NCBI RefSeq assembly: GCF_003149045.1
Contig: NZ_QGDU01000020.1
Location: 1-64,000 of the forward strand
Direction: 5' to 3'
DNA length: 64,000 nt
DNA from: Fibrobacter sp. UWR4
GTDB taxonomy: Bacteria; Fibrobacterota; Fibrobacteria; Fibrobacterales; Fibrobacteraceae
The notes under the pieces were generated by a model, which was not told the DNA's origin, did not search any database, and was given only the letters and a program-made list of their open reading frames with translations. Positions 1-64,000 of the stretch are shown piece after piece; position 1 is the stretch's first letter; every line of letters starts with the position of its first letter. Position numbers and translations under genes: made by a program.

Positions 1-2
1 AG

Positions 3-107
3 AACGAGGGTCGCCTCCCGCTGGTCATCGTTGAAATCCAGGTGGGCGAATACACTGGCGAAGACGATATCATCCGCGTGGAAGACGACTTCCACCGTTG
101 CAAGTAA
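3..107 (+). CDS. C-terminal end of mannose-1-phosphate guanylyltransferase / mannose-6-phosphate isomerase type protein (partial)
   Basis: Only the last 34 codons are inside the window; the 5' part lies upstream. The tail has the pattern EIQVGEYTGEDDIIRVEDD, which matches the cupin end of ManC/AlgA type II phosphomannose isomerase domains (typically VQxGxYLGEDDIxRxED). These enzymes make GDP-mannose for polysaccharides. The ending HRCK is slightly unusual, since many members end in YGR. Whether the full protein also has the nucleotidyltransferase domain cannot be seen. A strong hairpin terminator follows 25 bases after the stop. Confidence 0.75.
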   Translation, partial: NEGRLPLVIVEIQVGEYTGEDDIIRVEDDFHRCK

Positions 108-131
108 GAACTTCCGAAAAAGAAGACTGTA

Positions 132-162
132 AAAAAAGCCTCGGTTCAACCGAGGCTTTTTT
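132..162. terminator. Bidirectional rho-independent terminator
   Basis: A perfect 8-bp stem (GCCTCGGT/ACCGAGGC) is flanked by A and T runs on both sides, so it can act on either strand. It closes the partial gene upstream. Confidence 0.85.
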
Positions 163-196
163 GATGCGTTTAGAGATTTGCGGTCATTCGTGAACG

Positions 197-220
197 AAAA
201 AGCCTCGTATTAACGAGGCT
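197..220 (-). terminator. Terminator downstream of pheS
   Basis: The stem GCCTCG/CGAGGC has a short AT loop and, read on the minus strand, is followed by a T run. It lies about 60 bases beyond the pheS stop. Confidence 0.7.
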
Positions 221-283
221 TAGAAGTGAGAGCGAATTTCAATCGTAGGTTCTAAACTTGTGTTTAGAAATTTGCGGTCATTA

Positions 284-1306
284 TTAGAACTGATCCAGGA
301 AACGCTGGTCGTTGCCGGTCAGGAGACCGATTTCGGGAATAGCGTGGCGGAGCATGGCGATACGGTCCAGACCGAAGCCGAATGCAAAGCCGGTGTACTT
401 TTCACCGTCGATACCGCAGTTCTTGAACACGTTGGGGTCCACGGAGCCGCAGCCGCCGATTTCCATCCAGCCGGTGCCCTTGCAGCGACGGCAACCTTCA
501 CCGCCGCAGAACACGCAGCTTACGTCCATTTCAGCGGAAGGTTCCGTGAAGGGGAAGAAGCTGGGGCGGAAACGGGTCTTGACGCCTTCACCAAAGAGCT
601 TGTTCATGAACACCTGGAGGACTCCCTTCAGGTCAGCAAAGGAAATGTTTTCGTCCACCACCAGACCTTCGCACTGCTGGAACATGGGAGCGTGGGTGGC
701 GTCGTTATCAACGCGGAACACGTGACCCGGAGCGATCATGCGGAAAGGCGGCTTGTGGGTTTCCATGTAATGGATTTGGGTACCACTGGTGTGGGTACGG
801 AGCATCACCTTATCGTCCACGTAGAAGGTGTCCTGCATGTCGCGGGACGGGTGGTCGGGAGGAGTGTTCAGTGCTTCGAAGTTGTACCAGTCGGTTTCGA
901 TGTCGCGACCGAAGTCCACTTCAAAGCCCATCTGGCTAAAGAAGTCGATGATTTCTTCACGGACGTCGTACAGCGGGTGAGTTGAACCGGCGGGGATACC
1001 TGCGCCAGGGAGGCTTACGTCTACGCTGCCGCTGGAAAGTTTCTTCTGGAGGGCGGCTTCGTTGGCGGTAGCAATGGCCTTTTCGATTTCTTCGGAGACG
1101 GCCACCTTAAGTTCGTTGACGAGCTTGCCGAAAGCCGGCTTTTCTTCCGGAGGAAGAGTACCCATCTGCTTCATCAGGTCGGTAACGAGACCCTTCTTGC
1201 CCAGGTACTTCACACGGAGGTTGTTAACGGCTTCTTGATTAGTAAGGTCAGTTTGCGCAAGTTCTGCGTCAAATGCCTGTTTTACGTTATTAATAGCTTC
1301 ACTCAT
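284..1306 (-). CDS. pheS: Phenylalanine--tRNA ligase alpha subunit
   Basis: Class II aminoacyl-tRNA synthetase alpha chain that charges tRNA-Phe as part of an alpha2beta2 cytoplasmic enzyme. At 340 residues it has the usual length. The N-terminal coiled-coil tRNA-binding arm covers about residues 1-85. The catalytic core carries motif 2 (FRVDNDATHAPMF, about 197-209) and motif 3 (GFGLDRIAM, about 310-318). The Cys-rich hairpin CVFCGGEGCRRC (about 264-275) is typical of bacterial PheS. pheT is not adjacent within the window, so the two subunits are encoded apart or pheT lies outside. The gene starts 27 bases after the lipoprotein gene on the same strand and may be read from the same message. 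Confidence 0.97.
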   Translation of the reverse strand: MSEAINNVKQAFDAELAQTDLTNQEAVNNLRVKYLGKKGLVTDLMKQMGTLPPEEKPAFGKLVNELKVAVSEEIEKAIATANEAALQKKLSSGSVDVSLPGAGIPAGSTHPLYDVREEIIDFFSQMGFEVDFGRDIETDWYNFEALNTPPDHPSRDMQDTFYVDDKVMLRTHTSGTQIHYMETHKPPFRMIAPGHVFRVDNDATHAPMFQQCEGLVVDENISFADLKGVLQVFMNKLFGEGVKTRFRPSFFPFTEPSAEMDVSCVFCGGEGCRRCKGTGWMEIGGCGSVDPNVFKNCGIDGEKYTGFAFGFGLDRIAMLRHAIPEIGLLTGNDQRFLDQF

Positions 1307-1333
1307 AGTATGACGAAAATTAGAAAAATCTGA

Positions 1334-2644
1334 CTAATTGGCACCGAGGATGTGAACGATGACGGGTTTATTCTTGCCGTTTTCGGTCTTATGGATGGTG
1401 AGGACTCCTGTAGAGTCGTAGCCAAATTGCTCGCCAACGCGTTCGCCGTTGACGTAGGTAAGCGAATCTTTCAGACTTCCGCTCCTGTACCAGTTACGCC
1501 AAATGCCGTTACGCTTGTCTTTCTTTTCTAAGGAATCATAAGCCCAGAAACCTTGACTTGCGAGGATTCCTCCTTCAGGATTTCCGTCAAGCGTATCGAT
1601 GTAATAGCTGCGGCTTTCCTTTAGGCGTCCGTATTCCCAGTCTTCCTCGTACCTCAAGTTATGACCTTGTTTGTAATACCACAATTTCCCGTGAAGTTTC
1701 CAACTGTTTGTTCGGGAGGAAAAGGTGGATTCCGCACAGACGATGTATTGGACTAGAGAGTCGTTTATGGTACTCCCGCACACACCGTAGTCAATCCTTT
1801 TGTTTTCAATGATATTGTGAAAATCAAGAGTGTCGTACTCTATCTTGCTTTCTTTAAAGAGATTTCCTTCGGAATCATACCAAGTCCACACGCCTCTCCT
1901 CTGGTCATCGTTCCAGTGATGCTCTATTTTCTGGACATTTCCGTTACCGTAGTAGAACGTTCTTTGTCTGTCGTCTGTTTCCGGTTGACCTAGATAATTA
2001 ATTCGAGGGCTTTCCTCCCACTGGATCCTTTTTCCGTCACTATAGTAATGAACCTGTTTGCCGGTGTAAATTCCAAAACCGCACTCTTTTTCGAATTCTA
2101 GAGTCCCGTCGTTCCTAAACTTTCGTAACGATCCTTTTTCTACGGTCTTAAAGCAAGAGTTTTCCTCTTTAAGATTTCCGTTCTCGTGCCATTTTTTCCA
2201 GATGCCTGTGGAATCTCCGCTTTCACTATAGTGTTCCTCAAAGGCGGGTGCGCTATTGGGGAAGACTCCGTACCAGTCGCCTACCTCGTGGTCATCCTTG
2301 TAATAGTGGGTGGATTGCTTTTTTCGACTGCTGAAGAAGGTGGTCCATTCACCTTCGCGCTTGCCCTTTTCGTAGTTGCCTTCCAGGACTACATCGCCTA
2401 GGTAGGTCCATTGTCTTACGAGACCATGGGGCTGGTTGTCCTTGTAATCCACTTCCAGTTTTTTAATTCCGTTGCTGTACCACTCGTTCCTCTTGAGAAT
2501 TTCTCCGTTGGAATAGGTCCATAGGGAAGTTTTTTTGCTTCCGTCCTCGTAGGTTTCTAGCACCTGTTCCTGGGCCCGCTCAATGGTGCAGCCGTGCAGG
2601 AGCATAAAAACGCTAAATAGAGGTAAAAAACGGAAATTGTGCAT
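1334..2644 (-). CDS. MORN/YwqK-type repeat lipoprotein
   Basis: A 436-residue predicted lipoprotein. A hydrophobic N-terminus ends in a lipobox with Cys19 (LLHGC). The rest is a series of short imperfect repeats with the pattern Y-x-NG-x-x-K-x-E-x-x-Y-x-x-x-x-x-x-G-x-W, as in MORN-like repeats annotated as YwqK-family antitoxin. No toxin gene is next to it, so that label says little about function; beta-rich repeats on the cell surface or in the periplasm are the safer reading. The start ATG is 36 bases from the divergent gene at 2681. The exact role is unknown. Confidence 0.75.
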   Translation of the reverse strand: MHNFRFLPLFSVFMLLHGCTIERAQEQVLETYEDGSKKTSLWTYSNGEILKRNEWYSNGIKKLEVDYKDNQPHGLVRQWTYLGDVVLEGNYEKGKREGEWTTFFSSRKKQSTHYYKDDHEVGDWYGVFPNSAPAFEEHYSESGDSTGIWKKWHENGNLKEENSCFKTVEKGSLRKFRNDGTLEFEKECGFGIYTGKQVHYYSDGKRIQWEESPRINYLGQPETDDRQRTFYYGNGNVQKIEHHWNDDQRRGVWTWYDSEGNLFKESKIEYDTLDFHNIIENKRIDYGVCGSTINDSLVQYIVCAESTFSSRTNSWKLHGKLWYYKQGHNLRYEEDWEYGRLKESRSYYIDTLDGNPEGGILASQGFWAYDSLEKKDKRNGIWRNWYRSGSLKDSLTYVNGERVGEQFGYDSTGVLTIHKTENGKNKPVIVHILGAN

Positions 2645-2680
2645 ACAACTGAAAGTAGAAAAATTTAATTTCTAAATGAA

Positions 2681-3472
2681 ATGGACGAAAAAAACAAAAC
2701 CATCGCTAGTACCTTTAATACAAAAGTCCGTACCTCCTGGGTATGGCTTGTTCTTGCGATTACAGTAGGCCTTACCGCGCTGTTTTATTTTTCCCAGAAA
2801 CCTCAGGTGATTGTGTACGCCAGCTATACCAAGGCCTTGGCGGATTATCGCCTTCAGGAAGCGCATGTGATGCGTTTGATGGATCGAGTCCGTGTAGGGC
2901 TTGATGGGGATACAGTAGCGGTCCAGGCTCAGTCCATGACCCTTCGTGAGATGGCGGTTTCTTTTTCCCGCGATGTAGATAGACTTCGCAACGAAGGTGT
3001 TCGTGTGCCGTCCCACGAAATGGTGAACCGCTTTGAAAAGGAAGTCTTGGGAAAGGTGGCTAGCCTTCGTCGGTATGCGCACCGCCGTACGGAGTGGTTT
3101 GAAAAGTGTAAGTCATTGGAACGGGGCGTGGCGGATCTGCAGAATCTCGAAGTCCGCAATAGTATCCGAAATTCGTTGCAAAATGCCCGCAGTGGTAGTA
3201 TTGTGTATGTGGTTCACGATATGGAAAGTCTCCCTGATTCGACCCGTGAATCTATGGCGAAACTGTATGATGAAAATGAGGAACTTGCTTTGGCGTGGAG
3301 AAGCTTCGACAACGATATGGCTGCCGCCTATAGCGAAGACCTGGCTCGATTCTTCCAGGAGGAAAGTCTGGACGAAATGTCCCTAAAGTCCAGGATTCCT
3401 ATGGCATTCTACTTCCTTTCGCTAGTTTTGCTCTTGTCCACATTTTTCTTTGCGCTTTATTCCCGTCGGTAG
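2681..3472 (+). CDS. Membrane protein of unknown function, two terminal TM segments
   Basis: Not recognised. The 263-residue protein has a membrane segment near the N-terminus (about 18-38), a long charged, mostly helical middle rich in Arg and Glu with coiled-coil character (about 50-230), and a second membrane segment just before a short basic end (YSRR). The topology suggests a soluble helical domain between two anchors. Its stop codon touches the GTG of the next membrane-protein gene, so the two are almost certainly translated together and may form one complex. Confidence 0.7.
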   Translation: MDEKNKTIASTFNTKVRTSWVWLVLAITVGLTALFYFSQKPQVIVYASYTKALADYRLQEAHVMRLMDRVRVGLDGDTVAVQAQSMTLREMAVSFSRDVDRLRNEGVRVPSHEMVNRFEKEVLGKVASLRRYAHRRTEWFEKCKSLERGVADLQNLEVRNSIRNSLQNARSGSIVYVVHDMESLPDSTRESMAKLYDENEELALAWRSFDNDMAAAYSEDLARFFQEESLDEMSLKSRIPMAFYFLSLVLLLSTFFFALYSRR

Positions 3473-4000
3473 GTGTCTGTGTCTTTTTTCTCTCGTCGTA
3501 AACCTGCGTTCTTTAATTTCGCCCTCCTGTTCTTTTTTATGGCGGGGTGGATTTTTTCCTACTTGTCCCCTGCAGTAAATGCGCTGGCGGAAGAAGATTT
3601 GCTTCTTTATGGGACGGTTTCCCGGGCTACGGTCCCCAGCATCTTTGGCGGTACGAATATTCCTTTCTTCGATAAGGTGAACTTTCAGATCAATGAGGAT
3701 GAGAATGCTAATTTCGTTCTGTATGCCTCCCAGGAAATGCTGGATGAAATGTCTGAATGGTTTAGCTTTGGCGCTGTGAATGCCAGCACGATTCCTCTGG
3801 AAATCCAAGCTGCCCGACTGAAGGATAATACTTTCGTGGTCCATGCCTTGTCCTCTTCCAATGGGGATTTGGAATTTGAAACTTTGACAATGGATTACCA
3901 GGTCTACTACGCTTTTATTGGGGTGTGTCTGGTGGTGGGACTTGGCTTGATTGGCCTGGTCTTCCTGATTCTTTGGTTTGTTTTGCGTCGACGCATATAA
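3473..4000 (+). CDS. Small membrane protein with extracytoplasmic domain
   Basis: Not recognised at family level. The 175-residue protein starts with GTG directly after the TAG of the preceding gene. One membrane segment is at about 13-36, and a second at about 143-168 is followed by a basic tail (RRRI). The roughly 100-residue middle region resembles the DUF3592-like layout of a small beta domain between two anchors, but this is a weak impression. The abutting gene order implies translational coupling with the upstream membrane protein. Confidence 0.7.
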   Translation: MSVSFFSRRKPAFFNFALLFFFMAGWIFSYLSPAVNALAEEDLLLYGTVSRATVPSIFGGTNIPFFDKVNFQINEDENANFVLYASQEMLDEMSEWFSFGAVNASTIPLEIQAARLKDNTFVVHALSSSNGDLEFETLTMDYQVYYAFIGVCLVVGLGLIGLVFLILWFVLRRRI

Positions 4001-4023
4001 TCTTGTAAATCTCCGAGAACGTT

Positions 4024-4725
4024 GTGTTTAGAACAAAGTATTTTGCCTCGGTGTTGTTACTTGTGGTTTCCTGTTGCTTTGGTGCAACCGTCAAAGATTC
4101 CTTGATGGTTCAGTCCAACGACGGATACAAAAGTGCAGTCGGCCTCTGGAAAAACGGAACGAAAGATTCACCTGTTGCCATATGGTTTCATGGGGGCATG
4201 ACCAGCGGAAACTGCCAGAAAGGTCTTGTGGCCGGCGATGACTTGTCTGGATTGCTTCCGGATTATTGGGTCATAAGCATATCGGCCTGCAGGGACAAGC
4301 ACTGGGCTACGCCTACTGCAGTTAAGTGGGTGGATGCCGCATTGGATTCTATAGCGTCCCGAAGGAAAAGACCTGTGGATCAGGTTTACCTGGTGGGTGT
4401 TTCCGACGGTGCGCTCGGTACCATCGTCTACTCGCTGGAAGGGCGCCGTCAGGTGGCCGCCCGCCTTCTGGTCAGTTCCTTCGGGAAATCGCTGGGGGTG
4501 GCTTCTTCCATCGCGTCGCATCCGAGGGCAAAATCCGGCAAGTGGTTTTTCCTTCAGGGAGGCTCGGACAGGCTTTATCCTTCTCAGGAATCGGTTCCTT
4601 GGATCGAGTCCTTCTGTAAGACCGTGGGTACTGAATGCGATTTAAGGTATGATCCTAAGGGGGAGCATGACTGGTCCTACTGGAAAAACAACCATAAAGA
4701 TTGGATTTTAAAACTTTTTAAATAA
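4024..4725 (+). CDS. Secreted alpha/beta hydrolase (esterase-like)
   Basis: A 233-residue exported protein with a GTG start, a signal peptide of about 20 residues ending near CCFGA, and an alpha/beta hydrolase fold. The visible triad is Ser127 in GVSDGA, Asp182 in GGSDRLYP and His215 in GEHDWSYW. The WFHGG motif near residue 54 fits the oxyanion region. The architecture resembles small feruloyl or acetyl esterases and PHB-depolymerase-like enzymes, consistent with plant cell wall turnover, but the substrate cannot be deduced. The gene ends 70 bases before tRNA-Leu, and there is no strong terminator between them. Confidence 0.75.
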   Translation: MFRTKYFASVLLLVVSCCFGATVKDSLMVQSNDGYKSAVGLWKNGTKDSPVAIWFHGGMTSGNCQKGLVAGDDLSGLLPDYWVISISACRDKHWATPTAVKWVDAALDSIASRRKRPVDQVYLVGVSDGALGTIVYSLEGRRQVAARLLVSSFGKSLGVASSIASHPRAKSGKWFFLQGGSDRLYPSQESVPWIESFCKTVGTECDLRYDPKGEHDWSYWKNNHKDWILKLFK

Positions 4726-4752
4726 AAATGAAGAAAAAATGCCGTTCCCCCC

Positions 4753-4780
4753 TTGACAGAATGGCAAAAAATTTCAAAAT
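4753..4780 (+). promoter_or_regulatory. Promoter of tRNA-Leu
   Basis: A perfect -35 (TTGACA, 4753-4758) is followed after 16 bases by CAAAAT (4775-4780) as a weak -10, about 15 bases before the tRNA. The -35 is clear; the -10 is a best guess. Confidence 0.55.
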
Positions 4781-4795
4781 TTGGCTCACGAACAT

Positions 4796-4879
4796 GCGGA
4801 TGTGGCGGAACTGGTAGACGCGCTAGATTCAGGTTCTAGTAATCGCAAGGTTGTGGAGGTTCAAGTCCTCTCATCCGCA
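4796..4879 (+). tRNA. tRNA-Leu (anticodon CAG)
   Basis: An 84-nt class II tRNA. The acceptor stem GCGGATG pairs with CATCCGC, and the D-loop region reads GGCGGAACTGGTAGACGC. The anticodon loop TTCAGGT gives CAG (codon CUG). A long variable arm and T-arm GGTTCAAGTCC follow. Discriminator A73; no CCA is encoded. Confidence 0.96.
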
Positions 4880-4882
4880 CTG

Positions 4883-4912
4883 AAAAAGACTCATCTTTCG
4901 ATGAGTCTTTTT
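4883..4912 (+). terminator. Terminator after tRNA-Leu
   Basis: Perfect stem AAAAAGACTCAT/ATGAGTCTTTTT with a small CTTTCG loop directly behind the tRNA. Confidence 0.9.
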
Positions 4913-4925
4913 CGTATATAATGAC

Positions 4926-5215
4926 GCAAGGGGCGGGGCTGTTCCCCGCCCCCTGGACCCCCACCCCAGCTAGCAATTCGCTGTGCTCATTACTAGCATT
5001 TTTTTGGGATGTTTCGTTGTGTTGTAGCGGTGATGCGCAAGGAGCGGGGCTGATCCCCGCCCTCTGGACTCCCCCTAACTAGCCTGCTGCGGAATCCGTA
5101 GGGGGAAGAACGTTTTCGGCTAGGTAATCTCAGTATGATTTCTTCGGGCAGCGTCTTTATGGCGGGGGACTAGTCCCCCCTCTGGACTCCCCCTAACTAG
5201 TTCGACGCTTCGCTT
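4926..5215 (+). repeat. Three GC-rich palindromic repeats in a gene-free stretch
   Basis: The roughly 350 bases between tRNA-Leu and the acetyltransferase hold three related units near 4926-4985, 5036-5090 and 5157-5200. Each has a GC-rich inverted repeat (for example GGGGCTGTTCCCC or GGGGGACTAGTCCCCC) followed by a CTCTGGACTCCCCCTAAC-like tail. No convincing gene is seen. Related sequence recurs near 48150 and, inverted, near 57695, so this is a dispersed family. Confidence 0.7.
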
Positions 5216-5263
5216 GAACTGGGAAATGCGATGCTTGTCGTTAGCATTTTCTAGCTTTTGCTT

Positions 5264-5881
5264 ATGGATTTGTCCGAAGATCGTTTTGAAGAGGAGTTTA
5301 CCCAGGCGTTTTCTACGGAAACGCTGGAGGGGACCCGCGTGAAGCTTGTAGGCCTCGGTCTTCGTGACGCCGAAGAATCTGGACGGCCCATGTCTGCGGA
5401 TGTGGTTTGCCGGCTGGTGCAGGAATCGGAAGATTTCCTGGCGGTTCATCTCCCGTGGGTGCGGGGCGTCACCGTTCCTGAAATCGCCAAGCGGATGCGA
5501 AGCTGGATTTTTGCGGAACAATATGGTCAGGGGGGCTGCTGGGGGATATTCCCGAAGGATCAGCCCGGAAATCTGGCTGGTTTTATCATGGCGGAGTTCA
5601 ACCTGAAGAACCGTTCCGCAACTCTTAGCTACTGGCTGTCCCAAAAGAACACGGGCTTGGGATTCATGACGGATTCCCTGAAAACTTTATCCCGCTACTG
5701 TTTTGATGTCCTAAAACTGAATCGATTGGAACTTTCTGTATCAGTGTCCAATGAAAAAAGTCTAGCTCTTGCTACCCGCTGCGGGTTCAAAAAAGAGGGT
5801 GTAAATCGCGATTTTGAGCGAATAAACGGAATTTTCGTGGATCATTGCCATTTTTCCCTCCTCGCCAGGGATGTTTACTAA
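5264..5881 (+). CDS. GNAT N-acetyltransferase, RimJ/RimL type
   Basis: A 205-residue cytoplasmic acetyltransferase of the ribosomal-protein-acetylating-like GNAT group. The C-terminal half shows the pattern WLSQKNTGLGFMTDSLKTL followed by a segment ending NEKSLALATRCGF, the typical acetyl-CoA-binding helix and the N-x-x-S-x-x-x-A-x-x-x-GF motif. The ATG at 5264 is preferred over a TTG two codons upstream. No clear Shine-Dalgarno sequence is seen. Substrate unknown; it could modify a ribosomal protein N-terminus or a small molecule. Confidence 0.85.
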   Translation: MDLSEDRFEEEFTQAFSTETLEGTRVKLVGLGLRDAEESGRPMSADVVCRLVQESEDFLAVHLPWVRGVTVPEIAKRMRSWIFAEQYGQGGCWGIFPKDQPGNLAGFIMAEFNLKNRSATLSYWLSQKNTGLGFMTDSLKTLSRYCFDVLKLNRLELSVSVSNEKSLALATRCGFKKEGVNRDFERINGIFVDHCHFSLLARDVY

Positions 5882-5953
5882 TGGTTACTTGAGTAAACGA
5901 GATTGTTGGATTATTTTTTCTTTTTGGATAGTTACGCTTCTATCTTTTAGATT

Positions 5954-6802
5954 ATGGAAAATGGAGAAAAGAAGGTTTTAACTGAGCCCGATGTGCTGCA
6001 GTACACGAACTATCGCGTGTACCTTCGGGACTATTACGAATACAAGAAGTCGACAACAGCCGCCTTCAGTCTTCGCTTCTTTGCGGAAAAGGCTGGTCTT
6101 TCCAGTCATGCCCACTTGAAGCTGACCATCGATGGCAAACGAAATATCACCAAGAACACGGTGACTAAGCTGATCCACGGACTTGGTCTTGAAAATCAGC
6201 GCGCTGCTTATTTTGAAAGTCTGGTCTTCTTTAACCAGGCAACTACCGACGAAGACAAGAAAGTTTACTACGCCCAGCTGGTAAAGGCTAGCCCCCGTTC
6301 CAAGCTTCATAAGATGGACAAGGCCCAGCTGCGTATCTTTAAGGAATGGCATCATTCCGCAATTTTGGAAATGGTGGGTCTCAAGGACTTCCGTCCTATC
6401 CCTGACCAGATTTCCAAGCGCCTCCGCGGTCTTATCACTCCCGCACAGGCCACTGAATCCCTGAACCTGCTGTTGGAACTGGGTCTTCTGGTGAAGACTG
6501 CCAACGGTTATCGTCAGAGCAATCCCCTGATTACTACCGACGACGAGGTCCAGGATATTATGGTGAAAATGTATCATAACCAGATGCTGGCTCTTTCCGC
6601 ACGCATGCTGAATGACCTTCCGGGGCCCGAAAGAGACGTTTCTGCCCTTACTTTCGGAATTAAGCGATCGGATTTCGCCAATTTGAAAAAACATTTACAA
6701 CTAATGCGAAAAGAACTACTAGATTTCTCTGCAAAAGCTGGAGAAGCTGAAGACGTTGTCCAAATCAATCTACAGCTGTTCCCTCTTACCCGAGGAGTGT
6801 GA
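5954..6802 (+). CDS. TIGR02147 family protein (DUF4423-like)
   Basis: A 282-residue protein matching, from memory, the large paralogous TIGR02147 family first noted in Fibrobacter. Hallmarks are the N-terminal YTNYRVYLRDYYEYKK region and a winged-helix-like segment (FSLRFFAEKAGLSSHAHLK, about 36-54). A helical C-terminal part follows with the motif EWHHSAILEM near residue 135. Members look like DNA-binding regulators, but no function has been shown to my knowledge. Its TGA overlaps the ATG of the following lipoprotein by one base, with GAGGAG inside the gene serving as ribosome site. The pair is therefore translationally coupled, which suggests a regulator or partner of that lipoprotein. Confidence 0.88.
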   Translation: MENGEKKVLTEPDVLQYTNYRVYLRDYYEYKKSTTAAFSLRFFAEKAGLSSHAHLKLTIDGKRNITKNTVTKLIHGLGLENQRAAYFESLVFFNQATTDEDKKVYYAQLVKASPRSKLHKMDKAQLRIFKEWHHSAILEMVGLKDFRPIPDQISKRLRGLITPAQATESLNLLLELGLLVKTANGYRQSNPLITTDDEVQDIMVKMYHNQMLALSARMLNDLPGPERDVSALTFGIKRSDFANLKKHLQLMRKELLDFSAKAGEAEDVVQINLQLFPLTRGV

Positions 6803-8175
6803 TGAGATTCTTTTTGCCAAAATTTCCCAGTGCGGTACTAGCAGGCCTGGCCCTTGTGGCCGGAGTCCTTTCTGGCTGCTCCGAGGACAAGACTGCTGGC
6901 ATCGAGATTGGAAATCCGGATATAGCGGATAAGGATACGACCGATGTAGGTTCTCCCGAGGGGCCGGTCGTTGTGTCTGGTATTCCCTTGACCGCGGACT
7001 TTACAGTGGATTACGCAGAACTTGGAACTGTGGTTGCTACAAAGTCCCTGCTGAAGGCTGCTGCGGAAGACGAACCTGTACTGCTGGATTCATTTGCTCT
7101 AAATCTTACGGAAGTTCGTACTTACGCAAGCTACTATAAGTACATGCCGGAATACGATGCCGTTAAGGGTATGCGTGTATGGCCTAACAAGGTTGAAGAT
7201 GGCGAGGAAGAACTCCCTCTGGAAGATTCTTCTGCACTTCTGGTGTCCTTCACGGAAGAAACCTATGTGGACGATGCCTTCAAGAACATCGACTTGCTGG
7301 ATGGTGGCTACCTGAAGGAAATTGGCGTTCGCTTTGCTCCTTACGTAGCAGACGATATCTACGGTCGTGTCCTGATCGATGGAGAGTATGTACCGTTCGT
7401 GTACGACCTGGCCAACTTCCAATCCTTGCAGTTGCGTTATCATTATTCTCAGATCGAAATTGACTCTGTGAATAACAAGGCAAACCTGTCTGTGATTTTC
7501 CGAGCCAAGCAATTTGTGAAGGGTCTGGATTTCTCCAAGGCAAATGTGTCCGAAGATGGCGTGATATACCTGGATATGAAGAACAATTCCTATCTGTGGA
7601 ATAAACTGAACGATCGTTTCGTTTCTTGCTTCCAGCCGCTGCGTTATGATTATACCAACGCCGCTGGTGCAGATTCTACGGCTTACGTCAAGGATATCTG
7701 GAATGGCATTGCGGCTTCCGTAGGCGAGAACACCTTGATTAACGGAAACTTCAAGTCTCCCTTTACCACGAACTGGATTCTTGTAACTCAGTATGGCGGT
7801 AAGGCTGACACTTCGCTGGTTGTGGAAAATAGTGGTGATCGCATTATGAAGGTGGATGTGACCGCAGGTGGCGACAGTTCCTTCAGCGTTCAGCTCCTCC
7901 AGGAAAATGTGGCTTTGATTGCCGGTGTCAAGTACCAGTGCGTGTTTACCATCTGGTCCGATGTAGCCGACTCTATCACGGCTCGTATCGGTTCCTACAC
8001 CACCTTCAAGACCATAGGCTTCTCCAAGCATGTGTATGTGGGTAAGACCGGTCAGTCCGTCCAGATTGATTTCACTCCCGAAGTGACGGATCCGTTCGCC
8101 CGCTTCGAACTGAATCTCGGAAAGAAGAAACGCAAGTTCTGGATCAAGGAAGTGAAGGTCTTGCGACAGAATTAA
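6802..8175 (+). CDS. Surface lipoprotein with C-terminal carbohydrate-binding-like module
   Basis: A 457-residue lipoprotein. The signal peptide ends at Cys26 (LSGC), followed by a Ser/Asp/Thr-rich linker containing IEIGNP, a motif seen in many Fibrobacter lipoproteins. The middle domain (about 70-290) is not recognised. The C-terminal region (about 305-455), beginning ENTLINGNFKSP and containing repeated beta-strand patterns, looks like a CBM4/9-type jelly roll. The ATG at 6802 is chosen because it gives a TGATG overlap with the upstream gene and a GAGGAG ribosome site; the GTG one codon earlier is also possible. Probable role: outer-membrane binding of polysaccharide. Confidence 0.75.
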   Translation: MRFFLPKFPSAVLAGLALVAGVLSGCSEDKTAGIEIGNPDIADKDTTDVGSPEGPVVVSGIPLTADFTVDYAELGTVVATKSLLKAAAEDEPVLLDSFALNLTEVRTYASYYKYMPEYDAVKGMRVWPNKVEDGEEELPLEDSSALLVSFTEETYVDDAFKNIDLLDGGYLKEIGVRFAPYVADDIYGRVLIDGEYVPFVYDLANFQSLQLRYHYSQIEIDSVNNKANLSVIFRAKQFVKGLDFSKANVSEDGVIYLDMKNNSYLWNKLNDRFVSCFQPLRYDYTNAAGADSTAYVKDIWNGIAASVGENTLINGNFKSPFTTNWILVTQYGGKADTSLVVENSGDRIMKVDVTAGGDSSFSVQLLQENVALIAGVKYQCVFTIWSDVADSITARIGSYTTFKTIGFSKHVYVGKTGQSVQIDFTPEVTDPFARFELNLGKKKRKFWIKEVKVLRQN

Positions 8176-8206
8176 TTTCTAGGCAAGGATCAAGATTTTT
8201 ATTTAG

Positions 8207-8243
8207 AAAAGCTTCCCGAAGAGATTTCTCGGGAGGCTTTTTT
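8207..8243 (+). terminator. Terminator after the lipoprotein gene
   Basis: Stem GCTTCCCGA/TCGGGAGGC (one G-T pair) with a flanking A run and a T6 tract. Confidence 0.85.
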
Positions 8244-8255
8244 GGGGGAATGTTT

Positions 8256-8291
8256 TTCTCTCGTCTCTCGTCTCTCGTCTTTCGTCTTTCT
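8256..8291 (+). repeat. 7-bp tandem repeat tract before glgE
   Basis: About five units of CTCTCGT, drifting to CTTTCGT, lie 32 bases before the glgE start. This is a simple-sequence tract in the leader of glgE that could vary in copy number. Confidence 0.75.
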
Positions 8292-8323
8292 ATTTTTACG
8301 TCGTATCAAACAGGTAAAAAAGT

Positions 8324-10108
8324 ATGGCAATTATTCCTACTCTCAAAGACAATCTCGTTATCGAGAATATCCGCCCGAACATTGAAGGCGGCCGTTTCAT
8401 GATCAAGCGCGAACCGGGCGACACCGTCACCGTGCAGGCAGACATCTTCCGCCACAGCCACGAGAAGTACGATGCCGCGATCTTCTTCCGCCACGTGCCC
8501 GCAGAGGCCCCGGCTAAGAAGACTGCAAAGACCGCCAAGGCTGCAAAGCCCGCCGCCGTCAAGTGGGAACAGGCTCCCATGCACTTCGTGGACAACGACC
8601 TTTGGGAAGGTTCCTTTACCGTCAACAACATCGGTTACTACGAATACAAGATTTGCGCATGGACCAAGGAACCCAAGGATGTTCCTACTGAAAGCCCGGT
8701 GATGAAGCTCCGTGTTGACCCCACTTACGCCCGTACCGGTACCTGGTACGAAATGTGGCCCAAGTCCCAGGGCACCGACCCCACCAAGAGCGCCACCTGG
8801 AAGGACTGCGAAAAGCAGCTGGACTACATCGCCGACCTTGGCTTCGATACCGTTTACCTGGTGCCTATTCATCCCATTGGCGTCACCAACCGTAAGGGTG
8901 CCAACAACGCCCTCCACGCCAAGACCGACAAGAAGGGTAAGCCCCTGGAACCGGGATGCCCCTACGCCGTAGGTAACAAGTTCGGCGGCCATTACGCTAC
9001 CGACCCTGAACTGGGCTCCATGAAGGACTTTGAACACTTTGCCAAGGCTGCCCGCGCTAAGGGCCTCCGCCTTGCCTTGGACATCGCTCTCAATTGCTCT
9101 CCGGACCATCCTTATGTGAAGGAGCATCCGGAATGGTTCTACCACGAACCGGATGGCAGCATCAAGTTTGCAGAAAACCCGCCCAAGAAGTACGAAGACA
9201 TTTACCCCTTCGACTACTACAACAAGAACTACAAGGAACTGTGGCAGGAAATCGAAAACATCATCCTGTTCTGGGCCGACAAGGGCGTGGAAATTTTCCG
9301 TATCGACAATCCCCACACCAAGCCTTTCCCCTTCTGGGAATGGCTCATCGCCGACGTGAAGGAAAAGCGTCCGGAACTGGTGTTCCTGGCAGAAGCCTTC
9401 ACCCGCCCCAAGATGATGCATCGTCTGGCCAAGGCAGGCTTCGATATGAGCTACACCTACTTCGCATGGCGTAGCGCCAAGTGGGAATTCGAACAGTACC
9501 TGAAGGAACTGACTCAGTCCGATGCCAAGGAATACATGCGCGGTATTTTCTTCCCCACTACACCGGATATCTTCCCCAAGTATCTGGCCTACAAGGGTGC
9601 AAATGCCTTCAAGCAGCGTTACTTCCTGGCTGGTACCCTTTCTAGCCTTACCGGTATGTACAACGGTTATGAACTCTGCGAAAACATTCCGTCTCCCATC
9701 AAGGAAGAACTGCAGGATTCTGAAAAGTACCAGTACAAGGTTCACAACTGGGCAGGCCCTGGCATCCAGGACTTCGTTCGCCGCGTGAACACCGCCCGCT
9801 TGGAACATCCGGCTCTCCAGGAATACGACAACCTGGACTTCCACTACTGCGCCAACGACCAGCTCATGGTTTACTCCAAGAGGACTGGCGATGACGTTCT
9901 CCTGTTCGTCTGCAACATGGACATGGATAACGCCCAGGAAGGCATGGTGGAACTGGACATGGCAAAGCTTGGCCTCGACAACGACAGCTTCTTCTTCCTG
10001 AAGGACCTGATCACCGACGAATCCTTCGTCTGGCGCGGCAACAAGAACTTTGTCCGTCTGGATCCTAGTAAGGCTCCGGGCCATCTGTTAGTGCTGAAGA
10101 AAATTTAA
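8324..10108 (+). CDS. glgE: Alpha-1,4-glucan:maltose-1-phosphate maltosyltransferase (GH13_3)
   Basis: Transfers maltosyl units from maltose-1-phosphate to the non-reducing end of alpha-1,4-glucan; cytoplasmic. The N-terminal domain (about 1-130) has the GlgE pattern IENIRPNIEGGRF and an immunoglobulin-like segment ending IGYYEYKICAW. The GH13 barrel follows, with CSPDHP near residue 262, nucleophile Asp328 in FRIDNPHTKP and acid/base Glu357 in FLAEAFTRP. The NPHTKPFPFWEW and AENPPKKYEDIYP signatures separate GlgE from ordinary amylases. At 594 residues it is somewhat shorter than actinobacterial forms. No treS, mak or glgM gene is next to it, so the source of maltose-1-phosphate is not visible here. 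An Ala/Lys-rich insertion lies at about residues 62-80. Confidence 0.93.
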   Translation: MAIIPTLKDNLVIENIRPNIEGGRFMIKREPGDTVTVQADIFRHSHEKYDAAIFFRHVPAEAPAKKTAKTAKAAKPAAVKWEQAPMHFVDNDLWEGSFTVNNIGYYEYKICAWTKEPKDVPTESPVMKLRVDPTYARTGTWYEMWPKSQGTDPTKSATWKDCEKQLDYIADLGFDTVYLVPIHPIGVTNRKGANNALHAKTDKKGKPLEPGCPYAVGNKFGGHYATDPELGSMKDFEHFAKAARAKGLRLALDIALNCSPDHPYVKEHPEWFYHEPDGSIKFAENPPKKYEDIYPFDYYNKNYKELWQEIENIILFWADKGVEIFRIDNPHTKPFPFWEWLIADVKEKRPELVFLAEAFTRPKMMHRLAKAGFDMSYTYFAWRSAKWEFEQYLKELTQSDAKEYMRGIFFPTTPDIFPKYLAYKGANAFKQRYFLAGTLSSLTGMYNGYELCENIPSPIKEELQDSEKYQYKVHNWAGPGIQDFVRRVNTARLEHPALQEYDNLDFHYCANDQLMVYSKRTGDDVLLFVCNMDMDNAQEGMVELDMAKLGLDNDSFFFLKDLITDESFVWRGNKNFVRLDPSKAPGHLLVLKKI

Positions 10109-10150
10109 TTAAGCGTCATGCTGACGAAGGTCAGCATCGGCTCTCACTAA

Positions 10151-10184
10151 AACGTCGCGGCATTCGGCCTGCGGCGTTCTTTAT
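10151..10184 (+). terminator. Terminator after glgE
   Basis: Stem AACGTCGC/GCGGCGTT (one G-T pair) followed by a short T-rich tail. Confidence 0.65.
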
Positions 10185-10199
10185 TCTTATTTTTAAAAT

Positions 10200-10958
10200 A
10201 TGACTCGTGAACTTGTTATCAATGGTATTTATCGTCATTTCAAGAATCTCTACTACTGCGTAGAGTCTGTGGCCAGGCATTCCGAAACGGAAGAAGACTA
10301 TGTGGTCTATCGCAAGATGTATGACGATAAGGGTCGCTGGATTCGCGAAAAGCAAATGTTCCTGAGTGAAGTGGACCGGGAAAAATATCCCGAGATTTCG
10401 CAACGGTATCGCTTTGAATATTTGAGATTACAGTCCGAAAGAATATTCCTGCGCCCGTGGGAAGACGGTGACGCTTCCCGCCTATTTGAGCTGGCTTCCG
10501 ATCCAGACGTCGGTCTTCGTGCAGGCTGGAAACCTCACGAGTCGGCGGAAGAAAGTTTAAGCATTATCCAGAACGTCTTTAGAAACGACAGCACCTGGGC
10601 CATTGTGCTTAAGGAATCCGGCGATGTCATTGGCGCCATGGGCTATGGCCCTTCCTGCGATTGCGGGCTGCCTGCTGTTGGAGACGAACCGACTGTTGGA
10701 TACTGGGTAGGAAAGCCTTACTGGAATCAGGGCTACTGCACCGAGGCCTTGAAGTTGATGCTTGATTATATGCGTGAACAGGGCCGATATGGAAGCGTTG
10801 TCAGCGGACATTTTGTAGACAATCCTGCTTCTGGCCGTGTCATGGAAAAATGTGGCTTTATAGCCACTGGCGAGGAATGTCTCTGCCCGGAACTGTATGG
10901 TGGTAATAATCGCCCTGTACGAGTGTTACGACTGAATGGTTTAGGATCTAGAGGCTAG
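10200..10958 (+). CDS. DUF1653 - GNAT acetyltransferase fusion
   Basis: A 252-residue two-domain protein. Residues about 7-72 match the small DUF1653 fold, with the order YRHFKNLYYCV, ARHSETEEDYVVY and MFLSEVD. Residues about 75-245 are a GNAT acetyltransferase: LRPWEDGDASRLFELASDP at the start, GYWVGKPYWNQGYCTEAL for the acetyl-CoA loop, and NPASGRVMEKCGF at the end. DUF1653 normally occurs as a stand-alone protein of about 70 residues. The reading frame is continuous, with no sign of a frameshift. Substrate unknown. A dispersed repeat element follows immediately. Confidence 0.85.
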   Translation: MTRELVINGIYRHFKNLYYCVESVARHSETEEDYVVYRKMYDDKGRWIREKQMFLSEVDREKYPEISQRYRFEYLRLQSERIFLRPWEDGDASRLFELASDPDVGLRAGWKPHESAEESLSIIQNVFRNDSTWAIVLKESGDVIGAMGYGPSCDCGLPAVGDEPTVGYWVGKPYWNQGYCTEALKLMLDYMREQGRYGSVVSGHFVDNPASGRVMEKCGFIATGEECLCPELYGGNNRPVRVLRLNGLGSRG

Positions 10959-11138
10959 GATCTAGAGGTTAGGGTTGCGGGATGCAAGTGCTTGCGATTT
11001 CGAGGAGGTTACATCTTTAAATAGCCCGATGGAGTATTCTTAATATCCCTAATCACTATCCCCTGAACCCTATACCCTAAAATCCCTAATCTCTAATTTC
11101 TAGTTTCTAACCACTAACCACTAACCACTCTTCACTAC
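10942..11138 (+). repeat. Dispersed non-coding repeat with TAACCAC tracts, copy 1
   Basis: Starts with two CTAGAGG-type units and TTAGGGTTGCGGGATGCAAG. It continues through a conserved core (GCTTGCGATTTCG, then ATCTTTAAAT and ATGGAGTATTC) and ends in degenerate CCCTAA and four ACTAACC-like units just before the thioesterase start. A clearly related copy lies on the other strand at 50097-50275. No reading frame is conserved. It occupies the whole intergenic space. Confidence 0.8.
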
Positions 11139-11139
11139 C

Positions 11140-11895
11140 ATGATCGACATCTACTCTCTCTCCAAGAATCCGCTTGTTTTCCAGAAGCCCCGAACCATTA
11201 CATCGGCTTACATTGACGTTTCCGGCAAGATTGGTGTGGCGCAGACGGTGCTTATGGTCCAGGATAATTTTACCGAGAACTTTGGTAAGATCAAGCAGGA
11301 CAATTTCTTCGTGAAGGAGAAGGGCGGCTACTGGGTCATTACCAAGGCCAAGTTCAAGTTCTTCAAGCGCCCTTTCTGGGGCGATAAGGTGGTAACCACT
11401 TCGTACCCTTCCAGTAACGGAATGATTCGAACTTACGAAAGTACAGCCATTACGACGGTGGAAGGTGATCCCATTGTTCTTGCTGTACAGGAAGCTTGCT
11501 GCCTTGACTTAAATCGCCATCGTCCAATGAAACTTTCTGCGGTGGATTTCCCGACAGAGGGTTTCCCGGAGCAGGTGCTTGATGATAAGTTCACAAAGTT
11601 TGAAGTGACTCCCGAGGAGTATAAGGAAGTGTACCAGCAGCGCGTTTTGCCGCAGCATCTGGATATGTCCCACCACATGAACAACATCAAGTATGTGGAA
11701 CTATCCATGAATGTTTTTTCCTCTGCGGACTGGGAACTTTGTGACCCTTCTGAGATGGAAGTACATTTCCTAGGCGAATCCCTGGAAGGGATGATGCTCA
11801 AAATTTCCCGTGCGGATCACAAGGGCGCCACCTACATGAAAATTGAAGACGAAGTTGGCCGCCTAGTCTTTGAAATGAAAATCAAGATGAAATAG
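11140..11895 (+). CDS. Acyl-ACP thioesterase (double hot-dog)
   Basis: A 251-residue protein of the bacterial FatA/FatB-like family that releases fatty acids from acyl carrier protein in the cytoplasm. The N-terminal hot-dog has VQDNFTENFG and a GGYWVITKAKFKF strand. The second hot-dog contains the catalytic DMSHHMNNIKYVE motif (about 183-195), matching the conserved D-x-N-x-H-x-N-N signature of the family. Length is typical for bacterial members. The ATG directly follows the repeat tract at 10942-11138. There is no visible Shine-Dalgarno sequence, so translation efficiency may depend on the repeat-derived leader. Confidence 0.88.
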   Translation: MIDIYSLSKNPLVFQKPRTITSAYIDVSGKIGVAQTVLMVQDNFTENFGKIKQDNFFVKEKGGYWVITKAKFKFFKRPFWGDKVVTTSYPSSNGMIRTYESTAITTVEGDPIVLAVQEACCLDLNRHRPMKLSAVDFPTEGFPEQVLDDKFTKFEVTPEEYKEVYQQRVLPQHLDMSHHMNNIKYVELSMNVFSSADWELCDPSEMEVHFLGESLEGMMLKISRADHKGATYMKIEDEVGRLVFEMKIKMK

Positions 11896-11900
11896 GAATT

Positions 11901-12449
11901 TTAAAATTCCTGGAAAAATTCCGGACGGTGAAAGTCCGGCTTTTCTGTTTCGATAGGGAAGGCGCTCAGGTAGTGAGGCGTCCTGGATTTATCGCCGCAC
12001 TTATACAAGTTTCCGCGTAATGAGAATCCTTCAAAGGATGACAATCCAAAAATGCTTGCAGGAATTTGTACGGTCATGCCCCAGCAAATGAGATTGCCTG
12101 CCACGCTTGCCACTTGCTTGGTTCGTATTATTTTGTCAATAATGTTCTGGGAGAGAACCTGACGATTGTTTCTGTCAGGGCCGTGGGCGGCCAGCAAAAA
12201 GCCGCGACTTGTGGTTTCAAAGTTAAAGTATTCCTCTGACTTGGCCGGATTCTGCAGGAAAATTTCCACACAGGAATCTTCCCAGCTACGGCCGTTATCT
12301 TCTCGAACTTCGGAACGGAAACATTCCTCCGGTTCTTCTACGGTAAAACTTACTTCAAAGTAATCCGCAGTTACATTTACATCAGCCATCACCACGGGAA
12401 GTTGAATTCCCTGGTTGGGTATCCAGTTCATATTTGCGCTTAAAATCAT
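11901..12449 (-). CDS. CBM9-like carbohydrate-binding protein, cytoplasmic-type
   Basis: A 182-residue protein with no signal peptide that resembles the family 9-like sugar-binding domain. It shows the pattern WEDSCVEIFLQ, a typical W-x-D-S-V-E-x-F segment, then YFNFETTSRGFLL and a C-terminal LRGNLYKCGD region. Such single-domain proteins are common in Bacteroidota and Fibrobacterota, with unknown ligands. It converges with the thioesterase gene, with only five bases between the stop codons and no terminator of its own. Confidence 0.75.
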   Translation of the reverse strand: MILSANMNWIPNQGIQLPVVMADVNVTADYFEVSFTVEEPEECFRSEVREDNGRSWEDSCVEIFLQNPAKSEEYFNFETTSRGFLLAAHGPDRNNRQVLSQNIIDKIIRTKQVASVAGNLICWGMTVQIPASIFGLSSFEGFSLRGNLYKCGDKSRTPHYLSAFPIETEKPDFHRPEFFQEF

Positions 12450-12570
12450 ACTGTTAAAATAGCAAAGCGATAAATGATTAAAAGGTGCTTAATCAGTGAT
12501 TAATCACTATTGGTCAGTAAAGATAAACTAACGAATCCTTGATTTTGAATGGATTTTGCCACATTTGTTT

Positions 12571-12587
12571 TTGGCATGGCTTTTGCA
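12571..12587 (+). promoter_or_regulatory. Sigma-54 (-24/-12) promoter of spoVG
   Basis: TTGGCATGGCTTTTGCA matches the consensus YTGGCACGRNNNTTGCW with one mismatch and the obligatory GG-N10-GC spacing (GG 12573-12574, GC 12585-12586). It lies 38 bases before the spoVG ATG, an ideal distance. No convincing sigma-70 promoter is seen in the same gap. Confidence 0.75.
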
Positions 12588-12624
12588 TTAAGGTGGTCGT
12601 CCCACAAATAAACAAGGAGGCCAT

Positions 12625-12942
12625 ATGGCTGAAGAAAAAAAAGAAATGGCGGCATCTTCCTCTTTTGATTGCCTTGCCGTAACCAGTGTTAATGTCTATC
12701 CCTTCAAGGAAGGCCCTAGCATGGGCCACATCAAGGGACTTGCTTCTGTTGTTTTGAACGATCAGATGCTCATTCGTGGCCTTCGTGTCATGGATGGCGA
12801 AAATGGCTTGTTCGTAGGTTATCCTAACGATCCGTTCTATAAGGGAGAAGACTTTAAGACCATCTGCAATCCTATCACCCGTCAGCTTCGTGAACATATC
12901 GAGAATTGCATTCTCGAAAAGTACCAGGCTGCAATCGCTTAG
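12625..12942 (+). CDS. spoVG: Septation/sporulation regulator SpoVG
   Basis: A 105-residue RNA/DNA-binding regulator of the SpoVG family. It carries VTSVNVYPF, the GLASVVLNDQMLIRGLRVMDG core and the FKTICNPITRQLREHIE helix; these are diagnostic. In other bacteria SpoVG binds nucleic acid and acts as a pleiotropic post-transcriptional regulator. A strong AAGGAGG site (12614-12620) precedes the ATG. The gene sits behind a sigma-54-type promoter, and yifB follows 10 bases after the stop, so both may be on one message. Confidence 0.95.
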   Translation: MAEEKKEMAASSSFDCLAVTSVNVYPFKEGPSMGHIKGLASVVLNDQMLIRGLRVMDGENGLFVGYPNDPFYKGEDFKTICNPITRQLREHIENCILEKYQAAIA

Positions 12943-12952
12943 TAGGTAGACC

Positions 12953-14503
12953 TTGTTCCGTCGAATCCGTTCTTACTGCTTGTTTGGGATAAAGGCAGTT
13001 CCTGTCTGCGTCGAAGTGGATGCCAGTCAGGGATTGCCGGGATTTACTTTGGTTGGATTGCCGGACAATGCGGTAAGGGAGTCGAGGGAGCGTGTGGTTT
13101 CCGCCATCCGTTCCATCGACAAGGTGGTGACAGGTTTCCGTACCACGGTAAACCTGTCTCCCGCGGATTTGCGGAAGGAAGGTTCCGCGCTTGACTTGCC
13201 CTTGGCAATCGGGTTGCTAGTTGCTACTGGTGAAATTGAGGTTCCTGGTTTGGATAAGTTGGTCTTTGCCGGGGAACTCTCCCTGGATGGATTGCTAAAA
13301 CCCGTTCGTGGCGCCTTGTCTATCGCGATGGCGATGGATCGAAGGTCGGACAACATTCTTGTGATTCCTGCAGCGAATGAACAGGAAGTGTCTCTGGTGG
13401 AAGGACTGCGGTATGTGTGTGCCAGTTCTCTTAAGGAATGCGTGGAAATTTTGGAATCGGATGCTGATAGACATGCTGTCTGGGCTGCGGGTCTAAAATT
13501 TCGTACCAAGGCTTCTTCTGTCGGGGGCAATTCTTCGGGAAGTGACGTTCCTGATTTCAAGAATGTCGTGGGAATGGATGGGGTCAAACGTGCATTGGAA
13601 GTGGCCGCGGCTGGAGCCCACAATTTTCTCCTGGTGGGTTCGCCGGGTGCAGGTAAAACTCTTTGCGCTAAATGTCTTCCGGGAATTCTCCCCGAAATGT
13701 CGGACGATGAAATCCTGGAGACTACCCGCATCCATTCCTGCGCGCGAACCTCGGGAGATTTAAATGCGTTCAGGCCTGTTACAGTCCGGCCATTTCGTTC
13801 CCCGCATCACTCGGCGTCCATGGTCTCGCTGGTGGGGGGCGGTAGTAGGCTTAAACCGGGGGAGGCGAGTCTCGCCCATAACGGGGTGCTTTTCCTGGAT
13901 GAACTTCCTGAGTTTAATCGCTGTGTCCTCGAGGCGTTGCGCGAACCGATGGAGGATGGCTCCATCTCCGTTAGTCGCATTAGCGGTACGGTGGTGTGGC
14001 CCGCCCGTTTCATGATGGGGGCTGCCATGAATCCATGCCCTTGTGGTTATTCCATGGATCCCAAGCGCTCCTGCACCTGTTTACCGGAAGCCCGTAAACG
14101 GTATCAGGAACGTATTTCTGGCCCTCTGCTGGACCGTATTGACATCCAGGTCAGTGTCCCGCCTGTTGATGCGTCGCTTTTTGCCGGAAAGGCTAATGGG
14201 GAGTCCTCTGCTGATATCCGGCAGAGGGTTCTGGAAGCTAGGGCTATTCAGCGGGAACGGTTCAAGGGGACGAACTTCAAGTCCAATGCGGAAATGTCTT
14301 CGGATTTTGCAAGAGAGTCTTGCAGGCTTACTCCCCAGACGGAAAACTTCGCCATTTCGGCGGCAGACAAGATGGGCCTAAGTGCCCGCGGTTACTACCG
14401 CCTGTTGAAGGTTTCTAGAACCATTGCAGACTTGCGGAAGGCTTCCCAGGTAAGTGTAAACGATCTGGCGGAAGCCCTCCGTTACCGCTCCTTCCGGTCC
14501 TAG
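12953..14503 (+). CDS. comM: YifB/ComM family Mg-chelatase-like AAA ATPase
   Basis: A 516-residue AAA+ protein. The N-terminal ChlI-like Lon-protease-fold domain (LPGFTLVGLPDNAVRESRERV, then NLSPADLRKEGSALDLP) is followed by the ATPase with Walker A GSPGAGKT (about 228-235), Walker B VLFLDELPEF and the MNPCPCG zinc-like motif. ComM family proteins promote branch migration in natural transformation. The start is TTG at 12953, because an in-frame TAG lies two codons upstream. Length is standard. Confidence 0.95.
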   Translation: MFRRIRSYCLFGIKAVPVCVEVDASQGLPGFTLVGLPDNAVRESRERVVSAIRSIDKVVTGFRTTVNLSPADLRKEGSALDLPLAIGLLVATGEIEVPGLDKLVFAGELSLDGLLKPVRGALSIAMAMDRRSDNILVIPAANEQEVSLVEGLRYVCASSLKECVEILESDADRHAVWAAGLKFRTKASSVGGNSSGSDVPDFKNVVGMDGVKRALEVAAAGAHNFLLVGSPGAGKTLCAKCLPGILPEMSDDEILETTRIHSCARTSGDLNAFRPVTVRPFRSPHHSASMVSLVGGGSRLKPGEASLAHNGVLFLDELPEFNRCVLEALREPMEDGSISVSRISGTVVWPARFMMGAAMNPCPCGYSMDPKRSCTCLPEARKRYQERISGPLLDRIDIQVSVPPVDASLFAGKANGESSADIRQRVLEARAIQRERFKGTNFKSNAEMSSDFARESCRLTPQTENFAISAADKMGLSARGYYRLLKVSRTIADLRKASQVSVNDLAEALRYRSFRS

Positions 14504-14550
14504 CCTCGTGCGGAAATCTACTGTCATGGAATTTCTTCCTACAGGCAAAA

Positions 14551-14589
14551 CAAAGAAGGCGTCATCCTTTGGGATGGCGCCTTTCTTGT
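14551..14589. terminator. Bidirectional terminator between yifB and folB
   Basis: 10-bp stem GGCGTCATCC/GGATGGCGCC (one G-T pair) with AAAGAA and TTTCTT flanks, placed between converging genes. Confidence 0.85.
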
Positions 14590-14606
14590 TTAATCTCGGG
14601 ATTTGT

Positions 14607-14972
14607 TTATCTGCGGATTCTAATGGAGGATTCCGCTCCTGCGCAGTCAGGGATTGCCAGGGGCTTACGGACGGATACTTCCACCATCTGGGCCTTGGGG
14701 TAGTGGTCCAGGATATATTTCCCGGTTTCAACTACGAGAGTTTCTTCCAGCTGGAAACAAGAAAGGCGGATGAACCCTTTCAGGTCTTCCGCCAATTGAG
14801 CATAGTCTATGGAATGTGCCAGATCTTCATTACGGGCAGCCAGGGTAAAATCCAACCAGAGGGAGACGTTCAAGACAATCGGTTGCTCATTGGTCCTCTC
14901 GAAGGGTAGAGTGCCGATGATGCAATCGAAGGAAAGGTCCTTCAGGGAGATTTTACCGGCTTCAATTACCAT
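14607..14972 (-). CDS. folB: Dihydroneopterin aldolase family protein
   Basis: A 121-residue FolB-type protein that cleaves dihydroneopterin in folate synthesis. The order IEAGKISLKDLSFDCIIGTLPFER (first helix and pterin-binding loop), then IDYAQLAEDLK, LVVETGKYIL and VSVRKPLAIP is typical. The start is taken as ATG at 14972: it overlaps the stop of the upstream gene by seven bases (ATGGTAA), and FolB homology begins there. The longer reading from 15023 would add 17 non-homologous residues. No other folate genes are next to it. Confidence 0.85.
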   Translation of the reverse strand: MVIEAGKISLKDLSFDCIIGTLPFERTNEQPIVLNVSLWLDFTLAARNEDLAHSIDYAQLAEDLKGFIRLSCFQLEETLVVETGKYILDHYPKAQMVEVSVRKPLAIPDCAGAESSIRIRR

Positions 14973-15970
14973 ACGAAGAGAACGACTGCGCCGGCGATGG
15001 AAGCACCAGCGAGACCGAACCACAGGTTACGAGCGGTTGCGTAGGAATCCTGGGTCTTCTTGTTGGTGTTCATGCGGCCCTTAAGATCCTGGATAGTCCA
15101 GGTTCCGATAGCACCCTTCTGGACCATTGCGGTTTCGCAAGCCTTGTCGCCCTTACACATGCCCAGAAGGCCGGTGTAGAGCTCGTTCAGGTCGTCGTAA
15201 GCATCCTTAGCCTTGTTGGCTTCGGAGTGCTGGTTGATGCCCAGGACGATGGCTGTTGCTGCGAGAGCGGAAAGTCCCACTGCAGACCAGAAACGGACTT
15301 CGTCTGCGATACCGAAACGGTCGCCCACGTCTGCAGCTTCGCTTGCTGCGTAGTCGCGTTCATCGGCACCGGAGTTTGCGACCGGAGCGGAAGTCTTGTA
15401 ACGGCTCAGGTCTTCGTCGTCTTCACAATCTTCGTCATCATCGTCGCAGTATTCGTCATTGCTGGAGGATGCGGCTGCTGCGGTTTCGGTTGCAGGTTCT
15501 TCGGCGTTTTCACCCTTCAGGGTGACCGGATTGCCGTCGATGAAAACGATAGCGGAGGTAAGGCCCGGAGCGAACACGGACTTACCGTCAAAGTAAACTT
15601 TTTCTACGTCCTTGTTGGCGTCCATACCGCGGCGAGCATAAACCTTTGCGGTTACCAACTTGGAGTAATCGACGCCTTCAGCGGTCATGGCGGTCATGGA
15701 GGACAGGTCGCCTGCGCCACCCTGGTAGAGCTGATAGGTTGTTGCATCGGCGTCAAACGGATCTTCGAACTTCTGACGGACGACCAGTCGACCATCCTGG
15801 AGGGATTCGACTTCGTCTGCAGGAGCGACCTTCAGTTCGCCACCAAATTCAGCAGTAATATATTCATCAGGGGAACCCGATTCCTTGGCTTCGAATTCGC
15901 TGATGTCATAGGAGCCGGCGAAAGCCGACACGACGGACAGGCACAGAGCCCACAAAAGAGAGCGTTTCAT
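14966..15970 (-). CDS. Exported protein with acidic linker and two C-terminal membrane segments
   Basis: Not recognised. The 334-residue protein has a signal peptide ending near SAFAGS (about residue 19), a predicted beta-rich region (about 20-165), a very acidic linker with DEYCDDDDEDCEDDED (about 171-186), and two hydrophobic segments near 228-247 and 315-333. They are separated by a helical region with two Cys residues. The last residues LFVW lie at the membrane end. Its 3' end overlaps folB. It is divergent from pgk across about 215 bases. Confidence 0.7.
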   Translation of the reverse strand: MKRSLLWALCLSVVSAFAGSYDISEFEAKESGSPDEYITAEFGGELKVAPADEVESLQDGRLVVRQKFEDPFDADATTYQLYQGGAGDLSSMTAMTAEGVDYSKLVTAKVYARRGMDANKDVEKVYFDGKSVFAPGLTSAIVFIDGNPVTLKGENAEEPATETAAAASSSNDEYCDDDDEDCEDDEDLSRYKTSAPVANSGADERDYAASEAADVGDRFGIADEVRFWSAVGLSALAATAIVLGINQHSEANKAKDAYDDLNELYTGLLGMCKGDKACETAMVQKGAIGTWTIQDLKGRMNTNKKTQDSYATARNLWFGLAGASIAGAVVLFVW

Positions 15971-16248
15971 TTAGATCTCCATAGTACTATTTTTCCCGAA
16001 ATATATAAAAAAAAGCCAAAGGTATCTCACCGAATGAGCTTTTATGGAACGATATGTTCCCGAAGTGTTTTCTAACTCACGGACTTTTGTATGCCTGCGG
16101 AATATTTTTGTTTAGATATTTTTACAAACGAGACTTCGGTGTGATTTTTGACGCACTCTATATAAATCTGTTGGAGGTCTAGCTGATGAACAACCCAAAT
16201 TACTATATTATCGCCCGTAAATTTAACTCTAACCAGAAGGTGCTAATC

Positions 16249-17505
16249 ATGGCAAAGCTTTCTATTGAAGATCTCGAACTCGCTGGCAAGCGCGTGTTCA
16301 TCCGTGTCGACTTCAACGTTCCGCAGGACAAGGTCACTGGTGAAATCACCAACACCAAGCGTATCGAAGCTGCTCTCCCCACCATCAAGTATGCTCTTGA
16401 TAAGGGTGCTTCCGTTGTTCTCGCTTCTCATCTCGGCCGCCCCAACGGTGAAGTGAACCCCAAGTTCACTCTCGCTCCGGTTGCTAAGAAGCTGGAAGAA
16501 CTCATCGGCAAGCCGGTTAAGTTCCTCTCTGACTGCGTTGGTGCAGAAGTTGAAGCTGCTTGCGCCGCTGCAAAGCCGGGTGACATCATCCTCCTCGAAA
16601 ACCTCCGCTTCCACATCGAAGAAGAAGGCAAGCGCAAGGTCAAGAACGCTGACGGCACCGAAGAAAAGATCAAGGCCGACAAGGAAGCTGTCAAGGCTTT
16701 CCGCGCTTCTCTCACCAAGCTCGCCGACGTTTATGTGAACGACGCTTTCGGTACCGCACACCGCGCTCACTCCTCCATGGCTGGTGTTGAACTGCCGCAG
16801 CGCGCTGCCGGTTTCCTCATGAACAAGGAACTGAAGGCATTCGACCAGGTTCTCAACAACCCCCCGCGTCCGTTCCTCGCTATCCTCGGTGGTGCTAAGG
16901 TGGCTGACAAGATCCAGCTCATCAACAACCTCCTGGACAAGGCTGACAAGATCATCATCGGCGGTGGCATGGCATTCACCTTCAAGAAGGTCATGAACAA
17001 CATCGAAATCGGTTCTTCCCTGTTCGACGAAGAAGGCGCAAAGCTGGTTCCGGAACTGGTTGCTAAGGCTAAGGCTGCTGGCAAGGAAATCATCCTCCCG
17101 GTTGACTACGTTGCTGCTGACAAGTTCGCTGCTGACGCTGCTACCAAGTGCGTTTCCGACGCTGAAGGTATCCCCGCTGGCTGGATGGGCCTCGACGTTG
17201 GTGCAGAATCCACCAAGCTCTTCGTTGACGCTATCAAGTCCTCCAAGACCATCGTCTGGAACGGTCCTGCAGGCGTGTTCGAATTCGAAGCTTTCGAAAA
17301 GGCAACCAAGGCTATGGCTGACGCTATCGTCGAAGCTACCGCAGCTGGCGCAATCACCGTGATCGGTGGTGGCGATACCGCTACTGCAGCTAAGAAGTAC
17401 GGCGCAGACAAGAAGGTCACCCACACCTCTACCGGTGGTGGCGCTTCTCTGGAACTCCTCGAAGGTAAGGAATTGCCGGGCGTTGCATTCCTCAGCGATA
17501 AGTAA
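16249..17505 (+). CDS. pgk: Phosphoglycerate kinase
   Basis: Glycolytic enzyme that makes ATP from 1,3-bisphosphoglycerate; cytoplasmic. A 418-residue protein with [13 protein letters not shown] at the N-terminus, HLGRPNG, the [14 protein letters not shown]-type substrate loop, GGAKVADKI, and the ATP-binding [10 protein letters not shown] near the end. The ATG at 16249 is chosen because family homology starts there and AGAAGG (16235-16240) is well placed. An in-frame ATG at 16186 has an even better GGAGG site and would add 21 residues, so two starts are possible. A TATATAAAT box at 16159-16167 is a likely -10. Codon use is strongly biased, as in highly expressed genes. Confidence 0.97.
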
Positions 17506-17530
17506 TTTTCCTTATAAGCTGCGCGATACT

Positions 17531-17580
17531 GCGTTGCTCGCCCCCTCACGTACTCAAGTACGCTACGGGGGCTCGCGCCT
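17531..17580. repeat. Long palindromic hairpin after pgk
   Basis: The arms GCCCCC-TCA-CGTACT and AGTACG-CTAC-GGGGGC surround a 2-base loop (17540-17572), framed by GCGTTGCTCG and GCTCGCGCCT. There is no T run. It looks like a dispersed palindromic element; a looser relative may be at 49660-49690. Confidence 0.55.
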
Positions 17581-17623
17581 TGTCTCGCTTGCTTCTAAGA
17601 AAAATTCCTGACTTAAGGAAATT

Positions 17624-17657
17624 AAAAAGAACTCGATGAAAATCGGGTTCTTTTTTT
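17624..17657 (+). terminator. Terminator for pgk
   Basis: 9-bp stem GAACTCGAT/ATCGGGTTC with a GAAA-type loop and a T7 tract. Confidence 0.85.
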
Positions 17658-17693
17658 GTGTGAGGGACTATCTGCGCGATAAATATTCGAAGG

Positions 17694-18128
17694 TTAATTA
17701 AAACGTTTGCTGTCTTTCGGGGTGTTCCATTTGTCTTCGTTATTTTCTAGACAAACTGGTGTTACGTCAATTTCGGTTTCATCGTAATACCATAGTCCCC
17801 CAGTAATCGGGTCGATAATCCAACCGAATACATACCAGGAAAAAAGATTTCCGGCAATATACCATCCCCAGTCGCCACTTGACTCAATGGTTTTTTGCGT
17901 TGTGGTACAACCCTTCTTTTCCCCGATTGCCGTGATGGCCCCTTTTTTAGCCTTTACCATGGCGAAGTTTTTCCCTGTTATCCTTTTCTCTTCGTACAGG
18001 ACTGTCACTTTTGTATCATCTTCTGACGAAGAAACCATAATAGATTTTTTCGTACCGTTAAGTATTGTTGCGCACCCCTGCAATATGCAAAGCATGGACA
18101 GGACCATCATTATTTTTAACCAGTTCAT
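17694..18128 (-). CDS. Small lipoprotein, CATILNGT family
   Basis: A 144-residue lipoprotein. The signal peptide is followed by lipobox LQGC (Cys19) and then ATILNGTKKSI, a motif shared by a widespread group of small lipoproteins related to phage Bor/PEGA-like proteins. A glycine-rich hydrophobic stretch (GWYIAGNLFSWYVFGWIIDP, about 87-106) probably associates with the membrane. It ends with a short conserved ETEIDVTP strand. Function unknown. It is more AT-rich than the surrounding housekeeping genes. Confidence 0.7.
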   Translation of the reverse strand: MNWLKIMMVLSMLCILQGCATILNGTKKSIMVSSSEDDTKVTVLYEEKRITGKNFAMVKAKKGAITAIGEKKGCTTTQKTIESSGDWGWYIAGNLFSWYVFGWIIDPITGGLWYYDETEIDVTPVCLENNEDKWNTPKDSKRFN

Positions 18129-18235
18129 TTATTGCTCCTTTCCGTCAACGACGGCTTGTGAGAGAATTTTGAGCCTGGCCTTGGAGGTCGCACGAATTTT
18201 AGGAAGTAAAAAAGGTGCGGAGTCGAAAGGCTTAT

Positions 18236-18349
18236 GTATTGAAGGCTCTGGTAAACCCTTAGCAATAAGCAACAAACGACCCGCACCCACTGGGGTGCGA
18301 GTGTTGTCCCGTTCCTTGCTAACTTAAAGTTTACCAGACTTTTCAATAC
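18236..18349. repeat. MITE-like structured palindrome
   Basis: About 114 bases with 21-base imperfect terminal inverted repeats (GTATTGAAGGCTCTGGTAAAC / GTTTACCAGACTTTTCAATAC). Inside are the nested arms TTAGCAA/TTGCTAA and a perfect inner hairpin CGCACCC-ACTG-GGGTGCG. It is non-coding. It could be a miniature mobile element or a structured RNA. Confidence 0.6.
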
Positions 18350-18833
18350 AGGAACAAGATTCTACTCTAAATCATTATGTTCACTCAAATATAGCATCAA
18401 TCGCGCTACATTTTTGAATGTCCAAAATGAAAAGGGCCGTCTGTTGCCGATGTTGTTTAATTGCTGAGAGTCATCTTCCCTTTAGTAGATTTTATGCCCT
18501 TTCAAAAACTGCACTTTTTGAATTTTTTTTAGAAAGGTCTTGATGTATGAAAGATTTGGACGATTATGGCGTTATATTTGTCCAAATCTCTATTTTTTAC
18601 TGACTTTTGGACAAGAATGAATGTATATGCTTCAAAAAAAGATAAGGACTTCAAAGACCTTGATGCTTACCTTGATTTCTGCAAAGGGCCTGAAAAAGAT
18701 TTCCTATTTCGATATGGTGCAGAATGTGGTGACGCTTGAAGATTTGATGAAATGAAAAATCCCCGATGCCGGTGAGGGCGTAGGGGTGGGGTAGAAAATA
18801 CTGTAGGGGTTAAGTTCTTGTTATGGGATGCGT
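18350..18833. other. AT-rich gene-free stretch with possible gene remnant
   Basis: No intact gene is seen. There is a 10-bp perfect inverted repeat AGATTTGGAC/GTCCAAATCT (18552-18589) followed by a T-rich run, possibly a terminator. From about 18664 to 18757 the plus strand reads a 30-residue frame ending VTLEDLMK, reminiscent of the C-terminus of a DUF4143-type ATPase; an overlapping 40-codon frame starts at 18617. Both are weak and look like decayed gene debris beside the restriction-modification cassette. Confidence 0.4.
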
Positions 18834-19919
18834 TTACCGAACTTCTTTTCCTATTTCGGTAACAATTCTAAGCAAAACATTTTTTTCGTCAGAAGGGAAT
18901 TTCGTCATCTTGCTAATGTGTTCTTTCCATAATTCAAAAGAATCGTTCGGCGAATCACAGTTGTTAAACACTTCTATGATGTCACTTTTCCATTTGTAAA
19001 TATTTGCGATTATTTTAGGGACCTTGACTCCAAAAATTGTTTCTTGTCCTCCTGCAGAAAATGTATCTCTAAAAGAAGGATTGATGATACCCTTTGCTTT
19101 TAGAAGCCATTTACATGCATTGTTGTAATCTCCCAAAATAACTTTTGGGGATTTAATGAGCATTTCTGCCTTATAATGATCTTTTTCATTTTTGGACAAT
19201 TCGCTCCAAAAATGAATTTTGGAATTAATTAGACTTTCTGCAAATATTTGTTCTTCAATATCCTGTGAACTTACTTCTTGAACATCCGGACTATACCACC
19301 AAAGAGAATCATCTTCGTTTTCATTTGTGGATTTTTTTGATTCAATTAAATATGATTTAAACGCATCAAATGGATTTTGCATTTGACGTATATCGTCGTA
19401 TGGTTTATGAATCTTATTGAATAAAGATTCTTGTACATCCTGATTCATGTCAAGCATGTAGCGTGGGCTATGTGTAACAGCTACATTAGAAACGCATTCC
19501 TCAAATGGTCTATACTTGATTTGAAACGGATTCTGTTTTGCGCAGAATACTTGGATTCTACTTACATCGGGAATTCGGGTGGATTCCATAATGCTTCCAC
19601 CCATAACTTTCCAGGAATTAGACTTTGTGCTAAGTGTTTTGACTTCGATGCCGAATGCTTGTCGTTCGTTAATTCTTGCAACAATGTCTGGAAATTTGTG
19701 ACCGCTTATATATTGAATTTCCCAAGGTAAATTCAATTCTTTTGCAGATTCTTCGACTGCCTTGCTTACGTCAATTTCAAAGGATTTCCAAAAATCACCT
19801 TTGATTTTTCCACAATTTGCCGATTGCAACTTTGTTTTTGTACAATCCAAAAGTTTTTGAAAATCTGCTATGGTCTGATTTTCGTGATGGTTGAGATTTT
19901 GTCCGACGGATATAGACAT
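18834..19919 (-). CDS. Type II restriction endonuclease, PD-(D/E)XK type (predicted)
   Basis: A 361-residue protein directly behind the cytosine methyltransferase: the start is two bases after its stop, with the GGAG ribosome site inside the upstream gene's end. It has a PD-(D/E)XK nuclease motif: Pro77-Asp78 in KFPDIVARI, then Glu92-Val-Lys94 in FGIEVKT. That spacing is typical of Mg-dependent restriction enzymes. The rest is not recognised. The gene is AT-rich and codon use differs from neighbours, which suggests horizontal transfer. The recognition site cannot be deduced. The gene-order evidence is strong, the family evidence moderate. Confidence 0.8.
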   Translation of the reverse strand: MSISVGQNLNHHENQTIADFQKLLDCTKTKLQSANCGKIKGDFWKSFEIDVSKAVEESAKELNLPWEIQYISGHKFPDIVARINERQAFGIEVKTLSTKSNSWKVMGGSIMESTRIPDVSRIQVFCAKQNPFQIKYRPFEECVSNVAVTHSPRYMLDMNQDVQESLFNKIHKPYDDIRQMQNPFDAFKSYLIESKKSTNENEDDSLWWYSPDVQEVSSQDIEEQIFAESLINSKIHFWSELSKNEKDHYKAEMLIKSPKVILGDYNNACKWLLKAKGIINPSFRDTFSAGGQETIFGVKVPKIIANIYKWKSDIIEVFNNCDSPNDSFELWKEHISKMTKFPSDEKNVLLRIVTEIGKEVR

Positions 19920-19921
19920 GA

Positions 19922-21148
19922 CTAAACTCCGAAAAGATCGTCCCAGATGAATTCTAGTCTTTTTCCGATTGCATAGCCAAGTAATGGCGGCACCGCGTTT
20001 CCAATAACTTTATATGCCTCGGAAGAACAGACCTTATTTATACCATCGTTGAATATGAATTCGTACTCGTCAGGGAATGTCTGAATTCTTGCACACTCTC
20101 TTACACTAAGTCGCCTTTCCTGAAGCCCTTTTTCAAGTTCTTCACAGTGGGTTCCTCCGTGCTCTGCACTTAAACGACGAAACTCAATATTTCCATGATG
20201 TTCACTTCGGATTGTTGGCCCGATATCGTTTAAATCAATTTCTGCACTGCCTTGCATTTTTCCATAATACTTGGCTTTAGAAAACATTTGCTGAGCTTTA
20301 TCGCTTGATGCATCGGGTTCCTTGAGGCCTACAAAAGCATCCTTGCATGTGACAATTTTTTGTAATCCATCGCCATGTGTTTTTAGTGGGTATGGGTAGA
20401 ATTTTGAATGCACTCCGTTGGATTCTAAGTCTGCGAGAACTTTCGGGTCTGCGTACTTACGTGAAATTCCAATGAATACAACACGCTCTCGACTTTGAGG
20501 AACTCCGTATTCCCAAGCCTTTAAAACTTGAGCGTCAACAACACAATAGCCTTCATCGATATTTCTAAAGTCTGCTTCAATTATTTTCTTGGCATCACCA
20601 AGAGATACCAAGCCTTTCACATTTTCCGCTATGAAAATTTTTGGTTTGACGATTTCAATAACCTGTTTCATCCAGAGATAAAGTGTGCCGCGAGATTCGT
20701 TGTCGGCATGTTCTTCCTTTTTACCGTTGTGACTTTTTTGCGAATCAAAGCCAAGGCGTTTTCCTGCAACGGAAAAATCCTGACAGGGAAATCCTCCGGT
20801 AACAACATCGATATTAGGAGGAAAAGAAAAAGTCTTGACCTTTGATTTCTTTACAAGATCAACGATGGATTCCAGATGATATATCCCATCAACTTTTTTT
20901 CTGGAACCGAAAAAGTGGTTCCAGGATTTTTGTGCACAAGGCAAAATGTCGTTTGTGAATACGGTTTCAAAGCGACTGTTGGAAAGTTTGATAAAATTCT
21001 TGTCTATGCGCTCTTTTATCCAGTCTGGATGAATTTTTTCATTGACTGATTTACTTAAAACAGAAAAGCCGCCTTCAAGACCTAAGTCTAGGCCGCCGCA
21101 ACCGGAAAACAATGAAAGGACCCGAAGGGCTCTCTTTCTGGACGCCAT
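19922..21148 (-). CDS. DNA (cytosine-5-)-methyltransferase
   Basis: A 408-residue C5-methyltransferase that protects DNA from the adjacent nuclease. Motif I FSGCGGLDLGL is at about 14-24. Motif IV GGFPCQDFS has the catalytic Cys122. Motif VI AENVKGL, motif VIII SRERVVFIG and motif X VIGNAVPPLLGYAIG follow; the variable target-recognition region lies between VIII and X. ATG at 21148 is preferred because GAGG stands four bases before it; the TTG at 21166 would place the start inside a 15-bp palindrome. It is AT-rich like its partner. No very-short-patch repair gene is present. Confidence 0.95.
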   Translation of the reverse strand: MASRKRALRVLSLFSGCGGLDLGLEGGFSVLSKSVNEKIHPDWIKERIDKNFIKLSNSRFETVFTNDILPCAQKSWNHFFGSRKKVDGIYHLESIVDLVKKSKVKTFSFPPNIDVVTGGFPCQDFSVAGKRLGFDSQKSHNGKKEEHADNESRGTLYLWMKQVIEIVKPKIFIAENVKGLVSLGDAKKIIEADFRNIDEGYCVVDAQVLKAWEYGVPQSRERVVFIGISRKYADPKVLADLESNGVHSKFYPYPLKTHGDGLQKIVTCKDAFVGLKEPDASSDKAQQMFSKAKYYGKMQGSAEIDLNDIGPTIRSEHHGNIEFRRLSAEHGGTHCEELEKGLQERRLSVRECARIQTFPDEYEFIFNDGINKVCSSEAYKVIGNAVPPLLGYAIGKRLEFIWDDLFGV

Positions 21149-21158
21149 ATCGCCTCGA

Positions 21159-21173
21159 TGTTCCAATGGAACA
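21159..21173. promoter_or_regulatory. 15-bp palindrome before the methyltransferase start
   Basis: Perfect inverted repeat TGTTCCA-A-TGGAACA, 10 bases upstream of the methyltransferase ATG. It is positioned like an operator for autoregulation of the cassette. Function inferred only. Confidence 0.45.
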
Positions 21174-21237
21174 GGTGAAAGTTTCCGTTTTCACTTCTGT
21201 TCTGGGTACACCTGTGGCGTGCCAGCTTAAAGTAAGC

Positions 21238-21266
21238 CCAAAAAGAACTCATCCTATTGGATGAGT
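21238..21266 (-). terminator. Minus-strand terminator upstream of the R-M operon
   Basis: Perfect 8-bp stem ACTCATCC/GGATGAGT with a 4-base loop; read on the minus strand it runs into TTCTTTTT. It would insulate the cassette from transcription arriving from the structured repeat region. Confidence 0.65.
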
Positions 21267-21286
21267 CCCCCTTGATCCTATTCTTG

Positions 21287-21560
21287 GTGTGTTAAAAGTT
21301 GGTCGTTTTCAAGGACACAAGAACGGGAGCAAAAACATTTGTTCTGCCCTCGTTCAACCGTTTTGTCCATAGAAAAAGCGTGAACCGTAAGGCCTGTCTG
21401 TCCTTAGGCAACGACCAAGAAGCCCACACACTGACAAGCACAAACGATTCACGCCGATACGACGTGAATTATCTGCCTTATTCCGAGTGTGTTAAAGTTG
21501 GTCGTTTTTAAGGACACAAGAACAAGAGCATAACTCTAATACCAGGTCGTTCAGCTCTGC
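21287..21560. repeat. Structured repeat region (possible non-coding RNA)
   Basis: Two near-identical direct repeats of about 44 bases (21287-21331 and 21487-21530) share GTTGGTCGTTTT and AAGGACACAAGAAC. The first also has an inverted partner at 21399-21419 (TGTCCTTAGGCAACGACCAAG). Further hairpins include ATTCACG/CGTGAAT (21447-21469) and AGAGCA/TGCTCT after the second repeat. No plausible protein frame is present. The 180 bases up to 21755 hold nothing recognised. Confidence 0.6.
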
Positions 21561-21755
21561 TCTCACAAAACTGAACTATGTCGCTATAAATATATAAAAG
21601 CTAATGGGAAAATGGGCTTGCGGTCTTGATAATTGATCGCCAAGCATAAGTTACGAAAAATTGTTGGAAGAGAAATCGGCCGGTGAAGGAATCGGCTGGT
21701 TGTCGTGGCAGACTTGTGCACTAAGTACGAGGTCTAAAAGGCCTTTTTCCCTGTA

Positions 21756-21914
21756 CTATCCGTTGGATTTCTGGTCGGCGCCGGGGACGGTTTCGTCGTG
21801 TTCCTCGAACTGGCTCACTTTCTTGAACCAGTAGTCTTCACTATTGATGGAGCTCATGTTGTTAATGATGGCGTCCAGGTCGATTTCTTCAGGATTTTGA
21901 TTTTCGTTAGGCAT
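21756..21914 (-). CDS. Small acidic protein (52 residues), hypothetical
   Basis: A 52-codon frame beginning MPNENQNPEEIDLDA and containing INSEDYWFKKVSQFEEHDE. It is acidic and probably helical, without membrane segments. It lies 21 bases after a 22-residue hydrophobic frame on the same strand. No clear ribosome site is seen, but TATATT stands six bases before the ATG, which would fit a nearly leaderless message. Codon use resembles that of neighbouring genes. Family unknown. Confidence 0.5.
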   Translation of the reverse strand: MPNENQNPEEIDLDAIINNMSSINSEDYWFKKVSQFEEHDETVPGADQKSNG

Positions 21915-21935
21915 ATAACGAATATAAAAAATTCA

Positions 21936-22004
21936 TTAGATTGGACGACCTAAAGTGTTGGCAACCAGTGCGCCTGCAACGATAATCGGAATAAGAATAC
22001 TCAT
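21936..22004 (-). CDS. 22-residue hydrophobic peptide
   Basis: MSILIPIIVAGALVANTLG plus three more residues, a single membrane-spanning peptide. AGAGG lies five bases before the ATG, a well-placed ribosome site, and TATATTAAG upstream (near 22055) could be a -10. It resembles small membrane peptides, including type I toxin-like ones, but no antitoxin RNA is evident. It may share a message with the 52-residue gene downstream. Confidence 0.45.
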   Translation of the reverse strand: MSILIPIIVAGALVANTLGRPI

Positions 22005-22086
22005 TTTGACCTCTGGCTGAATGTTTGACTCCGTTTCTCGGGGCTGTTCTTAATATAGATTGCTGGAGGTTCAATCGCTTACGGGG

Positions 22087-22115
22087 CGTTGTCTAAGTGT
22101 AGTCCCGAGACAACG
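22087..22115 (+). promoter_or_regulatory. Hairpin in the hisH leader
   Basis: Perfect 8-bp stem CGTTGTCT/AGACAACG with a 13-base loop, followed by AGGAG and a T-rich stretch about 35 bases before hisH. It could be a leader control element or a divergent operator; nothing more can be shown. Confidence 0.35.
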
Positions 22116-22152
22116 AGGAGAATTTCTATATTTCTAGTAAAGCGAGGTTTCT

Positions 22153-22767
22153 ATGTCTATTATCGTGGTCGACTATAACGCAGGTAACTTGACTTCCGTG
22201 ATGAACGCTCTGGAACGTATCGGCGCTGATGCTGTTTCCAGTCGCGATCCCGAGGTGATTGCCAAGGCGGACCGCCTGATTTTCCCGGGCGTGGGCGCTG
22301 CGGCTTCTGCCATGGAGACCTTGACTACTACGGGTATCGGGGATGCTATCAAGACGGTGGTGAAGGCCGGCAATCCGGTTCTTGGCATTTGCATTGGCTG
22401 CCAGATTATTCTGGAAGAATCCGAAGAAGATGGCGGCGTCAAGACTTTGGGCTTGATTCCCGGTAAGGCCGTTCGCTTCAAGGACGAACCGGGCTTGAAG
22501 ATTCCCCACATGGGCTGGAACCAGGTGAACTTCACCCGCGAGCATCCCATTATGAAGGGCATCCGCAGCGGTTGCGACTTCTATTATGTGCATTCCTACC
22601 ATCCGGTGGTGCCTGCGGAATACAGCTTCGCAGAAACTACCTACGGCACCCAGACTTTCCAGGGCCTCATTGGTAAGGACAACCTCATTGCGTCCCAGTT
22701 CCATCAGGAAAAGAGTGGTGACGTGGGCCTTGCCATGCTAAAGAACTTCTGCGACTGGAAAGTGTAA
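22153..22767 (+). CDS. hisH: Imidazole glycerol phosphate synthase, glutaminase subunit
   Basis: A 204-residue class I glutamine amidotransferase that supplies ammonia to HisF in histidine synthesis. Catalytic Cys80 lies in LGICIGCQ, and His184 and Glu186 in SQFHQEKSG complete the triad. PGVGAAASAM near residue 45 and the PHMGWNQV loop are specific for HisH. The nucleophile elbow reads ICIGCQ rather than the common ICLGMQ. GAGG precedes the ATG by five bases. hisF and other his genes are not adjacent. Confidence 0.95.
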   Translation: MSIIVVDYNAGNLTSVMNALERIGADAVSSRDPEVIAKADRLIFPGVGAAASAMETLTTTGIGDAIKTVVKAGNPVLGICIGCQIILEESEEDGGVKTLGLIPGKAVRFKDEPGLKIPHMGWNQVNFTREHPIMKGIRSGCDFYYVHSYHPVVPAEYSFAETTYGTQTFQGLIGKDNLIASQFHQEKSGDVGLAMLKNFCDWKV

Positions 22768-22794
22768 ACTCTAAAATTTATAGAAACAAGAAAT

Positions 22795-22820
22795 GCCGCG
22801 GGAACGAACCGCGGCTTTTT
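22795..22820 (+). terminator. Terminator after hisH
   Basis: Perfect 7-bp GC stem GCCGCGG/CCGCGGC with T5. Confidence 0.85.
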
Positions 22821-22852
22821 CAATGAAACTTGCGGAGTCTTAAGCAAGTCTT

Positions 22853-23578
22853 TTAAGGTAATTCGCCGCCGATCAGTTCCATCTGCTTTTTGTAGATGTC
22901 CTTGCAGGCGTTTTCGCCCAGGTCAAGGAGGGTGTTGAGCATGGCGCGGTCGAAACTTGCGTGTTCGCCGGTGCCCTGGACTTCAATGAAGTTCTTGGCG
23001 TCCTGCATCACTACGTTCATGTCCACGTCGGCTGCGGAGTCTTCCACATAGCAGAGGTCGCAGAGAGGTTTGCCATCCACGACGCCGACGGAGATTGCGG
23101 TAATGCCGTGCTGGAGAATCTGTTCGGTGAGACCGAGGCGGGCCTTGATTTTCTTGAGGGCGATTGCAAGGGCGACGAAACCGCCGATGATGCTTGCGGT
23201 ACGGGTGCCGCCGTCAGCTTCGATGACGTCGCAATCGATGACGATTGCGTTCTCGCCCAGGGCGGCGAGATTGGCGGCACCACGGAGGGAACGACCCACC
23301 AGACGCTGGATTTCCTGGGTACGGCCGCTGGCACCCTTGCGTTCGCGTTCCACGCGCTTGCCTGTGCTTTGCGGGAGGAGGCTGTATTCTGCGGTAATCC
23401 AGCCGGTACCGCGACCTGCCAGCCAGTCCGGAACCTTCGGGAGAAGGGTGGCGTTGCAGATGACGCGAGTGCGTCCCATTTCGATGAGGACGGAACCGTC
23501 GGCGCTACTGATAAAGCCCACGGTCATCTTCAAATTTCTGTATTCGTTAAAAGCTCTGTCTGTACGTTCGTATGCCAT
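22853..23578 (-). CDS. rph: Ribonuclease PH
   Basis: A 241-residue phosphorolytic 3'-5' exoribonuclease that trims tRNA 3' ends. Diagnostic stretches are GSVLIEMGRTRVIC, AEYSLLPQSTGKR, GRTQEIQRLVGRSLR and IDCDVIEADGGTRTASI, with the phosphate-binding Arg-rich loop and the acidic metal site intact. Full family length. Only two bases separate it from pheA upstream, so the two are co-transcribed. Confidence 0.97.
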   Translation of the reverse strand: MAYERTDRAFNEYRNLKMTVGFISSADGSVLIEMGRTRVICNATLLPKVPDWLAGRGTGWITAEYSLLPQSTGKRVERERKGASGRTQEIQRLVGRSLRGAANLAALGENAIVIDCDVIEADGGTRTASIIGGFVALAIALKKIKARLGLTEQILQHGITAISVGVVDGKPLCDLCYVEDSAADVDMNVVMQDAKNFIEVQGTGEHASFDRAMLNTLLDLGENACKDIYKKQMELIGGELP

Positions 23579-23580
23579 AA

Positions 23581-24432
23581 TTAGTACCTCAATGTTTCGA
23601 CGACGCCCTTCTTGAAGGTGCCGAGGATATAGATGAAGCTCGTGTAATTTTTCAGTTCTGCAAGAGCGGCCTGGGCGTTTTCGTCCTTGACGTTAGCTTC
23701 GAAGGAAACGTGGAAAATGTATTCCCAAGGCTTGTCCGGATGGGGACGGCTTTCGCAGCGGGTGAGGTTCAGACCGCGTTTTGCAAAACAACCCAGGGCG
23801 TTGTACAATGCACCCACTTCCTTGGAGGACGCGAGTTCGAATAGGATGGTGGTCTTTGCGTTTTCGCTTTCGGCGAAGTCCACGGGAGTCTTCTGGATTG
23901 CATAGAAACGGGTGAAGTTTGTTCCCTTCAAGTTTTCCAGACCGGCCTTCAAAATATCAAGATTATAGATCTTTGCGGCATAGGCACTGGCGATGGCGCC
24001 TTCGTCACGATTTCCACGAGCAGCCAGTTCTTCGGCGGAGCCTGCGGTATCAAATGCGGGGACGGCTTGAATCTGCGGGTTTTCTGCAAAAAATCTGGAA
24101 CACTGAGCAAGAGCCTGGGGGTGGCTGTAAACGCGCTTCAGGTCTTCCACCTTTACGCCGGGCATTACACAGAGGGTGTGTTCAATACGGAGCATTACTT
24201 CGCCAACAATGCGGTGACGCCACTTGTAAAGCAGGTCGTAATTTGCTTCGATGGAACCTGCCGTAGAATTCTCGATAGGAATTGCACCGCCGTCGGCTTC
24301 ACCATTTTCAATAGCCTGGTAGATTTCCTCGAAGGTGTCCATGGGCAAAGTTTCGATGTCTTCGCCAAAAAGGTAATGGGCTGCGCAATCGCTGTATGCG
24401 CCCTTACGGCCTTGGAATGCAATTTTCTTCAT
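23581..24432 (-). CDS. pheA: Prephenate dehydratase (with ACT domain)
   Basis: A 283-residue monofunctional enzyme that converts prephenate to phenylpyruvate in phenylalanine synthesis. The catalytic domain (about 1-180) carries FQGRKGAYSDCAA, PIENSTAGSI, SHPQALAQC and the NFTRF active-site Thr. The ACT regulatory domain (about 195-275) has the ESRPHP motif that binds phenylalanine, so feedback inhibition is expected. There is no chorismate mutase part. It is the first gene of a pair with rph. Confidence 0.96.
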   Translation of the reverse strand: MKKIAFQGRKGAYSDCAAHYLFGEDIETLPMDTFEEIYQAIENGEADGGAIPIENSTAGSIEANYDLLYKWRHRIVGEVMLRIEHTLCVMPGVKVEDLKRVYSHPQALAQCSRFFAENPQIQAVPAFDTAGSAEELAARGNRDEGAIASAYAAKIYNLDILKAGLENLKGTNFTRFYAIQKTPVDFAESENAKTTILFELASSKEVGALYNALGCFAKRGLNLTRCESRPHPDKPWEYIFHVSFEANVKDENAQAALAELKNYTSFIYILGTFKKGVVETLRY

Positions 24433-24490
24433 AAATCTCGAACAGTTTTGTGTTTTTTATTTCGTATTCAAAAATACAATTTTTGAAATA

Positions 24491-25156
24491 CTAGCGGATC
24501 AGTCGGCGGGCTCCCTTATAGCGGGAATTGAAATACTTTTCATCAAGGTTGGAAATCATGACGCCCTTGCTGGTGCTGGCGTGAGAGAAGTTTCCGTCAC
24601 TGAGATAGACGCCAATGTGGCTGATGCCCCAGAAGTCTCCGAAGAATACCAGGTCCCCTTCCTTGAGGGAACTACGGCTCACCTGGGTAAAACGGGTGTC
24701 CTTATAGATGGCCGCTGCCTGATGGTCCAGGGACACTCCGTAGAAGTCCCGGAACACGTTCATGATATAGCCGGAACAGTCCGTGCCCTTGCGGCTGGAT
24801 CCGCCATAGACGTACTTGGTTCCTTTCCAGCTATCCGTATATTCCTTGAGGGTAGCGTACTTCTTGCCTCCGCTTGCTTTCGTTTGCTGCTTGACGGGTG
24901 CTGTCGACTTTTTGGGGGCAGGCTGTGTGGCAGGATTTGCAACCTTCTTTGTTGTGTCTGCGCTGGCGGTTTGTGTGGTGGCGGAGGCTGCGCTTGGGGC
25001 TGCTTCCGCTGTTTTCTGCGCGGCAGGTACGGGCTTATAGGCACCCAACTTGCGGCTGTAACCTGTGCGGGTGGGGAACGAACAGGACGTAAGCATAGCA
25101 ATGCCTAGAAACAGCACTAATGCTGTCATTCCTGAATTCTTCCAATAGTGAGCCAT
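24491..25156 (-). CDS. NlpC/P60 cell-wall peptidase lipoprotein
   Basis: A 221-residue lipoprotein with lipobox LTSC (Cys25) and an Ala/Thr/Pro-rich linker (about 40-95). The C-terminal NlpC/P60 domain has catalytic Cys127 in TDCSGYI, His180 in SHIGVYL and polar third residue His192 in FSHAST. This family cleaves gamma-D-Glu-diaminopimelate bonds in peptidoglycan stem peptides; E. coli MepS (Spr) is a familiar relative. The gene starts only 17 bases after bioB on the same strand, so they may be co-transcribed despite unrelated roles. Confidence 0.92.
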   Translation of the reverse strand: MAHYWKNSGMTALVLFLGIAMLTSCSFPTRTGYSRKLGAYKPVPAAQKTAEAAPSAASATTQTASADTTKKVANPATQPAPKKSTAPVKQQTKASGGKKYATLKEYTDSWKGTKYVYGGSSRKGTDCSGYIMNVFRDFYGVSLDHQAAAIYKDTRFTQVSRSSLKEGDLVFFGDFWGISHIGVYLSDGNFSHASTSKGVMISNLDEKYFNSRYKGARRLIR

Positions 25157-25173
25157 TGGAAAAAATGTAATAA

Positions 25174-26148
25174 TTAGCCGATGAAGCCGTGGGGCTCAAA
25201 ACCCAAACTCTTGACCAATTCAAAGTCGGTTGCGTTATTTACACCTGCGGTGGTGAGCATGTCGTCGGTAATGGTGGCGTTGGCGCCGCTCAGGAATGCC
25301 TTTTTACCGTAGTCGCCCAGAACGCCGCGGCCACCTGCGAGGCGGAGGTATGCCTTGGGGTTGATAAAGCGATAGATGGCAACGATTCTGCAGAATTCAT
25401 CGTTGGAAACCTTAGGGAGATTTTCGAAGGGTGTACCCGGAATGGCGTTCAGCACGTTGATGGGTGTTGACTTTACGCCCAGTTCTCGCAGGTCCATGCA
25501 CATGTCGATACGGTCTTCCATAGTTTCGCCCAGGCCCATGATGCCGCCGCTGCAGATTTCCAGACCTGCGGCTAAGGCGTTATGCAAGACGCCAATCTTG
25601 TCGTCATAAGTGTGGGTGGTGCAGACATCCGGAAAATGACGGCGGTAAGTTTCCAGGTTGTTGTGGAAACGGGTGAGACCAGCTGCCTTCAGCTTGTCAA
25701 ACTGTTCACGATTCAGAAGGCCGCTGCTGAGGCAGACGCTGAGCTTGGTTTCTTTCTTGAGACGCTTAATGGTTTCAGAAATCTGTTCCACGTCATTGTT
25801 GGTGAGAGTGCGGCCAGAAGTAACGATGGAGTAGCGGGGGATTCCTGCTGCTTCCTTCTTTTTAGCGTCGGCTACAATTTCATCGGCGCTGAGGAGTTTG
25901 TATTCCGGAGCGCCTGTGTGGTAATAGCTGGACTGAGCGCAGTACTTGCAGTTTTCGGAGCAGCGGCCGCTTCGGGCATTCACGATGGAGCAGAAATCGA
26001 AATCGTTACCGTGGAGTTTTTCGCGGATTTCGTTTGCGGCAGTAGTCAGTTCGTCCAGGTTGGCATCCAACAACTTGATTGCGTCTTCACGGGTGGTGAC
26101 GTAATCTTCAGTTAAAATCTTGTTTTTCAGTTCCTGAACGAAAGACAT
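25174..26148 (-). CDS. bioB: Biotin synthase
   Basis: A 324-residue radical SAM enzyme that inserts sulfur into dethiobiotin. The SAM cluster cysteines are Cys63, Cys67 and Cys70 in GRCSENCKYCAQ, and NARSGRC upstream is typical. Later motifs include the SGLLNREQFDKLK region and YNHNL-type FHNNLET. The ATG at 26148 is chosen over the longer frame to 26280, because homology begins with MSFVQELK and AAGGAG stands just upstream. No other bio genes are adjacent. Confidence 0.96.
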   Translation of the reverse strand: MSFVQELKNKILTEDYVTTREDAIKLLDANLDELTTAANEIREKLHGNDFDFCSIVNARSGRCSENCKYCAQSSYYHTGAPEYKLLSADEIVADAKKKEAAGIPRYSIVTSGRTLTNNDVEQISETIKRLKKETKLSVCLSSGLLNREQFDKLKAAGLTRFHNNLETYRRHFPDVCTTHTYDDKIGVLHNALAAGLEICSGGIMGLGETMEDRIDMCMDLRELGVKSTPINVLNAIPGTPFENLPKVSNDEFCRIVAIYRFINPKAYLRLAGGRGVLGDYGKKAFLSGANATITDDMLTTAGVNNATDFELVKSLGFEPHGFIG

Positions 26149-26359
26149 AAAAAACTCCTTGGTTCGCGGCATTTCCCGCCTGCGATTTTTGCGGGACAAA
26201 ACTTTAAAAACTTTGTTCCGCTTTATGTTCCACCTTTTTTGGCGGTGTTCTTTTGCGGGTGTAAAATTAGAAAAAAGCAAGACGGATTTGCATATACTTT
26301 TTTGCTATGAGTTTTTATAATCCTATATTATTACTGAAGGCTTCTTTTGGAGGTGGATT

Positions 26360-27478
26360 TTGAGTAAAAAACTGCTTGTTCTCATTGCGTTACTTGCGTC
26401 AATCGCTTTTGCGGACGTGGTGGTTAAGGATTCCAAGGTCAAGGCAGAAGTCCCTAACTATAAAATGAATACGTCTGCTGATGTCTTGTCGGATGCACTC
26501 CGTGGTGATATCCTTGCCAGTGATTTTACTGAAAATCAATTCATCGCACATTTGAAGGATGGGTCTGGTTTTACTTTTCCCCATCCTTTTGTTGCGATGG
26601 TGGGCAAAGCCTTTGCAAATCATTACTCCATTGAAATCAGCCCTGACGATATTTGGCTTATGATTTTGGATGGGGCTCGCCTTCATGTGAAGAACAATCG
26701 TGATTTGTTGAAAAACAAGTTCGTACAAGACGGCGCAGATACGGTGATTCATGTGTATGACAACAGCCTGACTATGGATTCCCCTGGTGAACAGTGGATG
26801 AAAGATATTGATTGTATTTATGATTCCTTGTATAAAAAATTGCCAAAGGAAACTCGGGAATCCTTTAACGTTGATTTTTCGACATCAACCAATGTGGATC
26901 GCTTTGTCAGCAAGGCGATGGTGATGGCCGTGAGTTCTGAGTATTATTCCTATATGCTGACAACTCTGTGTGGTATTCCTAAAATTGTGATCAAGGGTCA
27001 ACAGAGTGACTGGATCAATCTGAAAAAGCACTTCAATAGGATTGCCAAGGAACTGGATATGCCTTGGTGGGCTGAACAGGTGAACCCCATTCTAGATGAA
27101 TTCGTCAATGCTTTCAACAAAAAGTTCAATATGGAATTCTGGAGGGGGATCTACAAGTATGTAGATGCTAGAGGGAGTGGCGCTGTTCCCGGCATAAACG
27201 GCTGGGTTAACCGATTCTTCCCTTATGTAGATAAAAAAGAGTTTGTGCAGTCGGATACTTTATGGGGCGAAGTGCATTCCCTTGAACGTCGTAGTTCCTG
27301 GACAGAACCTTTGGAGTTCAAGGAATTTCCCATCGGTCGTAGCGCCGTGCCGATGGTGTGGCATCATTCGGGAAAGAACGAGGACTTAAATCTTCACACA
27401 GGATTTTGGGGAGTCTATCTAGATCCGAAAACAAAAATCCTAAGGACCGTTCGCGGTTACGCTTTAGAGTTCCCGTAA
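26360..27478 (+). CDS. DUF4419 domain protein, exported
   Basis: A 372-residue protein with a TTG start after a strong GGAGGTGG site and a signal peptide ending near SIAFADV (about residue 18). The body matches the DUF4419 pattern: HPFVAMVGKAFANHYSIEISPDDIWLMI, then FSTSTNVDRFVSKAMVM, TLCGIPKIVIKG and WWAEQVNPILDEFV. DUF4419 proteins are known from fungi and scattered bacteria and have no assigned function. It is more AT-rich than flanking genes. It converges with the thioesterase gene with four bases between stops. Confidence 0.85.
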   Translation: MSKKLLVLIALLASIAFADVVVKDSKVKAEVPNYKMNTSADVLSDALRGDILASDFTENQFIAHLKDGSGFTFPHPFVAMVGKAFANHYSIEISPDDIWLMILDGARLHVKNNRDLLKNKFVQDGADTVIHVYDNSLTMDSPGEQWMKDIDCIYDSLYKKLPKETRESFNVDFSTSTNVDRFVSKAMVMAVSSEYYSYMLTTLCGIPKIVIKGQQSDWINLKKHFNRIAKELDMPWWAEQVNPILDEFVNAFNKKFNMEFWRGIYKYVDARGSGAVPGINGWVNRFFPYVDKKEFVQSDTLWGEVHSLERRSSWTEPLEFKEFPIGRSAVPMVWHHSGKNEDLNLHTGFWGVYLDPKTKILRTVRGYALEFP

Positions 27479-27482
27479 TCTT

Positions 27483-28001
27483 TTAGCCAATCTTGATTTC
27501 CTTTACGCCGTCTTCAATGAGGTAGTGCATTTCCTCGTGAATCATGACGTCGGCGGCAATCTTTTGCGGGTCCAGGTGGATGTAGTTGATGTCGCCATCG
27601 GCAAGGACGTTTCCTTCCAGGTCCATGATGCTAGCGTGTGTCACGAAGAATCGCGGCGTAAACTTGGTGACTTCTCCCTTGCCAATAAGGGGGACGTTAT
27701 AGGGAACGGGCTTGCGGTACTTGGTTTCCAAAGACATGGTCACGCCCCAGATGTTTTCGTTCCCGCCTTCCTTGGCCCACACGGCGCGAAGTCCCATTTC
27801 GTCCAGCATGGCGGTGATAAGTCCGCCGTGAACGCGACCGGGATAGCTCTGGTGCTGTTCGCGATAGTTGAACAAAGTCATGACGCTACCGTCTTCCATA
27901 TTGTAGAATGGTGCGCGGACGCCGTACTCGTTGTCCAGACCGCAGATCATGCACATCTTGCTGTTGTGCTGCTTGCTTACGACTTTGATGATTTCGCTCA
28001 T
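27483..28001 (-). CDS. PaaI-type hot-dog thioesterase
   Basis: A 172-residue hot-dog protein with the active-site stretch RVHGGLITAMLDEMG (about 56-70), which provides the catalytic Asp/Glu region of PaaI-like acyl-CoA thioesterases. The N-terminus has a CMICG pair of cysteines seen in some members of this subgroup. Its ATG overlaps the TAA of the amidotransferase gene by one base (TAATG), so it is translationally coupled. Substrate unknown. Confidence 0.85.
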   Translation of the reverse strand: MSEIIKVVSKQHNSKMCMICGLDNEYGVRAPFYNMEDGSVMTLFNYREQHQSYPGRVHGGLITAMLDEMGLRAVWAKEGGNENIWGVTMSLETKYRKPVPYNVPLIGKGEVTKFTPRFFVTHASIMDLEGNVLADGDINYIHLDPQKIAADVMIHEEMHYLIEDGVKEIKIG

Positions 28002-28690
28002 TACTTTTTCTCCAGCAGGAAGTCGATAATCTTGTTCATGGTGTTATTGGCATCCTTGACGTATTGGGCTGTTAAATCGCGAATGTCCTTTTCATTCTGA
28101 ACGAACTTTCCTGGCTTCGCAAAATCATCGGCACAGTTTTTCAGCATGCTTTCTACGGATTCCGGGGTGGCTTCCAGATGGAATTGCAAGGCGATGGCAC
28201 TGCCCAGTCTGAAAGCCTGGTTTTCACAACCTTCGCTGCTTGCAAGTTTGGTTGCTTCCTTTGGAATCCTGAACATTTCCCCGTGCCAGTGGAGTGCGTT
28301 GAATGTGCCTAGCTCAAGACTGTGTCCCTTGCAGCAATCCTGCCACTGGATTGGATACCAGCCCACTTCCTTTTCGGGAGCTTTGATGATGGCTGCTCTA
28401 AATGCACTGGCGATCATCTGGGCTCCAAGGCAGATGCCTAGAAGGGGCTTGCCTAACTGCACCATGTCACGGCACAGTTCCTTTTCCCTGACGAAGAACG
28501 GATAGTTTGCTTCGTCCAACACGCTCATGGGACCGCCCATCATGATGGCGAAATCAATGCCGTCTTCATGGGGAATAGGGTCCCCTGCGTACAACTTGAC
28601 AATGTGGATGTTGTGACCGCGTTTTTTTAACAAGGGGAGAATGATTCCCGGTCCTTCAAATTCGACATGCTGAAAAATGTAGGTTTCCAT
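28001..28690 (-). CDS. Class I glutamine amidotransferase (GuaA-like)
   Basis: A 229-residue stand-alone amidotransferase with the nucleophile in PLLGICLGAQMI and His-Glu in LQFHLEAT. MMGGPMSVLDE near residue 51 and the HWHGEMF segment place it with the yeast YLR126C/YfeJ-like group rather than GuaA itself. These often act on gamma-glutamyl or related small substrates. It is the first gene of a two-gene unit with the thioesterase. Confidence 0.85.
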   Translation of the reverse strand: METYIFQHVEFEGPGIILPLLKKRGHNIHIVKLYAGDPIPHEDGIDFAIMMGGPMSVLDEANYPFFVREKELCRDMVQLGKPLLGICLGAQMIASAFRAAIIKAPEKEVGWYPIQWQDCCKGHSLELGTFNALHWHGEMFRIPKEATKLASSEGCENQAFRLGSAIALQFHLEATPESVESMLKNCADDFAKPGKFVQNEKDIRDLTAQYVKDANNTMNKIIDFLLEKK

Positions 28691-28712
28691 AATTAACTCG
28701 GTTTTACAGGGC

Positions 28713-29486
28713 CTAATATAAAAAGGTATGAAAGAGGTGTGCCGACTTGATGTAGTTTAGATGTTCTGCCTTGGTTCTTGCACTTGCCTGCATACAGGGC
28801 TTTAATTTGGCGTATAGATCTTCCAGTTGAGATTTGTTGAAAATGGTGCGTCGGGATTTCAAGATCCCGGCCATTTTTTCTTTCATCTGGAAAAGATGCA
28901 GGACCATCCAGTCCTCGCCTCGGGCAGGAACCCGCTTGAGAACGCAACGATCGCTAAACACGATGGTGGAAAAAATCGGGAGACTGTCTACGTTCAATTC
29001 GGAACGTGAATAGTTCTCTTTCAGGTAGTGCTTAAGGGCGCGAATGTGCCCCGCGTTCTGATGAATCGGGTTGTGGAAGGTATGTTCCGTTCTCGCATTC
29101 AGTCGCTGGTTCCAACGTTCCTCGTCTAGACCGCCGGTAATTTCGCCGGAGATGTTTTTACTTTCCAGAACATAAATTCCAGACTGGTGCAGGATCAGTG
29201 CGTCTACCTCGGTGGTGCCGCCATGGCTGGGAATGTACAGATTTTTCATCAGTCCGTATATGCGGCCGTCATCGTCGCAGACTCTTGCCAGAGATTGTGC
29301 GGCTGCTGCTTCGCCGTATAATCCATTGGGATCGTTTTCCAGTTGTTCCTTCTGGAAATCCTTAAACGTCTTGCGCCGTCCATCGTTATGGAACTTGCCG
29401 GAAGGTTTACGATCTGCTTTCGTCTTGAAGAAAACGAATGCGAGAAACGCAATTACAGCAAGCAATGTAACGATAGTTGTGGTCAT
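28713..29486 (-). CDS. NERD domain protein, membrane-anchored
   Basis: A 257-residue protein with one N-terminal membrane segment (about 3-20) and a nuclease-related NERD domain (about 55-190). The core reads GTTEVDALILHQSGIYVLESKN with the conserved Asp, Glu and Lys, then WNQRLN and NPIHQNAGHIRAL. NERD domains are predicted to act in DNA processing, but the membrane anchor suggests another setting. It ends 22 bases before the amidotransferase gene on the same strand. Confidence 0.88.
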   Translation of the reverse strand: MTTTIVTLLAVIAFLAFVFFKTKADRKPSGKFHNDGRRKTFKDFQKEQLENDPNGLYGEAAAAQSLARVCDDDGRIYGLMKNLYIPSHGGTTEVDALILHQSGIYVLESKNISGEITGGLDEERWNQRLNARTEHTFHNPIHQNAGHIRALKHYLKENYSRSELNVDSLPIFSTIVFSDRCVLKRVPARGEDWMVLHLFQMKEKMAGILKSRRTIFNKSQLEDLYAKLKPCMQASARTKAEHLNYIKSAHLFHTFLY

Positions 29487-29505
29487 ATTTAAAGTATAGT
29501 AAAGA

Positions 29506-29537
29506 AAAAGGGCTCGCCCTTTTGGACGAACCCTTTA
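29506..29537 (-). terminator. Terminator downstream of the DEAD-box helicase gene
   Basis: Stem AAAGGGCTCG/CGAACCCTTT (one mismatch) with a run of T on the minus strand. Confidence 0.75.
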
Positions 29538-29568
29538 ATTCAAGAAACTCTTGAATTCTGCGAAGTCT

Positions 29569-32004
29569 TTAATGCCTTCCGAAACGGCGGGTCTTGCGGG
29601 AGGGGTTATCGCCGAAGTCCCGTTCATCGTGATCCTTACGGAAGGGCTTGTCGCCGAATTTATCGCGACGGCGTTCTTCGCGGTTCTTGCTGCCAAAGCC
29701 GCCACGATCGCCGCGGTCATGATCGCCAAAACCACGGTCCTTGCGGAAACCTCCACGACGTTCTTCGCGATTGCCTCTACCTTCGCCACGATGGAAACTG
29801 CGGCTTTCGCGAGGACGGGTGCCAGGGGCAGGGCCGGTAGGGGGTTCGTCGGTCATCAGGCGGAAGCGGGCATCGTTACCGCGGATGGTGATGCCAGCGA
29901 GAATGTCCAGGACATCCTGGGGAACTGCTTCCGGCAATTCCACGGTGCTGAACTTGTCGAACAGCTTGATACGCCCGATGTTACTGCTGCTGATATTTGC
30001 TTCGCCAGCAATGGCGCCCACAATATCCTTGGGGGAGACGTGGTCAATACGTCCTACGCCCAGGTAATAGCGGAGGTAGCCTTCTTCAACTCCGTTGTTG
30101 CCTTCCTTGCGTTCCTTGTTCAGACGTTTTCTGTCTTCAACGTCGAAACCTGCGGTACCGGCGCCGATGAAGTCGCGTCCGCCCTTTTCCTTTCCGGAAC
30201 GTTCGTCACGTTCCTTAGCGCGGCGTGCTTCGCGGGGAGCGTCCAGCGGAGCCAATTCCGGGAACAGGGGCTGCTTCTTCTGGTACATCTTGATGACGGC
30301 TGCTGCAATATCTTCTGCAGTCAGCGGGTGGACGGTTCCGTCTTCGTTGACCTGGCCGTCGGTCATATTGCAACCTTCTTCTACCAGGGCCTTTACCAGA
30401 TCCTTGAACTTGTCCAGCTGGCCATAGCTTGCAACGCTCTTTACCTTTTGCTTGAAGGCTGCCACGCGCTTCTGGCTGATGATTTCACCAGTGGGCATTT
30501 CCATCACGTCAATAGGCTGGCGAGTGGCCCGTTCAATAATCTTCAGCATGCGCTTTTCGCGGGGAGTGATGAAGAGGATGGCGTCGCCGCTGCGGCCTGC
30601 GCGACCTGTACGGCCAATACGATGGACGTAGGATTCCGTATCAAAAGGAATGTCGTAGTTTACCACCAGAGAAATGCGATCCACGTCGATACCGCGGGCG
30701 GCCACGTCGGTTGCTACCACAATATCCAACTTGCCCATCTTTAAACGGTTGATGGTGCGTTCACGCATGGACTGAGCCAGGTCGCCGTTCAGCGGGGCAA
30801 CGGTAAAGCCGCGGCTTTCCAGCTTTTCTGCCACTTCGGTGGTGTTCTGCTTGGTGCGTACGAAAATCAGGACGCCATCAAAATCTTCGCCTTCCAGTAC
30901 GCGGGCCAGGGCTTCAATCTTGTGTTCGTTCTTGACCATCAAATAGCGCTGGCGGATGTTTTCTACAGTTGTGGTCTTGCTTTCAATGCAGGCTTCGTCG
31001 TATTCGCCCAGGTACTTGTCGATAATGGCCTTCACCTTCTTGGGCATGGTGGCGCTAAAGAGGGCGCGCTGTGCGTCGGAAGGAATTTCCTTCAGGATGG
31101 TTTCCACATCTTCTTCGAAACCCATGTCCAGCATTTCGTCCGCTTCGTCCAGGACGATAGCCTTTACACCGCCCAAGGTAATGGTACCGCGCTTGATGTG
31201 GTCAATGAGACGACCCGGAGTAGCCACGATAATATTTGCCTGGCGCTTGAGGGCGCGAATCTGTACCGCAATATCCTGGCCGCCGTAAACGGGAACCACA
31301 TGGACCTTAGGCATGTTCTCTGCGTACTGCTGGATGGCTTCGGCCACCTGAATTGCAAGCTCGCGGGTAGGTGTCAGAACCAGCATGGAGGTCTCGTGAC
31401 CGTTGAACTGTAGTCGAGACAAAAGCGGCAGGGAGAATGCGGCGGTCTTGCCAGTGCCGGTCTGTGCCGTGCCCAACAAGTTGTTGCCCTGAAGCAGAAC
31501 AGGAATGGCCTTCACCTGAATGGGGGAGGGGGTCACATAGTTCATCTTCTTGATGGCTTCGAGAACCGGTTCAGCCAAGTCCAAGTCTTCGAAAGTTACG
31601 AGAGCCTCGTCACCTTCGGCGTCGCCCATTTCTTCTTCGGACTCGGATATTTCATCTTCAGAAACTTCTTCAATGTCTTCTGCTTGCTCGTCATTCTGAG
31701 GCGCAGCCGAAGAATCCATCTGGCTGTTATCAACGGTTTCGTCGCCGTCCACGATTTCAGCCTTCTGGCCGATGGTAAAACCGGCAGCCTTCTTGCCCAC
31801 GTTCAAAACCTGGTCGTCATCATCCACGACGATTCCGTCGGGATTGACGGCGAGGAACGCTGCTTCATCTGCTTCGTCTTCGTCGGCACCGTTAGCGAAT
31901 GCTGCCAAAAAGGCGTCTGCTTCGCGGGCAATTGCGGATTTGGGGTCAATATTTTCTTCAGGGATACGGCTTTCCATATCCTTGTCATAGGATTTCTTTG
32001 ACAT
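29569..32004 (-). CDS. deaD: DEAD-box RNA helicase, DeaD/CsdA type
   Basis: An 811-residue ATP-dependent RNA helicase involved in ribosome assembly and RNA decay, especially in the cold. There is a long acidic N-terminal extension (about 1-150). The core has FEDLDL, AQTGTGKT (Walker A), DEADEMLDMGF, SATMP and HRIGRTGRAGR. A DbpA-like RNA-binding domain lies near 640-710. The tail is rich in Arg, Gly and Asp (RGGFG, RRDKFGDK). The acidic extension is unusual for the family. A leader of up to about 240 bases with no gene precedes it, fitting the long regulated leaders of cold-shock helicases. Confidence 0.93.
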   Translation of the reverse strand: MSKKSYDKDMESRIPEENIDPKSAIAREADAFLAAFANGADEDEADEAAFLAVNPDGIVVDDDDQVLNVGKKAAGFTIGQKAEIVDGDETVDNSQMDSSAAPQNDEQAEDIEEVSEDEISESEEEMGDAEGDEALVTFEDLDLAEPVLEAIKKMNYVTPSPIQVKAIPVLLQGNNLLGTAQTGTGKTAAFSLPLLSRLQFNGHETSMLVLTPTRELAIQVAEAIQQYAENMPKVHVVPVYGGQDIAVQIRALKRQANIIVATPGRLIDHIKRGTITLGGVKAIVLDEADEMLDMGFEEDVETILKEIPSDAQRALFSATMPKKVKAIIDKYLGEYDEACIESKTTTVENIRQRYLMVKNEHKIEALARVLEGEDFDGVLIFVRTKQNTTEVAEKLESRGFTVAPLNGDLAQSMRERTINRLKMGKLDIVVATDVAARGIDVDRISLVVNYDIPFDTESYVHRIGRTGRAGRSGDAILFITPREKRMLKIIERATRQPIDVMEMPTGEIISQKRVAAFKQKVKSVASYGQLDKFKDLVKALVEEGCNMTDGQVNEDGTVHPLTAEDIAAAVIKMYQKKQPLFPELAPLDAPREARRAKERDERSGKEKGGRDFIGAGTAGFDVEDRKRLNKERKEGNNGVEEGYLRYYLGVGRIDHVSPKDIVGAIAGEANISSSNIGRIKLFDKFSTVELPEAVPQDVLDILAGITIRGNDARFRLMTDEPPTGPAPGTRPRESRSFHRGEGRGNREERRGGFRKDRGFGDHDRGDRGGFGSKNREERRRDKFGDKPFRKDHDERDFGDNPSRKTRRFGRH

Positions 32005-32366
32005 AAGCTACCTTCAGGGGACCCGTAAACTTCATCTGCGGCCCATGCCGCGTCATCTCGTCGCTAAAAAGCGTTTAAATAAGCCCCGAAGTGCACTCGC
32101 ACTCTAAAAACCTGAAGTTCGTTAGGTCACCTAACTCAAATGTGGGCACAAAGGTAGAAATTCGCGAACTCAAATCAAAGGCTATAAATTTCATATCGAA
32201 ATGGCCTTCCGTATATTCCAATGTGGAATATGCCTGGTAGTCATTTTCCGTTACTTTGCATTATTTTAAAAAAGTTCTTTATAAAGATAGTTTGTTCCAT
32301 TTGTTGATGAAAATCACAATAAGATCTGCTCGGATGTGTATCAAAAGGGCGGGAAGGGCGAATAAA
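32005..32366. promoter_or_regulatory. Divergent control region between deaD and the rbs operon
   Basis: This 360-base gene-free stretch holds the deaD leader (left) and the rbs promoter (right). At 32213-32231 there is a perfect inverted repeat ATATTCCA-ATG-TGGAATAT, a good operator candidate. TATAAA at 32280-32285 with a poor -35 TTGCAT 18 bases upstream may be the rbs promoter. A purine-rich ribosome site lies before rbsD. No regulator gene is adjacent. Confidence 0.5.
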
Positions 32367-32771
32367 ATGAAACGAAATGGTATTCTTAATAGTGAAATCT
32401 CTCGTGTATTAGGGTATCTGGGCCATACCGATTGCATTTGCATTGGCGACTGTGGCTTGCCCATTCCGGATGATACTGAACGCATTGATCTTGCTCTGGC
32501 TTTTGGCGTACCCACTTTCATGCAGACCCTTGTGGAAGTGGTGAAGGACATGAAGGTGGAAAAGATTGTCCTGGCAGAGGAAATTAAAACACAGAACCCT
32601 GAAGTCCAGCGTCAAGTGCTCGAATTGTTTGAAAACCAGGGTGTCGCTGTTGAATACGTTCCTCATACGGAATTGAAGGCGCGCACGGAGACCTGTAAGG
32701 CCGTGATTCGTACCGGAGAAACCACTCCCTACGCCAATATTATTTTGCAGGCAGGATGCATTTTCGCCTGA
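32367..32771 (+). CDS. rbsD: D-ribose pyranase
   Basis: A 134-residue cytoplasmic enzyme that converts beta-pyranose to furanose ribose for the kinase. The signature is MKRNGILNSEISRVLGYLGHT with the catalytic His, then DCGLPIP and the C-terminal GETTPYANIIL. The ATG at 32367 is chosen because homology begins there and GGGAAGGG stands upstream; the frame open to 32256 adds non-homologous residues. It is the first gene of rbsDACBK. Confidence 0.96.
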   Translation: MKRNGILNSEISRVLGYLGHTDCICIGDCGLPIPDDTERIDLALAFGVPTFMQTLVEVVKDMKVEKIVLAEEIKTQNPEVQRQVLELFENQGVAVEYVPHTELKARTETCKAVIRTGETTPYANIILQAGCIFA

Positions 32772-32791
32772 TCGGAGGATAGGAATACTCT

Positions 32792-34276
32792 ATGAATGTT
32801 GTAATGAAAGGCATTAACAAGTCTTTTGGTAGTAACCAGGTGTTGAAAGACGCTGGTTTCTCCCTGAAAGACGGTGAAATCCACGCCTTGATGGGAGAAA
32901 ATGGCGCAGGCAAGTCTACGCTTATGAAAATCCTCACGGGCGTGTACACTCGCGATTCCGGTACAGTGATTGTGGATGGCAAGGAAGTGGTCTACCATAA
33001 TCCGAAGGAAGCGGAGAAAGCTGGCATTGTTTTTATCTACCAGGAACTGAATGTTCTCTTTGACCTCACGGTGGAAGAAAACCTGTTCATGGGCCGTGAA
33101 ATTACCAAGCGTTTCGGCATCTGCGACAAGAAGGCCATGCGCGCCAAGGCCCAGGAAATCATGGACCGCATGGGCGTGAATATTCCCGTGGATGCAGTCA
33201 TGAGTGACTTGTCCGTGGGCCAGCAGCAGATGGTGGAAATCTGTAAGGCCTTGATGGTGGATGCCAAGGTCCTGATCATGGACGAACCTACGGCAGCCCT
33301 TACCCAGAGTGAAACCGAAGTGCTGTTCGAGGTGATCAACTCCCTGCGTAAGAAGGGCGTTTCCATCGTTTACGTCTCTCACCGCATGGAAGAAATCTTC
33401 GAACTTTGCGACCGCATTACTATCCTGCGTGACGGTACCTATATTGATACCAAGTACATCAAGGATATCACCATGGATGATGTGGTGAAGATGATGATCG
33501 GTCGTGAAATCGGTGAACGTTTTCCCAAGCGTGATAACGCCATTGGCGGTGAAGTGCTCCGCGTCGAAGGTCTTTCCCATGAAAAGTTCTTTAGAAACGT
33601 AAGCTTCAACGTTAGGGCAGGTGAAGTGCTGGGCGTGTCTGGCCTGATGGGCGCGGGACGTACCGAGATTATGCATTCCATCTTTGGCAACATGCCTATA
33701 ACAGCCGGCAAGATCTTTATTGAAGGCAAGGAAGTTTCCATCCGCAATCCCCGTCAGGCTATTGCCGCGGGCATCGGCTTCATTACGGAAGACCGTAAGA
33801 CCGAAGGCTTGCTGCTGGAAAAGAGCATCGCCGAAAATATCGATTTGACCAACTTGGGAATCATTTCCAACAAGGGAGTGCTCCAGGCGGAAAAGCAGGC
33901 CAGTTTGGTGAAACGCGGTATCGAAGAATTCAAGATTCGCTGTTTCGGTCCTCAACATGAGTGCGGTAATCTCAGTGGCGGTAACCAGCAGAAGGTGGTT
34001 CTTGCCAAGTGGATCTATACCAATCCCAAGATTCTCATTCTGGATGAACCGACCCGCGGCGTGGATATCGGCGCCAAGAAGGAAATTTACAACGTGATCA
34101 ACGAGATGGCGGCCAAGGGTGTTGCTGTCATTATGGTGTCTTCCGAACTGCCCGAAGTTTTGGGCATGAGCGACCGCATCATGGTTGTTCACGAAGGTGA
34201 CGTCACAGGCATTATCAATGGTGCCGATGCTGATCAGGAAAAAATTATGACTCTTGCTACAGGAGGTAGTCTCTAA
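32792..34276 (+). CDS. rbsA: Ribose ABC transporter, ATP-binding protein
   Basis: A 494-residue protein with two fused ATPase domains that energises ribose import. The N-terminal half has Walker A GENGAGKST and signature LSVGQQQM with Walker B LIMDEPT. The C-terminal half has a degenerate Walker A and a normal signature LSGGNQQK with LILDEPTRG. This asymmetry is typical of the monosaccharide importer class. Its TAA overlaps the rbsC ATG (TAATG). Confidence 0.97.
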   Translation: MNVVMKGINKSFGSNQVLKDAGFSLKDGEIHALMGENGAGKSTLMKILTGVYTRDSGTVIVDGKEVVYHNPKEAEKAGIVFIYQELNVLFDLTVEENLFMGREITKRFGICDKKAMRAKAQEIMDRMGVNIPVDAVMSDLSVGQQQMVEICKALMVDAKVLIMDEPTAALTQSETEVLFEVINSLRKKGVSIVYVSHRMEEIFELCDRITILRDGTYIDTKYIKDITMDDVVKMMIGREIGERFPKRDNAIGGEVLRVEGLSHEKFFRNVSFNVRAGEVLGVSGLMGAGRTEIMHSIFGNMPITAGKIFIEGKEVSIRNPRQAIAAGIGFITEDRKTEGLLLEKSIAENIDLTNLGIISNKGVLQAEKQASLVKRGIEEFKIRCFGPQHECGNLSGGNQQKVVLAKWIYTNPKILILDEPTRGVDIGAKKEIYNVINEMAAKGVAVIMVSSELPEVLGMSDRIMVVHEGDVTGIINGADADQEKIMTLATGGSL

Positions 34277-35253
34277 TGAAAAAGGAAAACAAGAATATAG
34301 GTGCCTTTTTATCGGAATATGGCGTGTTTATTGCGCTGGCTATTCTGGTGGTTGTCATCAGTACCATTAGCCCCGAATTCCGTCAGCCGGGCAACTTCCT
34401 GAACCTGTTGCGTCAGGCTTCCTTTAACGGCTTGATTGCATTCGGTATGACTTGCGTCATTCTCAGTGGCGGTATCGATCTTTCCGTAGGTTCCACTTTT
34501 GCATTGAGCGCCATTGTCTGTGCCGAAATGATCGGCCATGGCGTTCCGGTGATTGTTGCGGTTCCCGTGGCGTTGCTGGTGGGCGTGGCCTTGGGCTTGA
34601 TTAGCGGTCTTCTGGTGACCAAGGGCCGTTTGCAGCCCTTCATTGCGACCCTCATTACCATGACGGCTTATCGTGGCATGGCCATGATTCTTACGGATGG
34701 TAAGCCTATTTCCCGCCTGGCAGAAAGTGCTGGGGATGGAGCCTTCCTCTTTAAGGCTCTGGGTAAGGGTAACGTGGTTTGCGACTTCCTGCCGGCTATT
34801 AAAATTCCTATTCCTATCCTGATCCTGTTGGCATCCTTCGGTATCTTCTATTTCTTGCTGAAGCATACCACTTTCGGTCGCCGCCTTTATGCCACCGGTT
34901 CTAACGCCAAGTGCGCTGCACTGTCTGGTGTGAACATCGATCGCATTAAGATGAGCGTCTATGCCATTTCCGGCTTCCTCAGTGCTTTGGCTGGCCTTAT
35001 CATGATTAGCCGTGTGGACTCCGCACAGCCTATCATGGGAAGCGGTTATGAGCTGGATGCTATCGCTGCTGTTGCCCTTGGCGGTACCAGTATGAATGGC
35101 GGTCGCGGAAGAATTGCCGGAACAATTGCTGGTGTTCTCATCATCGCCGTTCTGAACAACGGCTTGAACATCCTGGGTGTCACTTCCTACTATCAGAATG
35201 TGATCAAGGCTGTGGTGATCTTGGTTGCTGTTCTTGCTGATCGTAAGAGATAA
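34276..35253 (+). CDS. rbsC: Ribose ABC transporter, permease
   Basis: A 325-residue inner-membrane permease with about ten hydrophobic segments. LSGGIDLSVGS near residue 55 and the ALGGTSMNGGRGRI loop near residue 275 are hallmarks of the RbsC/AraH family, where the latter contacts the ATPase. It overlaps rbsA by one base and ends 13 bases before rbsB, with AAGGAG in between. Confidence 0.97.
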   Translation: MKKENKNIGAFLSEYGVFIALAILVVVISTISPEFRQPGNFLNLLRQASFNGLIAFGMTCVILSGGIDLSVGSTFALSAIVCAEMIGHGVPVIVAVPVALLVGVALGLISGLLVTKGRLQPFIATLITMTAYRGMAMILTDGKPISRLAESAGDGAFLFKALGKGNVVCDFLPAIKIPIPILILLASFGIFYFLLKHTTFGRRLYATGSNAKCAALSGVNIDRIKMSVYAISGFLSALAGLIMISRVDSAQPIMGSGYELDAIAAVALGGTSMNGGRGRIAGTIAGVLIIAVLNNGLNILGVTSYYQNVIKAVVILVAVLADRKR

Positions 35254-35266
35254 GGAGATTTGCATC

Positions 35267-37042
35267 ATGAAAAGAATTTTTGGTTTACTTTTCGCTTCTA
35301 TGCTGTCTTTGCTGATGGCTGCATGTTCCATTGTCATTGACGGTGAAGAAAAAACCTCTTCGAAGCAGGTGGATTCCAAGGGTGCCATCGGCCTGTCCGT
35401 TTCCACTCTGAATAACCCCTTCTTCGTGACCTTGGTTGAAGGCGCCAAGAAGGCTGCCATTGAACTGAATGCCAACATCACTGTGGTTGACGCTGGCGAC
35501 AACGTTTCCAAGCAGGTCAGTGACATTGAAGACCTGGTGAGCAAAAATGTCGGTATCCTGATTGTGAATGCTGTGGATTCTGATGCTTTGACCGGTGCTG
35601 TAAAGGCTGCCAAGGCTAAGGGCGTGAAGGTCATTAGCGTGGACCGTGCTATCAACGGTGTGGAAGTGGATTGCCAGATTGCTTCCGATAATGTTGCCGG
35701 TGCAGAACTTGCTACCCAGTACATCGTGGACAAGCTTGGCGAAGGTGTTGTTACTGCAGAACTGCAGGGCACCATGGGCTCTTCTGCCGCTATTGATCGC
35801 GGTAAGGGTTTCCACAACATTGCTGATGCAAAGCTAAAGGTTGTCGCTTCCCAGACAGCGAACTTCAATCGCACCGAAGGCATGAGCGTCATGGAAAATA
35901 TGCTGCAGGCCAATGGTGACATTGCTGCCGTATTTGCCGCCAATGACGAAATGGCCCTGGGTGCCGTAGAAGCTAGCAGCGGTGCTGGCAAGAAAGTGAT
36001 GGTGGTGGGTTTCGATGCTACCGACGACGCTGTTGAAGCCATCAAGGCAGGCCGTATGGCTGCAACCATCGCTCAGCAGCCGGGCCTCATTGGTGAAACT
36101 GCTGTTCGCGCTGCAGTGGATCTGAACAACGGCAAGTCCATCGAAAAGAACATCCCGGTGAAGGTTACTCTGGTCACCGCCGAAAATGCTGACAAGCTGA
36201 ATGCCGACAAGCCTGCTTTCAGCGGCACTATCGGCTTGTCTGTCTCCACCTTGAATAACCCCTTCTTCGTGACCCTTGTTGAAGGTGCCAAGAAGGCCGC
36301 TGCCGAACTGAAACTTGGCCTGATTGTGGTTGACGCTGGCGATAACGTTTCCAAGCAGGTTAGCGATATTGAAGACTTGGTCAGCAAGAATGTGACCATC
36401 CTGATTGTGAACGCAGTGGATTCCGATGCTCTGACGGGTGCCGTGAAGGTTGCCAAGTCCAAGGGAGTGAAGGTCATTAGCGTGGACCGTGCCATCAACG
36501 GTGTGGAAGTGGATTGCCAGATTGCTTCCGATAACGTTGCCGGAGCAGAACTTGCTACCCAGTACATCGTGGATAAACTTGGCGAAGGCGTCGTCACCGC
36601 CGAACTTCAGGGAACTCTGGGTTCCTCTGCCGCCATCGATCGCGGTAAGGGATTCCACAACATTGCCGACAAGAAGCTGAAGGTGGCTGCCTCTCAGACT
36701 GCAAACTTCAATCGTACCGAAGGCATGAGCGTCATGGAAAACATGCTGCAGGCCAACGGCAAGATTGCCGCAGTCTTTGCCGCCAATGACGAAATGGCTC
36801 TGGGTGCCGTAGAAGCTAGCAGCGGTGCTGGCAAGAAGGTCATGGTGGTGGGCTTCGATGCTACCGACGACGCTGTTGAAGCCATCAAGGCTGGCCGTAT
36901 GGCTGCAACCATCGCTCAGCAGCCGGGCCTCATTGGTGAAACCGCTGTGCGTACTGCCGCAGATATCGCCAACGGCAAGACTGTGGAAAAGAACATCCCG
37001 GTGAAGGTTACTCTGGTCACTGCAGAAAATGCAGGCAAGTAA
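35267..37042 (+). CDS. rbsB: Tandem two-domain ribose-binding lipoprotein (RbsB-RbsB fusion)
   Basis: A 591-residue substrate-binding protein made of two almost identical type I periplasmic binding domains, residues about 39-319 and 320-591; family members normally have one of about 280. Both copies read GLSVSTLNNPFFVTLVEGAK, VDAGDNVSKQVSDIEDLV, and later SVDRAING and VVGFDATDDAVEAIKAGRMA, so both keep ribose-pocket residues. The period is 843 bp, exactly 281 codons, and the DNA copies remain very similar, implying a recent in-frame duplication. The signal sequence ends in a lipobox (Cys20, MAAC), so the protein is tethered rather than free in the periplasm. The ATG at 35267 has AAGGAG eight bases upstream. 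Confidence 0.95.
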   Translation: MKRIFGLLFASMLSLLMAACSIVIDGEEKTSSKQVDSKGAIGLSVSTLNNPFFVTLVEGAKKAAIELNANITVVDAGDNVSKQVSDIEDLVSKNVGILIVNAVDSDALTGAVKAAKAKGVKVISVDRAINGVEVDCQIASDNVAGAELATQYIVDKLGEGVVTAELQGTMGSSAAIDRGKGFHNIADAKLKVVASQTANFNRTEGMSVMENMLQANGDIAAVFAANDEMALGAVEASSGAGKKVMVVGFDATDDAVEAIKAGRMAATIAQQPGLIGETAVRAAVDLNNGKSIEKNIPVKVTLVTAENADKLNADKPAFSGTIGLSVSTLNNPFFVTLVEGAKKAAAELKLGLIVVDAGDNVSKQVSDIEDLVSKNVTILIVNAVDSDALTGAVKVAKSKGVKVISVDRAINGVEVDCQIASDNVAGAELATQYIVDKLGEGVVTAELQGTLGSSAAIDRGKGFHNIADKKLKVAASQTANFNRTEGMSVMENMLQANGKIAAVFAANDEMALGAVEASSGAGKKVMVVGFDATDDAVEAIKAGRMAATIAQQPGLIGETAVRTAADIANGKTVEKNIPVKVTLVTAENAGK

Positions 37043-37055
37043 GAAGGACTGCAGT

Positions 37056-37946
37056 ATGAAAGTTCTTAATATCGGTTCCATGAATCTTGACCACGTCTAT
37101 AGCGTGGACCATATCATTCTTCCTGGTGAAACTGAAGCAACCGGTGCTGTCAAGCATTATTTAGGCGGTAAGGGAATGAACCAGTCTGTCGCTCTTGCCA
37201 AGGCAGGCGTGGAAGTTTATCAGGGCGGTATGATTGGCGAGGATGGCCAGCCCTTCCTGGATGCCTGTAAGGAATATGGCGTTCATGGAGAATATATCGC
37301 AAAGGTGGATGATCAGACTGGCCATACCATCATCCAGATTGACAAGAACGCCCAGAACAGCATTCTTCTGTATGGCGGTGCAAATCAGCGCTTGACTCAG
37401 GAATATGTGGACGGCGTGCTCAGCCACTTTGAGGCTGGCGACATCCTGTTGCTGCAGAATGAAGTGAACCTGTTGCCTTACATCGTGGACAAGGCCTTTG
37501 AAAAGGGGATGCAGATTGCGTTGAATCCCTCTCCCTTTAACGAGAAACTTGACGCTGTGGACATGACCAAGATCAGCATTTTCCTGCTGAACGAAGTGGA
37601 AGGCAATCAGGTGACGGGCAAGACGGATCCCGACGAAATCCTGGCCGAAATGCGCAAACGTTTCCCAAAGGCTCGCATTGTGCTTACCTTGGGTAAGGAC
37701 GGTGCGGTGTATAGCGACGGCGAAGAGAAGGTGTTCCAGCCCATCTTCCCCGTGAAAGCTGTGGATACCACTGCTGCCGGCGATACCTTTACCGGATACT
37801 TCCTGGCGGGTCTCGCAGAAGGCATGCCCATTGCCCAGGCCCTTCGCATGAGTGCCCGCGCTTCTGCCATCGCAGTAAGCCGCCCCGGCGCCGTACCCTC
37901 TATCCCTCTGCGCAAGGAGGTGGAAGAAGCCTTGGCCAACAGCTAA
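37056..37946 (+). CDS. rbsK: Ribokinase
   Basis: A 296-residue PfkB-family kinase that phosphorylates ribose to ribose-5-phosphate. NIGSMNLDHVY and GGKGMNQSVALAKAG are the N-terminal substrate motifs; VDTTAAGDTFTGYF carries the catalytic Asp and the anion hole. The ATG at 37056 is chosen over the frame open to 37029 because homology begins with MKVLNIGS. It is the last gene of the operon, followed by a strong terminator. Confidence 0.95.
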   Translation: MKVLNIGSMNLDHVYSVDHIILPGETEATGAVKHYLGGKGMNQSVALAKAGVEVYQGGMIGEDGQPFLDACKEYGVHGEYIAKVDDQTGHTIIQIDKNAQNSILLYGGANQRLTQEYVDGVLSHFEAGDILLLQNEVNLLPYIVDKAFEKGMQIALNPSPFNEKLDAVDMTKISIFLLNEVEGNQVTGKTDPDEILAEMRKRFPKARIVLTLGKDGAVYSDGEEKVFQPIFPVKAVDTTAAGDTFTGYFLAGLAEGMPIAQALRMSARASAIAVSRPGAVPSIPLRKEVEEALANS

Positions 37947-37964
37947 GGATAAAACGAAACTCTC

Positions 37965-37996
37965 AAAAGGGAAGGTCAGTTGACCTTCCTTTTTGT
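37965..37996 (+). terminator. Terminator of the rbs operon
   Basis: Long stem GGGAAGGTCA/TGACCTTCCT with flanking A4 and T5. Its 3' arm overlaps a candidate promoter for the tRNA-Ser region. Confidence 0.9.
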
Positions 37997-38008
37997 TTTT
38001 ACTAAATT
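37980..38008 (+). promoter_or_regulatory. Candidate promoter entering the tRNA-Ser repeat array
   Basis: TTGACC (37980-37985), 17 bases, TAAATT (38003-38008), 11 bases before the first tRNA-like copy. The -35 lies inside the rbs terminator arm. Confidence 0.45.
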
Positions 38009-38018
38009 GCGTCAAACT

Positions 38019-38202
38019 GGTCGGGTTGCCAGAGTGGTCGATTGGGCCGGCCTCGCAATCGGTCGTCAGTCACAGGACCGAGGGATCGATTGACTTCGCG
38101 AGAGCCGCAGGCGAACAAAGCGAAGTCAAGGATTCGGAGAAGCCGAACCTGTAAGGCTACGAGCGAAACGAAGTGAGTAAGTAGTCCCATCCCTCACCCT
38201 CC
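38019..38202 (+). repeat. tRNA-Ser-like copy 1 interrupted in the T-loop
   Basis: The 5' two-thirds follow the intact tRNA-Ser below, but the anticodon region is altered (CTCGCAA, then a non-pairing arm). A roughly 98-base insert splits the T-arm between GAGGGATCGA and ATCCCTCACCCTCC. The insert has the hairpins GACTTCGC/GCGAAGTC and GGATTCGGC-GAA-GCCGAACC. The start of the acceptor stem differs (GGTCGGG). It is not expected to work as a tRNA. Confidence 0.85.
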
Positions 38203-38276
38203 TCGGCGCAAGGCGGCGAGAATACGAGAAAACGATAGACAATCATGAAATAAAATACTACATTGCGGCGCATCTC

Positions 38277-38459
38277 GGAGGGTTGCCAGAGTGGTCGATT
38301 GGGCCGGTCTCGCAATCGGTCGTCAGTCACAGGACCGAGGGATCGATTGACTTCGCGAGAGCCGCAGGCGAACACAGCGAAGTCAAGGATTCGGCGAAGC
38401 CGAACCTGTAAGGCTACGATCGAAACGAAGTGAGTAAGTAGTCCCATCCCTCACCCTCC
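38277..38459 (+). repeat. tRNA-Ser-like copy 2 interrupted in the T-loop
   Basis: Nearly the same as copy 1 but with the full acceptor start GGAGGGT. It lies exactly 257 bases before the intact tRNA, and the 74-base spacer after it equals the spacer after copy 1. The spacer carries TAGACA-N17-TACATT, so the copy probably has a working promoter (38236-38264). Confidence 0.85.
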
Positions 38460-38492
38460 TCGGCGCAAGGCGGCGAGAATACGAGAAAACGA

Positions 38493-38521
38493 TAGACAAT
38501 CATGAAATAAAATACTACATT
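38493..38521 (+). promoter_or_regulatory. Promoter of tRNA-Ser
   Basis: TAGACA (38493-38498), 17 bases, TACATT (38516-38521), 12 bases before the tRNA. It is duplicated with the repeat unit. Confidence 0.6.
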
Positions 38522-38533
38522 GCGGCGCATCTC

Positions 38534-38618
38534 GGAGGGTTGCCAGAGTGGTCGATTGGGCCGGTCTCGAAATCCGGAGTCTGTCACAGGACCGAGGGTT
38601 CGAATCCCTCACCCTCCT
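38534..38618 (+). tRNA. tRNA-Ser (anticodon CGA)
   Basis: An 85-nt class II tRNA. GGAGGGT pairs with ACCCTCC, the anticodon loop CTCGAAA gives CGA (codon UCG), there is a long variable arm, and the intact T-arm reads GAGGGTTCGAATCCCTC. The closing base pair of the anticodon stem is a T-T mismatch. Position 73 reads T, where bacterial tRNA-Ser usually has G. No CCA is encoded. Confidence 0.92.
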
Positions 38619-38626
38619 TCAAACGG

Positions 38627-38656
38627 AAAAGAGTACCCCTGTGGGGTACTCTTTTT
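38627..38656 (+). terminator. Terminator after tRNA-Ser
   Basis: Perfect 13-bp stem AAAAGAGTACCCC/GGGGTACTCTTTT with a TGT loop. Confidence 0.92.
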
Positions 38657-38675
38657 CGTTTGTTGAATGCGCTAG

Positions 38676-38816
38676 GATCGAACCCTCGAATAAGAGGGTT
38701 CGATTGACTTCGCGAGAGCCGCAGGCGAACACAGCGAAGTCAAGGATTCGGCGAAGCCGAACCTGAAAGGCAACGATCGAAACGAAGTGAGGGAGTAGTC
38801 CCATCCCTCACCCTCC
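38676..38816 (+). repeat. T-loop insert copy 3 (without tRNA 5' part)
   Basis: Starts with an 11-bp palindrome ATCGAACCCTC/GAGGGTTCGAT that copies the tRNA T-arm, followed by the same insert as in copies 1 and 2 (minor changes near GAGGGAGTAG) and the tRNA 3' end ATCCCTCACCCTCC. A perfect 16-bp-stem terminator follows. Confidence 0.8.
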
Positions 38817-38820
38817 TTTG

Positions 38821-38857
38821 AAACAAATAGGGCGCCTTAATGGCGCCCTATTTGTTT
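38821..38857 (+). terminator. Terminator after insert copy 3
   Basis: Perfect 16-bp inverted repeat AAACAAATAGGGCGCC/GGCGCCCTATTTGTTT with a 5-base loop; symmetric, so it can also serve the minus-strand pectate lyase gene. Confidence 0.9.
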
Positions 38858-38890
38858 CATGAAGACGACATGGGGATGCGAAGCCTCGCA

Positions 38891-38927
38891 GAGGGTTCGA
38901 CAAAACTTGCGAGAGCCGATGGCTCAC
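38891..38927 (+). repeat. Degenerate fourth copy of the T-loop insert
   Basis: GAGGGTTCGA followed by ACTTGCGAGAGCCG resembles the first 30 bases of the insert; it directly abuts the pectate lyase stop codon on the other strand. Confidence 0.5.
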
Positions 38928-40727
38928 CTATTTATTCTTAACAATTCCCTGGTAATTAAATCCTGCGCCAGTCACTTTAACGATATAAAGTCCCTTAGGC
39001 AGATTTCTTAAGGAAATTGCGGAAGATCCGCGCGACGTGAGAGCGCGTGTTCCCTTCATGTCGAAGATTTGAACTTCCATACCTGTGGAGATTCCGAAAC
39101 CTTCCAACGTCACCACACCCGATTGCATGCGGACTCGTGGGGACCTTGTCAATTCCGAGATGATACCATCCGGCGTCGTATCTGTTACAGAAGTATCCTT
39201 CGCAGTCGTGTCGGCGATGGTTGTATCCGCAGAACTAGTATCCGCGGGTGTTTTGAATTCCTTCACTAGGGTCAAGTCGAACTGATCCAGATTGGGGCCG
39301 TCCTTTCCTGCTGCTGTGGCAAATACAATTTCGTTCTTGCCAGCGTTCAGTTCCAGGTTGAATGTCTTTGTGAGCCAAGTGGTCCAGGAAGCTGTTTTCT
39401 CAAAGGTCTGCTCCGTAATGAAATCGCCAACACTAATGGTCAGGGGGCGCGCTTCAGAAGAACCGTTGGTAAAATCCAGGTCCATCTGGTACTCCCCAGC
39501 CTTTTCTACGGTTACCGGAACAGATAAGCTTCCGCCCACATTGAAATTCACATAACCTTTTCCGTGATAGCCTCCGTTGGAACTTTCAAGAATGCCTTCT
39601 GTGATGGTTCCGTCTTCTGCCTGGAATTCCTTAGGCGGTGCGGGAGGTTCCGGTTCCTTGTAGTTGGCGTCGCAAATCGTGGGACTTGCGAGTGTTGCGC
39701 CGGCGCCTGCTCTCACGGCGGCTTCCACGTCATTGACGTTTAGCATGAAACCGGTGTAATCGTAGGGTGGCGTAAAGGATGTGCCGTTGCCTCTGGTATT
39801 TCCCGTGCAGTTGGTGTACTTATTGTCGATGGGTTCTGCAACGCCGATGGTTCCTGAAAGCCCCAGGTAAATAGGTTCGCGCTCGTTAATGAAGTGGTTG
39901 CGTTCGGAACGGATTCTGCACTGTACGCCCGGAGCCATGCCCAAAACGTCGGTGCCTGCAGAAATGTTTGCGTCAGCAGTAATCAGGTTGTTTACCACAT
40001 GGATGTTTCCGAAACGGCAGCGAGGCTTGCGCTGTGCGGCGGCCACCCACCAGTTGAACATGTAGGTAACATTCAATTTGCCTTCGCTTTCGGGTTCTGT
40101 ATCGTTACTGCCGATAAGATTGGAAAGATTGTGAGTGCTGCGCTTCTTGTAGCCGAACTTACACCATGTGAAAGTGACGTTGTCGGCGCCTTTCACTACG
40201 TCAGCGTTGCCGTCCTGGCCATCCCAGAATTCGCAGTGGTCCACCCAGATGTTGCTGGGGTATTTGCCGGAGCTTCCTTCGATGACGATGTTGTCCCAAG
40301 CCTGGTCTGCGTTGGAGCCCGGGCCTTCGATCACGATGTTACGGAGAATGATGTTCTTGGCGGCGCCGGCGATTCGGATACAGGCGTTCAGCTTGGTCCC
40401 AGCCTTCAGGCCGATGATGGTCTTGTTGCTTCCGGAAATGGTGAGGCGGCTGCCGGAACGATTTAGCCAGCCGTCGCCCAAAGTACCATCGATATAGATG
40501 ACTTTCGGAGTGGCGTCCTTTACCAAGTTCTGCAACTGGTCGAAAGTTCTTACTGTATCGGCCTGGACGTTTCCACCGCCGGTTACATCAAAGGCGGTGC
40601 TGGTGCGGCCGCTGCGGGTTGCCCAGCCAATGGGCTTGCACTGGTCTGCTGCGGCGAAAGAAATTGCGGTCAGTGCGGAAATAAGAATGAAGGCCTTTGC
40701 GGCGGTCCTGGAAAACGCTTTTTTCAT
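38928..40727 (-). CDS. Secreted pectate lyase (PL1) with CBM35-like module and T9SS-like tail
   Basis: A 599-residue extracellular enzyme that cleaves pectate by beta-elimination. Signal peptide to about residue 30 (ISFAAA). The PL1 right-handed beta-helix (about 35-345) has IWVDHCEFWDG, VTFTWCKF and the catalytic Arg loop QRKPRCRFGNIHVVNN. A CBM35/6-like jelly roll (about 365-485) begins FQAEDGT. A Thr/Asp-rich linker (about 490-520) follows, and a roughly 75-residue C-terminal domain (VQIFDMKGTRAL, LPKGLYIVKV) resembles Por/T9SS sorting tails. The ATG at 40727 is preferred over one five codons upstream because GGAG stands eight bases before it. Confidence 0.92.
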   Translation of the reverse strand: MKKAFSRTAAKAFILISALTAISFAAADQCKPIGWATRSGRTSTAFDVTGGGNVQADTVRTFDQLQNLVKDATPKVIYIDGTLGDGWLNRSGSRLTISGSNKTIIGLKAGTKLNACIRIAGAAKNIILRNIVIEGPGSNADQAWDNIVIEGSSGKYPSNIWVDHCEFWDGQDGNADVVKGADNVTFTWCKFGYKKRSTHNLSNLIGSNDTEPESEGKLNVTYMFNWWVAAAQRKPRCRFGNIHVVNNLITADANISAGTDVLGMAPGVQCRIRSERNHFINEREPIYLGLSGTIGVAEPIDNKYTNCTGNTRGNGTSFTPPYDYTGFMLNVNDVEAAVRAGAGATLASPTICDANYKEPEPPAPPKEFQAEDGTITEGILESSNGGYHGKGYVNFNVGGSLSVPVTVEKAGEYQMDLDFTNGSSEARPLTISVGDFITEQTFEKTASWTTWLTKTFNLELNAGKNEIVFATAAGKDGPNLDQFDLTLVKEFKTPADTSSADTTIADTTAKDTSVTDTTPDGIISELTRSPRVRMQSGVVTLEGFGISTGMEVQIFDMKGTRALTSRGSSAISLRNLPKGLYIVKVTGAGFNYQGIVKNK

Positions 40728-40790
40728 ATTCAAACACTCCATAACCTAAAGATACATCGGATTTTATGAAAGCTGTTCTGGCAAAATGCG

Positions 40791-40840
40791 AAAAAAGGCG
40801 GTGTTGCGGCCGGAAATCTATCGAATACACCGCCTTTTTT
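40791..40840. repeat. Hairpin element E1 with conserved GGAAATCT loop
   Basis: Perfect 14-bp stem AAAAAAGGCGGTGT/ACACCGCCTTTTTT around a loop containing CGGCCGGAAATCTATC. A similar element is at 40960-41005. Confidence 0.75.
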
Positions 40841-40959
40841 GCGGGTGTGTCGCTAAATCTTGTGAAAATTCGTCATTTTTGACGCCTGATGGGGCTTTTT
40901 TGTTTGGGAAAAAGGCTTTTTTGACCTTAATTTGCCTTTTGTTTGCAGATAAAGTAGGG

Positions 40960-41005
40960 AAAAGGCGGTGCTACGGCTGGAAATCTGTCAAGACCACCGC
41001 CTTTT
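40960..41005. repeat. Hairpin element E2 with conserved GGAAATCT loop
   Basis: Perfect 11-bp stem AAAAGGCGGTG/CACCGCCTTTT around CGGCTGGAAATCTGTC, closely matching E1 in both stem and loop. Conservation of the loop argues against a plain terminator. It is followed by a fragment resembling the 3' end of tRNA-Glu (CTCCAAGCGGTT at about 41046). Confidence 0.75.
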
Positions 41006-41061
41006 GGCGGTTGATACAAAAAGCACCAGGTGCTTTTCGTATAACTCCAAGCGGTTGTATC

Positions 41062-41096
41062 AAAAAAGACATCGCCCTTGCGGACGATGTCTTTTT
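41062..41096 (-). terminator. Terminator of the tRNA-Glu pair
   Basis: Perfect 12-bp stem AAAAAGACATCG/CGATGTCTTTTT, just downstream of the tRNA genes on the minus strand. Confidence 0.9.
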
Positions 41097-41102
41097 CGAT
41101 TC

Positions 41103-41175
41103 TACCTCCAAGCGGTTTCGAACCGCTGTTGCGGGAATGAAAATCCCGAGTCCTGGGCCACTAGACGATGGAGGC
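41103..41175 (-). tRNA. tRNA-Glu (anticodon TTC), distal copy
   Basis: A 73-nt tRNA: GCCTCCA pairs with TGGAGGT (the first pair is G-U), D-arm TCGTCTAGTGGCCCAGGA, anticodon loop TTTTCAT giving TTC, T-arm GCGGTTCGAAACCGC. No CCA is encoded. Identical in sequence to the proximal copy. Confidence 0.95.
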
Positions 41176-41251
41176 GTATGTTTTAAACTTAGCTTTGATC
41201 TCGTTTCATCGCCCAGACGAGACTGCAAACGACCAACTCTAAGTTACTTAA

Positions 41252-41324
41252 TACCTCCAAGCGGTTTCGAACCGCTGTTGCGGGAATGAAAATCCCGAGT
41301 CCTGGGCCACTAGACGATGGAGGC
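41252..41324 (-). tRNA. tRNA-Glu (anticodon TTC), proximal copy
   Basis: Same 73-nt sequence as the distal copy, 76 bases away. The two are transcribed together from the promoter at 41339-41367. Confidence 0.95.
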
Positions 41325-41338
41325 GTTTAGGTAGGCCA

Positions 41339-41367
41339 AATATAGGTAAGGATTTTGTTTTTGTAAA
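41339..41367 (-). promoter_or_regulatory. Promoter of the tRNA-Glu pair
   Basis: On the minus strand: TTTACA, exactly 17 bases, TATATT, 14 bases before the proximal tRNA-Glu. It lies within the start region of the divergent ABC transporter gene. Confidence 0.75.
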
Positions 41368-41374
41368 GGGGGCA

Positions 41375-43087
41375 ATGTCAAAAAAAATTACATTTGGACT
41401 AATGTTTCTTAGAAAGTGGCTGAAAAAATCCTTTTTAGGCGGAATTCTCCGCTTTTTCCCTCTGGCTCTCCTTGCTAGCGGGGCTGATGCGGCCATCCTT
41501 TCTGGCATAAAGTTCTTTATGGAAATTCTTTCGGGAGAATCCTCTGAGGCTTTGTCCCGCTGGGTAATCCTGATGGTGGCCTTGACGGTACTCCGTCTCG
41601 TCTTTCTTTTCCTGAAAGTGCGGACATCCGAACGTTGGCTTTATAATACAAGTAGTCGCGTGACCGCCTGGTTCCTTCATGGACTTCGTAATCTGTCCCC
41701 CCGTGTTTTCCATACGCCTGAGGGTGACAAAAATGTGGAAGCCGCTTACGAGGCTACTCAAGTTTTCCAGACCAACGGGGCGGTCCTTTTCCAGGCGGTG
41801 CAGGCAATCCTCCAGCTGGTGGTATTCCTACCGGTGCTGTGCTTTATCTCCTGGCGATTGACCACTTTCCTTTTCCTGGTCATAGTCCCGGTGGTAAGTT
41901 TTCTCCAGCGGAAACTCCACAAACTCGGTCCCGCCGAGGAATCCCTGCTGTGGGGGCGTTCCAATTTCCGCGGCAGTTTGACCCAGGCCCGTCGCCTATT
42001 CCGCCAATGGAGTTCTTCCCGCGAACGTACCGCGGTTAGCGATGACTTGCTGAAACAGACCCGAATCCTCCGGGACCGTGGTGTGGAAACATCCATTCAT
42101 AAACAGATCCTGTCCCAGATTACGGAAGCGGTTTCCGTGCTGGCCATGGTGCTGGTTCTTGGCTTTTGCGCCCTGCTGATTCAGCGTGGCTGGATGGACG
42201 GCTCCTCCTTGGTTCTTTTCTGTTCTGCAGTCCTCCTGAGTTACAAGCCCGTGAAGGAGTGTGCCCGAGTCATGCCCCAGTATCGTTCCCTCATGAGTGC
42301 CATGAACGTGCTGGAAACTTTTGAATCTCTCCCGAAACGCACCGCTTTTAATGAATTAGTCGGAAGGCAAGGTCCTGAATTAAAAGGTGCGTCGGTGAAT
42401 AAAAAGTCCTTCCATTACGAAGGATCCGAGGCTCCGGTATTTTCTGGATTTGAACTTTCCTGGTCTCGGGAAAAGCCTGTTCTTGTTCGCGGGAAAAATG
42501 GGGTAGGGAAGTCTACCTTCTTGCGTCTCCTGGCGGGTCTTGAACAGTGGGATGACGGCTCCCGAAACGCCTCCCTTTCGGGAACGGAATATAATGTGTT
42601 TTTCGTGGCTCAGGATCTGGAACTCCCTCCCCGCAGGTTCCTACAGAAACTTCTGGAATCCGTTGCCCGCACCCCTACGATTGTTGCAGCTATTACCCGC
42701 TTCCAGCGGACGGCTAATGTAGCGCCTCTTCTTCACAAACCTGGCCTCTCTGGCGGCGAACGTTCCAAGGTCGCTCTCCTCTGGTCTCTCGCTTCCCGCA
42801 GTAAGACCATCCTGTTGGATGAACCTTTTGCATCTATCGCCCTTGTTGACCGCGAACCGTTGCTTTCTGCATTCCTGGACTGCGCGGAGCAGCTGGACAA
42901 GTGGGTGGTAATCGTGAGCCACGATGTTCTTTCGCCTGCCGTGGAAGCCCGCTTCAACGTGGTGACCTTCGACGACGAGCAATCCCGCAATTCCGGCGAC
43001 GAACAGTCCGGAGTAAATGGTGGTGGACAATCCCGGGTGAATGGCGACGGTCGATCCCGAGAAGAAAGCGAAGGGACTTCCCGGTGA
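41375..43087 (+). CDS. ABC exporter, fused membrane and ATPase domains
   Basis: A 570-residue half-transporter of the MsbA-like layout. About five or six membrane segments lie in residues 20-310, and the ATPase has Walker A VRGKNGVGKST (about 370-380), signature LSGGERSKV and Walker B TILLDEPFA. The ATPase is short and has no recognisable Q-loop spacing of canonical exporters, so it is a divergent member. The C-terminal 40 residues are a low-complexity Ser/Gly/Arg tail (DEQSG, GGGQSR). It precedes waaA in a coupled run, so a lipid or envelope substrate is a reasonable guess. Confidence 0.8.
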   Translation: MSKKITFGLMFLRKWLKKSFLGGILRFFPLALLASGADAAILSGIKFFMEILSGESSEALSRWVILMVALTVLRLVFLFLKVRTSERWLYNTSSRVTAWFLHGLRNLSPRVFHTPEGDKNVEAAYEATQVFQTNGAVLFQAVQAILQLVVFLPVLCFISWRLTTFLFLVIVPVVSFLQRKLHKLGPAEESLLWGRSNFRGSLTQARRLFRQWSSSRERTAVSDDLLKQTRILRDRGVETSIHKQILSQITEAVSVLAMVLVLGFCALLIQRGWMDGSSLVLFCSAVLLSYKPVKECARVMPQYRSLMSAMNVLETFESLPKRTAFNELVGRQGPELKGASVNKKSFHYEGSEAPVFSGFELSWSREKPVLVRGKNGVGKSTFLRLLAGLEQWDDGSRNASLSGTEYNVFFVAQDLELPPRRFLQKLLESVARTPTIVAAITRFQRTANVAPLLHKPGLSGGERSKVALLWSLASRSKTILLDEPFASIALVDREPLLSAFLDCAEQLDKWVVIVSHDVLSPAVEARFNVVTFDDEQSRNSGDEQSGVNGGGQSRVNGDGRSREESEGTSR

Positions 43088-43740
43088 ACAAACTGTACGC
43101 CTATCGCGGTTGGATTCTTGGGGCGCTCGCCATTATCCTTTTGGCGATGCCTGCGTCCCCGTTTCCGGAATTAACTCCTGAGACGATTTGTTCGGAATAT
43201 GTTTTCTTCTCAATTATTTTGCCTACGCTGGTGTTTGCGTCTTCCGTGATCCTTAGGATCCAGGCCCGTCGTTCCATTGGGGAGCATACTCGCGGCGTCT
43301 CCCATGACGCGAATCGTCTGGTGACTGATGGGATGTACTCCCGTATCCGTCATCCTCTTTATGTTTCCAATACGGGCGTCGCCTATTCCTATATCCTTTT
43401 TCACTTGGGACTATCTCTGCGTGCTTTGCCGTTTGTGGTGGTGCTGGTGTCCTTTGAGATTCTGCTGGCTAAAATGGAAGACCGATATCTTGAAAGTCGC
43501 TTTGGAGATGGATGGCGCAAATGGGCCGCGGTGACGCCGGCGTTTATTCCGAGGCTAACCCGCGGAAGCGTATCCGCGGAACCCTTGAATTCTGAAAAGG
43601 ACGTTTCGTATATGCGTCGCAGTTTCTTTGCTGCGGCCCGTGCTGATTTTTCTACCTGGTTTTGGTTAGCAGTGGCCATCGTCTTTGTCGTTTTACGCAA
43701 GACAATTTTGAACTTCAATCTCCTGGAACTTTGGGGTTAG
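43084..43740 (+). CDS. Isoprenylcysteine methyltransferase-like membrane protein
   Basis: A 218-residue integral membrane protein with about five hydrophobic segments and the ICMT/PEMT-type motif DGMYSRIRHPLYVSNTG (about 81-97), followed by KMEDRYLESRFG. Bacterial members probably methylate small or lipid substrates. The GTG at 43084 overlaps the ABC gene stop (GTGA), showing translational coupling. The open frame extends further upstream to 42901 but lies within the ABC gene and lacks homology. The C-terminal segment (about 180-205) is an extra membrane helix. Confidence 0.75.
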   Translation: MNKLYAYRGWILGALAIILLAMPASPFPELTPETICSEYVFFSIILPTLVFASSVILRIQARRSIGEHTRGVSHDANRLVTDGMYSRIRHPLYVSNTGVAYSYILFHLGLSLRALPFVVVLVSFEILLAKMEDRYLESRFGDGWRKWAAVTPAFIPRLTRGSVSAEPLNSEKDVSYMRRSFFAAARADFSTWFWLAVAIVFVVLRKTILNFNLLELWG

Positions 43741-44940
43741 ATGATGGGCTTGAATTTTATCAACCTCGGTCGAATTGCTTTGGGACTTGTGGCGGAAATT
43801 GCAAGTCGCGTTAAACCGCTGGAAAAAAAGTATTGTATCTCTAGACGTCTCCGCTGCTCCTGGCCTAAGGGACCGTTCCTCTGGATGCACGGCGCCAGCA
43901 TGGGGGAGTGCAAGATGCTTCTCGATCTTGCGACCGCCCTGCAGGAAGATGTTTCGGACTTGCCGAAAATTCTCTTGACTTCCCAGAAAGTGGAAGTGGT
44001 CCGCTATCTGCAGAAATCGCAGAAATCTTGTGATGTGGCCTTGGCTCCAGCGGATGTTCCGTGGGTTCTGAGAAAATTCCTTCGTTGCGTTAAACCTGTT
44101 GGCCTTATCCTGGGGGAGAATGAATTGTGGCCGGGGTATCTTTCTGCTATGGAACGCTACACGAAAAGCCCTTCTGTGGCTCTTGTTTCCGGACGATTCC
44201 GGAAGGCGGTTCCGGGCATGAAGTTTTCCGGCATTGGCTTTGCCGCTGTGCAGACGTTTGATGACCAGAATCGTCTTTTGAAAGCCGCGATGAAATCTTT
44301 TCGCGCGCCTATTTGCAAAGGCGGCAACTGGAAACTGCTGAACTGGGCCCGTGGCGATCAAACTGAAAATGTCCAAGATTTTAACGAAGCAGGAAGTGTT
44401 CGTTCCGCATACACCAGTTTTATCTCCCTGCATGTGGAAGAATTGCCGTTCCTTCGCAAGACGTTCAGTCGCTTGGTGAAGCGGAATAAAACGATTGTTC
44501 TTGTTCCCCGTCGTCTGGAAGAAACTCGCCGGATGGAACGATTCTTCCGTGGGCAGGGTGTACCTGTGGTGCAGTGGCCCGCTGTTGCGCCGGGTACAAT
44601 TTCTATCGTGAACAGCTTTGGAAAGGTAAAGGAAATTCTTTCCCAAAGTGATTTTGCTTTTGTGGGAGGTTCCTTTCATAAGAGTCTTGGAATCCATGAT
44701 TTCTGGGAACCGCTTCGGATGGGTGTTCCCACTTTTGTAGGACCGTTTTGTCGTGGCGCAGAAAGTGCGGTGAAAGACCTTGTGAAAAACGGGGGCCTTG
44801 TTCGTTTGAAAAATTCGAACGCTTGGCCTCAAATACCTGCGGATCGGGCCTGCGTCGAATCCTTGCTTGCAAAAGAACGGGAAAAAATTTTAAATTCGTA
44901 CCGTCAATTAAAAAAGTTTGTTGAGGAGCTCCTGAAATGA
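43741..44940 (+). CDS. waaA: 3-deoxy-D-manno-octulosonic acid (Kdo) transferase
   Basis: A 399-residue GT-B glycosyltransferase that adds Kdo to lipid A precursors at the inner membrane. Family motifs are present in divergent form: LWMHGASMGE (about 49-58), GENELWPGY (about 125-133; usual form ETELWP) and GGSFHKSLGIHDFWEP (usual GGSF...GHN..EP). The ATG abuts the stop of the upstream gene and the 3' end overlaps ispH by four bases (ATGA). The divergence could mean altered acceptor or number of Kdo units. Confidence 0.85.
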   Translation: MMGLNFINLGRIALGLVAEIASRVKPLEKKYCISRRLRCSWPKGPFLWMHGASMGECKMLLDLATALQEDVSDLPKILLTSQKVEVVRYLQKSQKSCDVALAPADVPWVLRKFLRCVKPVGLILGENELWPGYLSAMERYTKSPSVALVSGRFRKAVPGMKFSGIGFAAVQTFDDQNRLLKAAMKSFRAPICKGGNWKLLNWARGDQTENVQDFNEAGSVRSAYTSFISLHVEELPFLRKTFSRLVKRNKTIVLVPRRLEETRRMERFFRGQGVPVVQWPAVAPGTISIVNSFGKVKEILSQSDFAFVGGSFHKSLGIHDFWEPLRMGVPTFVGPFCRGAESAVKDLVKNGGLVRLKNSNAWPQIPADRACVESLLAKEREKILNSYRQLKKFVEELLK

Positions 44941-45869
44941 AGAAAGTAATTCTCGCTACCCCTCGTGGTTTCTGTGCCGGTGTGGACCGTGCCATCCATG
45001 TGGTTGAAAAAGCTCTGGAAAAATTTGGTACCCCCATTTACGTCCGTCACGAAATCGTGCATAACAAGTTCGTGGTGGAAACCCTGAAGGCCAAGGGCGT
45101 CATTTTTGTGGATCACCTCTGCGAAGTGCCGGAAGGTTCCGTGGTGATTTTCTCCGCACATGGTGTGGCGGAACGCATCTATAAGGAAGCCGAAGAACGC
45201 CATCTTCAGGTGCTGGATGCCAGCTGCCCGCTGGTTCTCCGTGTTCACTTCAGCGCTACCAGGCATTATAACGCTGGTCGCCACATTATCATGATTGGTC
45301 ATGCGGGACATGCGGAAGTGGAAGGCACTTTGGGCCAATTACCGGATGGTGCCATTTCCTTGGTTCGCAACGAAGCGGATGTGGCGGCCGTCCAGGTTCC
45401 CGCTGATAAGGAACTGGCCTACATTACTCAGACCACCCTTTCCGTGGCGGAAACTCGCGAAATCATCAAGGCCCTGAAGGACCGTTTCCCGGGGATCATC
45501 GGACCTGATGCTGGCGACCTTTGCTATGCAACGGGTAACCGCCAGGCTGCCGTGCTGGATCTTTGCTCCAAGGTGGACATGCTTCTGGTGGTGGGGGCCA
45601 AGAATTCCTCCAATTCCAGCCGTTTGATGGAACTGGGTCTGGAACAGGGTATCCAGAGCTACCTCATCGATACCGTAAAGGACCTCCAGCCGGAATGGTT
45701 CGACGGCCATCAGGTGGTGGGTATTTCCAGTGGTGCAAGTGCCCCCGAAATCCTGGTTCAGGAGGTGGTGGATTGGCTAAAGACAAAATTTGAAGGTATT
45801 GAAATCGAGAATTTTGTAAAATTAGTGGAAAATACCAAGTTTAATTTGCCAAAGGCACTTCAAGATTAA
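44937..45869 (+). CDS. ispH: 4-hydroxy-3-methylbut-2-enyl diphosphate reductase
   Basis: A 310-residue iron-sulfur enzyme, the last step of the MEP isoprenoid pathway. The three cluster ligands are Cys13 (RGFCAGV), Cys97 (DASCPLV) and Cys196 (GDLCYAT). The catalytic HEIVHN, SAHGV and the TQTTLS and NSSNSSRL segments are all intact. Length and cysteine spacing match the family. It starts inside the waaA stop codon. Confidence 0.97.
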   Translation: MKKVILATPRGFCAGVDRAIHVVEKALEKFGTPIYVRHEIVHNKFVVETLKAKGVIFVDHLCEVPEGSVVIFSAHGVAERIYKEAEERHLQVLDASCPLVLRVHFSATRHYNAGRHIIMIGHAGHAEVEGTLGQLPDGAISLVRNEADVAAVQVPADKELAYITQTTLSVAETREIIKALKDRFPGIIGPDAGDLCYATGNRQAAVLDLCSKVDMLLVVGAKNSSNSSRLMELGLEQGIQSYLIDTVKDLQPEWFDGHQVVGISSGASAPEILVQEVVDWLKTKFEGIEIENFVKLVENTKFNLPKALQD

Positions 45870-45878
45870 CATTTTACC

Positions 45879-45907
45879 TTGACGGAAGACCAAAGTTTTT
45901 CTACTAT
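45879..45907 (+). promoter_or_regulatory. Promoter of rpmB
   Basis: TTGACG (45879-45884), 17 bases, TACTAT (45902-45907), about 30 bases before the rpmB start. Confidence 0.7.
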
Positions 45908-45938
45908 TGGCTTCTGTTATAAACAACGGAGTTTTATT

Positions 45939-46160
45939 ATGAGCCGCATTTGTGAAGTTACCGGCAAAGCCGGTCTCGTGGGCAACATGGTTTCCCACTC
46001 TAACCGCAAGAAGTTGATGAAGCAGCTGCCGAACCTTCAGACGAAGCGTTTCTACATCGCTGAAGAAGATCGCTGGGTTACCCTGCGCATCTCCAACGCC
46101 GGTCTGCGCACCATCAATAAGCGCGGTATCCTGGCTGTTGCTAAGGAACTGGGCATCTAA
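45939..46160 (+). CDS. rpmB: Large ribosomal subunit protein bL28
   Basis: A 73-residue ribosomal protein: MSRICEVTGKAGLVGNMVSHSN at the start matches bL28, then KKLMKQLPNLQTKRFY and LRISNAGLRTINKRG. Cys at residue 5 is the only one, so it is the zinc-free form. The ATG at 45939 is used (GGAG upstream); the frame open to 45879 overlaps the promoter. rpmG is not adjacent. Confidence 0.96.
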   Translation: MSRICEVTGKAGLVGNMVSHSNRKKLMKQLPNLQTKRFYIAEEDRWVTLRISNAGLRTINKRGILAVAKELGI

Positions 46161-46187
46161 TTCTCTCGCAGAGTTAGGCTATTAAGT

Positions 46188-46224
46188 CCGCCTAATGGAA
46201 GACCTCCATTAGGTGGTCTTTTCT
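46188..46224 (+). terminator. Terminator of rpmB
   Basis: 11-bp stem CCGCCTAATGG/CCATTAGGTGG with one G-T pair and a T-rich tail. Confidence 0.8.
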
Positions 46225-46324
46225 GTTTTATAATGTTATTAAATTGTTGATAGAACTTTGTCGCCCGTTGTCGCCCCTTGTATTTACTGGGACTGCGGAA
46301 ATTCTAAATGAAATTGCGAATGTG

Positions 46325-46353
46325 AAAAAGTCCGGAAAACTCCGGACTTTTTT
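46325..46353. terminator. Bidirectional terminator left of the 83-bp repeat array
   Basis: Stem GTCCGGA/TCCGGAC with A5 and T6 flanks. On the minus strand it would end a dnaQ-like message after it has read through the whole repeat array. Confidence 0.8.
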
Positions 46354-46360
46354 GCAAAAT

Positions 46361-46735
46361 GCAGGTTCCTTGTTTAACGAACGACTTGCACCGACATCAT
46401 CCCGAATTAACGCGCTCATATCTAGCTTGTTGTGCAAGTAGACGCAGGTTCTTTGTTTAACGAACGACTTGCACCGACATCATCCCGAATTAACGCGCTC
46501 ATATCTAGCTTGTTGTGCAAGTAGACGCAGGTTCTTTGTTTAACGAACGACTTGCACCGACATCATCCCGAATTAACGCGCTCATATCTAGCTTGTTGTG
46601 CAAGTAGACGCAGGTTCTTTGTTTAACGAACGACTTGCACCGACATCATCCCGAATTAACGCGCTCATATCCGGCGGGTTGTGCAAGTAGACGCAGGTTC
46701 CTTGTCAAACGAACGACTTGCACAACTATTATTTA
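46361..46735. repeat. 83-bp tandem repeat array, 4.5 copies
   Basis: Units begin at 46361, 46444, 46527, 46610 and 46693 (partial), each exactly 83 bases and nearly identical. Each contains the inverted pair ACTTGCAC/GTGCAAGT about 50 bases apart and the phrase CATCATCCCGAATTAACGCG. There are no variable spacers, and 83 is not a multiple of three, so it is neither CRISPR nor coding. Together with the terminators it fills the 568-base gap between rpmB and the exonuclease gene. Confidence 0.95.
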
Positions 46736-47379
46736 GAAGTGAGGAACTGGGGAATGCCCTTGTACTTTTCCAGACTCTTCATGATATTTGCCATTTCCCA
46801 GTCCTTTTCCTTTAGACGGCGGCGGAGCACAGCTACGAACACTTCCATCAGCATTTCGCAGTCATAGACTGCGCGGTGCATCTTGTTGGGGTCGATGTTC
46901 ATGGTGATTTCGCCGCTTTTCAGGAACATTCCTGCCAGGTTACCCAGCTTGTGGGAGCCTGCTTCCGGCATGATGGCCTTGGTAATGGCCAGGCTATCCA
47001 CAACAGGATTGCCCGGAACCATCTGGGGGTTTGCCTTGTAGGCGTTGCGCATGAAAGTAGCGTCGAAGTTTGCGTTATGTGCAATCAGGATGGAAGTCTG
47101 ACCGCAGAACGCAGTGAACTTCTTGATGGCATCGCCAACAGCCGGAGCATCCTGCACGTCCTTATCGTAAATATGGTTCACGTTGGAGGCTTCTGCAGGG
47201 ATCATCATATTGGGCTTGACGAAGGTTTCGAATTCCTTTTCCAGCTTGGGCACGACCTTTCCGCCTTTTACTTCGACGGAAAACTTCACTGCACCGATTT
47301 CAATAATTTCATCTTTCTGGAAGCTAAGACCGGTGGTTTCCAAGTCAAAAGCTACGAATTTAGGAGGCATTGCTATCAC
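46729..47379 (-). CDS. 3'-5' exonuclease, DnaQ/PolC epsilon-like
   Basis: A 216-residue DEDDh exonuclease. Exo I FDLETTG (Asp12, Glu14), Exo II HNANFD and Exo III HRAVYDCE (His and Asp) are all present. It resembles the exonuclease part of Gram-positive PolC or a stand-alone epsilon chain, so replication proofreading or RNA/DNA trimming are both possible. The GTG at 47379 is favoured because AAGGA stands eight bases before it; ATG at 47370 is the alternative. It starts two bases after the DUF374 gene. Its stop codon lies in the last partial 83-bp repeat. Confidence 0.9.
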   Translation of the reverse strand: MIAMPPKFVAFDLETTGLSFQKDEIIEIGAVKFSVEVKGGKVVPKLEKEFETFVKPNMMIPAEASNVNHIYDKDVQDAPAVGDAIKKFTAFCGQTSILIAHNANFDATFMRNAYKANPQMVPGNPVVDSLAITKAIMPEAGSHKLGNLAGMFLKSGEITMNIDPNKMHRAVYDCEMLMEVFVAVLRRRLKEKDWEMANIMKSLEKYKGIPQFLTSK

Positions 47380-47381
47380 GG

Positions 47382-47942
47382 CTAATATCCTTGTTTTTCT
47401 TTGATGTCTTTACAATGGCTGGATTGGTTTTCGCAAAAATAGTTAATTCTCATGTCAATAGATGTCAGGGGGAGGGGAATGTACATTTTATCCCAGTTTT
47501 TTAACCTGAGATGCCTTCCATAGCGGGGGCTGAGCAGCCAGAGGGGGCGACCGCTGGACTTGGACAGCCAGACGGAACCGGGTTTTTCCTGCAAGGCGGG
47601 ACCCCGAGGGCCATCGAGGGCCATTCCCGCGAAACCGCCTTTCTTGAGGGTGTCCAGAACGTGCCTTACGTTAGAGGAACCGTGGGTATCGGACCCGCGG
47701 GTGACCTTGTATCCCAAACGTTGGGCGGTTGCTGCCAAAAATTCTCCATCCTTTGATTCGGAAATGAGGATATGGACGTTTTTATCCTTGAAGGCCGCCA
47801 CACAGGCGAGTACGTCCTGATGCCATAAACCCAGGATTCCCGGACCGAATTCGGCGGGAGCCTGTAGTCTGGTCCGTAGGCTGCGGAGCCACAACTCCAC
47901 GATTTTTGACGTAATTCTAACCTTCAGGGAATAGGAATCCAT
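47382..47942 (-). CDS. DUF374 family lysophospholipid-acyltransferase-like protein
   Basis: A 186-residue protein of the DUF374/LPLAT group, related to KDO2-lipid A acyltransferases. Features are the LWHQDVLACVAAF segment (the His of the H-x4-D-like motif), ISESKDGEFLAATAQRLG and MALDGPRGPALQEKPG, a family hallmark. A membrane-associated role in lipid A or phospholipid acylation is expected. It is coupled to the exonuclease gene downstream (two-base gap). Confidence 0.85.
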   Translation of the reverse strand: MDSYSLKVRITSKIVELWLRSLRTRLQAPAEFGPGILGLWHQDVLACVAAFKDKNVHILISESKDGEFLAATAQRLGYKVTRGSDTHGSSNVRHVLDTLKKGGFAGMALDGPRGPALQEKPGSVWLSKSSGRPLWLLSPRYGRHLRLKNWDKMYIPLPLTSIDMRINYFCENQSSHCKDIKEKQGY

Positions 47943-47984
47943 AGGTTCAAAAATAAAAAAACGAACTTTTTTATGGAATTACCC

Positions 47985-48013
47985 TTGAAACAAAAAGGTT
48001 TATTACCTATATT
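47985..48013 (+). promoter_or_regulatory. Promoter of tRNA-Cys
   Basis: TTGAAA (47985-47990), exactly 17 bases, TATATT (48008-48013), 15 bases before the tRNA. Confidence 0.75.
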
Positions 48014-48028
48014 GCGTGTCACTTTTGG

Positions 48029-48101
48029 CGACGTACCCAAGTTGGTAAGGGGCGAGTCTGCAAAACTCTTATTCATCAGTTCGAGTCTGATCGTTGCCTC
48101 T
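48029..48101 (+). tRNA. tRNA-Cys (anticodon GCA)
   Basis: A 73-nt tRNA: GGCGACG/CGTTGCC acceptor stem with one G-T pair, anticodon loop CTGCAAA giving GCA, T-arm CAGTTCGAGTCTG, discriminator T as usual for Cys. No CCA is encoded. Confidence 0.95.
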
Positions 48102-48110
48102 AAAAGTAAA

Positions 48111-48148
48111 ACAAAAAGACCTCTCGAAAGAGAGGTCTTTTTGTTTCT
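48111..48148 (+). terminator. Terminator after tRNA-Cys
   Basis: Perfect 17-bp stem AAACAAAAAGACCTCTC/GAGAGGTCTTTTTGTTT with a GAAA loop. Confidence 0.93.
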
Positions 48149-48149
48149 G

Positions 48150-48250
48150 GATGCGGGGACGCGGCCCCGCCCCCAGACTCCCACCCTGCCGTCAAGATGA
48201 GGGGGCGCGGCCCCTTTCCCTGCCGTCGGGATGCGGGGATGCAGCTCCGC
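48150..48250 (+). repeat. GC-rich dispersed palindrome cluster
   Basis: Three imperfect units of GATGCGGGGACGCGGCCCCGC-type inverted repeats with CCCTGCCGTC spacers; the CAGACTCCCACCC tail resembles the repeats at 4926-5215. Non-coding. Confidence 0.65.
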
Positions 48251-48263
48251 TTTTGTATGGATA

Positions 48264-48286
48264 TAAAAAAGGGACCATCGGGTCCC
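48264..48286 (-). terminator. Terminator of the AT-hook protein gene
   Basis: Perfect GGGACC/GGTCCC stem with ATCG loop and T6 on the minus strand. Confidence 0.85.
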
Positions 48287-48292
48287 TTCGTT

Positions 48293-48832
48293 TTATTCGA
48301 GATTTTTGCGAGGGCGGCCGCGGGGGCGTTTGACCTGCTGCTCCTCGACTTCGACTTTTTCTGTAATTTCCTGTATTCCGTTTTTTTTGGCCATGAGGGC
48401 TTCGCGGATTTTCCTGGCTTTTTCTTCGGCCCTTTGCTTGGCGAGTTCCGCCGCGGAAACGATAACAGCCTTTGGCTTTTCGATCAGTTTGCTACCGAAA
48501 GAGGCTTTTAGCACTCGTCTCGGTGAAGAGGCACTCAATGCAAAGTTTGTACTTGTCGTAAATGAATTGAAGCCCTGTGTAATGATATCGTAGTTGGTTT
48601 CTTTGAACGCAAAAAAATTTCTGGCCACATTTTGTGCCTCCTGGAGAGCTCTTTCCGTCTTCAGTTCTGCACGTCTACGCTTACTAGGGCGCCTTTCCCC
48701 TTTCTTTCGCTTGCCTTTTACTTCCCTTAAAACTTTTTCCGACATTTTTAGGATTTCTTCGTCGGATGGTCCACGTAATTCGGGCGGAACCTCAATGATT
48801 TCCAAGGTCTCTTTAAAGGAATTGTCGCTCAT
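48293..48832 (-). CDS. Small basic protein with C-terminal AT-hook
   Basis: Family not recognised. The 179-residue protein is highly charged and helical: basic patch GKRKKGERRPSKRRR (about 40-54), an Ala/Lys/Glu coiled stretch (about 125-150), and at the very end KRPRGRPRK, a textbook AT-hook that binds the minor groove of AT-rich DNA. A nucleoid or regulatory role is inferred. On the minus strand TTGACA (48862-48867), 17 bases and TACATA (48839-48844) end six bases before the ATG, so the message would be essentially leaderless. An alternative GTG two codons upstream lies at 48838. Confidence 0.7.
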   Translation of the reverse strand: MSDNSFKETLEIIEVPPELRGPSDEEILKMSEKVLREVKGKRKKGERRPSKRRRAELKTERALQEAQNVARNFFAFKETNYDIITQGFNSFTTSTNFALSASSPRRVLKASFGSKLIEKPKAVIVSAAELAKQRAEEKARKIREALMAKKNGIQEITEKVEVEEQQVKRPRGRPRKNLE

Positions 48833-48980
48833 ATTCACTATGTAATGGGTGTTTTTCCCTTTGTCAAGGGTAAAAAATTATTTATTCAAATAAAAATTTA
48901 TTAAAATTCAAAAAAAAATTAAAAAAAGTGTTTGTCAAGGTCTAGAAATAATTTTTCTTTTGGGCTATTTTTGGCTCACA

Positions 48981-49643
48981 ATGCTTCGTTTTACACAAGA
49001 TATATTACTTGCTCTCCGCGCAATCTCTAATGAAGAAGAAGCGCACGAAATGTCTAAGAAGGCTCGTGAACAGTTCGACTTCCTCGGAATTCGTCTGGTT
49101 CCCCGCCGTGAAGTTACTTATCCTTTGTTTGACAAGAATCCCCCTAAAGATGGCGACGAACTGGTCGCCCGCATCGAAGACATGTGGGCTCAGCCTTATC
49201 GTGAAATCCAGTATGCCGCTTGCGATTACCTCTTCCGTCATCGCGCTCTTCTGGGTGGTCAGCATTTGACGTTCCTCAAGAAGTTGATCAAGACTCGCGC
49301 ATGGCGTGATACTGTGGATACCCTGGCCGCCTGCATTCTGGGTGACCTGGCTCTCCGCCTTCCCGCTCTCCGCACCAAAATCGCTTCCTGGATTCGCGAT
49401 CCCAATGTCTGGGTTCGTCGCAGTGCCATCATCTTCCAGATCCAGTACAAGGATCGTACCGACTGGCCGCTGCTCCGTCAGTTCTGCCTGACCTGCGCAA
49501 AGGATGATGACTACTACATCCGCAACGGTATCGGTCGTGCCCTGTCCGAATACGCTCGTATCAATCCTCAGGAAGTACGTCGTTTCGTACAAGATAACGC
49601 TTTCGCTGAACAGACCACCCAGGAAATTCTAAGAATGATTTAA
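48981..49643 (+). CDS. DNA alkylation repair protein, AlkD/HEAT-like
   Basis: A 220-residue all-helical protein of the PF08713 DNA alkylation repair family, built from HEAT-like repeats. Typical stretches are LGIRLVPRRE, MWAQPYREIQYAACDYL, LIKTRAWRDTVDTLA, DPNVWVRRSAIIFQIQYKDRTD and DDYYIRNGIGRALSEYARINP, with the conserved Trp and Asp-Thr-Val-Asp of the base-excision site. It excises alkylated purines without base flipping in studied homologues. The ATG at 48981 is preferred over TTG at 48960. An AT-rich region of about 130 bases precedes it. Confidence 0.93.
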   Translation: MLRFTQDILLALRAISNEEEAHEMSKKAREQFDFLGIRLVPRREVTYPLFDKNPPKDGDELVARIEDMWAQPYREIQYAACDYLFRHRALLGGQHLTFLKKLIKTRAWRDTVDTLAACILGDLALRLPALRTKIASWIRDPNVWVRRSAIIFQIQYKDRTDWPLLRQFCLTCAKDDDYYIRNGIGRALSEYARINPQEVRRFVQDNAFAEQTTQEILRMI

Positions 49644-49761
49644 TCTGCGTCTTATCTGAGCAATGTTGCGTTACTCGCGCATTGTTTTGCTTGATAATAC
49701 TTGATTAAAAATTGCAAGAATGGATTTGGGTCCTCGAGAATAATAAGCAAGTGTTTTGAAA

Positions 49762-49796
49762 AATGAAAAAAGTCCCGTGAGCCGGGACTTTTTTCA
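49762..49796. terminator. Bidirectional terminator between alkD and the Cys-rich gene
   Basis: Perfect 15-bp inverted repeat ATGAAAAAAGTCCCG/CGGGACTTTTTTCAT with a 5-base loop. Confidence 0.92.
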
Positions 49797-49843
49797 TGTC
49801 GTAAAAAACGTCTATGCCGCACGATAAATGATGCCGTTCTTGC

Positions 49844-50041
49844 TTATGGCGTGGAATCTTCGTCAGCCTTTTTCTTGCGGGTCCGTTTCCTTGCAGGCTG
49901 AGCACTTCCTCGACCTTGTGCGGACTCGCTAAAGGGAAAAACAAAGCGCCCCCGCAGGACGCAGCCTGGCGCACCGGGATCGCATTCCATATTGCGCTTC
50001 ACGCAAAAAGTTTCACGAAGATTTCTGCATTCATAACTCAT
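49844..50041 (-). CDS. Cys-rich small protein (65 residues)
   Basis: A 65-codon frame that begins MSYECRNLRETFCVKRNMEC and has a fourth Cys in DPGAPGC (pattern C-x7-C-x6-C-x6-C within the first 30 residues). It ends in a basic tail (ARKRTRKKKADE). The regular cysteine spacing and the tail look selected, and a perfect terminator lies just downstream, which supports a real gene. A metal-binding or iron-sulfur role is only a guess. No strong ribosome site is seen. Confidence 0.55.
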   Translation of the reverse strand: MSYECRNLRETFCVKRNMECDPGAPGCVLRGRFVFPFSESAQGRGSAQPARKRTRKKKADEDSTP

Positions 50042-50096
50042 GCTTATAGTATATAATGAAAAATGAAGAAAGAAAAGTGAAAAATGAACAATTAAG

Positions 50097-50275
50097 AGTG
50101 ATTAGTGGTTAGTGGTTAGTGGTTTCGGGAATACTCCATATGAAAATTTAAAGACGAACCCATCCCGAAATCGCAAACGCATGTATCCCGCTGCCCTAAC
50201 CCCTAGCCCCTAAAAACCCCTAGCCCCTAGAACCTAGTCTCTAGCCTCTAAAGTACTTGCATCCTGCTGCACTAG
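50097..50275 (-). repeat. Dispersed non-coding repeat with TAACCAC tracts, copy 2
   Basis: Read on the minus strand it parallels the copy at 10942-11138: CTAGGGG units, TTAGGG then GCGGGAT, GTTTGCGATTTCGGG, TCTTTAAA, ATGGAGTATTC, and (CTAACCA)n ending CACTCTT. It also holds a second partial GGATGCAAGTACTT motif. It fills the gap before malQ. Confidence 0.8.
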
Positions 50276-50302
50276 TCTCAAATTATTTTCTACATTCAAA
50301 CC

Positions 50303-52276
50303 ATGCGTTATGGTGATCTTTCTTATTTCCAGAGCGGCGTAGCCGTTCCTCTTTTCAGTCTTTATAGCCACCAGAGCATTGGCATTGGTGAATATCTTGA
50401 CTTGATTCAGTTTGCTCGCTGGGCTCAGTTCTGCGACTTCAATATTATTCAGCTTTTGCCGGTGAACGATACTGGTGCTGAAGCCAGCCCTTACAGTGCC
50501 CGTAGCGCTTTCGCTCTGAATCCGGTGTTCATTAACATCCAGTCCGTGGACGGTTCTTCCGAATTTGAAGAAGAAATCCAGAAGGGCAAGGATGAATTTG
50601 ACGCCCTGGGAAAGATCGACTATTATAAGATTTCCACCTGGAAACGTTCCATCCTCCGTCGCATTTTCGACAACCGCTATGATTCCCTGAAGAAAAGTAA
50701 GGTTCTTAGCCGTTGGATCGACGAAAACGTCTGGGCAAAGCCTTACTGCGTATACGCAACCCTGAAGGCCCAGAATGGTGAATCCAGCTGGAGAGACTGG
50801 TCTGCCCATCAGGATCCGACCGAAAAGGATATCGAAAAGCTCTGGACCAAAAATCAGAAGGATTGCTTGTTCCAGGCATGGATGCAGTGTGTTGCTGAAA
50901 TGCAGTTCACTACTGCCGTTGCTGAAGTTTCCAAAATGGGTCTTCGCATCAAGGGCGACATTCCTATTCTGATCAATGAAGACAGTGCGGACGTCTGGTC
51001 TGAACGCAAGTTCTTCTCCCTGGATGATCGTGCAGGCGCTCCTCCTGACATGTTCAGCTACAGCGGTCAGAACTGGGGTTTCCCCACTTACCGCTGGGAC
51101 GTTCTGGAGCAGGACAACTTCAACTGGTGGCGTCGTCGTCTGGCACAGGCCAGCAAGTTCTACCACGCATACCGCATCGACCATGTGTTGGGCTTCTTCC
51201 GTATCTGGTCCATTCCTCAGTGCGAAGTCACGGGCATTATGGGACGTTTCAATCCCTGCATTCCTCTGACTCTGGGCGAACTCCAGAACGCCGGCTTCTG
51301 CAAGGAAACTCTGGAATACCTGCGCCGTCCCAACTACTCCATCGAACAGCTCCGCGAATTCCTGGGCGCTGACGCCGACCGCCTTGCTTCCGTATGCTTC
51401 CAGGTGCTGGATGGCCACTGGGATCGCCTGATCCTCAAGCCGGAATACTCCAGCGAAAAGGCAATCCTTTCCATGGATGAGCCTCAGGAAGTAAAGGACA
51501 AGATGCTGAAGGTTTACTGGAACCGCGTATTCATTCCTTCTGGCGACGAAAATACTTACTATCCGTTCTGGTACTGGTACAACCAGCCGGTGCTGTTCAC
51601 TCTGCCGGAAAACGAACAGAAGAAACTTCAGGAAATTCTCAAGGCAAACGAAAACGCCCAGAATGGTCTGTGGGAACAGAATGCAACCAAGCTGCTGTCT
51701 GTTCTTGCCAACGAAACCGACATGCTGGTTTGCGCCGAAGACCTTGGTGCCGTTCCGCCTTGCGTACCTACGGTCCTGAACAAGTTGAATATCCTTGCCC
51801 TCCGTATTGAACGTTGGGCTCGCAACTGGAACGCACCTTATTCTCCCTACTACAATATGGATGAATATCCTCGTCTTTCCGTTTGCGCCACTAGCTGCCA
51901 CGATACCTCTACTCTTCGCGGCCTCTGGAAGGAAGCTGACTTCGACAGAAACCTCTACTGGTCTCATGCTCACCTGCCGGGCAACGCTCCGGAAGAAATT
52001 ACACCCACGGTGGCTCGCACCATCCTGACTCATGTGTTTACTTCCAATAGTTTGTTCTGTATCCTGCCTGCCCAGGATTATTTCGCCCTTTCCGCAAGCC
52101 TTTCCAAGGTGGATCCGGAACAGGAACGCGTGAATATCCCGGGTACCGTAGGTGGTGCAAACTGGTGCTATCGCCTGCCTTGCTCCGTAGACGAACTGCT
52201 GGATTACTCTTCCCTCAGTTCCGACATCCGCAAGCTGGTGGATGTGCGTAAACGCCGCCCCCTGTGGAAATTTTAA
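50303..52276 (+). CDS. malQ: 4-alpha-glucanotransferase (GH77)
   Basis: A 657-residue amylomaltase that rearranges maltodextrins. FSLYSHQSIGIGEYLDL and LLPVNDTGAEASPYSARSAFALNP at the N-terminus are GH77 signatures. The nucleophile Asp293 is in YRIDHVLGFFRIW, the acid/base Glu479 in VCAEDLGAVP, and the third carboxylate in TSCHDTSTLRGLW. The domain layout, with an insert around residues 340-420, fits long bacterial and plant DPE2-type relatives without starch-binding modules. A GH13 gene follows; together with glgE they point to glycogen or maltodextrin cycling. Confidence 0.95.
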   Translation: MRYGDLSYFQSGVAVPLFSLYSHQSIGIGEYLDLIQFARWAQFCDFNIIQLLPVNDTGAEASPYSARSAFALNPVFINIQSVDGSSEFEEEIQKGKDEFDALGKIDYYKISTWKRSILRRIFDNRYDSLKKSKVLSRWIDENVWAKPYCVYATLKAQNGESSWRDWSAHQDPTEKDIEKLWTKNQKDCLFQAWMQCVAEMQFTTAVAEVSKMGLRIKGDIPILINEDSADVWSERKFFSLDDRAGAPPDMFSYSGQNWGFPTYRWDVLEQDNFNWWRRRLAQASKFYHAYRIDHVLGFFRIWSIPQCEVTGIMGRFNPCIPLTLGELQNAGFCKETLEYLRRPNYSIEQLREFLGADADRLASVCFQVLDGHWDRLILKPEYSSEKAILSMDEPQEVKDKMLKVYWNRVFIPSGDENTYYPFWYWYNQPVLFTLPENEQKKLQEILKANENAQNGLWEQNATKLLSVLANETDMLVCAEDLGAVPPCVPTVLNKLNILALRIERWARNWNAPYSPYYNMDEYPRLSVCATSCHDTSTLRGLWKEADFDRNLYWSHAHLPGNAPEEITPTVARTILTHVFTSNSLFCILPAQDYFALSASLSKVDPEQERVNIPGTVGGANWCYRLPCSVDELLDYSSLSSDIRKLVDVRKRRPLWKF

Positions 52277-52300
52277 TTTCACCAAAAGAACGCAGTTGAA

Positions 52301-52501
52301 TAAAGGACTATTTCCTGAGAAACCTTGGAAATAGTCCTTTTATTTTTCCCCCTTTTGTAGCTGATTAAGGACTAAATTCCCTGCAATGGGAGCTGTAGTC
52401 CTTTGGCTGTAGTACTAAAGTGCGGAAATTTTCATACTAGTCCTTGTCGCCCCGAAAAACTAAGGACTAATTTCATCCTTGCAGCCCTTTAGTCCTTTTT
52501 T
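52301..52501 (+). repeat. Serial hairpins sharing AAGGACTA/TAGTCCTT arms
   Basis: Three successive hairpins at 52301-52341 (perfect 15-bp arms), 52365-52403 and 52460-52501 (with a T6 tail) all use AAGGACTA and TAGTCCTT as arms, and a lone TAGTCCTT lies at 52437-52444. The arms can pair with each other in different ways. This fills the 287-base gap between malQ and the GH13 gene. Confidence 0.8.
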
Positions 52502-52563
52502 CTGCAAAAAAATGCTCCTTCTTACTTATATTTAGGGAGAACTTTAAAAAAGCCTGGCCTTTT

Positions 52564-53874
52564 ATGAAATCATTTGCTCCAGCCTGGGTTAAGGACGCCG
52601 TCTTTTACCAGATTTTTCCGGATCGTTTTTGTAAATCCGAGCATTATAAAGCTGCCGGTAAATTCGTGGATTGGAATTCCAAGCCTACTCGTGAAAACAT
52701 GTTTGGGGGAAACCTCCAGGGCATCGAAAGCAAGCTCCCTTACATCAGGAGCCTAGGAGTAAATGCACTTTATTTCTGCCCCATTTTCAAGAGCAATTCA
52801 AATCACCGCTACCACACGGTGGATTACTTCGAAATTGATCCAGTCCTCGGGACGCTTCAGGATTTCGACCGTCTGGTCCGTAAGGCACACAAGCTTGGCC
52901 TCCGGATTATTCTGGATGGTGTATTCAATCATTCTTCCCGCGGTTTCTTCCAGTTCAATAGCCTTTTGGAGCTGGGAAAGAATTCTCCTTACGTCGATTG
53001 GTTCCACATCAGGAAGTGGCCCCTGAACGCCTACTCCAAAAAGGCCAATTATGAATGCTGGTGGAACTTTCCCGCCTTGCCCAAGTTCAATACCGACAAT
53101 CCGGAGGTCCGCGAATATCTCATGAGTGTGGCGGAATTCTGGATGAAACGAGGCATCGATGGCTGGCGCCTGGATGTTCCCAACGAAATTGACGATGACA
53201 GTTTCTGGCAGGAATTCCGCCGCCGGATGAAATCCATCAATCCCCAGGCCTACATCGTGGGGGAAATCTGGGATGAGCCATCCCGCTGGCTGATGGGGGA
53301 CCAGTTTGACGGCGTCATGAACTACATGTTCCGTAAGGCGACCTTGGCGTACCTTTTTGACGAAAATCCCATTTCTACGGAAGAATATTGTAGCCGCCTG
53401 AAGGCTGCCTTCCCCCAGTTCCGTTACAGTGCCATGGGACAAAAGCCCGCTGGCGACATTCCGATGAACCTGCTGGGAAGTCACGATACCACTCGCCTGC
53501 AGAACTTGCCTTGCTCCGACGAAGCCCGCGTTCGCCTGGCCTTGGCCTTGCTTTTCTTTATGCCGGGCGCTCCCTGTATATATTATGGTGACGAATTAGG
53601 CTTGCAGGGCGGTAAGGACCCTGATAACCGCCGTACCATTCCGTGGGAAAACCTGAAAGAGCTGAAAAAATCCCCGATTTTTGACTGGATTCGGGAACTT
53701 GTTCGCCTGCGTCAGGACAATTTGGCTCTTCGACAAGGATCTTTTGCCGTGGGTTCTAGCGTTTCTGGATTTTTTATTGAACGTAGTGATGGTGAAAACA
53801 CCCTAAAACTGGATGTGTATTGGTCACCCGATTCGAAAAACCCGCCGGTTTTTGCTATCTTTGCGCCCAACTAA
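52564..53874 (+). CDS. GH13 alpha-glucosidase/neopullulanase-like enzyme
   Basis: A 436-residue cytoplasmic glycoside hydrolase without a signal peptide, of the cyclomaltodextrinase/neopullulanase-like GH13 type. Catalytic residues: nucleophile Asp204 in GWRLDVPNE, acid/base Glu234 in VGEIWDE, and Asp308 in LGSHDTTR; DGVFNHSSRG carries the conserved region I. The N-terminal CBM34 domain common in GH13_20 is absent, so the protein starts almost directly with the barrel, and the C-terminal beta domain is short. Likely hydrolyses maltodextrins next to malQ. Confidence 0.9.
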   Translation: MKSFAPAWVKDAVFYQIFPDRFCKSEHYKAAGKFVDWNSKPTRENMFGGNLQGIESKLPYIRSLGVNALYFCPIFKSNSNHRYHTVDYFEIDPVLGTLQDFDRLVRKAHKLGLRIILDGVFNHSSRGFFQFNSLLELGKNSPYVDWFHIRKWPLNAYSKKANYECWWNFPALPKFNTDNPEVREYLMSVAEFWMKRGIDGWRLDVPNEIDDDSFWQEFRRRMKSINPQAYIVGEIWDEPSRWLMGDQFDGVMNYMFRKATLAYLFDENPISTEEYCSRLKAAFPQFRYSAMGQKPAGDIPMNLLGSHDTTRLQNLPCSDEARVRLALALLFFMPGAPCIYYGDELGLQGGKDPDNRRTIPWENLKELKKSPIFDWIRELVRLRQDNLALRQGSFAVGSSVSGFFIERSDGENTLKLDVYWSPDSKNPPVFAIFAPN

Positions 53875-53904
53875 TGTGTATAATGCCTTATTAAGGGATT
53901 ACAA

Positions 53905-56562
53905 ATGAAAAAAAATACATTTGGCATGCGAGAAATTGTCATTCTCCTCGTAATTGCTATTTCCGCCTGGTCTGTATGGCCGTCTATTCAGATTCACACT
54001 CTCAAGGGTGAAGAACAGAAAGCCTTCGTCAAGGAAAATCCGAAGATTGCTTCTAGGTCTATCAATTTCGGTTTGGACCTTGCAGGTGGTACCAGCATTA
54101 CCCTGGAAATTGATAAGTCCGGCCTCAAGGAAAACGAAGACATCAAGGATATCCGCGAACAGTCTTTGGAAATCATCCGTAACCGTGTTGACCAGTATGG
54201 TCTTTCTGAACCGCAGATTTCTCCCAGCGGTGATGACCGAATCCTGGTTGAACTGGCAGGTGTGGATGACTCCACTGCTAAGGCTCTCGTGGGTTCTACC
54301 GCAAAACTCGAATTTAAGATTCTGGCAGAAGCAGAGCGCTTCCCCCAGGTTGTTGGCGTCATCGACCAGTACCTGACCCGCCAGACTAAGGATATCGCTG
54401 CTGACGCTGCTCCGGCTGCAGATTCTGCAAAGGCTGCCGACTCCACTGTCGCTGCCGCTCCCGCTGCTGATACCGCTAAGGCTCTCTCTGACGAAGAACT
54501 TCTCGGTGGTGCAACTCAGACTGCTGAAGCTGCTCCCGCTAAGGATTCCGCAGCTCCCGCTGCCGAAGCTAAGGCCGAACCGGCAAGCGAAGTCGGCGTT
54601 GCTCTGTCCTCCTACTTCGTCGCTTTCTACAACGGTGGTTTCATCGCTGAAGAAAACATCGAAAAGGTCAAGAAACTCCTGGAAACCGACGGTGTCAAGA
54701 AGCTGATCCCCCGTGACGTTCAGTTCGCTTTCGGTAGCGGTCTGGAACCCATGGAACGTGGCTCCAAGCTCAAGGCAAAGCGTCTGTACCTCCTGAAGAA
54801 GCGTGCAGAAATGGGCGGTGAAGACATCGTTGACGCTCAGCCTCGCCGTATGTCCGATGGTATGAATGCTGGTGAAGTTGGTGTTAGCCTGAAGTTCGGT
54901 GGTATCGGTCCTAAGAAGTTCTCTGCAGTGACCGCCGCTAACGTCAAGAAGCAGATGGCTATCGTTCTTGACAACCAGGTCATTTCCGCTCCCCGCATTA
55001 ACGAACGTATCCCCAACGGTGAAGCCCAGATTACCGGTCTTGATGACTTGGCTGAAGCAAACCGTCTGGCAGTCGTGCTCCGTGCAGGTGCTCTGAAGGC
55101 TCCCATGAACATCATCGAATCTCGTAGCGTTGGTGCTACCCTCGGTGAAGAAAACATTGTCCAGGGCTTCGGTTCCGGTGCAATCGGCCTTCTCCTCTGC
55201 CTTGTGTTCATGGTCGCTTACTACCGCCTCGGTGGCTTCATTGCTAGCCTCGGTATGATCATCAACACCTTGGTCACTGCCGCTGTCATGTCCGTGTTCG
55301 GCGCAACCTTGACTCTCCCTGGTATCGCAGGTTTCATCCTGGTGCTGGGTATGTCTCTCGACGCAAACGTCATTATTTACGAACGCATCCGTGAAGAACT
55401 GAAGGGCGGTCTTACTGCCCGTGCAGCTGTGGCTAAGGGTTATGAACGTGCATTCAGCGCAATCTTCGACTCTAACTTGACCACCGTTCTTACCGCACTT
55501 ATTTTGTACAAGATTGGTACCGGTTCCGTGAAGGGTTTCGGTCTCACCTTGATGATCGGTATTATCACTTCTCTCTTCTGCGCTCTTACTGTTACTCGTG
55601 CAGTGTTCGACTGGAAGCTTGCTAAGCAGGATGCAACCACCCTTTCTATCGGTGGTGGCTTCAAGGCACTCAACAATGCAAACCTCGCAATCGTTCCCAA
55701 CCGCAAGAAGTTTGGTCTTCTGTCCCTCATCCTGATCGTTGCAAGCATTGGCTCCATTGCGGTCAAGGGCTTCGACTTCAGCATTGACTTCACTGGTGGT
55801 CAGGTTTACACTGTCCAGTATCAGGACGAAGCCAAGCATGAAGCTGACCTGAACAAGGCTCTTGCTGATGCTGGTATTGCTGGCGCTAAGGTTCGCTCTC
55901 TGGGTGGTACCTCCGCTAACTCCTACCAGATCAGCATGAAGGCTTCTGATGACGCTCAGTTTGAAGTCACCATGAAGAACGCATTTGAAAAGGCTAACCA
56001 GCAGGTTGAAATCGTCGCTAAGGACAGCGTTGGTCCTACCATCGGTAAGGAACTTCGTAACGACGCTATCCTTGCTATCATCCTGGCTTGGATCGCCATC
56101 GGTCTCTATGTCTGGTTCCGATTCGGTAAGCTCGGTCTTGGTTTTGGTATCGGTGCTGTTGTGGGCCTTGTCCATGACTCCATCATTACCTTGGGCTTCA
56201 TCTCCATCTGCGGTCTCTCCTTCGATGGTGCTCTGATTGCTTCCCTCCTGACCATGATCGGTTACTCTGTTAACGATACCATCGTGGTGTTCGACCGCGT
56301 TCGTGAAAACGCCGCTCTCCATGGTACTGTGGGCTTCGACAAGACTCTGAACGCATCTATCAACCAGTGCTTCAGTCGTACCGTGATTACCTCTCTTACC
56401 ACCTTGTTCGTCTGCTTGGTCCTGTCCGTTATGGGCGGTTCTTCCATCCGCGACTTCGGTATGGTGATGGTATTCGGTGTCCTGATTGGTACCTACTCCT
56501 CCGTATGCGTCTGCTCTCCCTTCGTGCTGTGGTATTCCAAGCATTTCAAGGGTGGCGTATAA
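53905..56562 (+). CDS. secDF: Fused SecD-SecF protein translocase subunit
   Basis: An 885-residue inner-membrane protein with SecD (about 1-570) and SecF (about 600-885) in one chain; it uses proton motive force to aid protein export. SecD shows FGLDLAGGTS, the D4-like DRILVELAGV and LGMSLDANVIIYERIREEL. SecF shows IDFTGGQVYTV and MIGYSVNDTIVVFDRVRENAAL. The large periplasmic head contains an Ala/Pro-rich stretch (about residues 165-230, with AAPAADSAK-type repeats) that is not part of the usual fold. TATAAT lies 20 bases before the ATG, so it may have its own promoter. Confidence 0.96.
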   Translation: MKKNTFGMREIVILLVIAISAWSVWPSIQIHTLKGEEQKAFVKENPKIASRSINFGLDLAGGTSITLEIDKSGLKENEDIKDIREQSLEIIRNRVDQYGLSEPQISPSGDDRILVELAGVDDSTAKALVGSTAKLEFKILAEAERFPQVVGVIDQYLTRQTKDIAADAAPAADSAKAADSTVAAAPAADTAKALSDEELLGGATQTAEAAPAKDSAAPAAEAKAEPASEVGVALSSYFVAFYNGGFIAEENIEKVKKLLETDGVKKLIPRDVQFAFGSGLEPMERGSKLKAKRLYLLKKRAEMGGEDIVDAQPRRMSDGMNAGEVGVSLKFGGIGPKKFSAVTAANVKKQMAIVLDNQVISAPRINERIPNGEAQITGLDDLAEANRLAVVLRAGALKAPMNIIESRSVGATLGEENIVQGFGSGAIGLLLCLVFMVAYYRLGGFIASLGMIINTLVTAAVMSVFGATLTLPGIAGFILVLGMSLDANVIIYERIREELKGGLTARAAVAKGYERAFSAIFDSNLTTVLTALILYKIGTGSVKGFGLTLMIGIITSLFCALTVTRAVFDWKLAKQDATTLSIGGGFKALNNANLAIVPNRKKFGLLSLILIVASIGSIAVKGFDFSIDFTGGQVYTVQYQDEAKHEADLNKALADAGIAGAKVRSLGGTSANSYQISMKASDDAQFEVTMKNAFEKANQQVEIVAKDSVGPTIGKELRNDAILAIILAWIAIGLYVWFRFGKLGLGFGIGAVVGLVHDSIITLGFISICGLSFDGALIASLLTMIGYSVNDTIVVFDRVRENAALHGTVGFDKTLNASINQCFSRTVITSLTTLFVCLVLSVMGGSSIRDFGMVMVFGVLIGTYSSVCVCSPFVLWYSKHFKGGV

Positions 56563-56590
56563 TTCGCTACAGCTGGTAAAAAACTGAAAT

Positions 56591-56629
56591 AAAAAAGCTC
56601 GGGATATGGTCCCGGGCTTTTTATTTTTT
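56591..56629 (+). terminator. Terminator of secDF
   Basis: Stem AAAAAAGCTCGGGA/TCCCGGGCTTTTT with one G-T pair and a long T tail. Confidence 0.9.
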
Positions 56630-56661
56630 CTAAATTTGGGGCGTTCGATCAAGGGGGCTCT

Positions 56662-57597
56662 ATGCTCAAGAAGTACTACAAAATCGAATCAGGGCGCCTC
56701 GCTAGTGCCCCGAACGAAGAAGTTGCCGACATCGTTATGATGGGTTCTCTTAGCCAGGAACAGCGAAGCGTGCTGGTTAAGGAATACGAAATCACTGAGC
56801 ATACCATTGCGTCTGCATTCGACTCCGATGAACTTTCCCGTATAGAATACGACGATGACTTTACCACCATCGTGTTTAAAAAGCCTACGAACTATTCTGC
56901 GGCCGCTAATTTCCAGTTCCGTGTAGAATCCTTCGGCATCTTCATTTTCAAGGACTGGGTGCTCCTCCTGACGGACTCCGACATTCCGGTCATGGACGAA
57001 AAGCGCTTTTCCAAGATTGACAGCCTGAATACCTTCGTGCTGAAGGTCTTGAGCTACGCCATTTACCACTTCAATGAACACTTGAAGATCATCAACCGCA
57101 TTAACGACGAACTGGAACAGAAGCTCCGTACGGCTATGGAAAACAAGTACCTGCTTTCCATGTTCAGCTTGAACAAGGGCTTGATCTACTACGTGAGTGC
57201 ATTGAACAGTAACGATACTTTGCTGCGCAAGCTTCAGCTGGGCCGCAGTCTGAACTGGACCGAAGCCGAACGTGAACTGCTGGAAGATATCCAGATTGAA
57301 AACGGACAGAGCCTCCAGCAGGCAAACATTTACGCAAACATTTTGACGTCCATGATGGATGCTCGTGCAAGTGTCATCAGCAACAACGTGAATACGCTGA
57401 TGAAAAACTTGACCATCGTGACCATTTCCATTTCCCTTCCGACGTTCTTCGCAAGCTTGTTCGGTATGAACGTGCGTCTGCCCTTCGGTATGAACGGTGA
57501 TGCCACTGGCGGTAGCGAACTGGCTTTCTGGGGAATTATCGCAGTCTGCTTCCTCTCCGTGCTGGTCTTCATGGCCATCTGGACACGAAAGAAATAA
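56662..57597 (+). CDS. corA: CorA-type magnesium transporter
   Basis: A 311-residue CorA/Mrs2 family channel. The long cytoplasmic helical part (about 1-245) is followed by two membrane helices with the selectivity motif GMN at 268-270 (LFGMNVRLPF) in the loop and a basic end WTRKK. The periplasmic loop is longer than the YGMNF-type loop and includes a second GMN. Mg, Co or Ni transport is expected; Zn efflux-type relatives are possible. Confidence 0.92.
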   Translation: MLKKYYKIESGRLASAPNEEVADIVMMGSLSQEQRSVLVKEYEITEHTIASAFDSDELSRIEYDDDFTTIVFKKPTNYSAAANFQFRVESFGIFIFKDWVLLLTDSDIPVMDEKRFSKIDSLNTFVLKVLSYAIYHFNEHLKIINRINDELEQKLRTAMENKYLLSMFSLNKGLIYYVSALNSNDTLLRKLQLGRSLNWTEAERELLEDIQIENGQSLQQANIYANILTSMMDARASVISNNVNTLMKNLTIVTISISLPTFFASLFGMNVRLPFGMNGDATGGSELAFWGIIAVCFLSVLVFMAIWTRKK

Positions 57598-57659
57598 CTG
57601 CAGGAATCAGTCCTACACATTTGAGGAGACGCTTCAGCGTCCCTCAAACAAAAAAAGAA

Positions 57660-57694
57660 GGCAGCCGCGAAGTGTGGCTGCCGTATATTTTTTT
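57660..57694. terminator. Terminator between corA and the polyprenyl synthase gene
   Basis: Perfect GGCAGCC/GGCTGCC stem with T-rich flanks on both strands; a second hairpin (GACGC/GCGTC with GAGG/CCTC) lies at 57622-57645. Confidence 0.8.
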
Positions 57695-57735
57695 AGGGGG
57701 AGTTCGAGGGGGACGGTAGTCCCCGTTCGAGGCAT
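57691..57735 (-). repeat. GC-rich dispersed repeat, inverted copy
   Basis: Read on the minus strand: GGGGACTACCGTCCCC followed by CTCGAACTCCCCCT, the same layout as the third unit near 5160-5200. Confidence 0.6.
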
Positions 57736-58745
57736 TAGTTTCCGCGATTGCTCATGGAGCCTATCATCTCCACAATTTGGTCGGTAAAGTCCCCATTAGG
57801 AAGCGTCTGGGCGATTTCCAGGGCCTTTTCCAGATGGTCCTGAGCGCAAGTCTTTGCCTTCTTAAAAGCGTCCTTAGCGTTCAGACATTCCAGAATCTTT
57901 TCGGGAACACCTGCTTCGGAAGCCTTGGCGATGTAACCTTCCATCTGGGCACGTTCGTCGGCGGTGCAGCTGTCGAAGTAATACAGCAGCGGGAGGGTAA
58001 TCAACCCGTTGGACAGATCCGTGAACTTTGCCTTGTCCAGATTCTGGCTGCCAAAACCATAGTCCAGCAAGTCGTCCACAATCTGGAATGCAATGCCGAA
58101 ATGAGCTCCCATCTGGGCGCAGCGGGAGGCCACTTCCTTGTCGTAGCCTGCCAGGATACCTCCGATTTTGGCTGCGGCTTCAATAAGGGCTGCAGTCTTG
58201 CCGTCGATAATCTTGTCGTACATTTCAAAAGACAAGCTCATGTCGCCGGAGTGGTCCAATTCAAGAATTTCTCCCGCAATCAGTTTGTCTGCTGCGTTGG
58301 AAAGTTCCTGCGGGATATCTCGGGATTCTTCGTCGATCACGCAACGCATGGCCTGGGACAGCACGTAGTCACCAATAAGAACTGCAACCTGGGTGCCCCA
58401 TTCCTTATGGGCGGTCTTCTTGCCGCGGCGGATTTCAGTACCGTCGATGATATCGTCGTGCACAAGGCTTGCCAAGTGCAGCAATTCAACGCCTGCGCAG
58501 GCGTGTGCCACGCGGCTTGCGTCGGGCTTTACGGCGCCACTTTGGGCAATCAGACACAGAAGGGTTGAGCGAATGCGCTTGCCCTTGCGCTGAAACAGGG
58601 ATTCCAGTCGTTCGCCAATTCCGGAAGGAGCGTTTTTCGCTACGTCGAAAATGACGTTTTCGGTGAGCGTAAGGGTGTCCTGGACCAGCTCTCTCGCCTG
58701 GGAAAGAACTGTCTGGAAATCTGCCTTTGCGTTACTAGAAATCAT
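57735..58745 (-). CDS. ispB: Polyprenyl diphosphate synthase (long-chain trans-prenyltransferase)
   Basis: A 336-residue prenyltransferase that builds the side chain of quinones or another long isoprenoid. First Asp-rich motif DDIID at 97-101 (LVHDDIIDGTEIRRGK), second motif VDDLLDYG near residue 226, KGKRIRS at the N-terminus and GDYVLSQA in the middle. The residues before the first motif are small or hydrophobic rather than aromatic, which fits a long-chain product. The ispB label is by similarity class, since the product length cannot be read from sequence. gyrB lies two bases upstream on the same strand. Confidence 0.9.
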   Translation of the reverse strand: MISSNAKADFQTVLSQARELVQDTLTLTENVIFDVAKNAPSGIGERLESLFQRKGKRIRSTLLCLIAQSGAVKPDASRVAHACAGVELLHLASLVHDDIIDGTEIRRGKKTAHKEWGTQVAVLIGDYVLSQAMRCVIDEESRDIPQELSNAADKLIAGEILELDHSGDMSLSFEMYDKIIDGKTAALIEAAAKIGGILAGYDKEVASRCAQMGAHFGIAFQIVDDLLDYGFGSQNLDKAKFTDLSNGLITLPLLYYFDSCTADERAQMEGYIAKASEAGVPEKILECLNAKDAFKKAKTCAQDHLEKALEIAQTLPNGDFTDQIVEMIGSMSNRGN

Positions 58746-58747
58746 AA

Positions 58748-60688
58748 TTAAACATCCAACTCGTCGAGAACCTTGTATGCGTTGGTTTCAATGAACTTAC
58801 GACGGGGTTCCACGTCTTCGCCCATGAGCATGCTAAAGATCTGGTCGGCGACCACAGCGTCTTCCACGTAGCACTGCTTCAGGAAGCGACGTTCCGGATC
58901 CATAGTGGTTTCGAAAAGCTGTTCCGGGGACATTTCACCCAGACCTTTGAATCGGGTGATCGTCACGTTCTTCTTGTCTTCCAGCTTGGCCATGGCCTCG
59001 TCCTTTTCGTTTTCGTCGAAGAGGTACTGTTCCTTCAGGCCGACCTTCAGTTTGTACAGAGGAGGCATTGCCAGGTATACGTGGCCGTTATCAATCAACG
59101 GACGCATGTAGCGGAAGAAGAATGTCAAAAGCAAAGTCTGGATATGGGAACCGTCCACATCAGCATCGGTCATGATCACGATCTTGTGGTAGCGGAGCTT
59201 TTCCAACTTACATTCGGAACCCAGGCCGCAACCGATTGCGTTTACCAGGTTCTGAATTTCTTCGGTGTCCAGCACGCGGTGAAGGCTTGCCTTTTCCACG
59301 TTCAGAATCTTACCGCGCAACGGAAGGATGGCCTGGAATTCACGCTTGCGGCCCTGCTTTGCAGAACCACCTGCAGAGTCACCTTCCACGATGAACATTT
59401 CGCATTCCTTCGGGTCGCGGCTACTGCAGTCGGCCAGCTTGCCCGGAAGGCCACCGCTTTCCAGAACGTTCTTACGGCGGGCGAGGGTGCGTGCCTTGTG
59501 GGCTGCTTCACGAGCCTGTGCGGCAAAGTAGACCTTGTCCAGAATGACCTTCACGGCGGCCGGATTTTCCTGGAAATATTCGTCCAGCTTGGCGCCGAAT
59601 GCGGATGCTACATAGCTTGCAATTTCGGAGTTGCCCAGCTTGCGCTTGGTCTGACCTTCGAACTGCGGCTGGGATACCTTAATAGCGATAACAGCGGTAA
59701 GACCTTCGCGGATGTCATCAGCAGTAATGGTAATGTCCTTCTTGCCCTTGGGCATGTCCTGGGCGAACTTGCTGATCACGCGGGTAAGTGCGGTCTTGAA
59801 ACCGGTAACGTGGGTACCACCGTCATAGGTGTTCACGTTATTCACAAAGCTAAAGAAGTTTTCCTGGTAGCCGTCGTTGTACCACATGGCCACTTCCAGA
59901 GGATACTGGCCATCGGGAAGTACCAGGTGAATAGGTTCGTTGAACAGCGGAGTACGATGTTCGTCCACATAGCGGACGAATTCAGAAACGCCACCCGGGA
60001 AGCAGAATGTTTCGGAGGGCTTGGCTTCGTCACGTTCGTCGGTAAGAGTCAGACGGAGACCGCTCATGAGGAATGCCAATTCGCGGAAGCGGGTCGCCAA
60101 GGTCTCGTATACATAGACGGTTTCACTGAAAATCGTATCGTCCGGATAGAATTCAATGGTAGTACCGTGTTCTTCTTCGCCGCAGGTTCCAATTTCCTGC
60201 TGGGGACCGCAAGGAATGCCCTTGCTGAACGTCTGGGTCACAACCTTGCCCTTACGGCGGACTGTTGCAATCAACTTGGTAGAAAGTGCGTTCACGCAGC
60301 TCACGCCCACGCCATGAAGACCTGCAGAAACCTTATAGGAATTGCTGTCGAACTTACCACCGGCATGGAGCTTGGTCATGACCACTTCAAGAGTACCCAC
60401 CTTTTCCTTGGGGTGGATGTCGGTAGGAATGCCACGACCGTTATCGGTAACGCGGATGCCGTTCCCCGGAAGAATTGCGATTTCGATATGGGTGCAGAAA
60501 CCAGCCAGGGCTTCGTCCACGGAGTTGTCCACTACTTCCCAGACCAGGTGGTGCAAACCACGGATATCGGTAGAACCGATGTACATTGCAGGGCGAACAC
60601 GCACCGCTTCAAGACCTTCCAGCACGGTAATATTAGAACCGCTATAGTCTTCTTCGCTCTTCTTCACTTCTTCAATTTCTTCAGACAT
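58748..60688 (-). CDS. gyrB: DNA gyrase subunit B
   Basis: A 646-residue type II topoisomerase subunit with the GHKL ATPase (VRVRPAMYIGST, EVVDNSVDEALAG, GRGIPTDIHP, GLHGVGVSCVNALS) and the TOPRIM domain (VEGDSAGGSAKQGR, DADVDGSHI), ending with the GyrB tail (LFETTMDPERR). The length is that of the short GyrB form. The ATG at 60688 is chosen; a TTG at 60703 overlaps the dciA stop as TTGA and would add five residues. gyrA is not adjacent. Confidence 0.97.
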   Translation of the reverse strand: MSEEIEEVKKSEEDYSGSNITVLEGLEAVRVRPAMYIGSTDIRGLHHLVWEVVDNSVDEALAGFCTHIEIAILPGNGIRVTDNGRGIPTDIHPKEKVGTLEVVMTKLHAGGKFDSNSYKVSAGLHGVGVSCVNALSTKLIATVRRKGKVVTQTFSKGIPCGPQQEIGTCGEEEHGTTIEFYPDDTIFSETVYVYETLATRFRELAFLMSGLRLTLTDERDEAKPSETFCFPGGVSEFVRYVDEHRTPLFNEPIHLVLPDGQYPLEVAMWYNDGYQENFFSFVNNVNTYDGGTHVTGFKTALTRVISKFAQDMPKGKKDITITADDIREGLTAVIAIKVSQPQFEGQTKRKLGNSEIASYVASAFGAKLDEYFQENPAAVKVILDKVYFAAQAREAAHKARTLARRKNVLESGGLPGKLADCSSRDPKECEMFIVEGDSAGGSAKQGRKREFQAILPLRGKILNVEKASLHRVLDTEEIQNLVNAIGCGLGSECKLEKLRYHKIVIMTDADVDGSHIQTLLLTFFFRYMRPLIDNGHVYLAMPPLYKLKVGLKEQYLFDENEKDEAMAKLEDKKNVTITRFKGLGEMSPEQLFETTMDPERRFLKQCYVEDAVVADQIFSMLMGEDVEPRRKFIETNAYKVLDELDV

Positions 60689-60699
60689 TCTTAACCTGT

Positions 60700-61026
60700 T
60701 CAAACGATTCGGACATCCCGCACAGCAGGCTTGCCCAACATTAAATTACACTTGTCAATAATAGCTTTTTTTTGAAGGAACAATTCCTGTTTCCATGCGG
60801 AATTGGAGGTCTTTAGCACCAAAATATTCTTCTCCAGACGGACCGGTTTTACGTGGGGTAAAATCAGGTCTCCCACCACCTCAGAAAAGCGTTCGCACAG
60901 GGTGGAAAACGTCATGTCATCGGAGATTTTGTTCTTGTCCAGAACCATTTTTAAGAGCACGCTGATATCGGCAGGACCATTCCCGCTGAAGTGCTTGCTA
61001 CGCCTTTTTGAATCAAAGCTAGGCAC
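60700..61026 (-). CDS. dciA: DciA-like protein (DUF721)
   Basis: A 108-residue small basic protein of the DUF721 family, members of which load the replicative helicase DnaB in bacteria lacking DnaC. The conserved stretch LCERFSEVVGDLILPHVKPVRLEKNILVLKTSNSAWKQEL (about residues 43-82) has the W-x3-VG-like and S-x-W-x-QEL motifs. It lies directly upstream of gyrB, a common place for dciA among replication genes. Confidence 0.85.
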   Translation of the reverse strand: MPSFDSKRRSKHFSGNGPADISVLLKMVLDKNKISDDMTFSTLCERFSEVVGDLILPHVKPVRLEKNILVLKTSNSAWKQELFLQKKAIIDKCNLMLGKPAVRDVRIV

Positions 61027-61047
61027 TGTATCCCCTCTGTATTTTTC

Positions 61048-61821
61048 TTAGAGAAGCAAAATCTTGGAAAGGACGAAACCGCCAATCAAAATGCTGGTCA
61101 TGCCGGCCACCACAGTGGCCTTGGTTGCTTTACCAACGCCTTCTGCACCGGCGTTTGTCGTAAAGCCGAAGAAGCATGCGTAGCTAGCGATAAAGTAGCC
61201 GTATACGGTAGCCTTAATAAGGCCCACGAACAAGTCCCAGTTCTCATAGAACATACGCACACCGTAGAAGAATACGGAGAAAGATACGTCCTTGTAAAGG
61301 GCAGCCACTTCATAACCACCCACAATACCCACGAAGATACTGATGATGGTAAGAATTGGAAGCATGATTACTGTGGCGATAAGACGAGGGGCTAACAGGA
61401 ACTTGTATGGACTAAGACCTAATACTTTGTATGCATCCAGCTGTTCTGTCACAGCCATGGTGCCCAGTTCTGAACACATGGATGCTCCGATTCGGCCTGC
61501 CAGCACCATTGCCGTGAGAATGGGGCAGAGTTCCACCATTACGGACTTACCGACGGCCATGCCCACAAACATCAGGGGGATCATGTCGGCGAACTGGTAA
61601 GCCAGCTGCCAGGACATAATGGCGCCTGTAGCAAGGGAGGCCGCCAACACCACAGGGATACTGGTGACGCCAACATGCTGCATCTGTTCCACGGTGGTGT
61701 GGAAATTGCTAAACGCTCCGGGAATACTCTTAAACATCTGCCATACGAAATGCAGATAGCTCACTACGGTGTGTAGGAACTTGTGAATAAACCTTCCGAG
61801 GGCTTCGGCAATCTTGTTCAT
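61048..61821 (-). CDS. mlaE: MlaE family ABC permease (phospholipid transport)
   Basis: A 257-residue inner-membrane permease of the Mla/Mce lipid transport system. About five membrane segments; GRIGASMCSELGTMAVTEQLDA (about 109-130) is the family signature that contacts the ATPase. FFGFTTNAGAEGVGKATKATVV near the C-terminus is also typical. mlaF and mlaD are not visible on either side inside the window, so the remaining components are encoded elsewhere. It is co-directional with ctpA upstream and dciA-gyrB downstream. Confidence 0.92.
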   Translation of the reverse strand: MNKIAEALGRFIHKFLHTVVSYLHFVWQMFKSIPGAFSNFHTTVEQMQHVGVTSIPVVLAASLATGAIMSWQLAYQFADMIPLMFVGMAVGKSVMVELCPILTAMVLAGRIGASMCSELGTMAVTEQLDAYKVLGLSPYKFLLAPRLIATVIMLPILTIISIFVGIVGGYEVAALYKDVSFSVFFYGVRMFYENWDLFVGLIKATVYGYFIASYACFFGFTTNAGAEGVGKATKATVVAGMTSILIGGFVLSKILLL

Positions 61822-61835
61822 CAGCGGGCCCTAAA

Positions 61836-63644
61836 TTACTTGGACTTCTTGTTAGAAGCCTTCTTTTCGGTCTTTGCTTCCGGCTTCTTTGCAGGAGCCT
61901 TCTGCTGGGGTGCCATAGCCTTGTTGAACAGAGCGGTGTCGTTCAAGTAGCGGATGGCTTCGTTCAACTGCTTGTCGCGCTTCAGGCTGAATGCGGTACT
62001 TACGGAATCGTTCTGGAAGGAGGTGAGCAGTTCGCGCTTGATACCGTCCTTAATGTATTCCTTGTTGCCTTCAAACTGGGCGTTGCGGTTCTGTTCCAGG
62101 GCGTCACGCATTTCTGCAATGCGCTTGGACAGCAGAGTGTCCGTAACGGTCTTGGAGGAATCGCCCATGTAGTTCTGTTCGCGGATAACGCTCTTTTCCA
62201 GCTGGTCCACGCCTACCAGAGCGTTGGACTTGATCTTCATGAAGCTGGTATCCTTCAGGCAGAATTCCTTGAACTGGTTGAACATTTCGTCCGGAACTTC
62301 CCAGTTGGAATCCACCTTGATGCCCTGCTTTTCCAGTTCGGGACGGGCCTTTACAGCAAACTTGAAGTACATGGACATGCGTTCCTGCACCTGTACCACC
62401 CAAGGCATGGGGTCCAGTTCCACTTCTACGTCCGGAGTAATACCGCCACCGCCGAACATCATGCGGCCGTTATTGGTATAGAAGGTATCGCGGGCCACAG
62501 TGTCCGCCTTGGCTACGGTAGAATCTGCCTCGCCCTTTTCTTCCTTCTCGTATTCCTCTTCCTGAATCTTCAGGCCCTTGATGCCGTTTTCGGGCTTGTT
62601 AATGCAGCGGCCGAAAGGCAGATAATAGAATGCGGTGGTCAGCTTCAGGGCGTTGCCCTGGTTGTCCAGCGGGAAAATGGTCTGTACGGAACCCTTACCG
62701 AAGGAAGTCTTACCCACGATCAGGGCGCGGTCCCAGTCCTGAAGTGCGCCGGAAACGATTTCAGCAGCACTTGCGGAACCCTGGTTTACCAGAACCACCA
62801 TAGGTACATCTTGCTTCACGACACCGTCCTTGCGGGCGCGGCTTTCAGTCTGCTGGGTGCGTCCCTTGGTGCTCACGATGGTGTTGCCACGCTTCAGGAA
62901 CAGTTCGCTAATGTCGATGGCCTGGTTCAGGAGACCACCCGGATTGTAACGCATATCCAGAATGATCTTCTTCATGCCCTGCTTTTGGAGGGCCTTCAGT
63001 GCATTTTCCACGTCACTAGTGGTCTTGTCGCTAAAGGTTGCCAGTTTGATATAGCCGATGTCCTTGGAGACCATGCCGTAGTAGGGAACTGCGTGAACCA
63101 CAATTTCAGCACGGGTGATGGTAAAGTCCATCAGGTCGGCAACGCCTTCGCGGGCGATAGCGATGGTCACGTCTGTGCCGATCTTACCGCGGAGCTTGCT
63201 TACGGCGTCATCCAGGGAAAGACCCTTGGTATCCTTGCCGTCAATCTTTACAATGCGGTCACCTGCGCGGATACCCAGGCGGAAAGCCGGAGTGCCGGAC
63301 AGGGGAGAAATCACCGTGAGGATGTTGTCGCGAAGGCTGATGGTGATACCCACGCCACCGAACTTACCTTCCATGGAAACTTTCAGGCTTTCGTAATCCT
63401 TAGGGCTGAATACCGTAGTATGGGGGTCCAGAATGTCGCGGATCCCGTTCAGGGCGGCGTCCGTCAGTTCTGTGGGGTTTACTTCTTCCACATACTTGCG
63501 GTTCACTTCGGAGAAAACCTTATTCAAACGGGAAACTTCTTCGTAGAAGTCACCCGGGGGAGTCTGCTTGTCCTGGGCGGCAAAAGATGCGTTGGCAAGG
63601 CACAAGGCGGATGCAGTAGTCAGCAAAAGATTACGAAACTTCAT
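61836..63644 (-). CDS. ctpA: Carboxy-terminal processing protease (CtpA/S41)
   Basis: A 602-residue exported serine protease. Signal peptide to about residue 22 (NASFAAQ). A PDZ domain (about 92-180, GGVGITIS and GIRAGDRIVKIDG) precedes the S41 domain, with Ser290 in VNQGSASAAEIVSG and Lys317 in VGKTSFGKGSVQT forming the catalytic dyad. The C-terminal 230 residues are a helical extension ending in a Lys/Ala-rich tail. Such enzymes trim periplasmic proteins and cell-wall hydrolases. The ATG at 63644 is used; the open frame beyond it has no homology. Confidence 0.94.
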   Translation of the reverse strand: MKFRNLLLTTASALCLANASFAAQDKQTPPGDFYEEVSRLNKVFSEVNRKYVEEVNPTELTDAALNGIRDILDPHTTVFSPKDYESLKVSMEGKFGGVGITISLRDNILTVISPLSGTPAFRLGIRAGDRIVKIDGKDTKGLSLDDAVSKLRGKIGTDVTIAIAREGVADLMDFTITRAEIVVHAVPYYGMVSKDIGYIKLATFSDKTTSDVENALKALQKQGMKKIILDMRYNPGGLLNQAIDISELFLKRGNTIVSTKGRTQQTESRARKDGVVKQDVPMVVLVNQGSASAAEIVSGALQDWDRALIVGKTSFGKGSVQTIFPLDNQGNALKLTTAFYYLPFGRCINKPENGIKGLKIQEEEYEKEEKGEADSTVAKADTVARDTFYTNNGRMMFGGGGITPDVEVELDPMPWVVQVQERMSMYFKFAVKARPELEKQGIKVDSNWEVPDEMFNQFKEFCLKDTSFMKIKSNALVGVDQLEKSVIREQNYMGDSSKTVTDTLLSKRIAEMRDALEQNRNAQFEGNKEYIKDGIKRELLTSFQNDSVSTAFSLKRDKQLNEAIRYLNDTALFNKAMAPQQKAPAKKPEAKTEKKASNKKSK

Positions 63645-63692
63645 ATGCCCTAAAAATACAATTTCATTTTTGAAAATATGGTACAAAACGGA

Positions 63693-63720
63693 AAAAACCG
63701 GCCAATTAAGGCCGGTTTTT
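63693..63720. terminator. Terminator between the sigma factor gene and ctpA
   Basis: Perfect 11-bp stem AAAAACCGGCC/GGCCGGTTTTT with symmetric A and T runs. Confidence 0.9.
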
Positions 63721-63773
63721 AATTGAATTTAGAGAGAGAGACTTACAAAAAAATCAAGAGGCTTGGGCCAAGG

Positions 63774-64000
63774 TTAGGCGGCGTCGTTCAGCAGGCGTTC
63801 CACCTGGCTGTTGCGAAGCTTTTCCAGGGCGTTTTCCTTCAGCTGGCGGATACGTTCCTTGGAGTGACCCGTCATGGTAGCGATATCCTTCAGGTTCAAG
63901 TCCGCATCGGATTCCATACCGTAGTAAAGGCGAAGAACCTTGGTTTCCAAATCGGAGAGGTTTTCGTTCATTACTTTGTTGTAAACCTCGGAACGATTGC
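63774..64000 (-). CDS. RNA polymerase sigma-70 family factor, C-terminal part (partial)
   Basis: Runs off the right edge. The visible 75 codons end in sigma region 4.2: LETKVLRLYYGMESDADLNLKDIATM, then the helix-turn-helix GHSKERIRQLKENALEKLR, which reads the -35 box. The frame continues upstream of the first Met (63971) with NRSEVYNKV, so the start lies outside. Whether this is the housekeeping factor or an RpoS/RpoH-like alternative cannot be decided; the short tail after the HTH (SQVERLLNDAA) differs from typical RpoD endings (for example LRSFLDD). Confidence 0.9.
   Translation of the reverse strand, partial: NRSEVYNKVMNENLSDLETKVLRLYYGMESDADLNLKDIATMTGHSKERIRQLKENALEKLRNSQVERLLNDAA

Follow-up and report, generated by a model that had tools for sequence, protein, structure and literature searches.

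What occupies the split T-arms around the tRNA-Ser(CGA) gene of Fibrobacter sp. UWR4, and why do its ends resemble the tRNA beside it? The locus lies in a stretch of 64,000 nucleotides (contig NZ_QGDU01000020.1, positions 1 to 64,000, forward strand), hereafter the window. An earlier note, made from the letters of the window alone, had described an insertion element in the T-loop with tandem amplification, and had offered two interpretations: a miniature element that integrates into tRNA-Ser, or a tRNA-derived family of small RNAs.

Anatomy of the tRNA-Ser(CGA) locus

The locus reads copy 1, copy 2, the intact tRNA-Ser(CGA), a terminator palindrome, copy 3, a second palindrome and a decayed copy 4 (Table 1). 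Nearly all of the anatomy in the earlier note was found again: two pseudo-tRNA-Ser copies with changed anticodon arms precede the intact gene, the T-arm of each is split by the insert at GAGGG(A)TCGA / ATCCCTC, the third insert has a T-arm palindrome before it and the tRNA 3' end after it, and there is a fourth, decayed copy near 38890-38927. At 257 bases the tandem unit has the length that had been stated, its repeats are 98% identical, and TAGACA-N17-TACATT does occur as a promoter-like site in front of copy 2 and of the intact gene. The insert had been given as roughly 98 bases made of two hairpins; the size holds (99 bases), but the hairpins number four. Likewise, the T at position 73 of the intact tRNA is present but is no peculiarity of this gene, T73 being common to tRNA-Ser(CGA) genes across the genus. 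We regard this anatomy of the element as close to certain.

The pseudo-tRNAs of the window are the rarer form of the unit, in which the promoter and the tRNA 5' body are duplicated as well. The upstream copies, which have this form, possess an acceptor-like closing stem, as seen in the fold of copy 2; for the downstream form (copy 3) no promoter-like site of its own was seen in the window. ARAGORN made no call at the copy 1 pseudo-tRNA-Ser, and the covariance models described below missed copy 4. Reading the inserts as spliced T-loop introns fails, since excising them from the window copies would yield a molecule with A54 and an altered anticodon arm, hence no functional tRNA.

The neighbours across 35225-43084 encode a periplasmic sugar-binding protein, a PfkB kinase, a pectate lyase and an ABC transporter, and no integrase gene is among them. 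The sugar-binding protein (35225-37042, 605 aa) consists of two tandem, near-identical periplasmic binding domains of the ribose type (two Peripla_BP_4 stretches) and adjoins the PfkB kinase; the pectate lyase (38928-40742, minus strand), directly behind the array, carries a carbohydrate-binding module and a weak C-terminal match to a secretion tail, below the cut-off.

Table 1. Parts of the tRNA-Ser(CGA) locus, in positions of the window
Feature	Position	Strand	Evidence
Copy 1, pseudo-tRNA-Ser 5' body with altered anticodon arm, to split T-loop	38023-38089	+	90% direct repeat of intact tRNA
Copy 1, split T-loop half GAGGGATCGA	38080-38089	+	
Copy 1, structured core (H1, H2, mini-hairpin, H3)	38090-38188	+	CM match 38080-38201, E 1.1e-27 (R1), 1.4e-21 (R3)
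Copy 1, tRNA-Ser 3' half (positions 59-73)	38189-38203	+	Identical to tRNA 38604-38618
Promoter-like site TAGACA-N17-TACATT, interval between copies 1 and 2	38236-38264	+	
Copy 2, pseudo-tRNA-Ser 5' body to split T-loop	38277-38346	+	257-base tandem repeat
Copy 2, structured core	38347-38445	+	CM match 38337-38458
Copy 2, tRNA-Ser 3' half	38446-38460	+	Repeat analysis
Promoter-like site TAGACA-N17-TACATT of intact tRNA-Ser	38493-38521	+	
Intact tRNA-Ser(CGA), the resident tRNA	38534-38618	+	ARAGORN and Rfam RF00005
Terminator-type palindrome behind tRNA-Ser(CGA)	38620-38662	+	Inverted repeat (arms 20 nt, 95%)
Copy 3, inverted T-arm GGATCGAACCCTCG	38675-38688	+	Exact inverted T5 at most 40 bases upstream of T-arm
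Copy 3, direct T-arm first half GAGGGTTCGA (49-58)	38694-38703	+	Identical to tRNA 38594-38603
Copy 3, structured core	38704-38802	+	CM match 38694-38815, E 1.6e-28; covariation
Copy 3, H1	38704-38743	+	
Copy 3, H2	38747-38761	+	
Copy 3, CCT-GAA-AGG mini-hairpin	38762-38770	+	
Copy 3, H3	from 38772	+	
Copy 3, tRNA-Ser 3' half	38803-38817	+	Identical to tRNA 38604-38618
Second terminator-type palindrome	38819-38859	+	Arms of 18 nt with 100% complementarity
Copy 4, decayed, reduced to T-arm half GAGGGTTCGA and the beginning of H1	38880-38927	+	76% repeat over 34 bases

Distribution of the element

A BLAST search with the core detected it in 21 of 101 genomes, all of one genus and all beside tRNA-Ser(CGA). 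A covariance model built from 17 of these copies (R1) detected the element in 75 of 80 Fibrobacter genomes. The widest model, R3, used on 168 genomes of the phylum with a threshold E of 1e-5, detected it in 76 of the 80 Fibrobacter genomes and, within the same family, in a further 14 that represent eight other genera, and found nothing elsewhere in the phylum; genomes G147 and G161 have a single candidate match each. In group g27 the element is all but missing. The earlier note had allowed that the insert might be unique to its locus, a local duplication; instead, copies occur at many tRNA loci across the family.

Copies away from tRNA-Ser lie behind tRNA-Pro(CGG) and tRNA-Pro(UGG) and carry the T-arms of those tRNAs, and sister genera contribute loci at tRNA-Ala(GGC) and tRNA-Gly(GCC). 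When the T-hairpin pattern GAACNNNNGNANNNNGTTCGA was scanned and 20 regions with palindromic matches were chosen for reading, all 20 proved to lie beside tRNAs, adding tRNA-Gly(CCC) and tRNA-Ala(GGC) in Fibrobacter itself. The resident tRNAs are thus six: Ser(CGA), Pro(CGG), Pro(UGG), Gly(CCC), Gly(GCC) and Ala(GGC). At the loci read, all are specific for Ser, Pro, Gly or Ala, amino acids with class II synthetases, and read G+C-rich codons. In the genome of the window itself, tRNA-Pro(UGG) accounts for two copies and tRNA-Gly(GCC) genes for one or two, in addition to the three at tRNA-Ser and a decayed one at tRNA-Pro(CGG).

Rfam 15 at the gathering cut-off gave no match to the element in the window and seven other loci, where only the tRNA family RF00005 passed. 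A match to sX4 (37.7 of the 70 bits needed) rests on the tRNA itself, and miRNA-type matches in the window, also below the cut-off, are explained by the tRNA or by the terminator palindromes. The only match of a further model, R2, outside the family (genome G087) lies away from any tRNA and has no element flanks, and at two loci with weak BLAST matches (L034 and L038) there is no tRNA directly at hand. No description of the element was found in the openly accessible literature searched, which is no proof of novelty; the family appears to be previously unclassified.

Placement at tRNA genes and matching of the flanks

These T-arm-split elements are a tRNA-anchored hairpin family of Fibrobacter and its sister genera. 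The usual unit lies on the strand of the tRNA and consists of an inverted T-arm, a GNA turn, tRNA positions 49-58, a core some 100 bases long (in order, H1, H2, the C-GNA-G mini-hairpin and H3) and tRNA positions 59-73, and such units repeat in tandem together with the terminator of the tRNA. Of the 147 copies that R2 scored, 137 have an annotated tRNA-Ser(CGA), Pro(CGG) or Pro(UGG) gene on their own strand at a distance of at most 752 bases; of the remaining 10, nine are in loci at contig ends and one is behind a tRNA-Ser with a 14-base duplication that ARAGORN missed. Every copy that could be placed is at a tRNA gene, without dispersal over many intergenic sites. That tRNA-Ser(CGA) (L136:600-720, G043:C112) has its tandem duplication in the variable/T-arm region, either a mutant gene or an assembly error, and the element behind it is intact.

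In all six tRNA species the T-arm is split between positions 58 and 59, after TTCGA. The idea in the earlier note that the T-arm is the target thus passes the test set for it there: copies elsewhere do sit in tRNA T-arms, at the same point of the T-loop. With few exceptions the first downstream unit begins 58-79 bases behind the tRNA, the tRNA terminator lying in between. The flanks follow the resident tRNA: its T-arm 10-mer recurs unchanged in 96 of the 137 copies and its 14-base 3' half is matched exactly in 72, whereas against the other two tRNAs the 3' half has at least three mismatches in every copy. Where the host tRNA-Ser varies (TCTCTCC, ACCCTCC or ACCCC), the elements show the matching variant. 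An inverted T-arm precedes the downstream unit, and many Pro units also have the acceptor 3' strand inverted. Many Pro units, but no Ser units, possess the acceptor 5' strand, so mimicry of an acceptor stem (minihelix) is not general. When the junctions were compared with an integrase overlap, the core was seen to end in GTCCC, GTCTT or GGCA before ATC and not in TTCGA, so that the T-loop overlap lacks identity there.

Fold and pairing of the core

The fold of copy 2 had an energy z of -4.68 relative to shuffled sequences, well outside what chance would give. Covariation supports one secondary structure, as it equally would for a structure of single-stranded DNA. In 140 distinct copies, 95.8% of cells pair and 33 of the 37 pairs show compensatory changes; the covariation score was 0.646 as against at most 0.098 when the partner was slid by 1-3 columns. 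Over the several alignments such a shift lowered pairing from 93-98% to 30-48%. Covarying pairs numbered 23 of 37 with 17 sequences, 31 with 42 and 33 with 140, and 36 in an alignment spanning all six tRNA types; the later ones, being fitted to the model, are biased in its favour, whereas the first (MAFFT, 17 sequences) was not model-fitted, though it had its structure drawn from one of its own sequences.

GNA triloops cap H1 in 115, the mini-hairpin in 136 and H3 in 81 of the 140 copies and are closed by a 5' C-G 3' (or U-A) pair, and H1 and H3 have a common GA-NN-GNA-NN-GA end. Among Ser T-hairpins, 32 of 39 likewise have a GNA cap, all four bases occurring at N, but only 5 of 76 terminators of the same loci do. 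Of the element pairs outside the T-stem, 1.0% (43/4213) are G-T and 0.5% (20) are A-C, while G-T makes up 7.5% of the pairs in the acceptor and T stems of the tRNAs and 5.2% of those in the terminators, again at the same loci; the loop and G-T comparisons both treat related sequences as independent. Loops of the C-GNA-G type, such as d(GCGAAGC), form extraordinarily stable DNA mini-hairpins (PMC4686876). The GNA caps and the scarcity of G-T, unlike the state of tRNA stems and terminators beside them, indicate, short of proof, a folded single-stranded DNA, and together with the position behind the terminator they make DNA likelier than RNA. The promoter-like site at the upstream copies speaks against a DNA reading, and both the restriction of the GNA preference to the sense strand and the excess of G-T over A-C would fit RNA too. 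Because it is the sense strand that shows the GNA preference, there are simpler pictures than a symmetric cruciform. The loop motifs GA-RC-GNA-GY-GA (H1 and H3) and CCCGNAGGG are conserved across genera and tRNA types.

Descent, arrays and decay

A tree of the cores alone required 8 changes of tRNA label (minimum 2; shuffled mean 54.5), although it has few columns and many open forks; so small a number suggests that copies mainly descend with their tRNA locus. The tandem block of about 200 bases comprises tRNA 3' half, terminator, inverted T-arm, T-arm and core, and recombination between the 3' halves can lengthen or shorten arrays. At L010:1625-2100, as at further tRNA-Ser loci, the full unit is followed by repeated short part-units, each made of an inverted tRNA 3' half, the H3 hairpin and a direct 3' half, as though the element were built up or worn down in hairpin modules. 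The lost copies seen were decayed, and none was cleanly excised. One Fibrobacter genome (G106) showed a shortened remnant at tRNA-Pro(UGG), a single weak match that is unplaced, and nothing more, so the full element seems dispensable and its loss resembles decay. The tRNA-Glu gene of the window (41103-41175, minus strand) has, 46 bases downstream and flanked by two terminators, an echo of its own 3' half (41042-41056, 14 of 15 bases) with no insert, perhaps a bare first step or a last remnant of the same process.

The phage, plasmid and viral (IMG/VR) collections searched contained no carrier of the element; 11 viral contigs with a short motif gave weak CM scores, at about chance level for stretches picked by motif. 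The Y1 transposase domain PF01797 is absent from five element carriers of 99-100% completeness (G003, G010, G014, G045 and G108), which rules out a Y1/RAYT transposase as helper in those genomes.

Discussion

We propose, with a probability of roughly 0.45, that the active form of the element is its folded sense strand, likelier as DNA than as RNA, and that fold-back copying together with recombination with the tRNA keeps its ends matched. The sense strand would act folded and single-stranded, most likely as DNA, with the GNA-capped hairpins as the places where it folds back. The resident T-arm would be copied into the element, both directly and inverted, by template switching or by recombination with the tRNA across the 3' half that the two have in common, and the same copying would keep stems perfect and flanks matched and would multiply or shorten the arrays. 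Fold-back copying alone does not suffice for the conserved internal motifs of H1 and H3, which need further selection, and the conserved hairpin caps suggest an additional binding partner. More tentatively still, the family may constitute a new class of genetic element, found only behind tRNA genes, which folds as a single strand through DNA-type GNA hairpins, continually copies the resident T-arm into both its ends and, from one ancestor, has become adapted throughout a bacterial family to six or more tRNA species.

The element could instead be a functional structured RNA. It would be transcribed as a 3' trailer of the tRNA, or from the duplicated upstream tRNA promoters, would be processed by tRNA enzymes at the tRNA 3' half, and would serve as a small RNA or as a decoy for an enzyme that processes or modifies tRNA. 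Its strong covariation, its location on the strand of the tRNA, the promoter and acceptor-like closing stem kept in upstream copies and the 43 G-T against 20 A-C pairs all agree with such an RNA, whereas a strong terminator precedes most copies, G-T stands at about 1% where tRNA stems and terminators of the same loci have 5-7%, the caps are triloops where the terminators have loops of 4-5 bases, and Rfam holds no match. The loop and base-pair statistics speak mildly against a small-RNA family, and we consider a functional RNA somewhat less likely than the DNA form. The identical 58/59 split in six tRNA species would also follow if an integrase or single-strand DNA recombinase acting at the T-loop had placed the core in several tRNAs, in which case the displaced 3' halves, standing as tandem direct repeats, would be att repeats; T-loops are known integrase targets, for which Williams 2002 is cited in PMC2647930. 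The core end, however, has only AT in common with the T-loop overlap, and the miniature integrating element offered by the earlier note is not supported as a present-day activity: copies cluster by, and descend with, their tRNA locus, loss was seen as decay and never as a clean empty site, there are no phage, plasmid or viral carriers, and Y1 is absent from the five near-complete genomes. A miniature site-specific mobile element, or its remains, is hence improbable, and the interpretation of the earlier note as a whole is partly supported. Finally, repeated replication fold-backs at tRNA terminators might make and correct palindromes with no selected function. Palindromes throughout, nearly perfect stems, arrays with part copies of H3 and 3' half only and the bare echo at tRNA-Glu are what such a neutral process would leave, but copying of stems cannot explain loop motifs conserved across genera and tRNA types, and together with the presence of the element in 76 of 80 Fibrobacter genomes this makes a purely neutral origin very unlikely.

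The element lets two questions be put to direct test: whether bacteria harbour selected single-stranded DNA (or RNA) hairpins beyond the known transposon, integron and phage systems, and by what route the 3' ends of tRNAs turn into places of insertion and tandem repetition. It is a conserved, covarying element of nearly every Fibrobacter genome, has no Rfam match, and is of strange anatomy, both its ends coming from the neighbouring tRNA, direct and inverted, and cut at a constant T-loop position. Fibrobacter is among the main cellulose degraders of the rumen, and the element is thus present in well-studied communities.

Comparison with known systems

Small palindromic inserts such as the Rickettsia palindromic elements are spread into many genes; the present element is likewise small and palindromic, but it has a fixed T-loop placement and matches its host tRNA. 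With the T-loop attachment sites of tyrosine recombinases it shares the split T-loop and the displaced tRNA 3' half, and differs in having no cargo, no overlap identity, no integrase near the window locus and an inverted T-arm in front. Integron attC sites are recombination sites of folded single-stranded DNA, imperfect palindromes that occur in arrays and conserve structure over sequence; the element resembles them in its structurally conserved imperfect palindromes and its arrays, and by eye has no R or L boxes. REP/BIME sequences with their RAYT (TnpA_REP, Y1) are also short non-coding hairpin units behind genes for which folding of single-stranded DNA is plausible, whereas the element is not dispersed, is confined to tRNA genes, needs no Y1 transposase and has tRNA-derived flanks. 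The rtT repeats behind Escherichia coli tyrT, tandem copies of the tRNA 3' end with a spacer, known from one tRNA in one lineage, share with the element direct repeats of the tRNA 3' end behind a tRNA gene; they are not known to have an inverted T-arm or a conserved multi-hairpin core, or to occur at several tRNA species, and no rtT family was among the Rfam matches. On the whole, the element works most like rtT-type repeats of tRNA 3' ends combined with REP-like hairpins of single-stranded DNA.
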